A DNA stretch of 64,000 nt from Stenocarpella maydis. Lineage: Eukaryota > Ascomycota > Sordariomycetes > Diaporthales > Diaporthaceae. The stretch lies in the NCBI GenBank assembly GCA_002270565.1, contig NQMI01000076.1:62001-126000 (forward strand), read 5' to 3'. A program made the translations under genes and the position numbers. Positions 1 to 64,000 of this stretch are shown here, piece by piece. The stretch's first letter is position 1; each line of letters starts with the position of its first letter. The notes beneath the pieces were generated by a model, which saw only the letters and a program-made list of their open reading frames with translations, did no database searches and had not been told where the DNA came from.

Positions 1-236
1 CCGCGCAGACTACGACTTTGGAAAAGGAGCACGCGGCCTTCGTCTTGTCCCTGGCGCACGAGGCGGAGGCGGTCCTCAGCCTAAGGCTGCTGGACACGGG
101 TACAGCCAAGGACGTCAGCGGGGTGGTTAGGATCACTGGAGGCGGAGGCAACCTGGACCGGGTGATTGAGGAGCACGAGTATCTGTACCACGTCGGCGGG
201 GACGGGGTGGTAAAGGTCTTCGAGCGTGGGCAATGA
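1..236 (+). CDS. ELP6: Elongator complex subunit Elp6-like, C-terminal part (5' end outside window)
   Basis: The frame is open from the first bases and ends at TGA 234-236, giving about 77 residues of a C-terminus; the start lies before the window. The pattern (charged 'LEKEHAAF', then 'LRLLDTGTAKDVSGVVRIT', a Gly-rich turn, and 'YLYHVGGDGVVKVFERG') matches what I know of fungal Elp6, a RecA-fold ATPase-like subunit of the Elp4-5-6 ring of Elongator. Elongator modifies the wobble uridine of tRNAs. Identification rests on the tail only, so it is likely but not certain. No intron is visible in the piece seen. Confidence 0.65.
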   Translation, partial: AQTTTLEKEHAAFVLSLAHEAEAVLSLRLLDTGTAKDVSGVVRITGGGGNLDRVIEEHEYLYHVGGDGVVKVFERGQ

Positions 237-711
237 CTGGTTGCTTCGCCTTGGCGGGGACAACAGACAGTCATCCATCATCACCCAGGCCTCGCACCGA
301 TTGATCCTGGCTTGTCTCCGCATTTCACCGCGCGCGTCGTATTCGAGCGTGTACATCTCCTGCAATCGTGTTGTGAGGGTTGCCCGGGCTTTGCTGAAAA
401 AGCAAAAACGGTCGTCCTTCATTGCCCGCATTCATGCTGGCTTCGTGATTGATTGCGATTCGCATAGCCTTGAATTCCAGCTACGTACGAACCTCGACTC
501 CCCGAACGCATCAAAATGCCATAGTTTAATGACGACCTGCAAGACCGAAACCATTTAATCTTGCCCGGAACCGTCAAGCAAAAGAGGATGATGGTCTGAC
601 CCATTCAGCATTGTGTGATACCCCCTTCCCTAGACGCCATTTTGCTCATTTGACCGCATGTCTCCCAAACGTTGGCTGACCCTCGCCGCGCTGCCCTTGC
701 CGGGTTGTCAT
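237..711. other. Intergenic, convergent 3' flanks
   Basis: This stretch lies between the convergent ELP6-like and L37 genes. The short open frames here have no recognisable protein character. I see nothing beyond 3' untranslated sequence. Confidence 0.6.
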
Positions 712-1303
712 CTATCCCCTGAGGGGACCACGGGCCTTCTTGGGGGTGCCGATCTGGAAGCCGTTCTTGAAGCGTCGGGAGATGGTGGAGAGGGATCGCA
801 TGCGGCCGGTACCGGTGGTCTTCCTGCGCTTGGCCTTCTCGGACCAGTTGTCTGTTTTGCCCTGTTGTCAGCGCCCTGTTCTAATCCTCCTGCGTCGTAG
901 GCCTCATCTCCGTCCTATGGCCGGGTGGCGGTCCGTAGAGGCGGGTGGGTTCGGTTCAACCTACACTTCCGGGTCTTGGCAGCGGGGAAGCCGCAGGAAG
1001 CACAGGTGTGCTTCTGGATGTGCAGAGATCGGCGACCTATTTGTTGGCGAGATGACAAGGTCAGCCCTCTGTCGTGATGTCCTCCCATGCAATTGTTGGT
1101 GCCAGATCCCGGTGGTTCCCTTGCTCTTCCGATTGCCATATCCAACATCCCGTGGGTGTATGCTACTGACCACAGCGACGGCACAGAGTGTGCGTCTTGT
1201 TGTGACGCTTTCCGAAAGAGCTGGTTCCCTTCGCTGTTTGAGTTTGTCAGTTTCGCTGTCGTCGGGATGCGTCGAAATCGTGAGTCAGGGTGGACGAACT
1301 CAT
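712..1303 (-). CDS. RPL37: 60S ribosomal protein L37 (eL37), four exons
   Basis: Joined exons 1303-1300, 1233-1171, 1036-965 and 851-712 encode 92 residues, the usual eL37 length. The protein starts [16 protein letters not shown] and carries a zinc ribbon with Cys19, Cys22, Cys34 and Cys37. It continues through [20 protein letters not shown] to a basic tail. The first coding exon is only four bases (ATGA). Its intron has a good donor (GTTCGT), a CTGAC branch point and a CAG acceptor, and completes MTK exactly. Such a tiny first exon is common in fungal ribosomal protein genes. The role is a structural zinc-binding protein of the large cytoplasmic ribosomal subunit. Confidence 0.96.
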
Positions 1304-2283
1304 TTTGTCGGTTTGTCTGGGCAAGGGGGGGGTAAAATGTCAGTATTGAATTGGCGTGAAATCAAAACGAGCGGTCTGGGTGTGTCCGAGGTCTCACATA
1401 CCACTGTTGGGGAGTTGGGTGGACAAAGGTGCCGAGATTCTTCCTTGGGTCGTTGATGGAGTCGCTTCGCTGCGGCAGGGCGGGATGGAGATCAAAGTTG
1501 TGGTCTTGCAAAAATTCAACCGGCAGCCGGCCAGCTGCGCGCCACGTGACCTGGGAGTTTTCGAAGGCGGGCGCGGCTCGAAACAGATGGGCCAGCACCA
1601 GCCTGAGCCAAGATCCTGCTGGCCAATAAGGGTGCCGGTGCCCGACCTAGACCCACTTCTCTCTTCAGGCACTTAACATCAGGGGACGGACAGCTATGCT
1701 GCTTCCCGTGTAACACAGATGACCACAACAGGCAAGGCATAAGAGAGTCACGACGCAGCCGACCGACATAGTGCAGATCTCTAGATTCATCTGTGACAGA
1801 GCCAACGGGCGACGAGCTAGCTATAGCCAACTTTCCATCTGGCGGAAGAAGAGTTCCAAACAAACCAAACAATCCTGTGTCTATCTGAACAATGTGAGAC
1901 CCGAAATCCAGCGGCGTCCCCGACCACGCATCCGTCTCATAGACCAACATAAACAAATGCGGTCTCCTGGGTCTCCTGTCCTTCACGGTAGAGAGCCGGC
2001 ATGGCGTGAAACCACCCAACCGGCTGACAGAAGATCCAAACAAGTCGGGTGTTGCGCGATCAAGAACGATGGCTAAGCCCCATCACGCTCAATGTTAAAC
2101 ATGGCAAGCGGGCGCGCCTTGATGCGCAGGTAACAAGGGCGAGGTGCAAGTGTGCCACGCCCGCGGATAATAAAGATGTACGTAGTAACAGGAGAACTTT
2201 TCAGACCAACCCCGAAACGATTAATCAAAGAAGACATGCACAAAGAAGGATCTGTGCTGTGTGGTGGTGTAGGATTGAAGACC
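1304..2283. other. Intergenic: L37 promoter/5' UTR and 3' flank of RRM gene
   Basis: No convincing coding sequence. A 9-base G run begins near 1325, just upstream of the L37 start. A 175-codon antisense frame at 1516-2043 has no family signature and looks accidental. Confidence 0.5.
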
Positions 2284-4341
2284 TTAGTCCTCGTGATGAT
2301 CATGGTCGACAACGTTGTCGACGGTGCCGTGGCCGTTGCGAGTCGGAGTCGCCTGGCCCCTTGGGGTTTCAGTACGGCCGCCCACCATGGGAGATGGGGA
2401 CTGGAGCGCGTAGGGTCCCATGTAAAAGGACGGATCGTACCCCATCATGCCGGGCCAGTTGTTGTAGTAGTAGGTCCAAGGGCTGGGTACCTGAGGGGTC
2501 GCCTGAGGTGTCATTGGCATGCCCGAAGTGGCCGGGTGAGCGCCATAGCCAGCCGCGTAGCTGTGATGAACGTAAGGCGAGTTTGGCATGCCGTATGGGG
2601 GCCATCCGCCGTACATCGGGGGAGGGACAGGCGCGGGGGACATCTCAGCCGAAGTAGCAGTCGGACGAGTCGGGGTGCTGACGATCTGGACGGCAGGAGA
2701 CTTTGGCGGTCCGCGCGCGATGGGTGAGCCCTCTGCCTGGCGGAGCACGAGCTGAGAGCGGGAGTTGCGAGGGGTTGGGCCACGGTCCTTGACTGACTTG
2801 CGCTCAACACGAATGACGGCTCCCTTGAAGACGCTGCCGTGCAACTTCATGATTGCATTCTCAGGCATGTCGGGGTGGGTGTACTCAACGAATGCCATGG
2901 ACCGGGCGGTACCAGAATTGTTCACTTTCTTAATAACATTAACCTTAAGAACCTCTCCAGTGCTCGAGAAGAGCTCATGAAGGTCATCCTCGGTGGCATG
3001 AACTGGCAAGTCTCCGACAAATACGGAGCGACGATCTCGCTCACACGCTGCGAGGAATGCCTCGTCGCTGCTGTCACGAGTGGCTGCACAATTCTTCTTG
3101 AGGTCGAAAGCAGCGACAACGAAGACGGGATCGTGGCGGAAGGCTGTGTGAAGATCGCGGGTCGCATCGAACATGGAGAACTCGACCAGGACTGTAGGCG
3201 GAAATCCAAGAGGCTCTCGTAGCTGAGGGTGCAGGAGCTCGCACTTGCTCAGGGACCCATAAGGAAGGAGGGTGTTTTGAGCCTCCTCGACGGTGATATT
3301 GTTACCTGACCTCTTCTGGACGATGAAGGTGCGGTTGGCCTTGACCATCTCGGTGCGGCACGGGCGACCGCAAATGATTGCTCCCTTGCCATTCTCCAGA
3401 GCGCTTCGCGCCTCCTCGTCTGACATAAACTGGACAAAGGCGAAGGGCATGTGGTGAGAGTCACGGCGAATCTTGACCCAGCACTTTCCGTACTTCAGGA
3501 ACTCCCGGTAGATGGCAGCCTCGAGATTGAGATCATCTTTGGGCTCGGGAAGGCTACGGAGAAGTGTCAGCCAAACGAGAATGGGAGACGAGAGAGGCGC
3601 GATACTTACTTTGCAACGAAGACGCAGGCAGTGGGAGGGTAGAGATTCTGGGCATCAACACCGTCGATCTGGTGGCGGCCACTCACATTGGACGCACGGC
3701 TTCGGAGGCGGTGTTCTCCGTTGGCCAGGGCGACATCCAGACGCTCCATGTTGCCGGCCGTAATGGAGCGCTCGGAGCGCCGCTCCCTCAGAGGCTTAGT
3801 GGGAGAAGAAATGAACACATCGTCACGATCATCTGCGCGGACGCGGCAGGTTGGAGACCTAGATGGGGTAAGCTGGTGAAGTCTGAAGGGCACCAGGCTG
3901 ATCACTCACTCGTTTCCAGCAGCACGCATGGCGGCGGCGAAACGAGAGCTTCCAAGGCCAAGTCGAGTGTGAGGTGGAGTGTACCGAGGGGAGTCGCAAA
4001 CCGACAAAGTGTCAAGACGTGCGCCTGATGAAACAGTCAGCTTTTCTCACTTGGTATAGATCTCAGATTCAAAAAAGCACAGGTCTGGCTGCCTGGTTGG
4101 GAAGCAAGCCTGCTTGTCGAAGAGTAAACGAAAGTGTTTCTCTTCAAAGAGCAAGCCTTCCCAACTGAGCAGTAGATGGAGGTGTATCCCTTCCAACTCA
4201 AGACTCACCGCCAATTTCGCTGTCGCCAGCTGAGGAAATCTCGCTGGGAGAGGGTGCTCGGTCAGAAGCGGTGAGCATCACTCCTGTCGTGTGCTTGAAT
4301 GGCTCTGGGGAAGGCTGGCAAGACCTGCTGAGTGTAGCCAT
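2284..4341 (-). CDS. Three-RRM RNA-binding protein, Rim4/Mug28-like
   Basis: Four exons (4341-4209, 4024-3910, 3858-3610, 3553-2284) give 588 aa. RRM1 begins near residue 160 with RNP2-like CVFVANLPEP and has RNP1-like MPFAFVQF around 201-208. A degenerate RRM2 spans about 240-320 (RTFIVQKRSG). RRM3 is at about 341-415 (RRSVFVGDLP, then SMAFVEY). The C-terminal 150 residues are Pro/Gly/Tyr-rich and probably disordered. The pattern of a first RRM reading 'VFVANLP' followed by 'TEMVKANRTFIV' resembles the Rim4/Mug28 group of meiotic translational regulators. Three RRMs are certain; the Rim4 link and any meiotic role are inference. All junctions have GT/AG and the branch point CTGAC is visible in intron 1. 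Confidence 0.85.
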
Positions 4342-6068
4342 ACTGATGATGGGTATGATGATGATGAGTGTTGAGATGCAGTCTTCTAGTTGATTAAAGG
4401 TTTATGTGAAGTCGAGGGGGACAAAATGGGTGGGAGGGGACAAAAAACGAGGCAGAAGAAACCTTGTGAGATGGAAAGGCGTGGGGGCATCCAAAAGGAG
4501 CGTGTTGTGGTGAAGTCAGTCTTCGAAACAGTCAGTGTGGTAAAAGATGATGTTGGGTTAGTGATGATGGAAGGCAGAACGCAACAGTCACACGTCTGGG
4601 TGGTAAAATATCGGACGAAGGATGCGCACCAAGGGGGGGGGGTTGCTGATCCAAGATGCCGTTTTCTAAGAGGTAGTGACGGGTTCGGGGTTTGGGGTTC
4701 GATGAGTGATGTGTGGGGAGGGGGAAAGGTGTGTGCTCAGGTGCGTGCCCAGCTGGCTGGAGTTGGTCAGTCGAAATACACCTGCAGAAAGGAAATGTGC
4801 CTGTATCTCTGGTAAGCATCCCCCTATCCTTTGCCCAGCCAGCCCTACCCAGGACGTCTGCTCTAGCCATCCAGTATGGCAGCTTCTTGACGTTCACATT
4901 GAGCATACCCATCTTTCAAAGTCGGTGGGACACCACAGGCCAGGTGCTGAGACTGTGAAGCAGCCCATGATGAACGCAGCCTTTGGTCAATGCAAGCTCG
5001 CCTGGCTCTGATACCTTGATCCTCCTCCAGTGTCTGACTGCAGACAGCAGCAGTCACCAGTCTGGGTAAGCTGCCTCCCCCAACCACTTGTCCACTGAAG
5101 TTGTATGGCTGACGATTTAAGGCCACACTTCTTTCTTTCCTCCTACACAGCTGTATTTAATTGGGCCAGAGGTCATATCTAAGCCTAAGGTCAAGGCAAA
5201 GCGCCAGTCTCTGGTGCTGGCGTTCCATCCCTGAGTCCAGAAACCCAGTACAGCACGTCAGGTGCTCCCTTCTCCTGAAAGCCAAGGAAGGCATGAGGCT
5301 CCAACGCAGATAACAATGCTTTATGCTTTGAATGCCTCCCTTTGGTGTCCTTCAGATACTTATCCAAAGCCTGACCAGGAATAGAGACCTCAAATATCAC
5401 TTTCCCATAAACCCAACTGCACCAAGCTTAGGACTACCGCACTTGCAGGTGGCCAAAGACATGGCGAGATATCCGTTCTAGATGAGTAACAAACCGTTCA
5501 TTGGATCCTCACAAGTTCATGCAATTTATCGGGTCACAAGCTTCTGAAAGTAACAATCATCAGCAGACTTGTGTTGGCATGGACTTTCCTGATGCGCTCA
5601 GCGCAGGTGATGAAGACAGTGTCACTCAACACGAGAGTCCTGACATTACACAAATTGTGGGATCCCTGCTTAAGACGGTAAATAGAACTCATGGCCCTCA
5701 ATATCCAGGCATCTGCAAATGAAGGTAATGGTATGAAACAATGGTATGAACGGGTAGTACGGGCGTAGAACGAATGACTTTGAGATGCGGGCCGATTTGC
5801 CAGGGAAATGGATGTAGTTGGAGCTGCAGTGAGTATTATGTAAGCGTTGCGACTCGTAGTCGAGCTTTCCGAAAATGACGTCCTCAATCAACGTTCGCTC
5901 TCCTGAAGAAGAAGCTCGGCCTCCGCCTCTACCTCTGCCACGAGAATTCCTCGAACCACCTGGTCAGCAGTCTCTGCTACCTAGTATGGGATAGCTCCTT
6001 GAGCCACAAGGCTCTCCTCTCTCCCCCTTCAATCCCCAGACGAGCCATACCCGTGTCCATCCGGAAAG
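4342..6068. other. Intergenic, possible orphan exon
   Basis: This 1.7-kb stretch is divergent between the RRM gene and the CIA30-like gene. It holds a 10-base G run near 4635. One antisense frame at 5191-5400, which stays open to about 5430, reads like protein (IFEVSIPGQALDKYLKDTKG...). I recognise no family and found no convincing start or partner exon. Confidence 0.4.
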
Positions 6069-6902
6069 ATGAGGGCCACACCTCGCCTGTCGAAGGGCTT
6101 CTTCGCCCGCAGTGTTGACGAGCTCAAGAGGTTCACGAGCATCGGTATGCGCCCCAAGTGTCTACAACGCCAATATCTTCTGACAATCTCTCTCGCCTAA
6201 GCACTCAACCTTGAGGCTGTCAAGGGCCCAGCTGGACCTCTCGAGTTACATTCCTTCCGCGCACAGGACTCCATGCAAGCGTGCAAGCTCATGTCAGATG
6301 CAGATATCGGGGGTTTCTCCAAAGCACATTTTGAGTGGATACCTCCTCATGCACAATCAGATAATCTCAATGCACACGCCAGATTCTACGGCTCTATATC
6401 AACCCAACTACCAAAGAGCGTTTCCAATGTGGAGAGATCCGGATATGCAGCCTGGAGGACGCTCGACAGGCCACCAACACTATTCGGCAAGAGCTTATGG
6501 GACATCGACCCGTACGCATATCTCGCGCTGAGGATCAAGTCTGACGGGCGAAGCTACCTGGTCAACGTGCAGACCGAGTCCATCGTGCCGACAGATATAC
6601 ACCAGCACCGCCTGTTCAGCAAACGACCTGGGCAGTGGGAGACTGTGCTGATCAAGTGGAATGACTTTGTGAGGACGAACCACGGCTACGTTGTTGAGCC
6701 ACAGACCGAGATGCTGCGGCAGAAGGTCCGGACCATCGGAATCGGGCTTACAGACAGGATACCTGGGCCATTTGATTTGTCCGTCGAGCGCATATGGGCT
6801 ACCAACGACCCGAACGAGGCCGCCAATCCTGAGGACGGTGCCCCAAAGGGGGGTGGGCTGAAGGATAAGCAAGGCAAACAAGTCATTTGGGTTACAGACT
6901 AG
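6069..6902 (+). CDS. Complex I intermediate-associated protein 30 (CIA30/NDUFAF1-like)
   Basis: Two exons (6069-6144 and 6202-6902) encode 258 aa; the 57-nt intron has GTATGC, a CTGAC branch point and AAG. The N-terminus MRATPRLSKGFFARSVDELKRF is basic and amphipathic, as in mitochondrial presequences. The body has the CIA30 jelly-roll hallmarks: GGFS near residue 75, 'GYAAWRTLD', 'LALRIKSDGRSYLVNVQTES', 'WETVLIKWNDFV' and 'IGIGLTDRIPGPFDLSVERIWA'. The family assists assembly of the membrane arm of NADH:ubiquinone oxidoreductase in the mitochondrial matrix. The length fits fungal members. I chose the start because it is the first ATG, sits before the presequence, and splices in frame. Confidence 0.88.
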
Positions 6903-7687
6903 ACCAGGCCTCCGCAATAATTAGCTGCCCAGAAACGCCCACCCCTCCTGCATAAATGGTGCGGCAACTCGAGCGAAGACGCTCGCGAAACGAAAATCCC
7001 CAAGGATAACCAGGGGTACAGGTCAGAGTGACGACAGGCTGACACATAATTGTGAAGCGCTGTTGAATCAGGCACAATGGCAACCCTGGGGGCGGAGTCC
7101 AGGTCCGAGCCGAGACTTGCCATGAGTTACACAGTAGTCGTGCGGTCCAGAGTCACAGTCCAGAGTCTTGACGCGCGTAGGAGGGCCAAAAACCCGTGGT
7201 TATTGAGGCGGGCACCACCACTACAATTACACTTGCTGACACATGCCATCATACCCGCCAGCCAGCCAGCACAGTGTAGAATACCATCATAAAAAGGACC
7301 GGCCTGTAACTGTGGCACTTAAGTGCACATAGTACTACTTGCTTTTCCGTACATGGTGACAGTAACGAATCACTGAAAGGTTGCCACAGGCCAATCAGGA
7401 ATCGGCATCTCCGGGCCCTGCTCCGTAGCGGGAGATTAGCCCCCCACACTACGCCGATATCCGCTGAGTGTAAAGGCGATTCAAGCCGGGCAACACACCA
7501 TTGCCAGGCAAATTTTCATCGTGTAATGACCCTCCATTCTACGTTCGTTGATACATAGCGCGCGGGGTCACCAGATTTGCCTTTAAAACCAAAAGAGCGC
7601 CTCCCATCTCCGTCTCTTACTTCTTCCAACTGCGTTGTAAACCCACTGCGAGAGTGAGAGTTTTGAATCTTCCGACTAACACGAATC
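6903..7687. other. Intergenic: CIA30 3' flank and symporter promoter
   Basis: No coding signal seen. The stretch includes the presumed promoter of the downstream symporter gene; I can name no specific operator. Confidence 0.5.
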
Positions 7688-10356
7688 ATGGGTCAGCCTT
7701 CCTTCCAGGCGTCCAACGCCATAGTCTACCTGACTTATGGTGCATTTCTGTGAGTTCCGGCTTTGGTCCAAGACCTCACTGTTTCCCCAAAAACCGGGCT
7801 GAACCTTTTCCTGACGTTATTCAACAGTATTCTGGGGACAACCCTGGCATGGAGATTCCGCAAAGACTCCAAGGGCGAGTTCCTCTCTGGCAACAGAACT
7901 CGGACTGGTCAGGAAGACAACATTCCCAAGGAGTAGATCTGGAATCGAAAAGGGCACACCTCGTCGAGCACAGGACCTTGTCACTTTGACTCCAGATCTG
8001 CGGTCCCCCGGCCCCCTTGCCAACATCCACTAACCTCTCTGACAGCGCTTCCGATCGCTCTGAACTTCATCGCCTCTGGTCAGTGAGATAACGCGAGGAA
8101 TCGCTTACCACCCTGTAACCAGAGCGGTAGCAGACAAGAAAGCATTACCTTGAGCACGAGAAGCCCACGAGTGACTTCCTCTCGCCAAATGGCTGCCACC
8201 TCATGGTGGCATCTGGCCGTCCGGCCGGGGCTGGGCGAGCACCTGTGAGACTGGCAATAGGTTCGTATCCAATATCCACAGTTGTCTCTGCCCTCTCAGC
8301 CGTTGCTCGGAGGACCCTTGTCCGCAGTGTTCGTTATAGGAGACCAAGGATCCGGTTTCTTCGAGTAATTGGTTTGTCAGGGCAGAGACTGCGGCTCACT
8401 ACGGGCGCGGATTTGAAGCGAGTGTACCCTCTGTGATCCAACCTCTCACTCGCCACCCGGGGAGGGGAGATCACAAGGACCTCGTGGAAATGAAGCTGAG
8501 ATTGTACCGTAATTACTCGATCAAGTTAATGCTTGCGTGGGAAACGTGCTGCCGCTCCGGTTTAAAAACCTGCCCCCTGCCTTTCCCCCCTCCGGCCCCT
8601 ATTATCCTACTGACCGACCTAGGCCTCGGATCGGGCATCCTGTTCTCCTATCCGGAGCTCGCCACCATCGCCGGTGTGCAGGGCGCTGTCACGTACGCCC
8701 TGATGTCCGCCCTGCCCTTGCTTATCTTCGCCGCTCTGGGACCCATAATCCGCCGGAAATGTCCCGAGGGCTTTGTCCTCACCGAGTGGACGCGCCAGCG
8801 ATATGGCGTTATAACGGCGCTGTGGCTAAGTTTTCTGACGCTGGTTACCATGTTCTTGTACATGGTCTCCGAGCTGTCAGCAATTGGCCAGGTCGTCAAC
8901 ACCTTGACGGGCCTGGACCCTGTAAGTCATGGACATTGAAATGGATATAATCCATCCAGTATTAGTAATACTTGCCTAAGCTTCCTACAATGATCGTGGA
9001 ATGCGTGGTTACCACTATCTACACCTGTGAGTTGTCTTGGTACGGAAGCGTGTGACGCTGGGTCCCGTGGTCTGACGACTGTATCCCTTGCAGCTATCGG
9101 CGGCTTCAAAGTCTCCTTCATCACGGACAACATCCAAGGAGCCATGGTGCTAGGCCTCATCATAGTCGCAACCATCACCATCGGCGCCAAGACTGACATC
9201 CAGCCGGGCCTCATCGAGAGCTCTGGTCTCCTCGAGCCAAGCCTACTCGGCTGGCAGCTCCTGTACATCTTCCCGGTGGCAATATTGACCAACGATTTCT
9301 TCCTCTCGAGCTTCTGGCTGCGGACTTTCGCCTCCAAGACCGACAAGGACCTCTGGGTCGGCGTCAGCATCGCCGTCGGCTGCATGCTGATAATCCTGAC
9401 GCTCGTCGGGATGTCCGGTTGTGTTGCAGCCTGGTCTGGAGCCTGGCCTGGCGAGCCGGCCCAGGAGGGCAGTGGTGAGTACCATTCTTACCCTGCTACA
9501 GTCTTCCGATCCTTGTTCCTCGGAATGTTCCAGGATGTACCACTTTGGGACCCCCGTAGCAGGTGATTAACGTGCACCAGTGGCATTCTTTCTCCTGCTG
9601 GAGCAGCTGCCTAGCTGGGTGGTTGGAATTGTGCTAGTTATGGCCGTGTCGCTATCCACCGCGTCCTTCGATTCGCTCCAATCCGCCATGGTGTCGTCAG
9701 GCTCCAACGACCTCTTCCGTAATAAGCTGAATATCTGTAAGTGCCATTCTTGTCCTGCTGCAGTTCCCCGGACTTCCAGCCTTGAGATGTTTTTAGAATC
9801 CGTCACTTTGGGACCCGCAGCAGATGATTAACGTGTACCAGGGTATATCCGCCTCGGTGTTGTCCTGCTTATCATCCCTGTGATTGTTATCGCTCTGCGG
9901 GCAATATCAATCCTGCAGATCTACCTGATCACCGATCTCCTCTCGGCCTCGACCATCCCAGTGCTTGTTCTTGGCATGAATGAGAGGCTCTATTGGTGGC
10001 GCGGCTTCGAGGTCGTCGTCGGCGGCCTGGGCGGAGTCCTGAGCGTGTTCATCTTCGGCACCATCTACTACGGCGACGCCGAGTCCGGCGCGCAGCTCAT
10101 TCTCCTGGAGCAGGGCCTGTACGGAAACGACTGGGCTGCCTTCGGCGCCTTCGTAGCTGCCCCCGTGGGCGGGCTGCTCTTTGGCTTCGTGGCTTGCGCG
10201 TTGAGGCTCTCACTCCAGTTCTTCTTGGCAAAGAAGAACGGTACGCGATTCACGGGGCTGGACCGCCATGTTGTCGAGCATGACTCTGAGACAGAGGTGG
10301 TTGTTCAGCAGAGTGAGGAGGTGCCGGTTTCCAGGCATGCTGGGAAATTCTTCTGA
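7688..10356 (+). CDS. Sodium/solute symporter family (SSF) permease
   Basis: Eight exons (7688-7749, 7828-7907, 8046-8078, 8623-8921, 8981-9026, 9094-9474, 9581-9736, 9842-10356) give 523 aa. The protein is highly hydrophobic with about a dozen membrane segments. Family landmarks are 'GNRTRTALPIALNFIASGLGSGILFSYP' split over three exons, 'PEGFVLTEWTRQRYG', 'SELSAIGQVVNTLTGLDPLP', 'TTIYTSIGGFKVSFITDNIQG' and 'LSTASFDSLQSA'. These fit fungal SSF permeases, some of which carry urea or other small solutes; the substrate cannot be told here. The tail after residue 490 is charged and cytosolic-like. Intron 3 is long (544 nt). Introns 6 and 7 are homologous to each other and to an intron in the ABC1-like gene. 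Confidence 0.88.
8079..8622 (+). other. Unusually long intron (544 nt) of the symporter gene
   Basis: The donor is GTCAGT at 8079 and the acceptor CTAG ends at 8622, with a good branch point (CTACTGAC) just upstream. The flanking exons join to restore FIASGLGSGIL. Other introns in this window are mostly 50-110 nt. I found no repeat or ORF with a recognisable product inside it. Confidence 0.75.
9475..9580 (+). repeat. Introner-like intron, copy 1 (symporter intron 6)
   Basis: This 106-nt phase-1 intron shares ordered blocks with 9737-9841 and with the reverse complement of 53579-53683. The blocks include CCGATCCTTG (9506-9515), a TTTGGGACCC block, and GTAGCAGGTGATTAAC running into the branch point. 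Inverted repeats CCTGCTAC (9492-9499) and GTAGCAGG (9556-9563) are perfectly complementary. Confidence 0.85.
9737..9841 (+). repeat. Introner-like intron, copy 2 (symporter intron 7)
   Basis: This 105-nt phase-1 intron has a first 27 bases that differ from copy 1 at five positions, all transitions. The 3' end (CACTTTGGGACCC, then GCAGCAGATGATTAACG) is also near-identical; the middle has diverged. The hairpin arms are CTGCTGC (9755-9761) and GCAGCAG (9817-9823). Confidence 0.85.
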
Positions 10357-10693
10357 AGCTGTCATTCTCAGCATTCAGGGCGGATCCGTGGAGAATGAAG
10401 GTCCCATTTGGGCGTGAGCAGTGGGAGGCGTGGCGTCGGTCGGTGAAGCAGTCATCGGAGTTGAGCTGCGTGACGAGGAAGAGGTTATTCTCATACAGAG
10501 CTAATGGTATACATCGTCGGGAAGGGTGCCTCCATCCCTAAACATCATAAATACTATTCCACAGCTTCCGATGGAATGTTTTAAATGGTGTTCTCGTGAG
10601 AAGGCCATACGAGAGCATGCCACCTACTGTGACAACAGCCGGTTTCCCTGGTATTGCAATCATGTAGGCATGAGCTGTTGTAACATTGCACAT
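10357..10693. other. Intergenic between convergent genes
   Basis: Shared 3' flank of the symporter and the MBA1-like gene. Nothing notable seen. Confidence 0.6.
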
Positions 10694-11746
10694 CTACCTG
10701 CGAGGCCTCAGCAACCTCTTCACCTTTTCCACTTCTAACTTCTTTTCGGCTGAACCCCTCCGAAGTTGCTTCATCTCGTTCATCTCCTCCATTAGGGCCT
10801 CGTACGTCGTCTCCTTCAGCGTGCCGAATATCTGCCAGTCGGTCTGCGTCAGGTTGACAGGGTCGACCTGCCGCCACAGCACGATGTACTCGAGCAGCTC
10901 CATCTCCTTGGTCGACACCCTCTCACCCCTGGCGTTGAGCTCGCTCAGGCGCTGCTTGCTCTTGATGCCCACAACGGCCTGGCGGAACGTCATCATGAAG
11001 CCGACGTCCACCTCGGTCCACTTCCTGTCGACGATGCGCGGCCACCAGGGGCTGCCCGTCTCGGCGACGCGCTCCCACTCGTAGCTCTTGCCGGCGGGCC
11101 GGCTCTCGATGGCGCTCAGCAGCGACCGGTGCAGCTTGGGCACGCAGATCTGGCCCAGCTGTGCCTTCTCGGTGGCGCCGCCCTTGGCGAGGCAGTACAA
11201 CATGGACGCGTGCAGTTTGCGCGCCGCGGCGATGATCTCGCTGCTGGACGAGCGGATGCGCGCGGGCTTGGTCCACGTGGGCTTGGTGGTCCACGAGTAC
11301 AAGTGCTGCGACAACCAGTCCAAAAAGTATTGCTTCAGTACCTCCCAGTTGTACCGTATGAACTCCTTCGGTGCGCGAGGTTGTTTGGAGAGGGGCAGGG
11401 GTACAATTGTCCCTGTAAGACACCGTTAGCCTGGTGCATACAGAACCCGAGTCTCTTCACTACTATCTACCGTCGATTGCTTACTGGGTGAGAGCACGGC
11501 CAGGGACACGGAGTCCTTGAGCTTGTCCGGGTCCCGCATCACCTTCATCAGGGTTGACGTTGCTGGTAGCTGGCCCTGTTGTCTCCTTACCATGGCCGAG
11601 CCTTGCTTGTATGCAGAATCGACCTTGAGACCTCTGGTCTGCTCGAGATTAGACAGGTAAGCTCGCGTCGCGGAGAGGAGCAATGGGAGGGTGGCCGGCC
11701 GTGATGGTGCCAACAGCCATGGCCGCGTGCGGAATGTAGCAGCCAT
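10694..11746 (-). CDS. Mitochondrial inner-membrane protein, MBA1/Tim44-like (mL45-type)
   Basis: Two exons (11746-11485 and 11412-10694) encode 326 aa; the 72-nt intron has GTAAGC, a GCTAAC branch point and CAG. The N-terminus (MAATFRTRPWLLAPSRPATLPLLL...) is an Arg-rich presequence. The stretch 'TIVPLPLSKQPRAPKEFIRYNWEVLKQYFLDWLSQHLYSW' followed by a Tim44-like alpha/beta domain matches the layout of fungal MBA1-like proteins, which anchor mitoribosomes to the inner membrane or are counted as mL45. The C-terminus is basic and helical. The mitochondrial location is well supported; the family assignment is moderate. Another Tim44-domain protein remains possible. Confidence 0.7.
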
Positions 11747-12797
11747 GGTGGCGGCTGAAAGATGTCCTGGGACAATTGGGCGGTTGCCAGGCCCGGCTCG
11801 AGGTTGAGTCTCGGTCTGGGGACCCGCGACGAGGGCTCCTGATGACCTTGGGTGGTGGATCAGGAGCCGAGAGCGGCTTTAATGAGGCCGTCGTAGAGCT
11901 GCCGACTGCTGAGCGACTCGCCGAGCGACTGGTCCCGAAACGCTTCTCCTTCGGCCCTGGCGGCTGCCTTCTGGGTAGATACGCTGTGCCTAATCGGCAT
12001 ATCACGGGCGTGGGGAGCAGTTCATGATGTGGCCCATCTCCAGCAAAATTTTGGCGGGTGCAGTGATAAACCGGGGTCTGGGGCCGGCTACGGAGCACCC
12101 AGGTACGGAGTACTCCCTAGGTTACCTAGGCACCTACAGAGTACTTAAGAGTAGGTATGTTGCATCCGCCTGCCGGTAGTCCAGATGCTCTGTCTGTCTG
12201 CAAGGGACACCTAGGGTTGCTAGGATGCACGCTACCTTCCTCCTGCGAGTCTAGCCGCAGTCCAGAGAGGCAGTGAGGCACAGGGTCTCGAGGACGCCGG
12301 GGCAAAAGGTTCAACCTTGGCATTGCCTGGGAGTTTGGACTCGTCCTTTGCCACACGTCGAGGACCAAGATGACGATTCTAACTGTAAGGCAAAAACAGA
12401 GGTGCATTAATTGAAGCCGCCCGTGATCTCGACCAAGAAGCCAACCAGGACACCGTTCAAGTACTATCTTGAGCACGAGGTGACTCGAGGGAGAATAAGG
12501 TTAGATTACGCCTGGGGATGACTTCAGCATCCGCCTCTGAAGCTCAGAGCCCCGGTTGACGATTCCCCTCTCCAGGGCCGATTGATCACCCTGTGCCTCC
12601 TCCGCTAGCCCACAATCGAAAGACCCTACTCGAGAGCCTCGTCGCTTTTCCACCTGACACATCCGCCCCCACGCATGCTGTGAGAAGCTCTGCACTTGAG
12701 CACTGCCGGCCCCTGAGCCAGTCTGAACGAGACTCGTCTGCCCCAGGGCCTGGAGGGGTTGTCCCACTCCCCGGGACAAAAAGGGAGAGCGACGGCG
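11747..12797. other. Divergent intergenic region with palindromic motif
   Basis: Promoter region shared by the MBA1-like gene and EOS1. It carries TACGGAGTACTCC (12104-12116) followed by CCTAGGTTACCTAGG-type direct and inverted motifs to about 12155. Open frames on the minus strand here have no family signature. Confidence 0.5.
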
Positions 12798-13934
12798 ATG
12801 TCAGCCTTATCCAGGTCGCGGACGTGGTCGACGAACAGACACGACCAGGAGCAAGCAAGGGCAGCCGACGCGGCAGCGAGGCACGTCTCCTCCTCCTCTG
12901 CCGCCGCCGCCAACGCTACCACCACAACCACCAGGTTCAACACCGGCTACGTCGCCGTCGCCAGGGATGGCCGCCGCTCCTCCAAGGACAGCACCGCGTG
13001 TGGCCCCGCCGCCGCGGACCCTGAGCCCGAGCCGGTAGCCCACCCGACCTTCCTCCAGCCCCGCGTGGCCGCCGTGCTGGGTGTCTCCGAGTGGTGGCAC
13101 CCCGTGCTCTTCTCCCTGCGGTTGCTGTCCATCCTGCCGTCCATATACCTGTGCTTCCCCGTCGCCATCCGCTTCCTGCTGAAGCTGCACTCATTCACCA
13201 CCTCGGATGGCGTCGTCGTCGTCGACGGAGCCGCCAGTGCTCAGGGCCGGACACCCGCCGAGGACAGGCTGCTCCTGACAGAGACCATGCTTGCTATCGT
13301 CTGGTGCGGCTGCTCCGGGTACCTGTCCTTCTTCTTCACGGACTGCCTCATGTCTAGGTGGTAAGTTCCCGGCTGCTCATGTGCCCTCGCCCATCCTCTC
13401 TTGGGAGCCATCTTGTCCCCCCCCCGGGGGGTACTGACCGTGTCCCTGTCTCCTTGCTAGGCTCGTCAACTATACACCTTCTGCCACCGCCTTCCGCCTC
13501 GTCTCCGTCTCCGCGCTGAACGGTTACCTACAATCCTGGACGCTTGACCTGAGTGGGACCTCACAGGACCCCTTTCTGCTTCTGCCGACCTGGATAATTA
13601 TCACGAGTGTAAGGCTTCCCCTCGTTCCGTCACCTCGTCCTGCACCTGCATCCTTATCGCTCGGTTTCACTGACCACGTTTGCAATTGCAGACACTCACG
13701 TTCGTATACCACATCACGCAGCGCAAGATCAACATTCTCAAGGAGACCTCTACCTCTATCAGCGTCTTCTCCATGGCGAGCTACATCAGCATGGTCGCGC
13801 TCTTGATCCAGCAGCATTGGGACCGGGACTGGTTCGACCTGCCATTTGTCGCGTTGGGTTATAGGCTGTTGCGGCAGGGCGGGGAATTGGTGGTCAGCGT
13901 GGCCAATTTCGCAAACATCACGCTCGAACCGTGA
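12798..13934 (+). CDS. EOS1: N-glycosylation protein EOS1
   Basis: Three exons (12798-13360, 13461-13608, 13692-13934) give 317 aa. After a Ser/Ala-rich, probably cytosolic N-terminus of about 80 residues come several hydrophobic segments. The EOS1 core is 'ALNGYLQSWTLDLSG.SQDPFLLLPTWIIITSTLTFVYHITQRKINILKETSTSISVFSMASYISMV'. Yeast Eos1 is an ER membrane protein needed for normal N-glycosylation and oxidative stress tolerance. The longer open frame runs upstream to 12759 without an ATG; the ATG at 12798 is the first methionine in frame. Intron 1 contains an adjacent C9/G6 run. Confidence 0.92.
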
Positions 13935-14603
13935 GAGGACGGCCGGTTCTAAGCTCTGGTCTTTTCCTATTCTTCTCAGGTCCGGAATTTCTGTCAAATC
14001 TGCTTGAGATACCCCATCGTTTCAGTAAAATTGAAGTCAGTAGGGAAGCATCGGGCTGGAGTTATACGGTTTGGGCACTAGTATAGGGTCAGTGGGAATA
14101 CCGAGTCTATTTTGATCACTAGCGCAGGAGCCCTCTACGGCGATAGCGATATGTGTTCTCAGCTGCGGCCTTGTGGGGTCAGTCAGCCTGTCCGTCAGGG
14201 GCGGAGTGCAGGCGACGCATCATTGGGGCCGACGACCAACAGGCTGGAGGCAACAGCACCCCGGGATGATAAGGCAGTAGGAATATCAACAATGTGCCAT
14301 TTGAGCTACTAACGCCATTCATGCGGAAATCATAACGAGTGAAGCGCATGGCGACAAAGATATCAACTCCCGTCATTCAGTCAGTCCTAAAAAATAAAGC
14401 ATGGACTCCTCCTAGTATTCGATCGTCCGTGATCGGTGGGTATCATGTCATTGTGTTCCTCTCCGGCGCCCGAGATGTCTCCATATCTGGAGAAGCTGTA
14501 GCAAGAGGAGACCTGATGTGTTCCTTGGTTTAGGTATCGCCTCCGAATCAAGCCGTTCCCGCGCAGTAGTCCTGGTCGAGGATACGTGACATGATGGGGG
14601 CCC
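13935..14603. other. Intergenic between convergent genes
   Basis: 3' flanks of EOS1 and eIF1. No coding sequence or structured RNA recognised. Confidence 0.55.
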
Positions 14604-15395
14604 TTAGAAACCGTGGACCTTGATGGTCTTGGGGTCGAGCTCAAGACCGTCCTTGCTGGTTAGGAATTCCTGGAAATCCTTGCGCTGGTCGCCCTGGAGC
14701 TGGATCACCTCGCCCATCTCGGCATCGTTGACGATGGTGCCATTACAGGCTGTGGCGTGGCAAAAGTTAGTCACCCGTCTTGGTATGAGTCAACGCGGCG
14801 TGGCATGTGGTGGCTGGGACTCACCAAACTTCTTCTTGACGACGGCGAGAATCTTCTTGCGGCTGAACTTTGCAGGTATGCCCTGAACAGTGGTCAAGGT
14901 CTTACGTCCATTTCGTTCTGGCGGAAAGGGTCGTCAGCGAGTGTCTGGGAGACGCGGGTTTGGTAGCGCCATGGTTGCACGTGAGGGCTATCAAGCATGA
15001 TATCCCCCTTGTTTGCCAGAAGGCGGTCAGGGGTGTACGTACGCTGGATCCGAATATGGATGTAATCAGGAGCCTTGGACTGTTCTCCAGTGTCCTCGTC
15101 GGCTTCGGCGAAGGGGTCTATGAGGGTGGTGGTTAGCTTTGAGTTTGGCTGACGATAACGGGCCAAACGCGGGGAAGGGGCTGCCGCATCGAGGACGACC
15201 CCAATGCTATGGGGACTCGACCGTCGACGCGGCCGACAGGAGAAGAAGGCTGTGATGAGCGTGACGCAGGCTGGCGTCTGCTGCACCATCACCAGCAATG
15301 CAATGTGGAATGGGGCCACGGTCGCGTGCAAAGGAAGTGGGTAGTAGCCAGGGACTTGAAGACTGACCGTAAGACTTGAGATTTTCGATTGACAT
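14604..15395 (-). CDS. SUI1: Translation initiation factor eIF1 (SUI1)
   Basis: Four exons (15395-15368, 15117-15043, 14917-14825, 14749-14604) give 113 aa, the usual eIF1 length. The protein reads MSIENLKSYDPFAEADEDTG at the start. The SUI1 domain follows: 'YIHIRIQQRNGRKTLTTVQG', 'KKILAVVKKKFACNGTIV' and 'VIQLQGDQRKDF', ending KIKVHGF-like. eIF1 binds the 40S P site and enforces AUG selection. All introns are in conserved-looking phase 1. The first intron is 250 nt, longer than the others, as is common in the leader-proximal part of translation genes. Identification is secure. Confidence 0.96.
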
Positions 15396-16311
15396 AGGCA
15401 GCGACGGACGGCACAGATGGCGTCTCACTGAAATGGGTGTATTGAGGTGTCGGGGGTGAGGCCGAGGGTGCTGTAGATCTGGAGTCGACTAGCAAACTGC
15501 TGCGGAGAGAGAATGGGGATGGTTGGTGGTGATAGGGTGATTGTTGTGGGAGGAAGATGGTGAAAGCGGAGGGCGACAAGTGTTTAAGTAGCAGCAGCGC
15601 AGCAGGGGAAGAGACGAGGGGTCCCCTTCCCCGTCTACGCTAGCACAGTGGGCTGGCCGCCGCTGCCCGCCGCCTCTGTGGCTCTGCGCCTCTCGGCCCC
15701 CCTGGCTTTTCTTGCTGAGCACACCCACCACCATTCCACCCTGCCACCAGCAGAACGCACTGGCCTGCGTGGTCTGGCCAGAAGGGACTCAAGGCAGCGG
15801 CATCTAGGTAGATATACCTGAAGCAGGCAGATGCTTGGGTATCTACCCCAACTTCCAGGGTTACTAGATACGTAGCCTGATGTCTGCATGTACCTCTGTA
15901 CCCAGCCGCGATGTGCTCGTGTGTGGGCTATGCGCTGGCCCGCTTATTATTCTACACTAGAGTGCCAGAAGTTTCCGAACCTTGATTTCATCGCGGTCCC
16001 GGCTGCGTCGCCCAATCCCTGTCTTCACACCATCATCCTCGCCGAAGGCCTCACACCTCAAACAACTGCCACGCTCATGCTGGTCTCTGTGCCTTACACA
16101 ACACTTCTCAGGCGCAACCATAAAAGCTTCAGATCATTCCTTGTCAGCGCACACCCCATGACACACCACAGAGGTCTCCCATTACTACCACCACATGAGG
16201 CTGTCACGAAAGAGGCTACTCCCACGGCACATCATCCCACACGAGGCTATCCTGGGCCAGGCCATCTCATTAGAGGTCATCTGTCAGGACTGACTCCTCG
16301 ACGCACAGGAC
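15396..16311. other. Divergent intergenic region (eIF1 / TRM44)
   Basis: Promoter region of two divergent genes, with pyrimidine-rich sequence upstream of eIF1 and TAGGTAGATATACCT-type motifs at about 15804-15880. A 146-codon frame at 15888-16328 has no recognisable family. Confidence 0.5.
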
Positions 16312-17820
16312 ATGCCTTTTGCGCCTGATAATCTGATTGACGCCAGCAACAAAGCGTCGGCTGTCTCCTGCCAAATCTCCGAGGCGGGAGCCAGCAGTAG
16401 CCGCCCAGAATGGACTCCTTTGTTTAAGCAACAAGTACGCTTCGGACCGTCCATATTCAGCCAGGTCATGCTAAATCTGATCCGCAACCCAAATATCAAC
16501 TCATCCTGGCTCTTCCGCGCAGACATTCTGCTGGACCAAGATGCCGGCTCAGAACTCTCTGGGCCCTCTTTCGACAACCAGCCGCTAGTCCCAAGCTTCT
16601 CGGGACTTGAGGAAACACGGCGTCTAGTCCGCCGCATGATCCCTCGCAATGAGCTGCGAGATAAGCCCCTCGACCAAACATGTGTCTTTTACCTGGGCGC
16701 CACACCACATGGCCTGCAGCGCTCTGTGATCATCTACCTTCCGCATTCCAAGTCAGAGTCCGATATTCCTTTTTATCACCCAACCGTCAGAGGCATTGCC
16801 TTTATGCATGAGTGGGACCTAGGACAGTCTCTGGGCGATATTTCTATCCACTACTGGTTTTTTGGGGGGGCCGAGAGAAATGACAAACTCGAGAGGACGG
16901 CACTCAACCTGCTGAGGGTCTTGTACAAACATGGCGAGGGCCAAGCGAACGGCTACAAAAAGCGTGTCCACCACGATGTGTTAGTCCCACAAGCAGCACT
17001 TCAGAACAGATATTCCACGCTGAAGAACAAGTATGCTCGGTCTCTTGTTCAGGGGTGGGAAGAGGTCACCGACCCTGGAAAGCACGTATTTGAGGATATC
17101 TGCATCGCAGCTTTTCTCATTGAACTATGGAAAGATATGTACAAGCACTCCGAGTTTCCTGGCTGGGTAGACATTGGCTGTGGAAACGGTCTCCTCGCCC
17201 ACTTGTTAAATAGCGAAGGCTATGCCGGCTGGGGCTTTGACGCACGATCAAGGAAGTCGTGGCCGAAGTACAGCACTCAAGTCCGAGTCCGAACCTCGTC
17301 TGACAGCTTCGTAGAGCGGCAGTCACTGGAGACTCGCGTCCTCCTGCCATCTTTCATCAGTAGCACGCGGCCGGACGGGAATACGCCTCGTGGTGGACTG
17401 ATCCATGACGGCCTCTTTCCTCCCAAGACCTTCATCATCTCGAACCACGCGGATGAGCTCACGCCGTGGACACCCATCTTGGCAAGGCTCTCAGAGTGCC
17501 CCTTCATCATGATCCCATGCTGCAGTCACAACCTCACGGGTGCCAGGTTCCGTGCCCCACCGCCAAAGGATAAAGCAGAGTCATCATCTGCATACAACTC
17601 CCTCTGCGCCTGGGTTGTTGAGATCGCAAAGGATTGCGGCTGGGAGGTCGAGAAGGAAATGTTGCGCATTCCAAGTACTCGGAATGCAGCATTCGTATGT
17701 CGACGATTGACCAACGATGCTTATCTAGACGTGCAGGCACTTTTGCAGAAGTACGGGGGGGCCCAGGGGTACTACGATAACGTGATCAAGTTGATCGATG
17801 CAACAAGCCGTGGTCACTAG
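16312..17820 (+). CDS. TRM44: tRNA(Ser) Um44 2'-O-methyltransferase
   Basis: A single exon of 502 aa. The SAM-binding motif I is VDIGCGNGLLAHLL near residue 286. It is followed by 'GWGFDARSRKSW', then 'FIISNHADELTPWTPILA' near 377 and 'FIMIPCCSHNLTGARF' near 400. These are the hallmarks of the Trm44 family, which methylates the 2'-O of U44 in tRNA-Ser. The N-terminal part 'WTPLFKQQVRFGPSIFSQVMLNLIRNP' also fits. The length is in the range of fungal members. The ATG chosen begins MPFAPDNL. A G7 run inside the gene encodes Gly-Gly-Ala and keeps the frame. Confidence 0.93.
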   Translation: MPFAPDNLIDASNKASAVSCQISEAGASSSRPEWTPLFKQQVRFGPSIFSQVMLNLIRNPNINSSWLFRADILLDQDAGSELSGPSFDNQPLVPSFSGLEETRRLVRRMIPRNELRDKPLDQTCVFYLGATPHGLQRSVIIYLPHSKSESDIPFYHPTVRGIAFMHEWDLGQSLGDISIHYWFFGGAERNDKLERTALNLLRVLYKHGEGQANGYKKRVHHDVLVPQAALQNRYSTLKNKYARSLVQGWEEVTDPGKHVFEDICIAAFLIELWKDMYKHSEFPGWVDIGCGNGLLAHLLNSEGYAGWGFDARSRKSWPKYSTQVRVRTSSDSFVERQSLETRVLLPSFISSTRPDGNTPRGGLIHDGLFPPKTFIISNHADELTPWTPILARLSECPFIMIPCCSHNLTGARFRAPPPKDKAESSSAYNSLCAWVVEIAKDCGWEVEKEMLRIPSTRNAAFVCRRLTNDAYLDVQALLQKYGGAQGYYDNVIKLIDATSRGH

Positions 17821-18061
17821 CAGGCTTCGAACAGAAGAGCAAGCTTACCGTTTCCAGGGCCTCACCTCCCTTGCCCAAATTGATAGCGAGGCTCTAGTCT
17901 GCGGCAAGGAGCAGCACATATAGGTTGTAGTCCTCCTGTGTCCTCACGGCGACAAGAGTCATGGTTCCAAAGCCTGCGGCCACGTTACTGTCCGTTGCAG
18001 TGGACCGTACAACAGCTCGGATTCGGCAAATCCATCCATACTCTGGTATATACCGCCTAAT

Positions 18062-19219
18062 TCAGTCAACATCTGGAACTGGCAAATGATCCACAAGCTT
18101 CATCTTCAGCCCCTGTGCTTTGAGTGCCTTTGTGGTCTGCTCGTCTCTGAGCGCCAGGCTCTGCTCCTCGGAAATAATTACGAAGTCCTTCCTCAGCAAC
18201 CAGGTCCCCTCCGGTACATCATACTCCTCTGCCGTCTTCTTGTCGACTTTGTCGAGATCGATCACAAGGCTCTTCTTGACGCCAAAGACGGCGTCGGACT
18301 TCTCATATGGGTCACCACGGAGATACAGTGCCCTGTTTGCCACCTGTGTCAACAATCACATGTAACACAAATAAGAACGAGCCACGAGCAGACGTACGTG
18401 ATAAAATGGTCCCAACCCGGCTTTTCGAACATAAAATGCACATGTGCGGGTCTGTAACAGTGCCTTCCAAGCTGCACCAACAGCTTGCCAACGGGCCCGT
18501 CGTGCGGGATGGGGTAGCTGACGGGTTTGATCCCCTTGAACCAGAACCGGCCCTGCTCGTCGCTCACGAGGATGCACCGCTCGCTCGGCTCGCCGCGGTC
18601 CGAGTGCTGCACGTCATAGTGGCCGCTGCTGTCGGTCTCCCAGATATCGATCTTGACGCCGGCCACGGGGTTGCCGTCGGTGTCCTTGACGGTGCAGATC
18701 GCAAGCATTGGCTCGCCCTCCGGGTCGCTGGCCATCTTGGCGCCATTGGGCAAGGTGGGCGCGTCATGCGTGTGGAACGGACCCAGGAGGGAGCCCTCCG
18801 TGGCGTTGGGTGGCTTCGGGTGGTTTATGCTGTCGATCAAGAGGGATAGACCAAGGATATCCGAGAGGAGGATGAATTCCTGGCAGTCAAGGCGACAGGT
18901 CAGCAACTGCTGTCTCAATGGGACCTCATACAACGGCTGGGGTTCGCGCGTCGTCCAGGGAATTCCGGAGGGCAGAGCAACTCACTTGCCGGACGTCACT
19001 GCATATCTGGCCTGCCTTGGTCAGGAATAGCAACGCCGCCATCCACTCGTCGGTGCTGAGGCGTGTCTCGCGCGCGAAGTCGTGCAGGTGAGTGACGAGC
19101 CGCTCCAGGAGGAACTTGAGCCGTTCATTTTTGCCCTGGTTGTTGATCCTGATGGTATTGGGCGTGATGTTGTCAATAGTCAAGTCCAGGAGCTCTGGGG
19201 TCTGCACGTCGTGACCCAT
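18062..19219 (-). CDS. Intradiol ring-cleavage dioxygenase (catechol/hydroxyquinol 1,2-type)
   Basis: Three exons (19219-18986, 18879-18398, 18332-18062) encode 328 aa. The N-terminal helical dimerisation part ends in 'GQICSDVRQ'. The catalytic domain has the Fe(III) ligands Tyr166 (GHYDVQ), Tyr200 (SYPIPHDGPVG), His224 and His226 (RPAHVHF). 'ALYLRGDPYEKSDAVFGVKKSL' follows, spelling the family C-terminus. No signal peptide is present, so it is probably cytosolic, as for dioxygenases that open catechol, hydroxyquinol or protocatechuate-type rings in the beta-ketoadipate or hydroxyquinol routes. The substrate cannot be fixed from sequence. Exon 3 could use a nearer CAG (18346-18344), but that breaks the frame; the acceptor used restores FITALYLRG. 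Confidence 0.9.
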
Positions 19220-20803
19220 GGCTGCGTTGTCGTCTTGTCACTTCGGGGTGTCAGAGTTCCGGCACGACAACCAGGTCGGGAGGGGTCCTTGGTTCTTCTG
19301 TAAATGTAGAGCCCGCGCGGTGTATTTGAACAGTCGTCGTTATGTAATGCTCTGTCATCCGCTGTCATGAAGCTAGCTCTCGGACGACTGTTGGGCTGGG
19401 CTCCAGGACTCGGGTCAGAAGACGATCAACCAACCACCTACCGGACCCTGAGCGGGTTTACGGAATTACCTCGCACTCATCCAACTGCTCCCAGGTTCCG
19501 GCTTTCCCAGAAACTTTGCGCGCGAGGCTACAGATCGGCTCGCCATGGCACTTGGGCGGGGCTGTAGCAGCTCCCAGCGCGGCGCACCATCAAACATCAC
19601 GGCTGATGTCTTTCCCGCCCGGTGCCGCCCCTCTCGGCCCCTCCCCTCCTTTGACTTCGGGACTGCCCCCGGGAATTACTGCATTAGTAGTGCGGGGAAC
19701 CCCCCCAGGCGGCAGTCCAGATCAGCGGAGGAGAACCCGCGGAAGAGCCGTCAGATCAGGATCAAAACCGGTACACTAGTGGCAGGTCGAAGATGTCCGA
19801 ATCTCCTTCACTGGCACTCAAGAGAGCAAGTGCCCCACCCACGTTTAGCAGCAGCCGGGAAGAAGGCCTCTAGTCCTATCCATGTGGGTTTTGACGGTAT
19901 TTGCGTGCGAATCAGCAAAGTGTGCTTACGTCTCTCGCTATGCCGAGTGAGTCGTGAACTGCCACGGCACTATCGCGCTTCAAATACCATTCCTGGCGCC
20001 TTCAGCGTCCCCGCCTGTCAGGTTCCGCTTTCAGAGGGCGTCGTAGGTGGTGCTGGCCGGTGATCTGGTTCGACAGGAGTGGACACGGCGCCGCGACTCG
20101 GCGGCTCTTCCTCAGCTACACAAGATCCAAGCCCAAGTCCGAAAATGGTCTATGGCAAACCCAGACAAGCCCTAGAGGATGTTGCCAGACCATATTGCCA
20201 AGACAGGGTCTCCCCGGCCGTACCGGCGAGGGTCTTCTCCAGCTGCGGATGTCGGCCTTCAACACAAACTAGGTATTGATTCAGAAGACAAGAACAAGAC
20301 CATGGTCGGTAATGCAGTGGGGCCCCGCCTCTCCCTCTCAAGGCTCCCAGGCGAGCTCGATTTTGCCCCCGCTGGAGTTGCTCGATCCTGATAGACTAGG
20401 GCTGCTGCCAGGCTGTAGCGAATGGGGAAGATTCAGATCTGAGGTCAGTCCCATGGACGGAAGGCCCCTAGGAATTGGGTGATTGATACCCACCACCACT
20501 CACTCAGCAGCCGGACCTGCGTTTTCATACTACACTACACCACATGCAGTCCGACCCTTGTACCCTCCTCCCCCGCCGTCTGACCGTCTGTCGTCTGTTT
20601 GCTTCCTCGTCCAGACTTGGCAATACGATAACTCAACCTGAAACCCAAAGGTGTGGCGGAAGCCGCAACCACGGTGGCTAATAAGGGACCCCAGGACAGC
20701 TGCGTGACCGGGACAAGCAGATGGCATGGACTAACAACGGCTCTGCCCCGGGTTACGGACACGGGAATCGGGGATGCGCCAAGGCTCACGCTCTCCGGAC
20801 GCT

Positions 20804-21307
20804 TTATATCCTGCTGACAGCAGATACCGGCCGTGGCTGCCCCTTGGTCATCTCGCCTTGGGTGCTCTTGTTTCCCATGCCCAAGTTTTGGCCCTCATCA
20901 AAGCAATACTGCACGCAGTGTCCTAGGTGTGGACAGCGAGGTGAGCCCCCGTTAAGGTTGATCCTCTGGCCGATGTGCCCCGCCGAACTGCTGCAGCGGT
21001 TCACTGTATATTGAACGGCAACGCACTCGTCAAGTCTGTCAGGCCCAGGCGGAGGGGTATCGATTCCGCATTGGTTGACACGGCAGCGGTCCGGTATGGA
21101 TGGCTGGCGCATGCATGAGGGCCTGCCTCTGCTGAGATTTCGCGATACGGCACCCTCAGAGGCCAGAGGCGTGGCGGGGGCCGCAATCACGATCAGACAC
21201 AGCCGGATTGTGCTCTTCAGGAGGCCGCGTGGTTCCTCGCCCTGGTCGATGAGCGGACTCCGGCACTGTGGATGGTCCAAAAACGTGACCATTTGGGGCT
21301 TGGGCAA
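20804..21307 (-). CDS. Candidate small secreted 8-Cys protein (uncertain)
   Basis: The open frame is 167 aa. From about residue 31 it reads as a signal peptide: KSTIRLCLIVIAAPATPLAS, hydrophobic with small residues before a likely cleavage site. Eight cysteines follow at spacings 9, 4, 14, 9, 19, 5 and 3 (Cys65 onward), an even number as in disulfide-bonded secreted proteins. Codons are GC-rich at position three. The only upstream ATGs would put about 25-30 polar residues before the hydrophobic segment, and the codon where a methionine is expected is CTG. It may be a decayed gene, a gene with a missed 5' exon, or chance. The solo LTR lies 75 bp upstream of the ORF start. No family is recognised. 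Confidence 0.3.
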   Translation of the reverse strand: MPKPQMVTFLDHPQCRSPLIDQGEEPRGLLKSTIRLCLIVIAAPATPLASEGAVSRNLSRGRPSCMRQPSIPDRCRVNQCGIDTPPPGPDRLDECVAVQYTVNRCSSSAGHIGQRINLNGGSPRCPHLGHCVQYCFDEGQNLGMGNKSTQGEMTKGQPRPVSAVSRI

Positions 21308-21381
21308 CGGCGGAGATGGCTGCCAGCTCCCAGCTTGTGCCGCCGTCCTAGCTTGGCGGGCAGGAAAGCCCCGCGCAAGTA

Positions 21382-21536
21382 TGTTGGAATATTCTAGACT
21401 ACTGGTGTATTATTAATACGGGATATCTTATTTCCCTGCTACTATGTATAGTATCTGGGATAAAGTATATATAGGGGGCTCCTCGCCCACCGTAGCCAAG
21501 TAGTCAATAGTTGATTAATAAGCACTATTGCCAACA
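21382..21536. mobile_element. Solo LTR (probable Ty1/copia-type), 155 bp
   Basis: The element starts TGTTGG and ends CCAACA, a perfect 6-bp terminal inverted repeat with TG...CA ends. It is flanked on both sides by AAGTA (21377-21381 and 21537-21541), a 5-bp target-site duplication. The interior is AT-rich with TATATATAGGGGGC, a likely LTR promoter. No internal retrotransposon sequence is adjacent, so it is a solo LTR left by recombination. The intact TSD suggests a fairly recent event. Copia-type is inferred from the short LTR and TGTTGGAATA-like start. Confidence 0.85.
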
Positions 21537-22139
21537 AAGTACCCTGTCAGTTGCGGCTAGGGCTGGCTTCGTTATACTTGATGGCCTCGATCACGCAATT
21601 GGGGCTATAAACCAGATTTTCTAGACGACATGTGCCTATGCCAGAAGAAACCAGGCCAAAAAGACCGTCCGAGGAGCTCAAAAGACATATCCACGGCCCA
21701 GGGAACCACGAGCACTTACACCAACCACATACTGACCTAGGTAATTGTCAAGGACACATCCTCCCATTGTCTCAATTCACACACATCTCCAAGACTTTCC
21801 GCACACCGTTGCCAGCACGGCGACCAGCGCCAGGGACCAGGACAGCCCACCAAGGTAAGATGCTCTCGAACTCACCATCTCTCCCCCCACTGGGTGTCGC
21901 AAGCCATACGCGGATATGTGTGGCCCCGCGGCCTTACATAAAATCCCTGGGGATCCTCCGGAGAAGGGGGGAACAGATACAAGCCTCGCCTCCTTCTTGT
22001 TCTCGATTTCCTATTAAACCTGGCTCTTCCCATCGTCGTCCCCCCCCCCCCTCTCCCCGTCTTCTTCTCTGTTCTCAACCTCCTTCACCCGCTTTTCTTC
22101 GCTGTTGTGCCTTGCGGTTGGCTTACTCCCGGCCGATAG

Positions 22140-24518
<2,379 letters not shown>

Positions 24519-25569
24519 GTTTCTACACGGGGGGCGTGGCGTTGCAGGGAGGGTTAAAAAGGCTGGCTCCGGGAGATAGACGGATGATGCTGTTGGCATG
24601 GGAGAGCGGCATCTGGCCTCGCAGCGTTGAGACGGGCCTGCTCGGGATACATGGAGAAGGAGCAATGCATATTGCTGTTCACTTAGATTTCAGGCCCCCG
24701 AATGGAGCCACAGATGCTCTTCACACAGCCTATCGCCACAACACAGAGGTACTGCATATCCGAGGTCGATCATCCTCTTCTGGGCTGAAGTCCTTCCCGG
24801 CTTTTACGGGTGCCCGAGGGTATGTGAAGTGAACTCGCCAAGGCGAACCTGCCGAAAGATGAGAGACATGGCCCAAAGCACATGCGGAATGCAGACGCTG
24901 AGGGAGGTGGGCTCGCTCAATGGCTCGTCATACGTCGAGTCCAATGCTGGCGGTCTGACACAAGGTCAGGCTCAAACAGGAATCCTGTGCGTATACCAAC
25001 CGCCGCAGCCGGCAGAGCTCGACAACTTCCCGAGCCAAGACATCCGCTGGACGCTGGTGTTGACGCACAAGCTTTGATGTGTTCAGGCATAATTGGCCGC
25101 CATCACCGCAGACCTGCGTAGCACATGAGAGAACGGGAAGTGGCCGCGCTGCATCATCATGCGAAGGCGCGGGAGGATTCCGGCCGGGGATCTGGATGTC
25201 CCCGCCTCATATAGATGCGGCGAGGTCTGTATAGAAATATGCAGCTGGTCGGGTCGGTGTGTAGGCTTTCGTATTCCGTCTGTGCCTTCGCCCGGATTTC
25301 ATGGTGGCTGATGGGCATTGCATGGGGCCGCGGCCGTGCTTTTTCTGCACCTCCCTCTCGACTCCGGCACCTGGGCCACTTTACCCTGCGAGATGTGGTA
25401 GGAATACATTTATAATTAGCACTCAGGACGCTGTGCGCTGGTTGGCCAGTGCCGGGCGACGGGCGTGTCCCACGGCGCTTAGAGCAGCAGCGTAACGGGA
25501 ACTTGGTGCCCAACTGCGGACGACGTGCAGGAATGGTACCCAAGACTTGCCGTGTCTTGCAAGCTTGTA

Positions 25570-25725
25570 GCTACATACTCCCTACACCCACCTGCCTAGG
25601 CTAATAAGTAGGTTACTTACTTATCACCTAGGTAGTATGCATACCTACCTCAGTAGGTGCCCAGGTGCCCAGGTACCCAGCTGGGTAGGTATACATAGGT
25701 GCCCAGGTGCCCAGGTAGCATCCTG
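25570..25725. repeat. CCTAGGTA / GTGCCCAGGTA motif cluster
   Basis: This is a run of interleaved TAGGTA, CCTACC and TGCCCAGG units, including GTGCCCAGGTGCCCAGGTA present twice (about 25656 and 25699) around TACCCAGCTGGGTA, an imperfectly palindromic arrangement. Similar TAGGTA-rich stretches occur at 12110-12155, 15804-15880 and 54090-54175. Confidence 0.7.
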
Positions 25726-26304
25726 TCCATCTCTGACTGGGTGCACCAGCCAGAGAGCCTGGAGGCCGGATGCCTGCACCAGCCAGAGGAGCCCGTGACC
25801 GGGCTGAGGCCCTCCCAGGGGCCAGAGACGATCCAGGGCGTCGGGCCGAGAGTGGACAGACAATTGTTGGGCTGGGCTGGGGTCAGGTTCTCACGTTGTG
25901 ACGAGGGATGCAGAGTGGGTATGGGCCATGTCTGACCGACAATTCGAGATTGGCCCTCGCCTGCGGCCTCGATGCAGTGACAGTGACGACGAACCTGCGT
26001 GCTGTGCCGCCCCACCCCCATCTCGCAGAGCGCACCACCACCTAAAAGCCCACCCCTGCACATGTGCTCAGCGCATCCCCGGCAATGTCCCAGGCATCCT
26101 TGGACTGCGAGCATCCACCCGAGTGGCTGCCATTCGACCTCCCGTCTCCTCCTGTCCCGCATTCCCTGCCACCACCAACAGGCACGACGCCACAGCCCTG
26201 CGGCCAAGCCATCTCGACTACCTCTCGTCGCCGGCCTCTCACTTCTCCCTTGCATCACCTCACCGTGCCTGCCCAGCTCGACCGTCCCGACCGCCCCGGC
26301 CACG

Positions 26305-26307
<3 letters not shown>

Positions 26308-26335
<28 letters not shown>

Positions 26336-26337
26336 GG
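26308..26337 (+). repeat. (CAG)n microsatellite
   Basis: About nine to ten consecutive AGC/CAG units in the upstream leader. In the frame open upstream of the 901-aa gene they would read Ala. Confidence 0.9.
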
Positions 26338-26587
26338 GAACAGACGTCGACGCCATCGGCCTAGCCCTCGCTCCCCTGCCTGCATCACGAGATCTGCTAC
26401 GCTCTGCATCAAGGTTTACAGCCCTCCTCCTCCACCTCCTCGGTTGCTACCACGAAGCTCTCGGCCCCGAAGTCAGCCTCAGGCGAGCCCCCCGCCTACA
26501 CGACGCCCAGGGGCCCAAGCTTTGCCGTCACCACCTCGTCACAGCGGCTGCAAGTCCGTCCTCCACCCCCAATGGGAAATCGAGAAT

Positions 26588-29293
26588 ATGTCTTCTAGAG
26601 ATCGCGACGTCGACGCCGACGACGTGCCCCGGGAAAAGCGATCTGCGAGAACCAAGGGCGACAGGGACAGAACCAGAGACAAAGACCGTGACAGGGAATC
26701 CAGGCGCCACCACAAGTCCCACAGGTCCTCCAACCCTGTGATAGCAACAGGTTCCTACGTGTCTCAGTCCGCCTCCGCTCGACGGCACAAGCTCAGGGAC
26801 GCTTCCTCCTCCAAGAGCCGCCTCGAGGAACCCCTCGACGAGAACTCCTCAATGACTGAACTCGTGCCCGAACTGAACCGGAGCAGGGACAGAGTCCACA
26901 TACCGTATCCCACCTTTAGCAAGGCCCACAGCAAGGAGTCTGTGGCCAGCAAGGATGACGTCTCCACCAGCTCCGCCGCCGGCCAGGCAAACGGCACCGG
27001 CACCGACCCTTTGACGCCCCAGGCTACGGACATTGGCGCCGGCGATGATATTAAGCGGTCAAGGTCGGCTGATTTCGGTTCCAAGAGGAAGTCGTCACCC
27101 AAGACGGCCCGCCCTCCGAGCCCCCCAGACACCAATCTCTCAGGGGAGAAGAAGAGGACAGCCTCGGTCAGGCTGAAGGAAACAGCCGACGACAGACCAC
27201 GGTCAAGGGCGTCTCACGCCTCTAGGTCAACCTCCAGGACAGATGAGACACCCAAGGTCTCGAGGAAGTCCAAGTCATCCTCCACCCACGCCAAGTCCTC
27301 AGCGTCGACAACTGCTCATGCCGAGACGGAAAATCCGGCCGACAGCGAGCGCGGCCAGCGATCTGGGGCTACGTCGGTTGCGGCTAAGAGATCAGTCTCT
27401 GGTAATACGCTCAGGCCACCCGGGCCCGATCCAATCGATGTCACTGACGACTCTCCGGAGTCCGCTCAGGAGTCCTCCCCAAAGACCCCAACAAACACCA
27501 CTCCTCAGTTCCCTCCACCTCCCATGTTCCATGATGCCAAGCACGGCATACCGTATCACTTGCGCTTTGAACGTCCCCAACAAGTTCCCACACCAGCCAC
27601 AGACTTTACAGACTTGAGCACCGTACAGCATGCACATCCGCCCCCGCCCCCTCCTCCGCCGCCCCCTTTGAATATCCAAGAGGCTCCCAAAGTCGACTAT
27701 CTCATGCAGAACGGCGGTCTCCCCAACATTGTGCCCAAGAACTTCCTGGCCGTCTTACCAAGACAGAATGGAACGAGGCCCTCGAACCCCCCACTCCGTG
27801 GTGCAGAGACGCTCTTTGCGCCCTTCTTCAATCTGCTAGATCAGTACCAGGAGGTTTTGACCAACCGCGGCTCCATAGCCGTGGCTACCGGTCATCGTAC
27901 GGTAGCAAGGAGACTTCTCGACCGCTTGGAGGATGTCTTCAACAGGGACCTGCCAGACGAAGGATGCAGCTGCATAATGTGCGAGAAGGAAGCAGAGAGG
28001 CACCGTGGCTTAGGCTGGGGTGAGGTCTTGGAGAGGGTCAGTGGCCGAGTGGAAGTACCATCATGGCCGCCGTTTGACATTGGGACCCTGGGGGTCAAGG
28101 CGCCCGAGGGCGCCCAGAGCGAGCCCCCTCGGCCATCTTCACCAGTCAAAATCGACCCCGACATCGCCGAGGAGTTCAGAGAGCATTACCTTCGCCAATC
28201 CAAGAAAGTCAAGGCAGCTGTTGACCGGTGGCTCACGAATTGTGCAGAGGCACCGGCTCCTCCGCCCCAGGATGTTGATGACGAGACTCTCACTTTCGCG
28301 ATCCTCACAGCCCTGGACCAAGAGGACCGGCCATATTTCAACGCCCTCCTCACGGGAGCACGGGAGCTGCAGCCTGCCCTACGAGCGCCTACGCCCATGC
28401 GCAAGCCCCGTGCAGACCTCGTGATCAAGTCTGGCCTGGCTCTGCAGCGGCTTTACAGGCTGCCAACGGCACCACGCGATGCCGAAACGGTATGTTACCT
28501 CGTCAAGCATCCGCAAATGCATGACCTACTCAGCACGATATGCCATATCAACCCACCCGAGTGGGAGATCCTCATATCAGGACGCTTTGATGGCTTCCTC
28601 TGGTCGGGTGCAGATGCCGACGACGATGATGCCGTGACGCCCACTGCGGGCCCATCCCGGGGAGCGACACCAAACTTCTTCCCACAGCGCGGTCCTCCTT
28701 CTCGAGGAGCAACAATGAGCCCCAACAACATTGCCCGGTTCACACCCGCGTTGGGCATTGGTACGAGGAACACCACTCCCTTTTCCAGGGGCACCACCCC
28801 CGCCTCATTCGTTTCTGGCGCAAGTTCTACGTATCCAAACAGGCAACCCGTCTCCAACGACGAAGAGTCCGAGATTGCAGTCCTCGCCGAACTCGAGCGG
28901 GAGATTTACGTGGGCATGGAAGCCCTGGAAGACGCCTTTGAGACGTTGCACCAGCGTGCTGAGCTTGTCCGTACGGCCCTCCGCCAGCGTGGCGCAGGCC
29001 TCTCTTTGAGCCTGCAGCAGCGTCGCGGCTACGGGCTGGCCTCAGACGCAAATGGCGGCATTCAGGTCCTCCCACAGAGTGGTGGGTCGGTGCCTGGGAT
29101 GGACCGGCCCCAGTGGGCAGACGAGGAGAGCCTCGCATCGGAGTCGACGGATGACTGGGGCATCGATGTAGACTGGGAGCTACGCCCTGACGACTCTGCG
29201 AGTAATATCTCTAGTTCGCGGCAGCGGAGGCCGAAGAGGAGGGACGAGCGCAGGAGCACACCCGCCCCTATCAGGGAAGAGGATGAGACGTAA
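26588..29293 (+). CDS. Large protein of unknown function with disordered Ser/Arg-rich N-terminus
   Basis: A single exon of 901 aa from ATG 26588 (MSSRDRDVDADDVPREKRSA). Residues 1-300 are charged and Ser-rich (RDRTRDKDRDRESRRHHKSHRSS), hence probably disordered. A proline run lies near residue 345. The middle, about 360-680, looks folded: 'YLMQNGGLPNIVPKNFL', 'LFAPFFNLLDQYQEVLTNRGSIAVATGHRTVARRLLDRLEDVF', then a compact CSCIMCEKE cysteine motif, 'WPPFDIGTL', 'IAEEFREHYLRQSKKVKAAVDRWL' and 'ETVCYLVKHPQMHDLLSTICHINPPEWEILISGRFDGFLW'. A short coiled coil (ESEIAVLAELEREIYVGMEALEDAFETL) precedes an acidic tail. I recognise no named family; it is probably conserved in filamentous fungi. Start choice: the frame runs upstream, but only from here does the sequence look like protein. 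Confidence 0.85.
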   Translation: MSSRDRDVDADDVPREKRSARTKGDRDRTRDKDRDRESRRHHKSHRSSNPVIATGSYVSQSASARRHKLRDASSSKSRLEEPLDENSSMTELVPELNRSRDRVHIPYPTFSKAHSKESVASKDDVSTSSAAGQANGTGTDPLTPQATDIGAGDDIKRSRSADFGSKRKSSPKTARPPSPPDTNLSGEKKRTASVRLKETADDRPRSRASHASRSTSRTDETPKVSRKSKSSSTHAKSSASTTAHAETENPADSERGQRSGATSVAAKRSVSGNTLRPPGPDPIDVTDDSPESAQESSPKTPTNTTPQFPPPPMFHDAKHGIPYHLRFERPQQVPTPATDFTDLSTVQHAHPPPPPPPPPPLNIQEAPKVDYLMQNGGLPNIVPKNFLAVLPRQNGTRPSNPPLRGAETLFAPFFNLLDQYQEVLTNRGSIAVATGHRTVARRLLDRLEDVFNRDLPDEGCSCIMCEKEAERHRGLGWGEVLERVSGRVEVPSWPPFDIGTLGVKAPEGAQSEPPRPSSPVKIDPDIAEEFREHYLRQSKKVKAAVDRWLTNCAEAPAPPPQDVDDETLTFAILTALDQEDRPYFNALLTGARELQPALRAPTPMRKPRADLVIKSGLALQRLYRLPTAPRDAETVCYLVKHPQMHDLLSTICHINPPEWEILISGRFDGFLWSGADADDDDAVTPTAGPSRGATPNFFPQRGPPSRGATMSPNNIARFTPALGIGTRNTTPFSRGTTPASFVSGASSTYPNRQPVSNDEESEIAVLAELEREIYVGMEALEDAFETLHQRAELVRTALRQRGAGLSLSLQQRRGYGLASDANGGIQVLPQSGGSVPGMDRPQWADEESLASESTDDWGIDVDWELRPDDSASNISSSRQRRPKRRDERRSTPAPIREEDET

Positions 29294-29704
29294 TGAGAGT
29301 CCAATGAAGGTACATATGAGCAGCAGTCGGAAGCAGCCCAGAAGGGCAGGTTTGCACATTCAAGGCCGATACAGTAGCTGGGCATCTGCATGAATGCACG
29401 AGCTAAGGCATAAGTGGCAGCGATTTCCGGGCGGGTACTATTCCTGTATATTTTTGTATTCTTTTCTTTCTTCCCGTATTATTGCCCAACGCATGGCGTT
29501 CCAAGTTATCGGTGCTTCGTCTTTCTCCTCAGGCACGGGGGCATGTGGAACAAGCAGTTGGCTGCCCGGGCATTCATGATGGGCTTGGAGAAAAGTTCTC
29601 ACCTGTTGTTGCGCTTGAGTTGGGCGGGCAGGTCTGTAAACAGGAAGGCCTCTGGCCCCAGTACTGGAAAGCACACATCGCACATAATTGCATATCATGG
29701 GGAG

Positions 29705-29767
29705 TTTTTTTTTTTTTTTTTTTTATTTTTTTTCTTTTAATCTTTTTTTTTTTTTCTTTTTTTTTTT

Positions 29768-29802
<35 letters not shown>

Positions 29803-29829
29803 TTTTCCTTCAATTTTTTTTTTTTTTTC
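29705..29829. repeat. T-rich tract, about 125 nt
   Basis: Almost pure T on the plus strand with a few A and C and no G. On the minus strand it is a long A-rich tract, as at the tail of a retroposon, but I found no element body or target duplication. Confidence 0.9.
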
Positions 29830-30005
29830 TGGATCATGAGAACGGGGCCGCTCTGGTTTCTTCCACGCACTTCTTCTACTCCGATTGTCTTCTGATGACT
29901 TGGCCAAGTTTGTGACCGGAATAGTGACCTGTGGCTAGTACTCCGGGGTAAGGTGTTGAAGCATTATTAGGACATGGACCCGATTTGCTTAGTCGTGCAT
30001 ATGCG

Positions 30006-30029
30006 TCGCATGCGAGTTATCGCATGCGA
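30006..30029. repeat. Two copies of palindrome TCGCATGCGA
   Basis: Perfect 10-bp palindromes at 30006-30015 and 30020-30029, separated by GTTA. A related GCATATGC lies just upstream. Confidence 0.9.
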
Positions 30030-30657
30030 TAGATCATAGCGGGGGAGTCCTCTGTTCGAGCCGCTCCCTGACCTCTGCCCGGGCCGATGATGCCCGCGTC
30101 TGCCGCCATTTGAATTAATTAAAGTACGGGGTAGTGTATATCAGAAGCAGTTTACCCTGTACATGTACGGCCACCCTTGGACCATCCTCCTGGGGATGAA
30201 AAAGCTGCATGGCTGTGGGTTGAATACGAGGTCTGGGCAGCCATCTGATGGGAAGGGTATGTTCCACTACAGCTGGATTTCTGTACAATGCATTGGGCCA
30301 TCCAGTTGCCAACCATGGTTTTTTTCTTTTCTTTTTGAGAGATCAGGTGCAGGACGTGCGGAACGTGCGGAAACACTCAGAATGCAGGCTGCCCCGGCTG
30401 CCACGTCCTGCATCCAGGTACCGCTACCTACCATGGTCGACCCGCACGTGCAGTTATCAATTCTCACATTTGTAAACAAACCTATTCTTGTTCCGGACTG
30501 CTTTTAGTAATGGTCATATAAAATATTTATTGGCCATCCGTCTGCTTCTGTGCGGGAGTTCACGGCCAAGGGCAGCCGTTGCAACAGATTGAAATTCTTG
30601 GCCTCACTTTGATGCCCATGTGCCGCACTTTTCTCTGCCGCCGTGGTCTCTCTCTGG

Positions 30658-30725
30658 CGATGCTGTGCGCCGTGACGATGCTGTGCGCCATGACGCTGCA
30701 AGGCGCCACGACGATGCAAGGCGCC
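30658..30725. repeat. 18-bp tandem repeat, about 3.8 units
   Basis: Units CGATGCTGTGCGCCGTGA, a near-identical copy, then two diverged CGATGCAAGGCGCC-type copies. Confidence 0.9.
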
Positions 30726-31068
30726 CCCTTCTTGTATGCTGCAATGTGGCCGGAATAGCGCTGACCGGCTGCAGGTTTCAATGATAGCTGTCGGTCTCCC
30801 TTCGAGCCGTCCTTTTTGCGGTAGAGTCCCCGGAACAGACTCTCCGGATGGGGTGCATAATCCTGAATGGAAGCTGGGCAGCCGAGATACAGGCAGGAAC
30901 TGCCAGCGCTTGGGAAAGGGGCGCGCAATGAGCCAAAGTAGATAAGAAGGCAGCTGTGCCCATGGATCAGCCACTCGAGTTCCTCAACCAACTTGACCCC
31001 CGAGCAGCACCACCACATCTAACAACACAACTTACCGAGAAGCACAACATCTACCTTGAGCCACTACC

Positions 31069-31446
31069 ATGTGCTGTTACAATCAGGTACTGCCCTTCCA
31101 CCTCACCCTGCCCCCGGCCATAACTCTGGTGCGTCCGCTCACATGATGCTCTTTATAGATCATTTACATGTGTGATCACGCGATTTACCAAATCGCGGAA
31201 TGGTGCCCGGAATTTTGTAAAGACGGCCACTGTGAGACAAAGCAGCGACCCTAGGACTTTGTCGAACTCGAGGACTGGGACGCCCAGTACTGTGGTAGGT
31301 GGTGGTCATGCTACCAAACTGAATTAGAAGCTAACATGGGAATCCCAGGCCAGTGTCAAAGCAAGAGACCCCGGATCACAGACTGGGAGCATATGATCAA
31401 GCGCAAGAAGCCCGTTCCGAGCACCACCGGGGGCGACAAGAAGTAA
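31069..31446 (+). pseudogene. Small Cys-rich protein gene with in-frame internal stop
   Basis: The three-exon structure (31069-31086, 31159-31294, 31349-31446) has good introns: GTACTG...ATAG, and GTAGGT with branch point GCTAAC and CCAG. The frame continues to a normal TAA (31444-31446), 84 codons in all. Codon 38 is TAG (31252-31254). Before it lie 37 aa starting MCCYNQIIYMCDHAIYQIA with six cysteines. After it the coding character resumes: DFVELEDWDAQYCGQCQSKR, then a basic Lys-rich tail. No signal peptide is visible; the layout resembles the short, cytosolic Cys-rich 'MC...' proteins seen in many fungi. Either a nonsense allele or pseudogene, a readthrough gene, or a sequencing error. If the 37-aa form is the product, it is a separate minimal protein. 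Confidence 0.6.
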
Positions 31447-32351
31447 CTGGGTCCGCCCTCAGTGGAGATGAGCAAAGAACACCGGGCATCTGGTCGGTAC
31501 GCATGATGCCTGCGGCTGGGCACCGTGTGCCTGTGCCAGAAGAAGTCATGGACTGCTCATAGGCGTATGTGTATTGGGAATACCTAGGAAGGAGACATTT
31601 GTTGTTTGTCTAGCTAGGCACATGATATCTAGTCTATTCCAAGTCATATTTCCCCATGATTATCATTGAGTAATCATGTGCATTAAAAATAACAGTGACA
31701 ACATGACCCATTTATAAACTAACGATAGATATTATATACTCTAGATGTGATTACTTCTGCACCCTCCATTTCTTGCTCCTCTGTCCTTGAAGTCATAATT
31801 CCGCCCCGTAGGACAATCCTAAACTTCTGCTGGAGCTACTTGGGTAGCAGTGGAGGTCTTTATTTGAAGAAATCAGAGCTTGATCTGCTTGAGCGCTGAT
31901 GAGCAGGCCAAGTTCTCGCTGCTAACGTATACCCCCTTGATTTCATCCCACCTGGTTTCTTCTCCACGCTCGCAAGAGATGAGTTGTCGAGTTCTCAGAC
32001 AGCCCTGAGCTTCTTTAATTGTGTTTGCTAGGTTATGTGCTTACACACCAGTACTACTCGTTTGTAGATAAAAAAAAAGAACCTCAGAGCCAAAGAGTGT
32101 TGAATTTCATCAACCGAAACATGCAAATAATAACAATAAAGAAAGTTGGTCGCCTTCTTAAAGTTATTCCCAAAATTCCAACACCTCCCCCCTCCCCCCG
32201 GAATATACAGTCTATCCAATTGTGCCTTCGTAGGCATTACCTCGCGTGCCAATTTTATCCCTGCTTGGGAGACGCCCGTCAGCCCCAAACCACCACCTGT
32301 ATGGATGGGGAGGGGGGAAGGCGAGTGCAAAATTACGAGAATAGGTTGAAA
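31447..32351. other. Intergenic, moderately AT-rich
   Basis: No coding sequence recognised. The stretch at 31600-31750 is AT-rich. Confidence 0.5.
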
Positions 32352-34951
32352 CTAAGCTACTATGAGCCTAAATTGGTGGAAAGGCGAAGGCGCAGCCGTC
32401 AGAGAAGTCCGATCCGAGGCCGCAGGCGAGGCCGTTCCAGGAGGCACCAGCGATACGACCCCAGATATGGACCCAGCGAAGACCGTGCCTGTGGAGGTTG
32501 TCACTGAAGTAACAAGGGTCGTGTCAGTCACCACGGTGGTCCCTGTTAAGACGCAAGTAGTATTGACTGTGATGGACTCCTTGATTATCGACACTGAGGT
32601 CGGATGATGAAAGGGAGAGACTGAGAAGTTGTTAGCTTCGAGCTAATCGGAATCGGTGGGACAGCAAGATTATGGCAAGGAGTTGATGTGTAATAAATAG
32701 CAGGTGCTGTTGAGGCAAGCTAAAAACTGGTCACGAGATATTAAGGAGACGGGGGTTAGACATACCTGAGGGTGGAGCTCCAGACCCTGATGTTGAGTTC
32801 AACAACGGGAAAGGCGCCGTTTTTGTACTTGTAGAGAGTGGCGCGGCTGATTCTATCGTCGTGCCAGCTGCGGAACCCGTTGGCCATACGAGAGTACTGG
32901 AGTTGCTCAGTGTGAATGGCGGCGAGGCACTCGTTATTGATAGCGCAGCTGTCTCATTCAGGCGAGCCGACGAGGATGCTGTGCCAGCTGCGGAGCCTGT
33001 TGCCCAACTGGAATTGCTCAGTGGGAACGGCGCCGAGGCGCTGGTCGCCGATAGTGTAGCCGTCTCGCTCAGGTGAGCCGGCGAGGATGTCGCACGAGAG
33101 CTTGTGTTCTCCGTCGGTCCCGCAGCAGACAGCGATGTGTTGACAGATCCGCCTGTCGGGTGTGGAGGTGGGCCAGTGTCACTCACAACGGTCCCCGGAG
33201 CCACGGGTGCTGAGGTAGTGTTGGTGAATGGGAACGGAGGCCGGCTTGTCCTGGATTTAGGTACACTTGTTGCCACTGAGGTGGATTTGCTAGTCGTTAG
33301 GATAATTGAGGTACTGGCTATGGTGGACACCGCTGTCGGATGCGGACGTGATGCGGTGCGGCTTAAATGAGTCCTTTCGGATACAGACGCCGAGGTAGTG
33401 TTAGTGAAGGGGAACGGCGCTGAACTTGTCCCTGTTTTCGGAACACTCGTCACTGAGGTGAGGTTACCGGTCGTTAAGATAATGGAGGAATTGGTTGTGT
33501 TAGACACTGGGGACACAGTGGATGCTGTCGTCCTCGATATGGTGCTGTTCGGGAAGGCAGAAAAGTTTAAGCTTGTTGGTATAATAGGATCGGGTGTGAA
33601 GATTGATAGAGGGAATGTGCTCAGGGTAGCTATATGGGAAGTTGAGCTGACATGAATTGAGGTTGTCAACATAGATGAGGCATTCTCTGTGCGGTTTCCC
33701 ACTGATGAGGAGGCCGTAGTCTCCGTAGATATAGGCGACAGTGTGATGTGTGGAAAGCTTGTTTCGATTGTCATACTCGTGAGATTTGAGGACGGCGAAG
33801 GGCTCAAGGTCGGACTAGGTCCAGAGGTGGTCGAGTTTGCTGCTGAATTTCTCGAAAAGGAATTTCGCAGTGTAAAGCTCGATCTTGCAGAGCCGTTCAG
33901 CGCATCTGCGCTGGTCAGTGTCGTACCGAATTCTGTCGATGAGTTTGAGACTAGATTTGTGGAGGTTGGTGTGGAGTCCGGACCCGTGGTCAAGCTTGAC
34001 TTCGCAGCCGAAGTCGATGTCGATGTTGCGATAACAACTGTGGTGGAGGTGCTAGAAGTCGGTATGGTAGTTACTGTCCAAGGACCACTTGTGTCTGATC
34101 CATGGTGCGGCGGGTGCCTCCCGTGGGGGTTGCCATGTCGTGGATGCCCAGAATCCGGTTTACCATGGTGTGGGTGCCTCCAGTCCGGGTCCCTGTGATG
34201 AGGATGCCTACAGTCCGGGTTCTTGTGGTGTGGGTGGTCCCAACCTGGGCGATGCCCTGGGTGGTGCCCCGGCCAATTATGGTCGTCTCTGGATCTATGT
34301 GACGACTCATGTCCGTATTCCGGGTTGCTTGTATAGGTCGGTGGGCTCCCGCCATAGTTGTGGGAGTGTGTGTGATCAGGCAAGGATGAAGGAGGCTCGC
34401 CATAGCCTCCATAGGTGGAAGATGTGCTGGAATGATCCTCATTTGGATAGTAATCGCCTTGTGAGCTCGGTCTCTCAAATGATTCAGGATGGTGGTAAAG
34501 TTCACCACCATGCCTTTCGTCTAAAAACCCGTCGCCCGGTGACTTGGACAGAGGAATAGGCGGCTGGGTATCACCTTGGCGACTAGTAAGCATCATACTC
34601 GGCTAAAATAAAAGACACCCGGGCAGAGAACTTACCAAGCTCAGGGCTGCCCGCTGAGGTGGGTGCTGGAGTTATCAAAGTCTCCAATGGAACTGTCTTG
34701 GCCACGCTGCCCCTTCCCTGAGGCACCCCTCCAAATGGTTTAGGGCCCATGTCTACCCAGGACGGCTGAGGGAGAGTAGATCTTGCCTCTAGATCTGCGC
34801 TGTCTTGGCTGAGTTGCGTGCTGAGAGCGAAGCCCATAAGAATGAGTATCGAAACAATTATGGCACCCATTGTTGCCATACTGGTGACGGAGCGCACCAC
34901 TTTGGCGCCTAAGCGGTAATGGAGCACAGTCGGGCTGAAGTTATGGTGCAA
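32352..34951 (-). CDS. Mucin-like Ser/Thr-rich membrane-anchored protein
   Basis: Three exons (34951-34636, 34574-32766, 32620-32352) give 797 aa; an alternative acceptor at 32593 would give 788. A single hydrophobic segment at about residues 24-45 (SMATMGAIIVSILILMGFAL) follows a short basic N-terminus, so a type II signal anchor is likely. After a linker comes a His/Pro-rich region of short degenerate repeats (HPHHRDPDWRHPHHG and similar). Over 450 residues of Ser/Thr-rich sequence follow, with many Asn-X-Ser/Thr sites and diverged repeats such as 'SASAPFPLSNSSWATGSAAGTASSSARLNETA'. This predicts a heavily O-glycosylated cell-wall or surface protein. No catalytic domain is seen. The intron 1 acceptor is CCAAG, chosen because it alone keeps the frame. 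Confidence 0.8.
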
Positions 34952-36583
34952 GATACGGGTAGCCTCTTCAATCTGAGGATAAGAGACAACAACGGTGACC
35001 CCCAGGTTGGAAAGTTTAATAAATTAGAAGAAGGGTTTGGTACTATCGCAGTGGCACTCCGCGACCAGAAGAGGTTGGGAAAGGGCTTATAAGGACGTGT
35101 CGTAAAGAGAAGCCCACTTGTTTTCCGCTTAACTGAGCGGACACCCTCCAGCTTTGAAGATACTCCTGGCCACTCAGACCGATATTGATAGGGTATGGGC
35201 CGGAATCAGATGTTATGCCTTTTGAATGAGATTACGGGTTGGACAAGACGTCCACCTGCCACCATTTCACTCCAGCGAACACCAAGTCCATGCCAAAGAG
35301 CCCAGGATGGACGACGGCCTTGAAAGAGTTGAAGGGAGTCAACTTGGTTCTTTCAGCGAGATCATTCCTCATGGGACCAACAAGTCGCCGCTCTTTGCCG
35401 ACTGTGGATCCAGGGGAACGGTTCAGTTCGCCAAACTTGTGGACCAGGGTAGCTCAAGATCGATGCCGAGGAGCAAGTACGACATCCTTGACGCCGCACC
35501 ATATCTTCCCACGCAGGACGAAACGGGAAGATACGCCGGTGCTGCAAGCGAAGGCAAGGCCGAGAGCAACTTTTTCCAGCATTGGCATATTGTAGGAGGC
35601 TGTCACTCCATACAAAGCCTACCAAGGGCAGTCAAGCGTCATCCTTCCGTTAAGGGTACTGCTCACAGGGTAACGAAATATGGCAAATCTCCGTACGATG
35701 GTTCAAGCTATGCGTCGCGTCGTCTGGGTATAGGTCTAACAGTGTCCGGTTACTGACAACTATACAAGAGGTTTCCGACAAGCTACAGGCTGCTGGCTGT
35801 TGCACAAGAGAAGCGAGATCGTATAGTACAGAACAATAGCCGGGTGTTGGACCTCTCTGCATCGTCGTAAGTGACGCGTTGGAGGTTTCATGTACCATCC
35901 GCTTCTGCAGGATCTCTGTCATACAAATCAGGTGCCACTTGTGCTGCAGGTAATGTTACCGTCCACGGGAAATTCTTTTTTTTTTTTTTTTTTTACCTAT
36001 CCTTCTTCCTTTAGAGACAGTATGGTCTTCGGCTGTCTGGACTTGGTTCCGCCCCATACGGGTTAGTGGATGTCGTGAATTTTCTCTCTTCCTTTCTTTT
36101 TTGTATCAACATAAGAGGGTGTAGTAGTCAGGGACATGCGGCAGATCTTGGAAGTCGGGAACATGTGCTTCAAAATAGTAAAAGAGCATGAGGCACGTTC
36201 TGTCTGTAATTTCATCTGAAGCCGGAGTCATGAACTCAAATCAAGAGAGATAGCCGCCATAGTTGTTCAAGTGGCTGCCGAGCACGACAAATTTAAAGTA
36301 CTGATTATCCTCAGGCAGGAACTTTCAGTGAGTAGGTTGATTATGGGGGTATGAATTATCTTGGACTAATTTTATCCCTTGGTGTGTTTGGTGTTTGCTG
36401 AAAAGAGAAGACGTTAGGACCCACGAGAACCCCATTGGTGTTGTCACACCTAATGTCCGGCATGCTGAGCCTCCTAACTGCAGACCTGCAGTCTGCCTTG
36501 ACCACGACGTGATACCATCCTGTGACCATGTTTGAGGCATGACAAAAAAGAAATGCTGGAAGCCTCCTGGTGTCCAGTCCTCA
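34952..36583. other. Intergenic, no clear gene
   Basis: A 176-codon plus-strand frame at 35226-35756 and overlapping frames show no recognisable family. A run of 20 T lies at 35975-35994. No RNA gene is recognised. Confidence 0.5.
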
Positions 36584-37702
36584 CTAGGCTTCTCGAGCGG
36601 CCTCTCGAAGGCCTGGGGCCGTCGTGCGCGTCATGGAGGTGCTCTTCGACTCGAGATCCGCGGCCCACAGCGCGGCCGCGACCGCATTGGTAAATGAAAA
36701 GAAGATGCCGGCGAATGGGACCATCTCCAGGAGTGTGGCAACGGTACCGAAGCTATACAGCATGCGGAGTCAGTCGAAGACGTTGCAAAGCTGGACACGT
36801 CACGAGCTCGGCAAGGGCAAGACGTACGCAGTGTATGGGCCGACGTGCTCCTGGAGCCAATACGACTTCTGCCGCGAATCCCAACCCTTTAGCTGGAAGT
36901 ACCGATCATGAACAGACTTTCCACGCGTCCGTCCCTGCAGGGTGATGAAGATGATGGTTCCAACCACAGGAATGAAGTTCAGGGGCAGATACATGACGTA
37001 TCTGATCAATGCGCTGGGGGTGAAGCGCTCAAAAGGACTCTTGATGATCTTGCCCAACTTGGCAATGGGGTCACTGCCCGACTTGATCTCTCTGCCGCCT
37101 TTGACTAGGTTTGTGCAGTTCCTGTTCACAAGCGTTCCGTCAAAAGTGTCGAGGAGAGCATCCTGGAGGACCCAGGTCTTGGAGATGGTGGACGCGAGCG
37201 TCGAGCTCTCGTTGAGCACCAGGAGGACAGTCGAGAAGACCGCCAGAGGGCCTTCCACGAACACCATGACGGCCAGCTGGGGCAGGTAGGTGAGGGCAAA
37301 CATGCCCGCCAGGATTCCGGCGCTGAGGGTAAGGGTGGGCCCAAGTTTGCTCAAGAACGGCTTCCAGAGGGATCTATGACTAATGAAATAGGCGATGCCC
37401 TGCGCGAACGTCAGTGGCGACCCCTTGGAAACATCCATGGCGCGGCACGAGTCACCTTGATGGGATATCTAGGTACGGCAAGAATTAGCCGCGTGCTGAG
37501 GCACCGGAAGGGAGCATCCACGTACATGTACGAGCCGCTTCGCACGGCATCGTTCACAAGAATCTTGGCCTTGTCAAAGTCCTCTTTTCTGCGACGTCCT
37601 TGTCAGCCGGTTACATTTGTGGCACGTAGAAGGCGCGGCGTCTCACCCAACGTCACCGGCCTTGGCCTGGATGGAGCCGACGATGCCCCGGCGTTGCGAC
37701 AT
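36584..37702 (-). CDS. RRT8-like multi-pass membrane protein (EI24/outer-spore-wall family)
   Basis: Five exons (37702-37647, 37588-37526, 37468-37456, 37399-36828, 36752-36584) give 290 aa. The order is a short N-terminus (MSQRRGIVGSIQAKAGDVG), then 'GSYIYPIKGIAYFISHRSLWKPF', which is typical of the family, several hydrophobic segments (TLTLSAGILAGMFALTYLP; LAVMVFVEGPLAVFSTVLLVL; YVMYLPLNFIPVVGTIIFITL) and a last exon 'FGTVATLLEMVPFAGIFFSFTNAVAAALWAADLE'. This matches fungal Rrt8/Lds-type proteins, found in lipid droplets and spore-wall-linked membranes in yeast; function in moulds is unclear. Exon 3 is a 13-base microexon encoding YPIK; both flanking introns have sound splice sites. Confidence 0.85.
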
Positions 37703-39491
37703 GCCGGGTAAGCGATGGATCAGTGTTTTCTTGAAGGTGCGTACGCCAAAGAGCGCGTGCGTGTGTAGGTGACGGATGGGTTGGTCAGAGGTCAGCCCAC
37801 TGCTGAGGCATGAAGATGTGTTTTTGTTGACGGCCTGGTCTTGTACGATGGCATCCCAGAGGGCAGCTGGCATCTTTGTGACGGAACCACGCCCAATGGG
37901 CTTTGTCGTCATTGGCTCGTCGCCCAGTGGGCGTCCGCCAAAGGGGAGCTGGATGTTTGGGCTCACTTGGTGCTCTCACAATGACGTATAGGCCTGGGAC
38001 GAAGCGTTCTCACAAGCTCCACAAGGGTTGAACCCTGAACTCGACATGTGTTGACCCGGGGTGAATCGTCCAATATGAGTACGGAGTACTCCGTATAGAG
38101 TACATCACCATGTACCTCCCCAGTCCCCGGGCGAGATAAGCTCCTGCGTGGGATAAGCTTATTACACAAGGCTGTCCCACAGGCAAAGCTCCATTGTCGA
38201 CCGGCCTCCTGCCTCCTCAGCACCCCCGTCTCCCTACCTACAAGACTTGGAAAGATGTGGCCCTTGCATCTCCGGTTGGCTGTACGACGGCCCACACCGC
38301 GGCAGAACGTCCTCTGTTATTGGGAAATGTTTCATAGCCCCAAGACATGGCGCCGGGCACTGCATGAATACTAGTGTATTTATGGGCAGATCGGAATTGT
38401 CAGGTGCCTAGGGTGCCTCCAAGAGTCCAGGGACACTTGCAACTCACGCTGTGCGCACAGCCACCACCCACAAGACCGGATTGAAACATTTTTATCTCCT
38501 GCCCAGGTATTGGAACAGACTTGGCACGGAGTAAGCTTGGCTGCTTGGGTGTGCATCGTTAGCTCGCGTGGTGTACACTAGTACCGCTACTACCTCGTCA
38601 CACAGACTTACACTAGTGTAGGTTTCAGCTAGCAAAACGTGGGGTTGCTGGGCTTTTCCTCTCCTGGCCGTGGCGGCAGATGCAGCCCTTCGTGGGAGGC
38701 AAAGCATTAGCAAACCCAATTCATTTCCGGGCAGATCCCATCGATCAACATCAAACGGCCTGCCAGCGCCGACTCAACCACGCCGGGTGGGCAAATCAGC
38801 TTGCATGACAGGCAGATTCGTATCACAGACGTCATGGTGCCCTCCGTTGTGTCACGAGATGCTGAGCGGCTGGCAGCCAGAGGCCTGTCGACTCCCGCTG
38901 GCTTCTCCACGATGACGCAGAAAAAATGGCCCACTTGTCGGCCGAATGCAGCAAAGCATGACCAAGGATGGTCGGCTCCCAGCTCACCACCACTTGGCAA
39001 GAGCACTTGGCAGTTGGCAGCATGCCTGGGCCACCTGGGTATACCTCCTTGACCACCTCCTTGACCAACCTCAGGAACCGGCTGACCGGCTACTGGCAGC
39101 GAGAATTGGGCTTGGCCGAGGCGGGTACTTGAGTAGTTACACGACACGGTTCCCCTGGATACGACCTGCCCGTATATGCAATGTATAGCGCTAATGACGC
39201 GTATGGCGCGTTGTCCTATCAGCTGCCGGTGCAATTACAGTTCTGCATGGTGTATCGCACCATGGCCCCTGGCCCTAGCTAGCCAGCTAGGCTAGGTGCC
39301 GTTTAGGCGCTCCCCTGTGCCTCCCATGGAGTAATAAGTATTCATCATGCGCAGCTGTGACTTGCACCTCTTTGCGATTCTTTTCCTCCCCCCCCTTGTG
39401 CCTCTTCCATCGCCATTTTTGACAGCTCAGATATCCTCACTTTCGTTACAGTACCCTCCGCAGTCTAATCTCTTCGAAATATACTGCCAGA
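37703..39491. other. Intergenic, divergent promoters
   Basis: No convincing gene. It contains the palindrome TACGGAGTACTCCGTA at 38080-38095 and a pyrimidine-rich leader before the GPI-protein gene. Open frames on both strands at 38700-39230 lack family features. Confidence 0.5.
38080..38095. repeat. 16-bp perfect palindrome TACGGAGTACTCCGTA
   Basis: Perfect inverted repeat. A truncated copy (TACGGAGTACTCC) is at 12104-12116 and a related GAGTACTCGG/CCGTACTC pair is at 54050-54078. Confidence 0.9.
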
Positions 39492-40352
39492 ATGCAGCTG
39501 ACTACCTTCCTCGTCGCCTCGCTGGCCGGCTTTGCCATCGCGGTAAGTTGATGGATCTTCCTCCTCCTGGAGAGTTGTACGAGCAAACAAGAGATGAGTG
39601 GGCCTTGGGTCCGCCGGCGAAGAGCGGAGGCAGGCAACGGAAACCGGGACCAGTTTTGCACGGACTTCTGTTTTCTCATGCCGGGCGAGCCATCACTGAC
39701 ATCCACACAGCAAGATGGCGCTGCCGCAGCATCTAGCGCATGTTAGTCTCGCTCCTTGTGACCCGAAACATTCTGGAAACGGCCTGCTGGACTCCTGCTA
39801 ACCACCATGCCAGCTTCCTATGCTGCCGCCCAGGCCAGCATTCAGTCTGCACTATATTCGCTGCAGACCGCCGTGACTGCCACCGGTGCGGAGAGGAACT
39901 CCATCTTCGCCTCTCTCCAGTCCTCGGCCGTCGCTGCCCAGGCATCCCTGGCGAGCCAGTTCAACTCGGACTTGGGCATCACCCTGTCCAGCCCTTCCGC
40001 GACTGAGACTGGCGCGCCGTCTGGCTCTGGCTCCGGCTCCGGCTCCGGCTCCGGCTCCCAGTCCGGTACCGCCTCTGAGACCGGGTCGGGCTCCGCGACT
40101 GCGTCACGATCTGCTACTGGAACGGCCTCCGTGTCCACCATCACCTCCGAGTCGACTTCGACCTCCGTCTCCACATCGACTGCCAGTGGCGAGTCCGAGT
40201 CGTCGACCTCTCGCAGCACCCGCACTACCAGCAGCGAGAGCACCAGCACCGAGAGCAGCAGCAGCGAGAGCAGCAGCGCCGCTTCCGCCGCCGGCGCTGT
40301 CGCCCTGCCCGGCCTCGGAGCCCTGGCTGCTCTGTTCGTCGCGCTCGTCTAA
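39492..40352 (+). CDS. GPI-anchored Ser-rich cell-surface protein
   Basis: Three exons (39492-39542, 39711-39741, 39814-40352) encode 206 aa. It has a clean signal peptide (MQLTTFLVASLAGFAIA) whose end coincides with the first intron. A helical Ala/Ser region follows (residues 30-75, SYAAAQASIQSALYSLQTAV). Next come a (Ser-Gly)n stretch near residue 100, a long Ser/Thr-rich stalk, and a C-terminal small-residue plus hydrophobic tail (SSAASAAGAVALPGLGALAALFVALV). This is a GPI attachment signal with a likely omega site in the Ser/Ala cluster. It predicts a GPI-linked cell-wall protein. No catalytic domain. The family is broad and fast-evolving, so no symbol is given. Confidence 0.88.
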
Positions 40353-41586
40353 GGATTCAAAATGAAAGCAATGGTAGAGGGCCAACGGGGGGATGTGCAC
40401 GAATTTTTGGATAATAATATGTAATGTGAAAGACTGTATTTGTATTTACATGTGTACTGGTCATGATTGTACAAACACGATGCAAGCTTCCTTCCGCAAT
40501 AATCATGTAGCCGGACAAAAAGCTCTAGGGGCCTCAGCATCACACCGGGTGCTCGACCAACAAATACAAAGCAGGCCTTGCGAAACATCAACCAGGCTCT
40601 CAAATGGCAGTTTGGGGCACTAATTCCCCCCCCCCCCCGCAACTAAAAAATTAACGTGGCCGGCCCACATCTGGGCCACCATTCCCACACTAACACCCCC
40701 CTTTTACAGCCTAATAATAAATCCAGTTAAAATGATAGAAATAAATCCTCTACAATACAGATATGGTAATAGCTATTATATATAATATAAATATTTTCAA
40801 AATTGTTTTTGTATATTATTATAGTTGTATGAGATAATTTTCACGACTCCATTTGAGAGATCACATTGTCTCTTATTCTTGCCCACAACTAGGCTGTCAT
40901 CGCGCCCCCGGTTCAGCCAGTGGCTCGAAATCTACCACCCAGAATTGACTTCTCGTGGGTCACGGAACGGGGCGGGCCGCCGAGCAACCCTCGTGCGTTC
41001 TCCACATCGAGGGCGGATCGCATTACTCAAGCGACATTGACAAGAGTGAGGTTGTAAAAGACTACTCTAAAAGGGCTCAGCAATCGCAGTCAGCTATTGG
41101 ACGCATTTTATGCCTATCCCAGAGTGTTGTAAATGATGGCTCGCAGTGTTGTAGACATGTTTCGAGAATTTCTCTAAGACCAACGCTGAAATCTTCTTGC
41201 TCTTAATGTGTACTTTCACAGCATCCTTGTTTTTAAACACCGGTTCGACCTCCTGCAACTTCGGTCCTGAAGTTCATCCGGGTGGCCGGTGTTGATCCAT
41301 CTGGGAGAACGTCTTACAGCTTAGTCTCGTTCATGGTCATGATGTCAGAGCATCGTGCACATCGACGCTACTCGCCCGTCATAATGTTCCCGGGTGGCTG
41401 AAGTCGATGACGACGAGCATTGACCTGCAGCTAATAGACCGCTCCTATAGAGAGCTGCCGTATCGGTCTGGCATTATAAGTAGGTAATCACATTCCGCAA
41501 TTCCCCTCCTGGCGCTCAACTCAACAAAGCCGCTCTTCAAGACAATAAACATACTCAAAGCCAATTCCACATTGACGCAGAAGAAC
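40353..41586. other. Intergenic with C-run and AT-rich island
   Basis: 12 consecutive C occur near 40626. The segment 40700-40850 is strongly AT-rich (for example TATTATATATAATATAAATA) amid GC-rich DNA. It could be a small remnant of a repeat mutated by RIP, but no element can be recognised. No gene seen. Confidence 0.5.
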
Positions 41587-42147
41587 ATGTTCCGCCACAC
41601 AGCCAGAAACGCCATCTCCAGGCGCATTGCCGCCACCCAGTGTCGAGCTGCCCCTGTCCAGCTGCGTGGTATGGCTAACAAGCGAGTCGAGGAAGCCTCT
41701 CAGGCCGCTGGGGAGGCCAAGAACACCGACCCCGAGGTAGGCTCTCGAGTCCCTGTCCAAGAGAAGTTGGCGTCGGCTGAGACTCAGTAATACGCAGAAC
41801 CCCTCAGCCATCTCATCAGCAGGTGCTGTCGGTAAGCAATTCAACCCAGACGGCAACATTGGGCAAATCGGTGAGATGGTGGGGGGGCCATTTTCAAAGG
41901 TGTGTCACGCTCAAGTCTGCTCACTCCTGAAGACAGCCAGCCCAGCTCGACGAGGTCCTGGTTCCAGTCAACAGCGTATGAGGATGACTGCTAATTCTGG
42001 CTTTTCTAGGATGGTGCTATCGGCAGCCAGTTCGACGCCTCAAAAGATGGGATTGCGGGGCAAGTTGAGAAGGCTGTGGATGGGCCGGCACGGCCTGCCA
42101 CGGGCGCACCTGCCAGCGATCCCAAGATTAGCAAGGCTCATGTATAG
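41587..42147 (+). CDS. Small mitochondrial hydrophilic (LEA-like) protein
   Basis: Three exons (41587-41736, 41798-41899, 42010-42147) encode 129 aa. The first 35 residues (MFRHTARNAISRRIAATQCRAAPVQLRG) are Arg-rich and lack acids, as in a mitochondrial presequence. The rest is hydrophilic with loose repeats of the type 'FNPDGNIGQIGEMVGGPFSK' and 'DGAIGSQFDASKDGIAGQVEKAV', as in LEA/hydrophilin-like fungal proteins. No catalytic motif. Function unknown; stress protection is only a guess by resemblance. Exon 2 ends at AAG before GTGTGT; a tempting nearer GTGAGA would break the frame. Confidence 0.7.
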
Positions 42148-42681
42148 GCATTTAGCAGATGGTGACTTTGAAAAGATTGCATTTCTATCTTGTCTCCGCA
42201 TGTTTTGACACGGTGCCAGGCCTCGCATGTACCACTGATTTCGGATGCCTTTTTAGTCGAGGCATCAAGGTGTTGGATTAGCTTCGAGTCTTCTAAAGTT
42301 GTCGGTCATAGTTACTGTCCCAGTGCTCGGTGGATTGTGTGAGGTCAACCTTGTACCCTGGTTAATTGCTGAAGGTCATGGGGTTTTAACAGAGACTTGG
42401 ACAAGTGGTCGTCTTCAAATGGACTGTGACGTACCAGTCCGGTAGGGCATTTCCCGGAGGCCAGCCGGCGACCGTACAGGAGGGCGCCTCCCTGTCCCGG
42501 GTTAGACCCTGACATGACTCTGGCCGGAAGATAGCTCGCTCCGGCGTCACCTTGGGCTAGACAGGGTGGCCTGTGCGAGCTCGCCTGCTGGCACGCTGGC
42601 CCATCTATCTGGCTTCGCTGTCCCATGCCGCAATTCCCATCTCCGCCTTGCACGCCGTGACTGCTTGCCCAACCGCCCAGC
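42148..42681. other. Intergenic: promoter of SEC21
   Basis: No coding sequence recognised. Confidence 0.5.
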
Positions 42682-45677
42682 ATGAACTACGGCAAGAAGG
42701 ATGAAGATGCCGACACCGGCCTGGTCAAGGTCGACCGCACCCAAGTCTTCCAGGAAGGTCGGCATTCTCCCCCGGGCCCAGCCCGCCGCCGCCCCTTAGC
42801 AGAGCTCACTTGCTAACCCGCCAGCCCACAGCGCGCCTGTTCAACAGCTCGCCCATACAGCCTCGAAGATGTCGCATCCTCCTGACCAAGATCGCCCTCC
42901 TCCTCTACACCGGCGAGAAGTTCCCCACCAACGAAGCCACCACCCTCTTCTTCGGCATCTCGAAGCTCTTCCAGAACAAAGATGCCAGCTTGCGCCAGAT
43001 GGTCCACCTTGTCATCAAGGAGCTGGCCCACTCCGCCGAGGACATCATCATGGTCACCAGTACAATTATGAAGGATACTGGTGGCAGCACCGACATAATC
43101 TTCCGCCCAAACGCCATTCGCGCTCTGTGCCGTATCATTGATGTATGGCCATGGCCCACGGCTTCCTTGCTCCTCTTCGCTGTGCCTGTCCCTTGCTGAC
43201 CGACCCCCGCCAGGCCACCACTGTCCAGTCCATTGAGCGTGTTATGAAGACGGCCATTGTCGACAAGAACCCCTCCGTATCCTCCGCCGCCCTGGTATCC
43301 TCCTACCACCTGCTCCCCATCGCCAAGGATGTCGTCCGCAGGTGGCAGAGCGAGACCCAAGAAGCTGCCGCCAGCACAAAGTCCTCGGGTGGTTTTTCCC
43401 TCGGCTTCTCGTCCTCGTCCGGCCAGTTACCAGTCAACAACTCCACCATGACCCAATACCATGCCATTGGCCTGCTGTACCAGATGCGCATGCACGACAG
43501 GATGGCCTTGGTCAAGATGGTTCAGCAATTCGGAGGTGCTGGTGCCGTGAAGAGCCCTGCTGCCATTGTCATGCTTGTCCGCCTGGCCGCGCAGCTCGCT
43601 GAGGAGGACGCCGGTCTCAGGAAGCCTATGATGCTGCTTCTGGACGGCTGGCTGCGGCATAAGAGCGAGATGGTCAACTTCGAGGCGGCAAAGGCGATTT
43701 GCGATCTGCGCGACGTCACCGACGCCGAGGTCGCCCAGGCCGTCCATGTCCTGCAGCTCTTCCTAACTTCTCCTCGGGCAGTCACCAAGTTCGCCGCCCT
43801 TAGGATCCTTCACAACTTCGCCTCTTTCAAGCCCGAAGCCGTCCACGTCTGCAATCCAGATATCGAGCTCCTGATTTCGAACAGCAACCGCTCCATTGCC
43901 ACCTTTGCCATCACGACTCTTCTCAAGACGGGCAACGAAGCCAGCGTCGACCGCCTGATGAAGCAAATATCCGGCTTCATGTCCGAGATCACGGACGAGT
44001 TCAAGATTACTATTGTTGAAGCCATCCGCACACTGTGCCTGAAGTTCCCCAGCAAGCAGGCTGGTATGCTGCAGTTCCTAAGTGGCATTCTCAGAGACGA
44101 GGGCGGCTATGAGTTCAAGCGCGCTGTGGTCGAGAGCATGTTCGACTTGATCAAATTTGTCCCCGACTCGAAAGAGGATGCCCTTGCCCACTTGTGCGAG
44201 TTTATCGAGGATTGCGAGTTCACGAAGCTTGCTGTGCGGATATTGCACCTCCTGGGTGTAGAGGGGCCTAAGACGTCGCAGCCAACAAAGTACATCCGAT
44301 ATATCTACAACCGTGTCGTCTTGGAGAACGCAATCGTCCGCGCTGCTGCAGTTACCGCTTTGGCCAAGTTTGGCGTGGGCCAGAAGGATCCTGAGGTGAA
44401 GAGGAGTGTGCAGGTTCTACTCACTCGCTGCCTGGATGATGTTGATGACGAGGTCAGAGACCGTGCCGCCCTGAACCTCAGGTTGATGAGCCAAGAAGAT
44501 GAGATGGCGGCGAGGTTCGTGAAGAACGACAGCATGTTCTCTCTTCCCTACTTCGAGCACCAGCTTGTCATGTATGTCACATCCGACGACAAGTCCACTT
44601 TCGAGTCGGCCTTCGACATCTCCAAGATTCCGGTGGTAACCCGGGAGCAAGCGGATGCCGAAGACAGGACGAAGAAGCTCACGGCTTCTACTCCGTCCCT
44701 CAAGCCACCAAAGGTGGCCTCGGCAAAGGCGGCGCCAACCGGCGCCGAGGCTGCTGCCTCTGCCACAGCGGCAGCTCAGCAGTACGCTCAGGAGTTGATG
44801 AACATCCCAGAGATGAAGGAGTTTGGCAGCGTGCTCAAGTCATCACCCGTGGTGGAACTGACAGAGGCCGAGACGGAATATGTCGTCAAGGTCGTGAAGC
44901 ACATATTCAATGAGCACATTGTGCTGCAATACGACATCACCAACACCCTCGACTCTGTAGTCCTGGAGAACGTATCCGTGCTTGCCAGCCCTTCAGACGA
45001 GGAAGAACTCGAGGAGGTCTTCATCATCGAGGCGGAGAAGCTATCTCAGAACGAGCCCGGCAAGGTTTACGTGGCATTCAAGAAGGCCGGCGGTGAGGGC
45101 TCCTTGCCTGTCGTTTCCTTCACCAACAGCCTCAAGTTCACGAGCAAGGAAATCGACCCCTCAACAAACGAGCCCGAGGAGAGCGGGTACGACGACGAGT
45201 ACGAGGTGGCCGAGTTCGACCTGGCTGGCAGCGACTACGTGATCCCGATGTACGCGAGCAACTTTGCGCACCTGTGGGAGCAGGTCGGTGCCACTGGTGA
45301 GGAGGCCGAGGAGACGCTGCAGCTGAGCGGCATGAAGAGCATAGCAGGTCCGTCACTTCCCCCCCTTGCGCACTGGCGCTCTTTTCATCGCTCTTAGAGC
45401 GTTCCCCTGCGCTGTGTCGAACGAGCAACTGACCCCCAACGCAGAGGCGACTGAGCAGTTGGCAAAGACGCTGTCGCTCCAGCCGCTGGAGGGCACCGAC
45501 CTGCCCGTCAACCAGACCACCCATACGCTGAAGCTCCTAGGCAAGTCAGTCAACGGAGGCAAGGTCGTGTCCAATATCAGGATGGCCTACTCGGCCAAGT
45601 CCGGCGTCACTACCAAGATCACGGTGCGCGCGGAGGAGGTGGGCGTGGCTGCGTTGATGATCGCTTCTGTTGCATAA
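42682..45677 (+). CDS. SEC21: Coatomer subunit gamma (gamma-COP)
   Basis: Four exons (42682-42757, 42832-43142, 43214-45347, 45445-45677) encode 917 aa, the usual gamma-COP length. It opens MNYGKKDEDADTGLVKVDRTQVFQEARLFN. Residues about 30-560 are the HEAT-like adaptin trunk ('ILLTKIALLLYTGEKFPTNEATTLFF', 'LAKFGV.....KRSVQVLLTRCLDDVDDEVRDRAALNLRLM'). An Ala-rich linker leads to the C-terminal appendage domain from about residue 650 ('VVELTEAETEYVVKVVKHIFNEHIVLQYDITNTL'). The protein is part of the F-subcomplex of the COPI coat and acts in Golgi-to-ER vesicle transport. It is essential in yeast and clearly intact here. Confidence 0.97.
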
Positions 45678-47399
45678 TCTGACCCAAGCCTTTTCGCTTG
45701 GCGTTTTACATGGAACATGGGCCGATTTCCCCTCTGTAGCAAGAAGCACACAGCCTAGCCCGGCACGGCTATTTGTGATTGATTCAAGAGGCCGAGGCCC
45801 ATCAGAAACGGGCTTATACGAACAGAGACACCCTCGCACTGCAGCTGGCTGGAGATAGTCCAGTTTTGCGGCGACAGATGAATCGGATAGCGAGAGGGGA
45901 TGATGTCGGTGAAAAGGAGTCTCTTCACTGAGCGGGTGACGTTCAGCCGAAGGAAAAGTCTTCAGTTTTGCTTTTGTTCCCGCAATGAAATAGACAACCC
46001 TAGGGATAGGACCGATAGGGCTGTGCTGTGGTGATGACTGGAGTCTAGCACTGTTTTTTTGTTATAACCGAGAATACCTGATCACTGTTGAATCCAGGAA
46101 GCCACTCCCTGAGGCTATATAAACCACGCTTAGCGGGCGTGCGTCCCTGTGTTTTCCTCGTAGCTTCAATTCCGGCCCCCCCCCTCCCTTTGGTCGTCCA
46201 CTGCACAAAGCACTGTACACGTTGTGCTTCATCGTCGGGCTGTCCGCCGCGCTCTGATTCCGCGGACGGAGCTCCAAGCGCTCAGGAACCGATCTTGATG
46301 CTTGTCGAGGCAGGCGCACCAGAGGTTTGGCGATGCTTTTGAGATGCAGACCTAGTGTATCAGAGTCGGGCTGGCATCTGCATTTCTAATCATTCCCCAA
46401 GCCTCGCCATATGTCACTCCAGGGAAGTCGGCTTTGATTTCTCGCGGCTCATCTCCAGCCAAGACGTGGCGAAGGAGAGTGGCTAAAAACGAGGCTCAAG
46501 TGGACTACGCTATCATTATGCTACGGCAAGCGTGGATAAGTGGTGACGATCATCTCGGAAGACGCATTGTTCTCGCTACTCGATTTGCAGAAGCATCGTC
46601 GCATCGCGGTAGCACATGGTGTCCAGGGGTCGGTCGATCTTTCACATTTCCTCGTCCACAGTCCCTGCCTACATACGGGATGTAAAAGTCTCAAACTAAC
46701 AGCCCCGCCCTGCCAGCAGCAGCAGCTTGTTAAGGTATCTAGTATCAAAACGGCCTTCCGAATGACCCTCCCCTCGTCCTCCTTCTCAACCTCAGCCCTG
46801 AGGGACCCCCTTCCCCGTGATCTTCTGCTGGGCAGAGTCCGACAAAAATTGGGGAATCCTGGAAGTGAATAACAAATAAAAGAAAAGAAAAGAGAAGTTT
46901 AGTCATTAGCCGTCTCCTATGAAAGAAGCCTCAAGCAATGAGAGGAGCCGGGGTCTTGTTGAAATGTTCTGGTGGCGCAGAATGTAATTCGTGAAATAAC
47001 GCCTGCGGACGCGACTGTGCTGCCATCATGTTCGCTCCCTGGAAATGTCCTGAGGAAAAAATTTGTTCATGACAGCCCCGGCCCGGATCGTGGTATCAGA
47101 GCGGGAGAGGAGCTCGCAAGAATATATTTTCTTTTACGGCCGAAGTAATGTTGTTTCTGGGTTAGGGGCGAGCTGGGCCCCTCTTTCTCTGTAGGTCAGG
47201 GGTATAACGGTATGTTTAAACTGGTCGAGCAAATCCGGAATACGAGCGGAGAAGTACCGTCGCGTGGGATCGCGAACACTGCGGAAAGGAAGCAACCGCC
47301 CTAGGCGGTCACAACCCTGTGATTATGGGCTGGGCGGTACCTCGCGTGGGCATTGAAGCGAGACTCCGCGTCTTGGTCAACAGGTCCGAACCTCTTCTC
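45678..47399. other. Intergenic between convergent genes
   Basis: 3' flanks of SEC21 and the septin gene. It has a C-run near 46178 and an isolated TGGTATCAGAGC (47091-47102) that matches the initiator-tRNA primer-binding motif of retrotransposons but has no LTR beside it. No gene recognised. Confidence 0.5.
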
Positions 47400-49018
47400 C
47401 TATCGACGCCGGACTGGCCCATCGCGCTGCTTGAGGCGGCTTGTCCTCCATCCTTCGTACCATTGCTCGCGGCTGGCCTCGCGAAGCTCGTTACGCCACT
47501 CGCCGAACACCGAGTCCTTTAGTCGCAGGAAGTCGCAGTGCTCCTCGTTGTTCGGGTCGGCGAAGCCCCACGGGAACTTGCGGCCGAGAACCTCGGGTTC
47601 GTATATGTCGGGACTGATGATTGACATGGGGATGTACGGGATCTCGTCCTCTTTGAGCTCGTCCCCTGCCCTACTGCGCCGCACCGAATTGACCGACTGT
47701 CTGTGGGAGCTAGGGGTCTCGTTGCCCTGGATGGGCAGTTCCTCCTCACCCTCACCCTCACCGTCGGCACCCTCGTCGACACTCTCGTCATCTTGCGACT
47801 CAGGCTCCTCTGGGATTCGGCTCGAGGATGGCGGGGAATCGTAGTCATCGTCCTCTAGACCAAGGGCCTCGAGTGGGTCGAGGTTTGCCTTCTTCAGACT
47901 GTCCCAGACAGTCTTCTTCAACACGGCCATGTGCCTGGTGGTGATAGTATCGGCTTTCGCGACGACGGGGATGACGGTTGTCTTGCCCTGCAAGGTCCGC
48001 AGGACTTGGAGGTCGAGATCCTCATCCAGGCCGCCGACGATCCGGGTCTCTGGGTGGTACTTTCCATTGCCATTGGCCGAGACGGCCTTCGTGGATGCGA
48101 TGTTGCGATCCAGCCGGGCTGGGTCGAGGATCAGGAAAGCTGCGTGGATATGGGTATCCTGTACACCAGGCGATCTCACGACCTTCATCTCCTCGGCAAA
48201 CGTGTCCTCAAACTTGCTCTCCAAGAACGTCGACATCTCCCTGAGCTGCAGGTCAACAACATTCTTCTCCAGGCCTTCCGAGTCCCAGAGCGTCACTCCA
48301 ACGCGCTCGCCATCGATTTCGCTTTCGATGAAGTGGGGGATGAAATTGCCCGAGGGCTGTGGCCGATTGGAGCTGATTTCGTCCTCGATGGTGCTCTTGG
48401 CTCGTTTCTGGGCAGGCAGAGCAAGGGCGGTCTTGAGGAACTCGAGGAATGAGGTCTTGCCTGAACCCCGCGTTCCGATGATCAGGATACTGGTAGGGGT
48501 CAGTGATGGACAGTCATTTGGGGCCGAGACACTCCAACATACTTGAAGGGAGTAGGGTCCTTCCTCCTGCGTACGCGCCTAGGGCTGTTGACAGCGCTCA
48601 CCGCACTGCTGGCGTAGCTGTATCGTCCACGATGGGTCATGCTCTCGGTTCGTGCGTAGGGGTCGACCCATTCCCCGTTGGGGACAGGGGGGACAGCGGG
48701 AGCGGTGCTGGTGGACGCGCGCGGCGGATCCATTGAAGGGCGGTGGATGCTAGTGCTGTACTGGCGCGGCTGGTCTGCTCTGCCTGAGACGATGGCGATG
48801 GAGTCGGGGCGGGTGTCGACGCCAAAGTGGTCGAATTGGGGGGCGGGCGCTCCGTTGTAGAGCTGTGGGAGACGGGGCGGGGACTTTGGGACGGAAGCAT
48901 CGCGCTGGCGTTGGAGCTCGGCCTCTCTGGCCTGTTGGGCCTTCTTTCCTCCCTTCATCTCGCCTGACTTGCTGCGTCTTAGCAGCATCCCGAAACTTGA
49001 GCGTTGAGGATTGCTCAT
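47400..49018 (-). CDS. aspE: Septin, AspE-type (group 5)
   Basis: Two exons (49018-48543 and 48489-47400) give 521 aa. A basic, Ser/Pro-rich N-terminal extension of about 155 residues precedes the GTPase domain. G1 is GTRGSGKTS at 164-172, G3 is DSEG at 228-231, and G4 is AKAD at 336-339. Between G4 and the C-terminus is an acidic low-complexity insert (DDDYDSPPSSSRIPEEPESQDDESVDEGADGEGEGEEE, 38 residues, not a run of one motif). 'GRKFPWGFADPNNEEHCDFLRLKDSVF' then resumes the septin fold. The absence of a long C-terminal coiled coil and the divergent G motifs fit the filamentous-fungal AspE class. Septins form cortical filaments at septa and hyphal tips. An upstream ATG at 49081 exists; MSNPQRSSFGMLLRRSKSG looks like the natural start. 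Confidence 0.88.
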
Positions 49019-50322
49019 TCTCTGAAATGTAGGGCTGGAGCTATGCTTGTAAGGGGGGGGGGGCACTAGGGCATGGAGCAACGGAGTGAGCTCGTTTCAG
49101 GCGGCACGGAAGGGGCTCCGGGAGAAAGAGAAGACAGGCGGGCGGCCAGAAGATTTGGAGGCAAGGCCGTCCAAGGAAAAACGGTCCCGAGTTTAGGATG
49201 AATTAGTTGCCGGTGGAGGGGGGAAAAAGCAAGCGCGACAAAGCGCGGTCTCGTCAACTGGGTGTGCGATGATCTGTCGGGCTTCCGATTTGCAGGTCCG
49301 ATCTGGACTGAGGCTGGCGATTCCCAGGACTCAGGACCTCGACTCGCGGGTGGGAGGACCTGACAAACGAGCAAGCGAAGCTTCACTCGGGGCAGGGCTT
49401 CGGTTCGTATAGGACGGGCAGGTACGGGTCGACGCCTCGATCAAGCGCCTCTGCTTTTCCCGTGTCAGCTCAGGACGGATCAAAGATAGGCTGGCGGCTG
49501 CTGCTTGTTTCAGCTGTGGGCTGGCCTATCGAAGGACAGACGACCGGGTGACCCAAGATGTGCAGGCAAGCGCGAGGGGGCGTGACAAGGAGTTGGTGGC
49601 GTACCAGAATGGACAATTGACGCCGTCGACTGGATGTGTCTTGTGGCGGAGTCGTGCTGCTCACAATGGCTGCAGGGGGAAGGGTTTATTTAGGCAGGGG
49701 CAGTGACGGAGAAGGAATGCTGCGAGTGCTACACTGTCAGTATCCGGGCGCAACAAAAGGGGACTGTCGAACAGCCCGTGACACCACGTGTGGATCGGCG
49801 TTGGCAATAGATCGTCAGTGCAGGACGCATATGGTTGGGGTCTCAGGCTGCGGCTGCGGCTGTGACGCTGCAAAAGGAGGAGGATGGGGGGGGGGGCAAG
49901 GAGTAATAGCCGTGAAATACCCAAGGTGAAAGAGGGAACAAACAACGCGCCTCCGCCGGGTTGACAGCGAAAAACCCGGCGAGCCGGAGATTTAATGTGC
50001 CTTGTGCGTCACTTGGCAGATCTCTGCCAGTGCAGCGCAGCCATGGGACGTCGCGCGATCCAATGGAGAGCCATCACGGCATGATACAGGGAAAAGGGGC
50101 GGCAACGTACAGCTTCGCAGACCTGGTGTGGTTTTTTTTGCTCGTGGCAGTGGCAGTGGCAGTGACGGGAGTGTGGTGCTTGGTGGTCTCGCGTGCGCTT
50201 CTCTGTAAGCCCGGAGTGGTCGCAACGCGACACTGGGAAGCTAGCTACCAAAAGCAGTCTAGTCAGGGGTAATATGTCGATGTCGACTTTATTATGCCGT
50301 CCAGTCCAGCGACGCACTCGTA

Positions 50323-50340
50323 GGCAGGCAGGCAGGCAGG
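50323..50340. repeat. (GGCA)n microsatellite
   Basis: Four and a half GGCA units. Confidence 0.9.
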
Positions 50341-50572
50341 CGTGCGTGATAGCAGCAGCGCCGCGGATAAGAGAAAGGCGAAGGGAAGTGGCAAAAGAAT
50401 GGGCAGAACTGGCAGATAGGAAGGAAACCTGGCATCAAAACGAGTGGTGGTGAGTGAGGTTAGGTTCGGCAGGGAAGCAGTGAACAATCAAAGGGCGGCC
50501 GTCAGTCCCGACGAGGCACGGTCCCCTCTCTATCCTGCTCTTCTGAGTTGCTGTCTTTCAAGCTTGCCTGTC

Positions 50573-50594
50573 TTGTTGTTGTTGTTGTTGTTGT
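50573..50594. repeat. (TTG)7 microsatellite
   Basis: Seven consecutive TTG units. Confidence 0.9.
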
Positions 50595-50965
50595 AGCACA
50601 CATGGGTTGCCGCAGGTTGACAGGCAGCCAATTACCACGCTCACAGAATGGTCAAGTCCGGGTTTCCCGACCTTTGGACTGTGCCATGAGAAATGTATTG
50701 ACAAAGAGGAGGGGGGGAGGGAGGGAGGGGACGATGGGTTTACACTGTTGCTCCAGAGCAACTGGGCGGGATGGTCTGGTGGATGCGAAGCTGGCCGAGG
50801 AGGTACCGAATATTCATCTTCCAGGGCCTGACTGCAGCAATGTCTCTCAGGGGCTCCGTGAGCCCTGGGGGAACCACTTAGACGGAGATGGTGCCTGGCG
50901 CGAGAGCCCAGCGGCCCACAGTGTCATTCTATCCTCCGTACCCACACCTGTATACCTGTATGCTT

Positions 50966-51038
50966 AGTCCTGAGTGTACTAGTCCCGAGTGTACTAGTCC
51001 TGAGTGTACTAGTGTACTACTACTACTACTACTACTAC
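50966..51038. repeat. 15-bp tandem repeat x3 followed by (TAC)8
   Basis: Units AGTCCTGAGTGTACT at 50966, 50981 (one C/T change) and 50996, then AGTG and TAC x8 at 51015-51038. The terminal TACT of the 15-mer probably seeded the TAC run. Confidence 0.9.
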
Positions 51039-52952
51039 ACAAGTGTGGTCACTACTACGAGTACGTACCTGCCCTGTCCCGTCCACATGGGACGTCCTGG
51101 TCCCAACGGACGGGGACCACTTGTGTCGTCGTCGACTTACACGGCGCACCAGACAACCAGGCGACAGCCCAGTGCCGGGTGGCTTGGTGCATCATCCCGC
51201 CTGCATTTATACCGACCCCACATGCAGCCACGCAGGCCGGCGCGCATTGACGGCTACTCGTCGACATGTTGCACATGGGCAGAATGCCCGACCAGACGAG
51301 ACCAAACCCTATGGACAGCCATGCGTGCGGCCCTCGCGCACCAGCATCACCCAAAAAATGCCCAGGTAATGGCAATGATAATTACCAGCCCGGCAAGGGC
51401 TCAAGATTGCGGCGGCCGACCACCCCTTTTAAATTGCAGGCAGCCTGGCCCTCGGGAAACGAACGTAGACTGCCGTGCCTCCAATCATCCAAACCAACAA
51501 GATCCCACTTATTTCTGATGTGGTGACATCCAGGCCCCTCCCTGGCCAACCACGGTTCCCATTGTCTGTGCTGGGGCGGACCCTTCACGCTCATCAATGG
51601 CACAGACAGCACGCCCCGAAGAGAAGCTACCGCGCGCGGCAGTAGGCGCTGCTTCGGGTCTGCAACCCGCCTAGCTGGGGTCCCTGACGAGGACATTCCG
51701 CACCACGCCGTCAAAGAAACGCCCGACATCATGGCAGGACGAACGGACGAACGTGTACATCGAGGAGTGAACCACCAAAGCGGACCCGCTCAGGCTACGC
51801 GCCACTTCGACGTCCCCATCCAATCCTGCCGCGGTATACATCGTAGTGTATATCTAAGCCCGGGGGGGGGGGTCCCGCCTCGGATGCCAGCGCAGTCTGG
51901 ACTCGACTTCTGAAGATAACCGAAAATGCGATTGTCAGGCCCAGATGTTGCTCCCAGGGAGAGAGGGTTCCCACAAATGACAGAGGCAGGCGCCTACAGT
52001 GGTAAACCAGAGAGAACACGACGATGGGGCCACGCAGCGCGAGGCCTGGGCCGTTTCAGAAGACAAACGTCCATCCTGCCCTACCAGGCCCTGCACAAGC
52101 CAATTTAAGCACACCACACCGCGCTTGGCCTCCCCCGAAGCATTCAAATCTCCCCTTCCGGAACACCCATGATGCCAGGTTGGGTTGGCCTGATGGGCCC
52201 TCGTTCATTCGAGCCGCGGGCCGATGTCACCTAGCACTCTGAAACACTGCAAATTTTGCGTGGTATTGAGATGATCAGCTCCTGTCCTTCGACTGACGCA
52301 TTGACCCAATCTCACCTGCTCCCAGGATTTCCCACAGCTGTCCGAAACTACGTCGAGCTTGCCCGAGGCTTGTGTATACATGTAGATTTTGGTGAGCACT
52401 CGCGTAAGGGACGCCGCGTTGTAATGAAGAAATTGTGTTTCCTGCGGATCCTTTGCGTATTAATGCACCCCGAGAGAAACGTAGACAATATGGTTACCTG
52501 GCAGGATAAAAATAGCTACACTATGCCTTGTCAGATCGCAAAGCCGTCGTTCTTTTTATACAAACCCACGATCAACGTCCGGGTATGTATTGATACAGGC
52601 GTAGATAGTTCTGCGTATACCACCTACAATGGACTCCAGTGGCGAGAGAGTAGAATTCCGCCAGCTATGGCGTGTATGCGTCTCGGATGAGTACTGACGG
52701 AGTAGCCTTTGCCCCTCACCCTATATCCCAACGCCAGGGCTCCGTTGAATCCAGCAGGCCATTATATGAGGCCTCAACCACGCTCAGGGGCGTGGGTGCA
52801 TCCATTTCCCCTGCTTCTACAAGCTCCCTGCGCCTTCTCTCTCCAACGCCCGAGGTTTGAATCCGAGCCCCTGGACAATGTCTAATGCAAGTGTACCCTT
52901 TCCTCGAGCCCCCGGTCTTGTCCAGCGCCTTGAAGCCAGCAGAAACTCTCCC

Positions 52953-53890
52953 TCAACCCTCAAATAATCCATGTTGAGGCTCTAGGCCTACATCTCTTAC
53001 CATCTCTGCCATGCGCGCCTCGACCTCATCTTCCATCCCGCCCCCAATGCCCAGCCACTGCCGTAACTTGAAGAAGTAGAACAGCACATCTGAGCCCCAC
53101 AGGACGGCCTTGAAGAGCACGTGTCGCCACCGGTACCTAATCCGCTCAGGCCAGGGCAGGTTTGGGTCCATGAACAAGCTCCTAGACGCCCATTCACCCA
53201 TCATCTTGACCCTGTTGACGGGTGAGCCCATGTACTGGTTGTTGCCCTGCACAATTCTCATGTTCCGCCCGATAAATATGAGCTCCTTGGGCCACTTGTC
53301 CTCGTCCGTGAGGATGTCCCTGATGCCCTGCTTCATCCGCTGCTGCATGGCGTAGCTCCTCTCGCTGGGGCTCATGCCCTCCATCATGAGGCCCCGCTTG
53401 AACTCCTGGTCGCCGCCCTCGTACGGCCGCATCAGCGTCGCGGACGCGAAGATGTCCGCGGCCTTGATACCCCACTCCTCCGTGACCTCCTTTATCTTGT
53501 CATTATCAAACGTCATCAGCGATTTCCAGAACGTCCCGTACTCGCGCCTGAACTTGGGACTCATGTACACGTACAGCCCTGTTGTTGTACCTGTTAGTCA
53601 CCTGCTACGGGTCCCAAGGTGGTACATTGGCATCCTGAGGAGCAAGGATCGGGAGACCGTAGCAAGGGGAGGATGCTGCTCACCATGGTCGATGAGCACC
53701 AGCTCCGCGCGCCCGCTGGGCAGCCGCCGGATGAAGATGTTGCCCGGGTGCGGGTCGCAGTGCACGACGCCCCACTTGAATATCTGCGCGCTGAAGAGGT
53801 CCACCATGGTGGTCATAACCTCCTTGGCCGACAGCCCCAGCCCACCACTGCCGCGCGGGCCCCTCCACTCGTTGCGCTCCGGCTTGAGCC
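52953..53890 (-). CDS. ABC1-family atypical kinase (ADCK1/Mcp2-like), N-terminus missing
   Basis: Two exons are visible: 53890-53684 (open at the 5' side) and 53578-52953. The fragment starts LKPERNEWRGPRGSGGLG. It contains the ABC1 catalytic loop and metal site VVHCDPHPGNIFIRRL and LVLIDHG, then a 200-residue C-terminal extension (LYVYMSPKFRREYGTFWKSLM... to FEG). The ATP-binding N-lobe with the KxGQ motif is absent because the sequence reaches an N at 53891 next to 12 G. These proteins are mitochondrial; relatives handle coenzyme Q distribution or membrane lipids. The kinase fold is certain; the ADCK1/Mcp2 subgroup is an estimate. The intron is one of the introner-like copies. Confidence 0.85.
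53579..53683 (-). repeat. Introner-like intron, copy 3 (ABC1-like kinase gene)
   Basis: This 105-nt phase-1 intron, read on the minus strand, matches copy 1 (9475-9580). Shared blocks are GTGAG at the donor, TTGCTACGGTC versus CTGCTACAGTC, CCGATCCTTG, ATGTACCAC with TTGGGACCC, and GTAGCAGGTGA[C/T]TAAC with the branch point. It interrupts the CAT-GGG codons of IDHGLY. The hairpin arms lie at 53659-53666 and 53601-53608. Confidence 0.85.
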
Positions 53891-53903
53891 NGGGGGGGGG
53901 GGG
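53891..53903. other. Assembly junction: N followed by poly-G
   Basis: A single N at 53891 is followed by 12 G (53892-53903). The ABC1 gene is cut here. The sequence beyond does not continue the kinase frame in a recognisable way, so this is probably a mis-join or an unresolved gap. Confidence 0.8.
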
Positions 53904-55019
53904 CATGGCTGGCATGACGACAGTGCTGAGCAGCATGAACATACGAGTGTGGCCGTGATGTATCTGGAATCGTTGTTTTCTCTCTCTTCTCCTTGTTCCC
54001 TCTCGAGTACGTGCGTAGGCCTTTATGCAATCCTCGGGTGGCCTCTGTCTGAGTACTCGGTAGACCGGCTCCGTACTCGATCGAGTACGAAAAGAGTAGG
54101 TAGACTAGATACCTGACCACACACACCTACGTACATACCTAGATAAGTACTTAGGTACCCACCTAGGTACAGATAGCGCGCGGTGCAACCTCACACTGGG
54201 CGGTCCGCAACCCTGGCCAGGGCCCCGACCCGCTTGGCCCCACATGGGGGTTGAGTCCCGCATTGAGCCTGGTGTATGGTGCGCACGCTCGCTTGACGCC
54301 TGTTAGTGTAGTCTGTCAACTGTATGTAGTGTACACTAGTGAAGCACTCTGGGTGGCCCACCTTTTTCCCTGTTGCACTCGCCTTGGTTGCTTCTCCTGT
54401 CTGCCGTTCGTCAACCCGTGGCCCATCTGTGACAACTCTCCTGGTTCCCTCCTCTCCCTCCCACGGTCCCGACCACCAGGTCGCCATCAATTCCCGCCGC
54501 TCCCAACCCCCTTTGTCACCGCTGCGACGAAGCTACCCACACGCTTCTTGTCTGTTATCAGACTGTTCCAAGAGGCTGGTTCACGGGAACTCGAGCAACA
54601 CAGTGCGCCATCCCCAGGCGAGCACCCGCGAAACCGAAACCGCACAGCCCCCGTTCGGGCTGCCCACCACCGCTCGCTCTTCACCTTCATCACCTTCTCT
54701 ACGCAGCCTTCAGTTCAACATTCCAAAGTCACACTTGTCGAAGACGGGAATCCCATTGCAACGCCATCGGAACCAGTCTCTTCTCGAATCATCCGATAAA
54801 TAAACGCTCTCCATGTTCTCGCGACGCGCTGGGTCCATTACCGTTCCGACCTCCTCCCGTGTAGCACCTCAAGGCACCCACGGCTCGCAATAGAACGCCG
54901 CCCCGATTCTGGACTTACTGGCGTGCAACCTCCTCGCCGCGTCCTGACGGCGCTGGCCCGGCCCTCCCGGTTCTGTCAAACTCAACTGAGCCTCGAGCCG
55001 ACGGCCAACCTCCGCCACG
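53904..55019. other. Intergenic, palI promoter and leader
   Basis: Contains GAGTAC- and TAGGTA-rich motifs at 54005-54175, then a pyrimidine-rich leader. A 182-codon frame at 54251-54799 has no family features. Confidence 0.5.
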
Positions 55020-57240
55020 ATGCTTCGGCCGGCCACGCCCCTATCGATTCTGCTGCTGTTGGCTTTTGGCCTGCTCCTGATCTCAGTCCTATCGACTCCA
55101 ATCATACAGCAGATAACACTCGGCTCGTTCGACGGTGTCAGCTTCGGCGTCTTTGGCTGGTGTAAAGGAGGCACATGCAGTCCTATCGAGATAGGCTATG
55201 ACACTTGTGAGTCCCAGGACGGCCCTCCCAGTGCCATCCCCTCGCCCCACAGCGCTTGTCTCAGAATGCTGACAGGTGCCGCAGCTGCAATCAACCAGAA
55301 TGGCGACGAGGGTGACTTCGATCTGCCCAGCACGACGAGGTCGACGCTGTCGGCAATCCTCATCGTGCATCCAGTGGCTGCCTTGATAACCCTCGTCATG
55401 CTGATCTTGGCCTTGGTATCTCATCTCCACTCACCTTCACACTCTTCCAGATATCTGCTTGCAGTATTCATCCTTAGTATCATCAACCTAATAGTCTGTC
55501 TGCTGTCTTTCCTCATCGACGTCTTACTCTTCGTTCCCCATATGGCCTTTGGGTCATACCTTGTCCTCGCCGCGACTATCCTGGTGGCCTTGAGCACTCT
55601 GGTCTCATGCGCCATGCGTAGGACAATAGTCAACAGGAAGGCTAGGAAGAAGAGAATCGACGAGAACGCAGAGATGAGCGGGGAGAACTTCTATAACCGC
55701 CAGGCCAAGGAGGCACCCATCCCCGGCACCGCACAACCAACCATGCCCCTCGTCAGCGGAGCAAACGGCGCTGCCAACGATAACCTGCCCGCCTTTGCCT
55801 CATTTGAGAAAAGGGACGACCGCATAAGCGACGAGCGTATCCCATTGACGGCACGCAGCCCCTCCGATAGGTCACCGAACAACGCGCCCATGGAGGTGAA
55901 TAGCGCGGAAACCATGTACAACGGCCCAATCGGCCCAGGTCCCCGCCGCGCGCCTTCGAGGGACCAATTTGGCAACCCCATCAACCCGCCCCCTGATGCT
56001 TATGGCATGCGAAGGCCGTCTGCCGAAACCCAGCGATCTCGAGGGCGTGGCGGCATGCCCCCAGGTGGCTACCGCGGCCGCGGTGGATACGGCCCTCCGA
56101 GAGGCGGGTATGGCCCCGGCCCAGGAAGGGGAGGGTATGGCCCACCAGGTGGCCGAGGCGGCCCATATGGCCCACCTCCGAACCGAGGGGGTTACGGGCC
56201 ACCACCACGCGGCTATGGCGGGCCTATGATGCGAGGCGGTCGGCCGCCTCCGCCGCCGCCCAGCTATGATTCCGGGCCATACGACCGCAGGGGCACCCCT
56301 GCTGCCGAATACGGTGGTCCTTACGGTGCCCGACGGCAGTCCCCAGGCCCTCCGTCGGCTCCTGGCTACCAGATGAACAATCTGAACCCGTCTATGCCGA
56401 GCGTGTCAACGGGAAATAGTTATGAGGCGTATTCCCCTGGCAGGGAGAGTGACCTCCCAAGGGCAGAGTCGCCACCCCCATTACCTGGTGCCGACCATGG
56501 CATTCCTGGGGATGCTATGCCGATGCGGGCGCCTGGAAGCCCCTCACATGACCAGCAGGGCTTTGGTCTCCGTGATAGCGACGCCGACATTGCTGGCATG
56601 GTGGGATTGCAGCAGGGCCGAGATACAGCACGCCGCCATGATACCCTCATGAGCGAGGGAAGCAGATATAGCCAACCAGAGGAGTAAGCTTTTTAAATGC
56701 GGCGCGAGGTGACGTGACGGCCAGTGCTGACAACTCTACAGGCAATATGTCCCCGTGCGCACGGCTTGGAACCAGAACGCTGCCCAGCATCAGTCAGCAG
56801 TGCCGTCTCCACTCCGCCCACCAGCTGGCAACCCAAGACAAAACACCGGAAGTCCCCGACCACCTCCGCAGGAGACTTCCTACGTCGAAGACATAGACCC
56901 TCGCTTTGCCGAGCCTCCAATGGTGGCCATTCCCGCTCAAAGACCGACACCTCCGGCTCTCGAGACTGACAACTCTTATGACAGCATTCCTGAGGGAGCT
57001 CGCAGCCCTGCTGAGTCGGAACGATCAACGTTCACCTCAATATCACAAAGAGGAATCAATCCCAACTGGCCCGGCAACAACCCATCGCTGGGCGGCTTCG
57101 GGGCAGTGCCACCTCGCAGACCAGTACAACCACCGCGTGATGTTCTATTGGACGGTAACCCTGACTTCGTGTTACCTGGCGCGGCTGGGCGCGGCGGTCG
57201 CGGCGGTCGCGGGGGTGGTGCCTACCCAGGAGGCTTGTGA
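55020..57240 (+). CDS. palI: pH-response membrane protein PalI/Rim9
   Basis: Three exons (55020-55206, 55285-56683, 56742-57240) give 694 aa. The N-terminus MLRPATPLSILLLLAFGLLLISVLSTPII is the first membrane segment. Next come a Cys-bearing extracellular loop (FGWCKGGTCSPIEIGYDT) and three more hydrophobic segments: 'SAILIVHPVAALITLVMLILALV', 'RYLLAVFILSIINLIVCLLSFLIDVLLFV' and 'GSYLVLAATILVALSTLVSCAMRR'. 'RKARKKRIDENAEMSGENFYNR', a family hallmark, follows, then a long Gly/Pro/Arg-rich cytosolic tail. PalI supports plasma-membrane placement of the alkaline-pH sensor PalH. Intron 1 is 78 nt with no stop and in frame, so both spliced and retained forms would be translatable. The branch point CTGAC and acceptor GCAG at 55284 favour splicing. 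Confidence 0.9.
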
Positions 57241-59271
57241 TCCACGTTACATCAAGTACGACGCCACCTTTCACTTCACTCATACCCTTCTTCTCCGCCC
57301 CTTGTTTTCTTCTGATCATAGACCTTGGTTGCTTGGCTCATGTTCCCCGGCATTTGCATCTCAGGAACCCAGCCTCGGCGATAAGCCTGGCTGGGGCTCA
57401 CTGTTCACTTCGGTCTTAATCGGCCCCTAGCCAGGGCCACACGCACACATACACATATATATACCCACTCGGCTCGTCTGGCAATCTCTTTCCGCATCTT
57501 GGAGCTTTTAGGTTTCAGTCCTGTCAAGGTCAGGCGGGAGTAAGGTCAGAGCTGGATGGCATTCTGCAGATCACGACAGGCGTTTCTCATTTTTCTGTCT
57601 TCAAATTGGATGTCGACACTGGCGTTTAAAGGGATGCATCAGACCCATGATTAGGGGGCGTACTTTCAGCCGAAGCTTCACCTTGAATACCAACTTTCCG
57701 GGCGCCACCTTGCATTTCGCTGGCACCGGCCTTGGGTCTTGAAATACCTCTTCTTCCTTCTATACGAGACATCGGATCGGGGCGGCTCTATTTTTCGCTT
57801 GAGGGGCCCTCCACGGTTATACGCAAAATGTTTTTCTCCTTTGTCTTTTTTTGTCTTCGTATTTCATTCTGGGAGGCATGTTAGCCTTGACGATTCCCAG
57901 ACCAAGGTGGAAGGGCAGGGGCTAGGCAGAGGCGGATTAGGCAATGAAGTAATTGCGGCTCTCAACACGTGCGAAGGGTGAACTGGGAGGGACATTGGGG
58001 GACAGGTTTTGCACGCACATGGGACAATTGGAACCAGGGTGTGTAGCGGAGGTTGAACGGGTTCAACGAGGAGATACGCTGCTGCGCAGGAGCTCCTGGA
58101 GAGGTCTTTGACTGCTTAGCTTGAGGCCCCAAGAAGCAACAGGCAGGATAGACAGCTTGAGAAGAGTTTAAAATCAGGTTTAGGATTTTGTTGGGCTCCG
58201 GCTCCGGGAGGTGATGACCAAGGCTTGCGCGAAGGTGACTTGACTGCTGGAGAAGACCACGTGAAATCTGTAACAAGACCATCGGGGCGTGGCCGTTTGG
58301 TGGGTGAAGCCCATCCACACGTCCGTAGACACGGGTCCTTTGAACGTGTCTGCCGTGTGCGAGACCTACCTCTCCCAGTGTATGTAATAATTGTGAGGCT
58401 AGGCGCTGGTGACTCGGTGCTCGCTTCGACCCTGTCTAGTCACTGATGCTTGATGAGACAACCCTATCCACGTCGTTTGAGACCTCACTATCCTGCATAT
58501 TCCACGATGGAGTCCTTCCCAGCCCCAGTGACTCGAGGTCCCACACGACCTCTATTTGGAAGTCGGGTTGTCGTTGTCTCTCCCACTTCCTGCAGTTTGG
58601 GGGGGGGGGGTTATCCCCCCTATACCGTAATATGTGGTTGAGTAGTCAGCGATACCGACTCCTCCATACTCAGCTTTACACCTCCCGCAGACAAGCCCTG
58701 GAGTCAGTCTTTACATAGACGTAGAAATGTCATGGGCAGATGCTCGCAACTACCTTCAAACACGGTTTGCCATGAGCGGAGACAGCATCGAATTATGTCT
58801 GAGTATTGCTGTAAGCTGTCTGTTTTCTATGCGATCTGTCTCCATTCCTCAACTCCTCTTTTTGTGAAACATATCCGATGCTCACCTATTCCAAACCGGA
58901 AGGGCTAGACGGAAATAGACCGACTTGGAGCAGCAGACCTCCTAAGTAGCCCTTCGCCAACTTCTCGTGCGCCAGTTCCTCAAGGTCGGGGTCGTGGGCC
59001 CCCAATTGAAGGGCTGCACAAGAAAACCATATTCATCGACCCAGGCTTGTCCCAAAAAAGCCTTTCCACCTGCTATCTCTTAACCAAAATTCCTTTGCAA
59101 CGTCCCCTAAATATCAACAAACCCTTTCTTCCGAAGCTACAGGGTCCTGGATTCAACATCTTCTCACTCAAGTTCCTATCTCATTCCTTGTGGAGCAGTC
59201 GACATTCCGTAGAGCCGAGTTTCCAAGGCCGATGCAGGCCGTGCATGGCACACATACCCCCGCTCGAGGCT
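57241..59271. other. Intergenic between convergent genes
   Basis: No convincing gene. It has a G-run at about 58601-58610. Frames here are short and without family features. Confidence 0.5.
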
Positions 59272-60858
59272 TCAAATCTTGTTGTCCTTCATCTTTCCGA
59301 AGCCAGTTGGAATGTCCATCAACTGACCATCAGCCCAGTAGTTGAGCAGAGTCGAGAAGGCCATGTTGACAAGGGGTGTGGCTGCCTCGTGGGTTGGCAA
59401 CTCATTTGCAGACTTCATGTCAAAGTCCTCCCTTGGCTGTCCAAGCATAGAGGAGTTGAGTACAACGTCAAGCTCCGCGTTGCGAGCTGCAGTACGCTCG
59501 TGAGTGCTTTGGATGCTGAGCCCAAGATCTCGAAGTTTTGCCTCCGCGTCTGCAATTCTCCTGTCTAGACTCTTTTCAAGGTCCTGAGTGGCACTGTAGA
59601 AGGCGATCTTGGAGCGAGCATCTCTCAGTCGAAGCTCCTCTGAAGTAGGAGGAAAGCGGCCCTCCCGGCGTCCGGCGCTGGCAAAAAGCATGGGGACGAT
59701 TGGGGGGCCAAGATCTGGAGGGAACCCATTAGGGAAGTATCCTCTGACTGCCTCTGGAGGGAGGGTATCATACGTGCGTCGGCGTGGCTGGGTAGAATCG
59801 TAGCGGAGCACCATGTTCGTCGTGGGCTTGACGGTCGGCTCACAGGTCTCGAAGTAGGCCTTAGTGGGCAGGGTTGACTGGTATGGAGACTGAGCTCGAG
59901 ACGCCACTGTCGAACTTGCTGACTTTCCAATGGCCGCCAAGGAGGGGTTACTGTCAAAGTGCTCCTCATCGGTCCCCAAGGAGGAAGGCTTATGATTGCC
60001 CGACTGCAGAGCTCGCAATGTAGCCTCCAAAGTACAGGGCTTGTACTGTCTTTGGCCGGGCGGTCCAGCTGTCAAAGGCTGAGGCGCTCCGGGGCCACTC
60101 GAGAGAACACTGGATCTGGTAAAGTTGGCAGGGTGGCCGTACTTGGTGATCCAGACAGAGATAGCGGGACCGTCTCGGTCGGGGTTCGCAGAAGCTGATC
60201 TGGCCCCCGGCTCCTCCAGCCGCTGGGCACCAGTCTGGGCGACACTTGGGGTCAAGGACCGGGACGCCTCGGCAGCGGCATTGATGGCCTCCCGTGCACG
60301 GTCGAGGGCCTTCTGGGCCAGCTTCTGGGATTTGTTTGGGTAGGATGCCAGGTTGGTGATGGTTCTGACAGGCAGGGAATTCATTCGGCTCAGCTGCTCC
60401 TCCTCATCCTTCTCATCATCTGTGAGGCGCATGTCGTCAGGCAGGCCACCGTTGATGCCAAGGACGTTTGCGTTCCCTTGAGACGGCGCGCTATTGAGCG
60501 ACAGGGTGGAAGAGGACTCGGACAGGGTCCGTCCAGGGATGGATAGGCGCATGTGAGGCTCAACGGCACGGTCACTGTTCTGCTGCAGGGGAGTGTAGTG
60601 TTTCAGGGTTGAAGCGGTGGTGGGAGGAGAGCGGTTTGGGTTGTAAGGGAAGCTGGCGAGAACAGCCTTGTTGAACAGGGCCAATTCCGCCTGGGTAGGG
60701 GGAGCCCACCTTGAGGCACGACCTCTCCGGGAGGGTGGTTGAAGAGGCGTGGCGGTCGGGTTGTAGACGGTGCCAGCAGTGGTGTAAACGGTTTGCTGTG
60801 CTGCTTGGCCCTTGGGAGGGACGGTCGTAGTGCTGGAGGTAGACATGGGAGTTGTCAT
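59272..60858 (-). CDS. Protein of unknown function, 528 aa
   Basis: A single exon. The N-terminal 60 residues are Thr/Pro/Gln-rich. Then 'SRRGRASRWAPPTQAELALFNKAVLASFPYNP' looks like a short conserved motif, followed by low-complexity Ser-rich sequence. A helical Ala-rich stretch (KSQKLAQKALDRAREAINAAAEA) lies near 180. The C-terminal third is more ordered: 'NMVLRYDSTQPRRRTYDTLPPEAVRGYFPNGFPPDLGPPIVPMLFAS', a coiled-coil-like 'LEKSLDRRIADAEAKLRDLGLSIQSTHERTAARNAELD', and a tail 'PLVNMAFSTLLNYWADGQLMDIPTGFGKMKD'. No transmembrane segment or catalytic motif. Probably conserved in related fungi; I do not recognise a named family. The second ATG (residue 5) is an equally possible start. Confidence 0.85.
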   Translation of the reverse strand: MTTPMSTSSTTTVPPKGQAAQQTVYTTAGTVYNPTATPLQPPSRRGRASRWAPPTQAELALFNKAVLASFPYNPNRSPPTTASTLKHYTPLQQNSDRAVEPHMRLSIPGRTLSESSSTLSLNSAPSQGNANVLGINGGLPDDMRLTDDEKDEEEQLSRMNSLPVRTITNLASYPNKSQKLAQKALDRAREAINAAAEASRSLTPSVAQTGAQRLEEPGARSASANPDRDGPAISVWITKYGHPANFTRSSVLSSGPGAPQPLTAGPPGQRQYKPCTLEATLRALQSGNHKPSSLGTDEEHFDSNPSLAAIGKSASSTVASRAQSPYQSTLPTKAYFETCEPTVKPTTNMVLRYDSTQPRRRTYDTLPPEAVRGYFPNGFPPDLGPPIVPMLFASAGRREGRFPPTSEELRLRDARSKIAFYSATQDLEKSLDRRIADAEAKLRDLGLSIQSTHERTAARNAELDVVLNSSMLGQPREDFDMKSANELPTHEAATPLVNMAFSTLLNYWADGQLMDIPTGFGKMKDNKI

Positions 60859-63800
60859 ATTTCACTCTAGGCCACTACTCTCTGTTCCTGCCGTCAGTCA
60901 GATGAGGGTCGTGGCGATGTTGAGGCTGCTGCAACTTACAATGACGGAGATTGGAAACGAGATTTGGAAAACAGAACATGCGTATGGAAAGAGTCACTGA
61001 GAAAGACAGCCTTGAAGGGAGCAAGCCTTGGTCGCTGAGCTGGAATGATTTATATGAGTTTGAAGGCTTCTCGAAAATGGAGGGAAGGAAAGAAGAACGG
61101 AGGACGGAGGATGGAGCAGAAAGGGGACAGGACGGCCGAGAAAGTAACTCGACAGTGAGTGGGCGACCGACCGACTGACTGACTGACTGGCCTTGAGTGG
61201 GCGGACAAGAGCTTGCCCGCTCTTGAATCCAGATGGACTGACCACAGTGGCCTGGAGTTGGAGGAAACGAGGCTGGGAAGTGGAAGGGATGAGAAAGGCC
61301 CAGGGTTAAAAAAAATGCTGGTGACTGGAAGAAGAGCCAGGAACAGCATGTCCCTGGTTGCTTGAGCTGGTGGGATGTGCCTTCCCGAACTGCTGCCCAA
61401 AATGAAAGTCCAAAAGTTCCAGACCTCTTTTGGTGTGAACAACTTCCTAATCACTTCCAGGTGCAGTCCGAACGAAGTGAATGTTCATCTGAGTGCCCCT
61501 TCCTCGCCAATCAGAGCACTGGACCACCACCCACAGGTTTGACCTGGCTCAACGGTTTCGAGTGACTCGAGATTGCCTCTCAGGATAGCGCAAACCTGGG
61601 AAACACCTCGAGGTTCTGCGAGAGTCCTCGTGTCGAGCCTTGCCCATCGTGTATACATCAGCCACCACGGCCTCCATATTCCCAGGCCGTAGGCCTGTCC
61701 CTTCGCAGCCCAATCCTCTCCCTGGCCAACTTTTCTTTTCATGCAAACCCTTCCTCATCTTCGTTTGAGCTCCCGGCTGTCCGATAACTTTCGTCTCTGG
61801 CAGTTTCAATGGAGAAGAAACCTCACGGCCACACATCCTTTGACTTGAGGCAACCACGGTTGGCCTGTTCAATCTGCTGCTGAGTTCAGACAACAGCCAT
61901 CAGACGAAATCAACCGTTCAACGCCATACTGTTCGTGCCTTTGTTTCTCACCTTCCAACGACCCTTGAACAGTAATGGCTCGCCACCAGAAGGCTTCCTT
62001 CAGCAGCGCCTCCATAGCAAGATCTCCATGCCCAGGCCCTTATATGTGGGGGGGGGGGAGGCGGAGAACGGTGCTCGCGCGGCGGGTGGCGAGGGAGCAG
62101 AGGTGCGTTGCGTTGAATTGCTTTGCTAGCATTGGCATGAGCGAGAAATGGATTAGAGAAGCAGCAATAATAACACTTGCAAATGGCTCAAACAAAGTAG
62201 CAACATTGTTGCGCTTCATTGGCGACAGCGGGGAAGAGGTGGTGCAGAGCCAACAAGATGCCGACATTGTTGGAACGGGTATATTATTGAGAAGATATCC
62301 CATGATGGACCTTGTGGATGAAGCTTACTCCATGAATGATTCCCACTGCGTTCAAGTTTGCTGCAACAGTTGCTGACGCTCAGGCAGATGTCACCCAGTC
62401 CACAGGGCCGTCCTAGTCCAGTATCAGCTCTCATTTGACAGCAGAACTGGAATGACCATTGGACGAAACACCTCGAAGGACATCACCGTAGCAGCACACA
62501 GCGCAGTCGTGCCTAGGCTAAAGACCCGTCGAAAGAAGATGATCCCATTCTGTTGGTGGTGTTGTACGCGAGGATACGCCTTGCTGGCCGCAATGAGATG
62601 CCTGCGGGAGAAAACATTCAGGAAACGCAATAGAACATCGTTTCCGAGACGAGCAACCTCGTTCAGCCTCTATATCCGGGCCAGCTGAATTGCCACTGCT
62701 CAGGCACATCGGTCAGACATACATATATGGATGTAAGAGTAAGCACAGCAACGCACAGAGTCGAGAAGCTGTCACCAGGGGAAAGCCGAGGACAGAGTAA
62801 TTAAAGCCACCACAGACAAAGATCCGCGGTGGTAGCGACGTCAAACTTCGGAGGTGGCCTAGGTAGGAGTGTGGCGCCCTGGTGGATTAGTGATGATTGT
62901 CTCACTAATAGCTTATATCTTATCCTTCAGGCTGCACAACCCCCGGGAATTGTCAATCAGAAGCCAACTATGCCCGCCCTTGTCAGCTGCCTGTCGCGTT
63001 CTGTTCTGCATCGGACACGGGACCCACAAAACAGTCTTGGCGAGTATCTATCTGGGAAGGATGTTGGATACAGTTCAGACACCTGTCTGAATCACTGGTA
63101 ATATTTGGTAACATATCCCCAAATCCTCATGGTGTTACGATGCAAGAGGTTAGACAATCCAAGCAAGTGGTGCTATGTTAAGTTTACCCGGCCAGGCCGG
63201 CTCCAATGGCGGGTCGAGGTGGCTGCATATTTTCAAGGTTCCAGCTCCTCTGTGCCATTGGGCCCATCAACCAACTGCCCTACTGTGCGCTTGCCCCAAG
63301 CCCAAGAAATCTCTCTGGTTGGGACCGGGCCAAGCACCCGGGCACTATTCGCAGCCAGGCTCCTCGCACATGATGACCGCGTTTCGCATCCCAGGGGCTC
63401 TGCAGTGCAAGGTGAAGGCTGTCTACATGCTGTATGTATCACAAGGGACCACATCGAGACCTGGCTGGCAGTCACTCTGCCCCATGTTGATTGGCCTGCT
63501 GCACTGCCGTGCATGGCTTCTGGATCCGAGTGGTCAAATACATAGAGGCCTATGAGATCACACGGGTGGCATAGGCGTAGCACGTTGAAAACCAGAAGCT
63601 TTCAGGGCGATACATGCCTTGCGACTGAAGCCTAAAACATTTGTCCCCAAGGGGCTTGGACGAATTCCGGTGCTAGATAGAACAGGAACGCAGGTGGAGG
63701 TGACAGTGGCTTGATACAGACATGGCCAGCCTTGTCCCAGCCCCTTTGTACGCAGCACGCAGTTGCCAGACAGCCGTATGTAAACCCAGGCAGGGCAAGC

Positions 63801-64000
63801 CTCCCGAGGACAGGCCCGGGTCCGGGAGCAGCAGATAGTCCCACAAGGCCATGTAGGTCCAGGTACAGGGCTGGTTTAAGGTTAGATGGTGGTTTCTCCT
63901 GGTTTCCAGAGGGCTGGCCTCCAGGAGCTAGATTCGGCCTATAGGTACGGTGCCCTCTGCCGGGGCGGTGGAGTATATCTAAGTCGGATGCCCAGCGCAC
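60859..64000. other. 3.1-kb terminal stretch without a recognised gene
   Basis: It begins with the promoter and leader of the 528-aa gene, including a GACT repeat near 61173-61191 and a TTTTTT-rich patch. It has a 10-base G run at about 62048-62057. A plus-strand frame at 62136-62376 (MSEKWIREAAIITLANGSNK...) reads like protein but has no recognised family or partner exons. Nothing else is supported. Confidence 0.5.

Follow-up and report, generated by a model that had tools for sequence, protein, structure and literature searches.

Two genes in the window, the whole stretch of 64,000 nucleotides of DNA that was analysed, harbour three introns that resemble one another, which raises the question whether these are copies of an element that makes new introns. 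Spliceosomal intron gain is a long-standing question, and the case provides a fresh, testable example of new introns arising. The three introns are almost certainly copies of a family of introner-like elements, as the original prediction held. Their coordinates (Table 1), lengths (106, 105 and 105 nt) and GT...AG ends were given correctly, and all three are phase 1 as stated. BLASTN inside the window aligned them over most of their length, again as claimed: i6 matches the intron of the ABC1-like kinase gene (ABC1 intron) at 80.4 % identity along 97 nt (E 9e-19) and i7 at 87.5 % in the final 40 nt (E 2e-8), and i7 and the ABC1 intron reach 82.9 % in 35 nt (E 3e-5). The shared strings quoted earlier are present in the introns, and the 5 differences among the first 27 bases of i6 and i7 are indeed all transitions. 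Beyond these matches, searching up to E 1 returned just two 12-nt matches (E 0.7). That other window sequence lacks such similarity was confirmed with a profile of 48 copies, which scores the three introns at 99, 92 and 69 bits. No fourth recognisable copy of this family (family 1) was found in the window, where the profile reaches at most 5.6 bits elsewhere (at most 3.4 bits on the reversed window), and Rfam gave no match to window positions 9400-9900 up to E 1.

Table 1 Introner copies and their parts. Positions following an L number refer to that locus, all others to the window
Feature	Position	Strand	Remarks
Introner copy i6 (subfamily A)	9475..9580	+	Phase 1, sodium:solute symporter gene, 106 nt, 93 % to consensus A
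i6 donor nt 5-9, 5' strand of the consensus outer near-terminal stem	9479..9483	+	From consensus A fold
i6 inner stem, 5' strand CCTGCTAC	9492..9499	+	From consensus A fold
i6 inner stem, 3' strand GTAGCAGG	9556..9563	+	From consensus A fold
i6 branch-point element GATTAAC	9565..9571	+	Likely branch A at 9570
Exon separating i6 and i7	9581..9736	+	156 nt, open in spliced frame, within Pfam SSF match
Introner copy i7 (subfamily B)	9737..9841	+	Phase 1, same symporter gene as i6, 105 nt, 90 % to consensus B
Introner copy in ABC1-like kinase gene (subfamily A)	53579..53683	-	Phase 1, 105 nt, Pfam ABC1 spans junction
Family-2 copy	L011 1687-1850		Found by comparing flanks
Family-2 copy	L036 1674-1821		Found by comparing flanks
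Family-2 copy	L048 1668-1830		Found by comparing flanks
Family-2 copy	L034 768-924		Found by comparing flanks
Family-2 copy, diverged	L050 about 2030-2189		Found by comparing flanks

The two host genes are unrelated, as had been noted. The symporter matches Pfam SSF (8.7e-9, residues 32-340) with the intron junctions at residues 243 and 295, while a shorter piece of 241 residues gave no Pfam match. The kinase matches Pfam ABC1 (7.8e-21) across its intron junction. This ABC1 match begins at profile position 165 of 244, and an N beside a run of C is located at window position 53891, just upstream of the ABC1 exon; the 5' part of the gene may be missing or misassembled.

The search with the three introns was extended to the 53.5 Mb assembly (312 contigs) and found further copies. 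As queries, i6, i7 and the ABC1 intron gave 26, 16 and 8 matches, and three consensus sequences gave 40, 31 and 40, the last being 40 scored matches of 51 candidates. Three end patterns, allowing up to 3 mismatches, had 30, 39 and 26 matches and their reversed control patterns 0 each. All searches merged, family 1 occupies at least 63 distinct sites on 45 contigs, a lower bound. Chance similarity is ruled out by these 63 sites and the empty control patterns. One contig of 984 kb (C246) carries 8 of the 63 sites, compared to 1.2 expected. Coding context was studied for 60 copies, namely those at 57 of the 63 sites and three weaker ones, second copies in L040, L050 and L053 that were found only by profile within the fetched loci and not genome-wide.

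Homology among the copies starts at the donor and stops at the acceptor. A length of 103-106 nt is found in 41 of the 60 copies; the projected ends start with GT in 52 of 60 and end with AG in 57 of 60. Copies without GT or AG are mostly weak, L022 has a GC donor and L044 has GG there. The 3' ends were placed by hand in L013, L014, L022, L024, L038, L039 and one copy of L040. Two subfamilies appear in alignment and tree, A (with i6 and the ABC1 intron) and B (with i7). Positions 1, 5, 77, 89, 92, 94, 103 and 104 are invariant in the 33 copies that agree with their own consensus by at least 84 %. The middle is most variable (0.17, compared to 0.06 at the 5' end), and these 33 copies show 268 transitions and 125 transversions. 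Six of the eight invariant positions are splice-signal positions, which supports the prediction that the copies are spliced. Consensus T92 and A94, the equivalents of the i6 branch-point positions, have 0 substitutions in the 33 copies. The i6 assignment is made by presumed analogy with CTRAC, and the A at 9570 is the likely branch point. Judged from the sequence, the copied unit is predicted to be a whole intron of ~104 nt carrying both splice sites and the branch point, which reached at least 63 sites. A 58-nt copy on the minus strand of L062 (404-461) has its interior deleted, with CCCG at the joint by eye; it looks like an introner decaying to ordinary intron length.

Most copies sit in coding exons of unrelated genes, oriented in sense, in line with the introner-like nature proposed for the window introns. 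Reading frames were called separately upstream and downstream of each copy, with codon preferences from six window frames. The upstream and downstream calls agree in 50 of the 60 copies, where 20 are expected by chance and 28 of 60 agree on the antisense strand; the latter is the fairer control because it comes from the same sites. The sense strand outscores the antisense strand in 58 of 60, the exceptions being L004, which by eye lies beside another intron, and the weak L069. Since frames disagree in 10 of 60 and the antisense strand is better in 2 of 60, a few non-coding copies are possible. No intergenic copies were recognised among the 60. Forty spliced pieces (the symporter and L043 twice each) were compared to Pfam: 33 matched and in 28 of these the match crosses the junction, the others being L020, L034, L036, L057 and L067. 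A few matches fall under Pfam's own cut-off (for example L023, L028 and L043). The Pfam families of the host genes differ among copies, so that similar introns reside in unrelated genes of one genome. Among the 50 frame-agreeing copies, 28 are phase 1, 11 phase 2 and 11 phase 0, a phase 1 excess with p 0.0008 against one third, not against the ordinary introns of this genome.

The insertion sites were studied in 52 of the 60 copies, 8 weak or odd ones being dropped. No exon motif was found within 10 nt of the insertion, no position exceeding 0.32 bits, and the exon base preceding the element is G in 10 of 52. Target-site duplications or direct repeats above permuted controls were likewise absent. 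GTACCA near both ends (12 of 52) was considered as a target-site duplication and rejected: it lies inside the element and is equally frequent in permuted pairs. Family 1 may thus be described, from its alignments and flanks, as a dispersed repeat of two subfamilies whose ends appear to be splice sites and which is seated in sense in coding exons, without flanking duplication.

Could the similar introns be old shared introns or parts of duplicated gene segments instead of mobile introns? One case of true tandem duplication exists. L038 and L039 (contig C246, near 880552 and 882539) are 100 % identical over 1181 nt, including the introner in an oligopeptide transporter gene, and are either a recent duplication or an assembly artefact. 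Host genes from many protein families, and the homologues without the intron at both tested loci (see below), make this explanation scarcely credible for the family as a whole. Moreover, comparison of the 120 flanks of the 60 copies (E 1e-3) confined similarity to same-gene overlaps, L038/L039, intron copies within flanks and three short stretches (18, 28 and 29 nt) common to different genes, which rules out gene duplication as the source of the copies except for L038/L039. The 29-nt match joins L055 and L070, two sugar transporters of 32 % protein identity with a copy at the same nucleotide (the Asn codon of QQxTGTN, phase 1). Their introns are 73 % identical and rank mutually only 27th and 36th of 47. 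From these sequences the pair looks like two gains at one place; an old shared insertion could also account for it.

Orthologue comparison had been proposed, and was performed at 2 of the 63 loci, L005 and L018, whose copies have long exons on both sides. Relatives lack the intron there, 59 of the 60 homologues examined reading through. For the GH78 alpha-rhamnosidase (L005), 38 of the 120 listed homologues were examined, and every one of them contains the residues flanking the site on both sides; eleven are lgn/jgi proteins that come from contigs longer than 20 kb and whose identity, 75-78 %, is like that of the named Diaporthe proteins. For the RAD5-like helicase (L018), 22 of the 120 listed homologues were examined and 21 read through; the best of those examined, at 88 % identity, is an lgn protein encoded on a 45-kb contig. 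The remaining one, annotated in Diaporthe ampelina, is missing the whole stretch and is uninformative. No residues are lost or gained at either site in Diaporthe-like homologues. Annotated proteins are spliced and carry no weight here; we infer that the lgn/jgi proteins encoded on long contigs represent unspliced frames. In coatomer gamma, lgn-only proteins from longer contigs are shortened to ~700-830 amino acids compared to 917, and the five that are full-length derive from 3-8 kb contigs, possibly transcripts. Because 59 of 60 examined homologues read through, with lgn/jgi proteins taken as unspliced, both introns look like gains.

Coatomer gamma also places the host. The window protein is 97 % identical to those of Diaporthe ampelina, D. 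eres and D. citri, 95-97 % to those of other named Diaporthe and 91-92 % to those of Cytospora, Coniella and Cryphonectria. The host is therefore close to Diaporthe, which we take to belong to the Diaporthales, class Sordariomycetes. The expectation that such elements would point to Dothideomycetes thus did not hold.

The earlier suggestion that the family is active or recently active stood in part. Both insertions tested appear to postdate the divergence of the host from its Diaporthe-like relatives in the protein database. However, pairwise identity in 48 of the 60 copies is 92.2 % for the best pair with a median of 70.9 %, a median raised by the omission of weak copies, compared to the 98-99 % cited for Dothideomycete families thought active (PMC4457414). 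In the family-1 tree, which is star-like, good support is confined to 5 of 45 inner branches. With a best pair of 92 % and a median of 71 %, family 1 appears not to be fresh.

The mode of spread was considered in the light of these results. One candidate is the DNA transposition of a short, non-autonomous, MITE-like element that splices by chance, the route of many algal introners. For it speak the dispersed repeats with an inverted-repeat tendency, the self-reverse-complement score of each family-1 consensus being reached by only 2 of 500 shuffles. The inverted repeats of both consensus sequences are interrupted and lie inside the splice sites. This route is improbable here: the 52 copies show no target-site duplication, both splice sites are inside the element so that none is co-opted, no residue was lost or gained at the two empty sites, and no intergenic copy was recognised among the 60. 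Ascomycete introner families, too, have been characterised as outliers in which TIRs and TSDs are lacking (PMC9860276). The sense-in-exon pattern points away from plain DNA transposition. Spread via RNA, by reverse splicing or a close variant, is the rather more probable route. A near-terminal stem would keep the ends of the excised intron RNA together, the RNA would be reverse-spliced into another transcript, and this transcript would be reverse-transcribed, its cDNA recombining with the gene. After insertion the copy would be an ordinary intron in which chiefly splicing signals are kept and the fold decays. Random DNA insertion would leave equally visible intergenic copies, and that none was recognised in the 60 counts for the RNA route. 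The phase 1 excess counts against it because blind reverse splicing does not predict such an excess; the clustering on contig C246 and the weak folds described below were also counted against it. Double-strand-break repair, in which intron RNA or cDNA is captured at a break and kept since it is spliceable, has been proposed for Hypoxylaceae stwintrons and is argued in PMC12403724. It is a possible but doubtful source of the copies: insertion without duplication or motif and the consensus near-terminal stem fit it, and the C246 clustering could mark break-prone regions, yet breaks outside genes would leave neutral, visible copies while 58 of 60 favour a sense coding context.

The stem invoked for the RNA route was found by folding the consensus sequences. 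The minimum-energy structure of consensus A (-34.7 kcal/mol, z -3.25) has an outer stem pairing donor nt 5-9 with nt 97-101, an inner stem of 8 bp (CCUGCUAC/GUAGCAGG) and two internal hairpins, leaving the branch-point stretch mostly unpaired. Consensus B folds weakly (-26.8 kcal/mol, z -1.48; 17 of 200 shuffles equally good), and the folding of individual copies does not surpass that of shuffles (mean z -0.18, n=60). Of the five outer-stem pairs, 3 remain in i6, 4 in i7 and 3 in the ABC1 copy. Compensatory pairing or covariation was looked for in 48 copies, 12 weak, short or duplicate ones being omitted, and was absent: 77.3 % of cells are paired compared to 77.6 % in shuffled alignments, and no measure rose above shuffles. 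Versions of the structure with slid partners do worse (at most 50 % of cells paired compared to 77 %), as expected because the structure was derived from the consensus. An RNAalifold structure from the first 24 copies was poor. As the pairs are not maintained and single copies have a mean z of -0.18, the predicted fold would at best be a property of the source, not kept by resident copies, and a role of the fold in mobility is one that we infer, the pairs not being kept by compensation.

A second repeated intron, unrelated to family 1, was found in the same genome. Family 2 is ~160 nt long (148-164) and has the form GTAAGCAGCTTCC...AAAGCTGAC..CAATGCTGCAG. In L011, L036 and L048, a family-1 copy with the same orientation lies 62-83 nt away from the family-2 copy. 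A consensus query gave 40 scored matches of 92 candidates, and two end patterns gave 47 and 38 matches with 0 in controls. Together these searches matched 89 sites on 58 contigs, some of them at a single end, and the number of conserved copies is estimated by capture-recapture at ~100-150. Frames agree in 4 of the 5 copies read, over short stretches. No family-2 copy was found in the window at the sensitivity used. In the family-2 consensus, donor nt 5-9 (GCAGC) pair with the five bases before AG (GCUGC), the whole fold being insignificant (z -0.67). Four pairs of the two families lie within 2 kb, compared to 0.42 expected (P 0.0009, with a query built from copies beside family 1). We do not claim this co-localisation to be significant, because the family-2 query came from copies near family 1 and the true copy number is unsure.

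In the literature surveyed, copying introners have been described from few fungal groups. The Dothideomycete introner-like elements of Zymoseptoria, Fulvia and Dothistroma, as described in PMC4457414, are likewise whole spliceosomal introns repeated in unrelated genes; there too, a genome holds several families, positions are new, one gene can receive two insertions, and copies degenerate after insertion. The present host is instead near Diaporthe and has 63 and 89 sites compared to hundreds. Its family-1 copies are at most 92 % identical, unlike those families, a comparison made by description and not by sequence (PMC4457414). The sister stwintrons and cropped sister introns of Hypoxylaceae and Xylariaceae are reported to show the same absence of duplication or exon motif. 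Xylariales stwintrons, which inserted without duplications, are reported to have near-terminal complementary repeats running from donor nt 5 to beside the acceptor (PMC8469720, PMC12403724); the consensus sequences here can pair bases in the same place. The repeats here are 5 bp in consensus, with a separate 8-bp stem in family 1, compared to 9-10 nt there, and read GUACC/GGUAC and GCAGC/GCUGC compared to GUAUAAAAAC/GUUUUUAUAC as listed in the stwintron comparison; the core TTCTAGAA of the stwintron central palindrome is present in 11 of 48 copies (PMC8469720, PMC12403724). Unlike stwintrons, the elements here are not nested twin introns, and they show a phase 1 excess where the accounts of stwintrons report no phase bias (PMC8469720, PMC12403724). 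The [D1,2] sister stwintrons comprise two nested introns and start with GGT, whereas 52 of 60 copies here start with GT after an exon G in 10 of 52.

DNA-transposon introners, described in Micromonas and many aquatic lineages (PMC9860276), likewise make new introns by dispersed copies; here, unlike in those, no target-site duplication was found among the copies studied, no splice site is co-opted and no intergenic copies were recognised. Fungal introners are described as biased to genes (PMC9860276), and both families fit that fungal type, adding a consensus near-terminal stem of other sequence. A literature search found no introner with Diaporthe; the main text of PMC9860276 does not mention the genus, its supplements lying outside the search. 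The genome studied here extends the list to a Diaporthe-like host, in which two unrelated families coexist and for which relatives show empty sites. Nine named Diaporthe species or strains occur among the coatomer gamma matches, and presence or absence of copies across the genus could time the insertions and separate RNA from DNA models.

The near-terminal stem common to the consensus sequences offers a concrete hypothesis for intron mobility. It might be speculated, with low confidence, that unrelated fungal introners converged on a short stem pairing donor nt 5-9 with pre-acceptor bases, the branch point remaining single-stranded inside. Such a stem would hold the ends of the excised RNA together and license copying, yet splicing would not need it. 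On this view the architecture would have arisen independently three times, in family 1, family 2 and the Xylariales stwintrons, and further insertions would land preferentially near earlier ones in the same transcript.

Some further repeats were observed. A PhoD-like phosphatase gene (L053, minus strand) carries two introner copies at 1501-1606 and about 1648-1717, with an exon between them of ~14 nt by eye. Window positions 32861-33507 contain internal repeats of 74-75 % identity over ~120 nt within a Ser/Thr-rich open frame (32731-34596, minus strand). L013 (1075-1369) and L016 (90-366) have a repeat of ~300 nt in common (82 % over 76 nt and 70 % over 123 nt), perhaps a short transposable element; where checked, all six frames contain stops.
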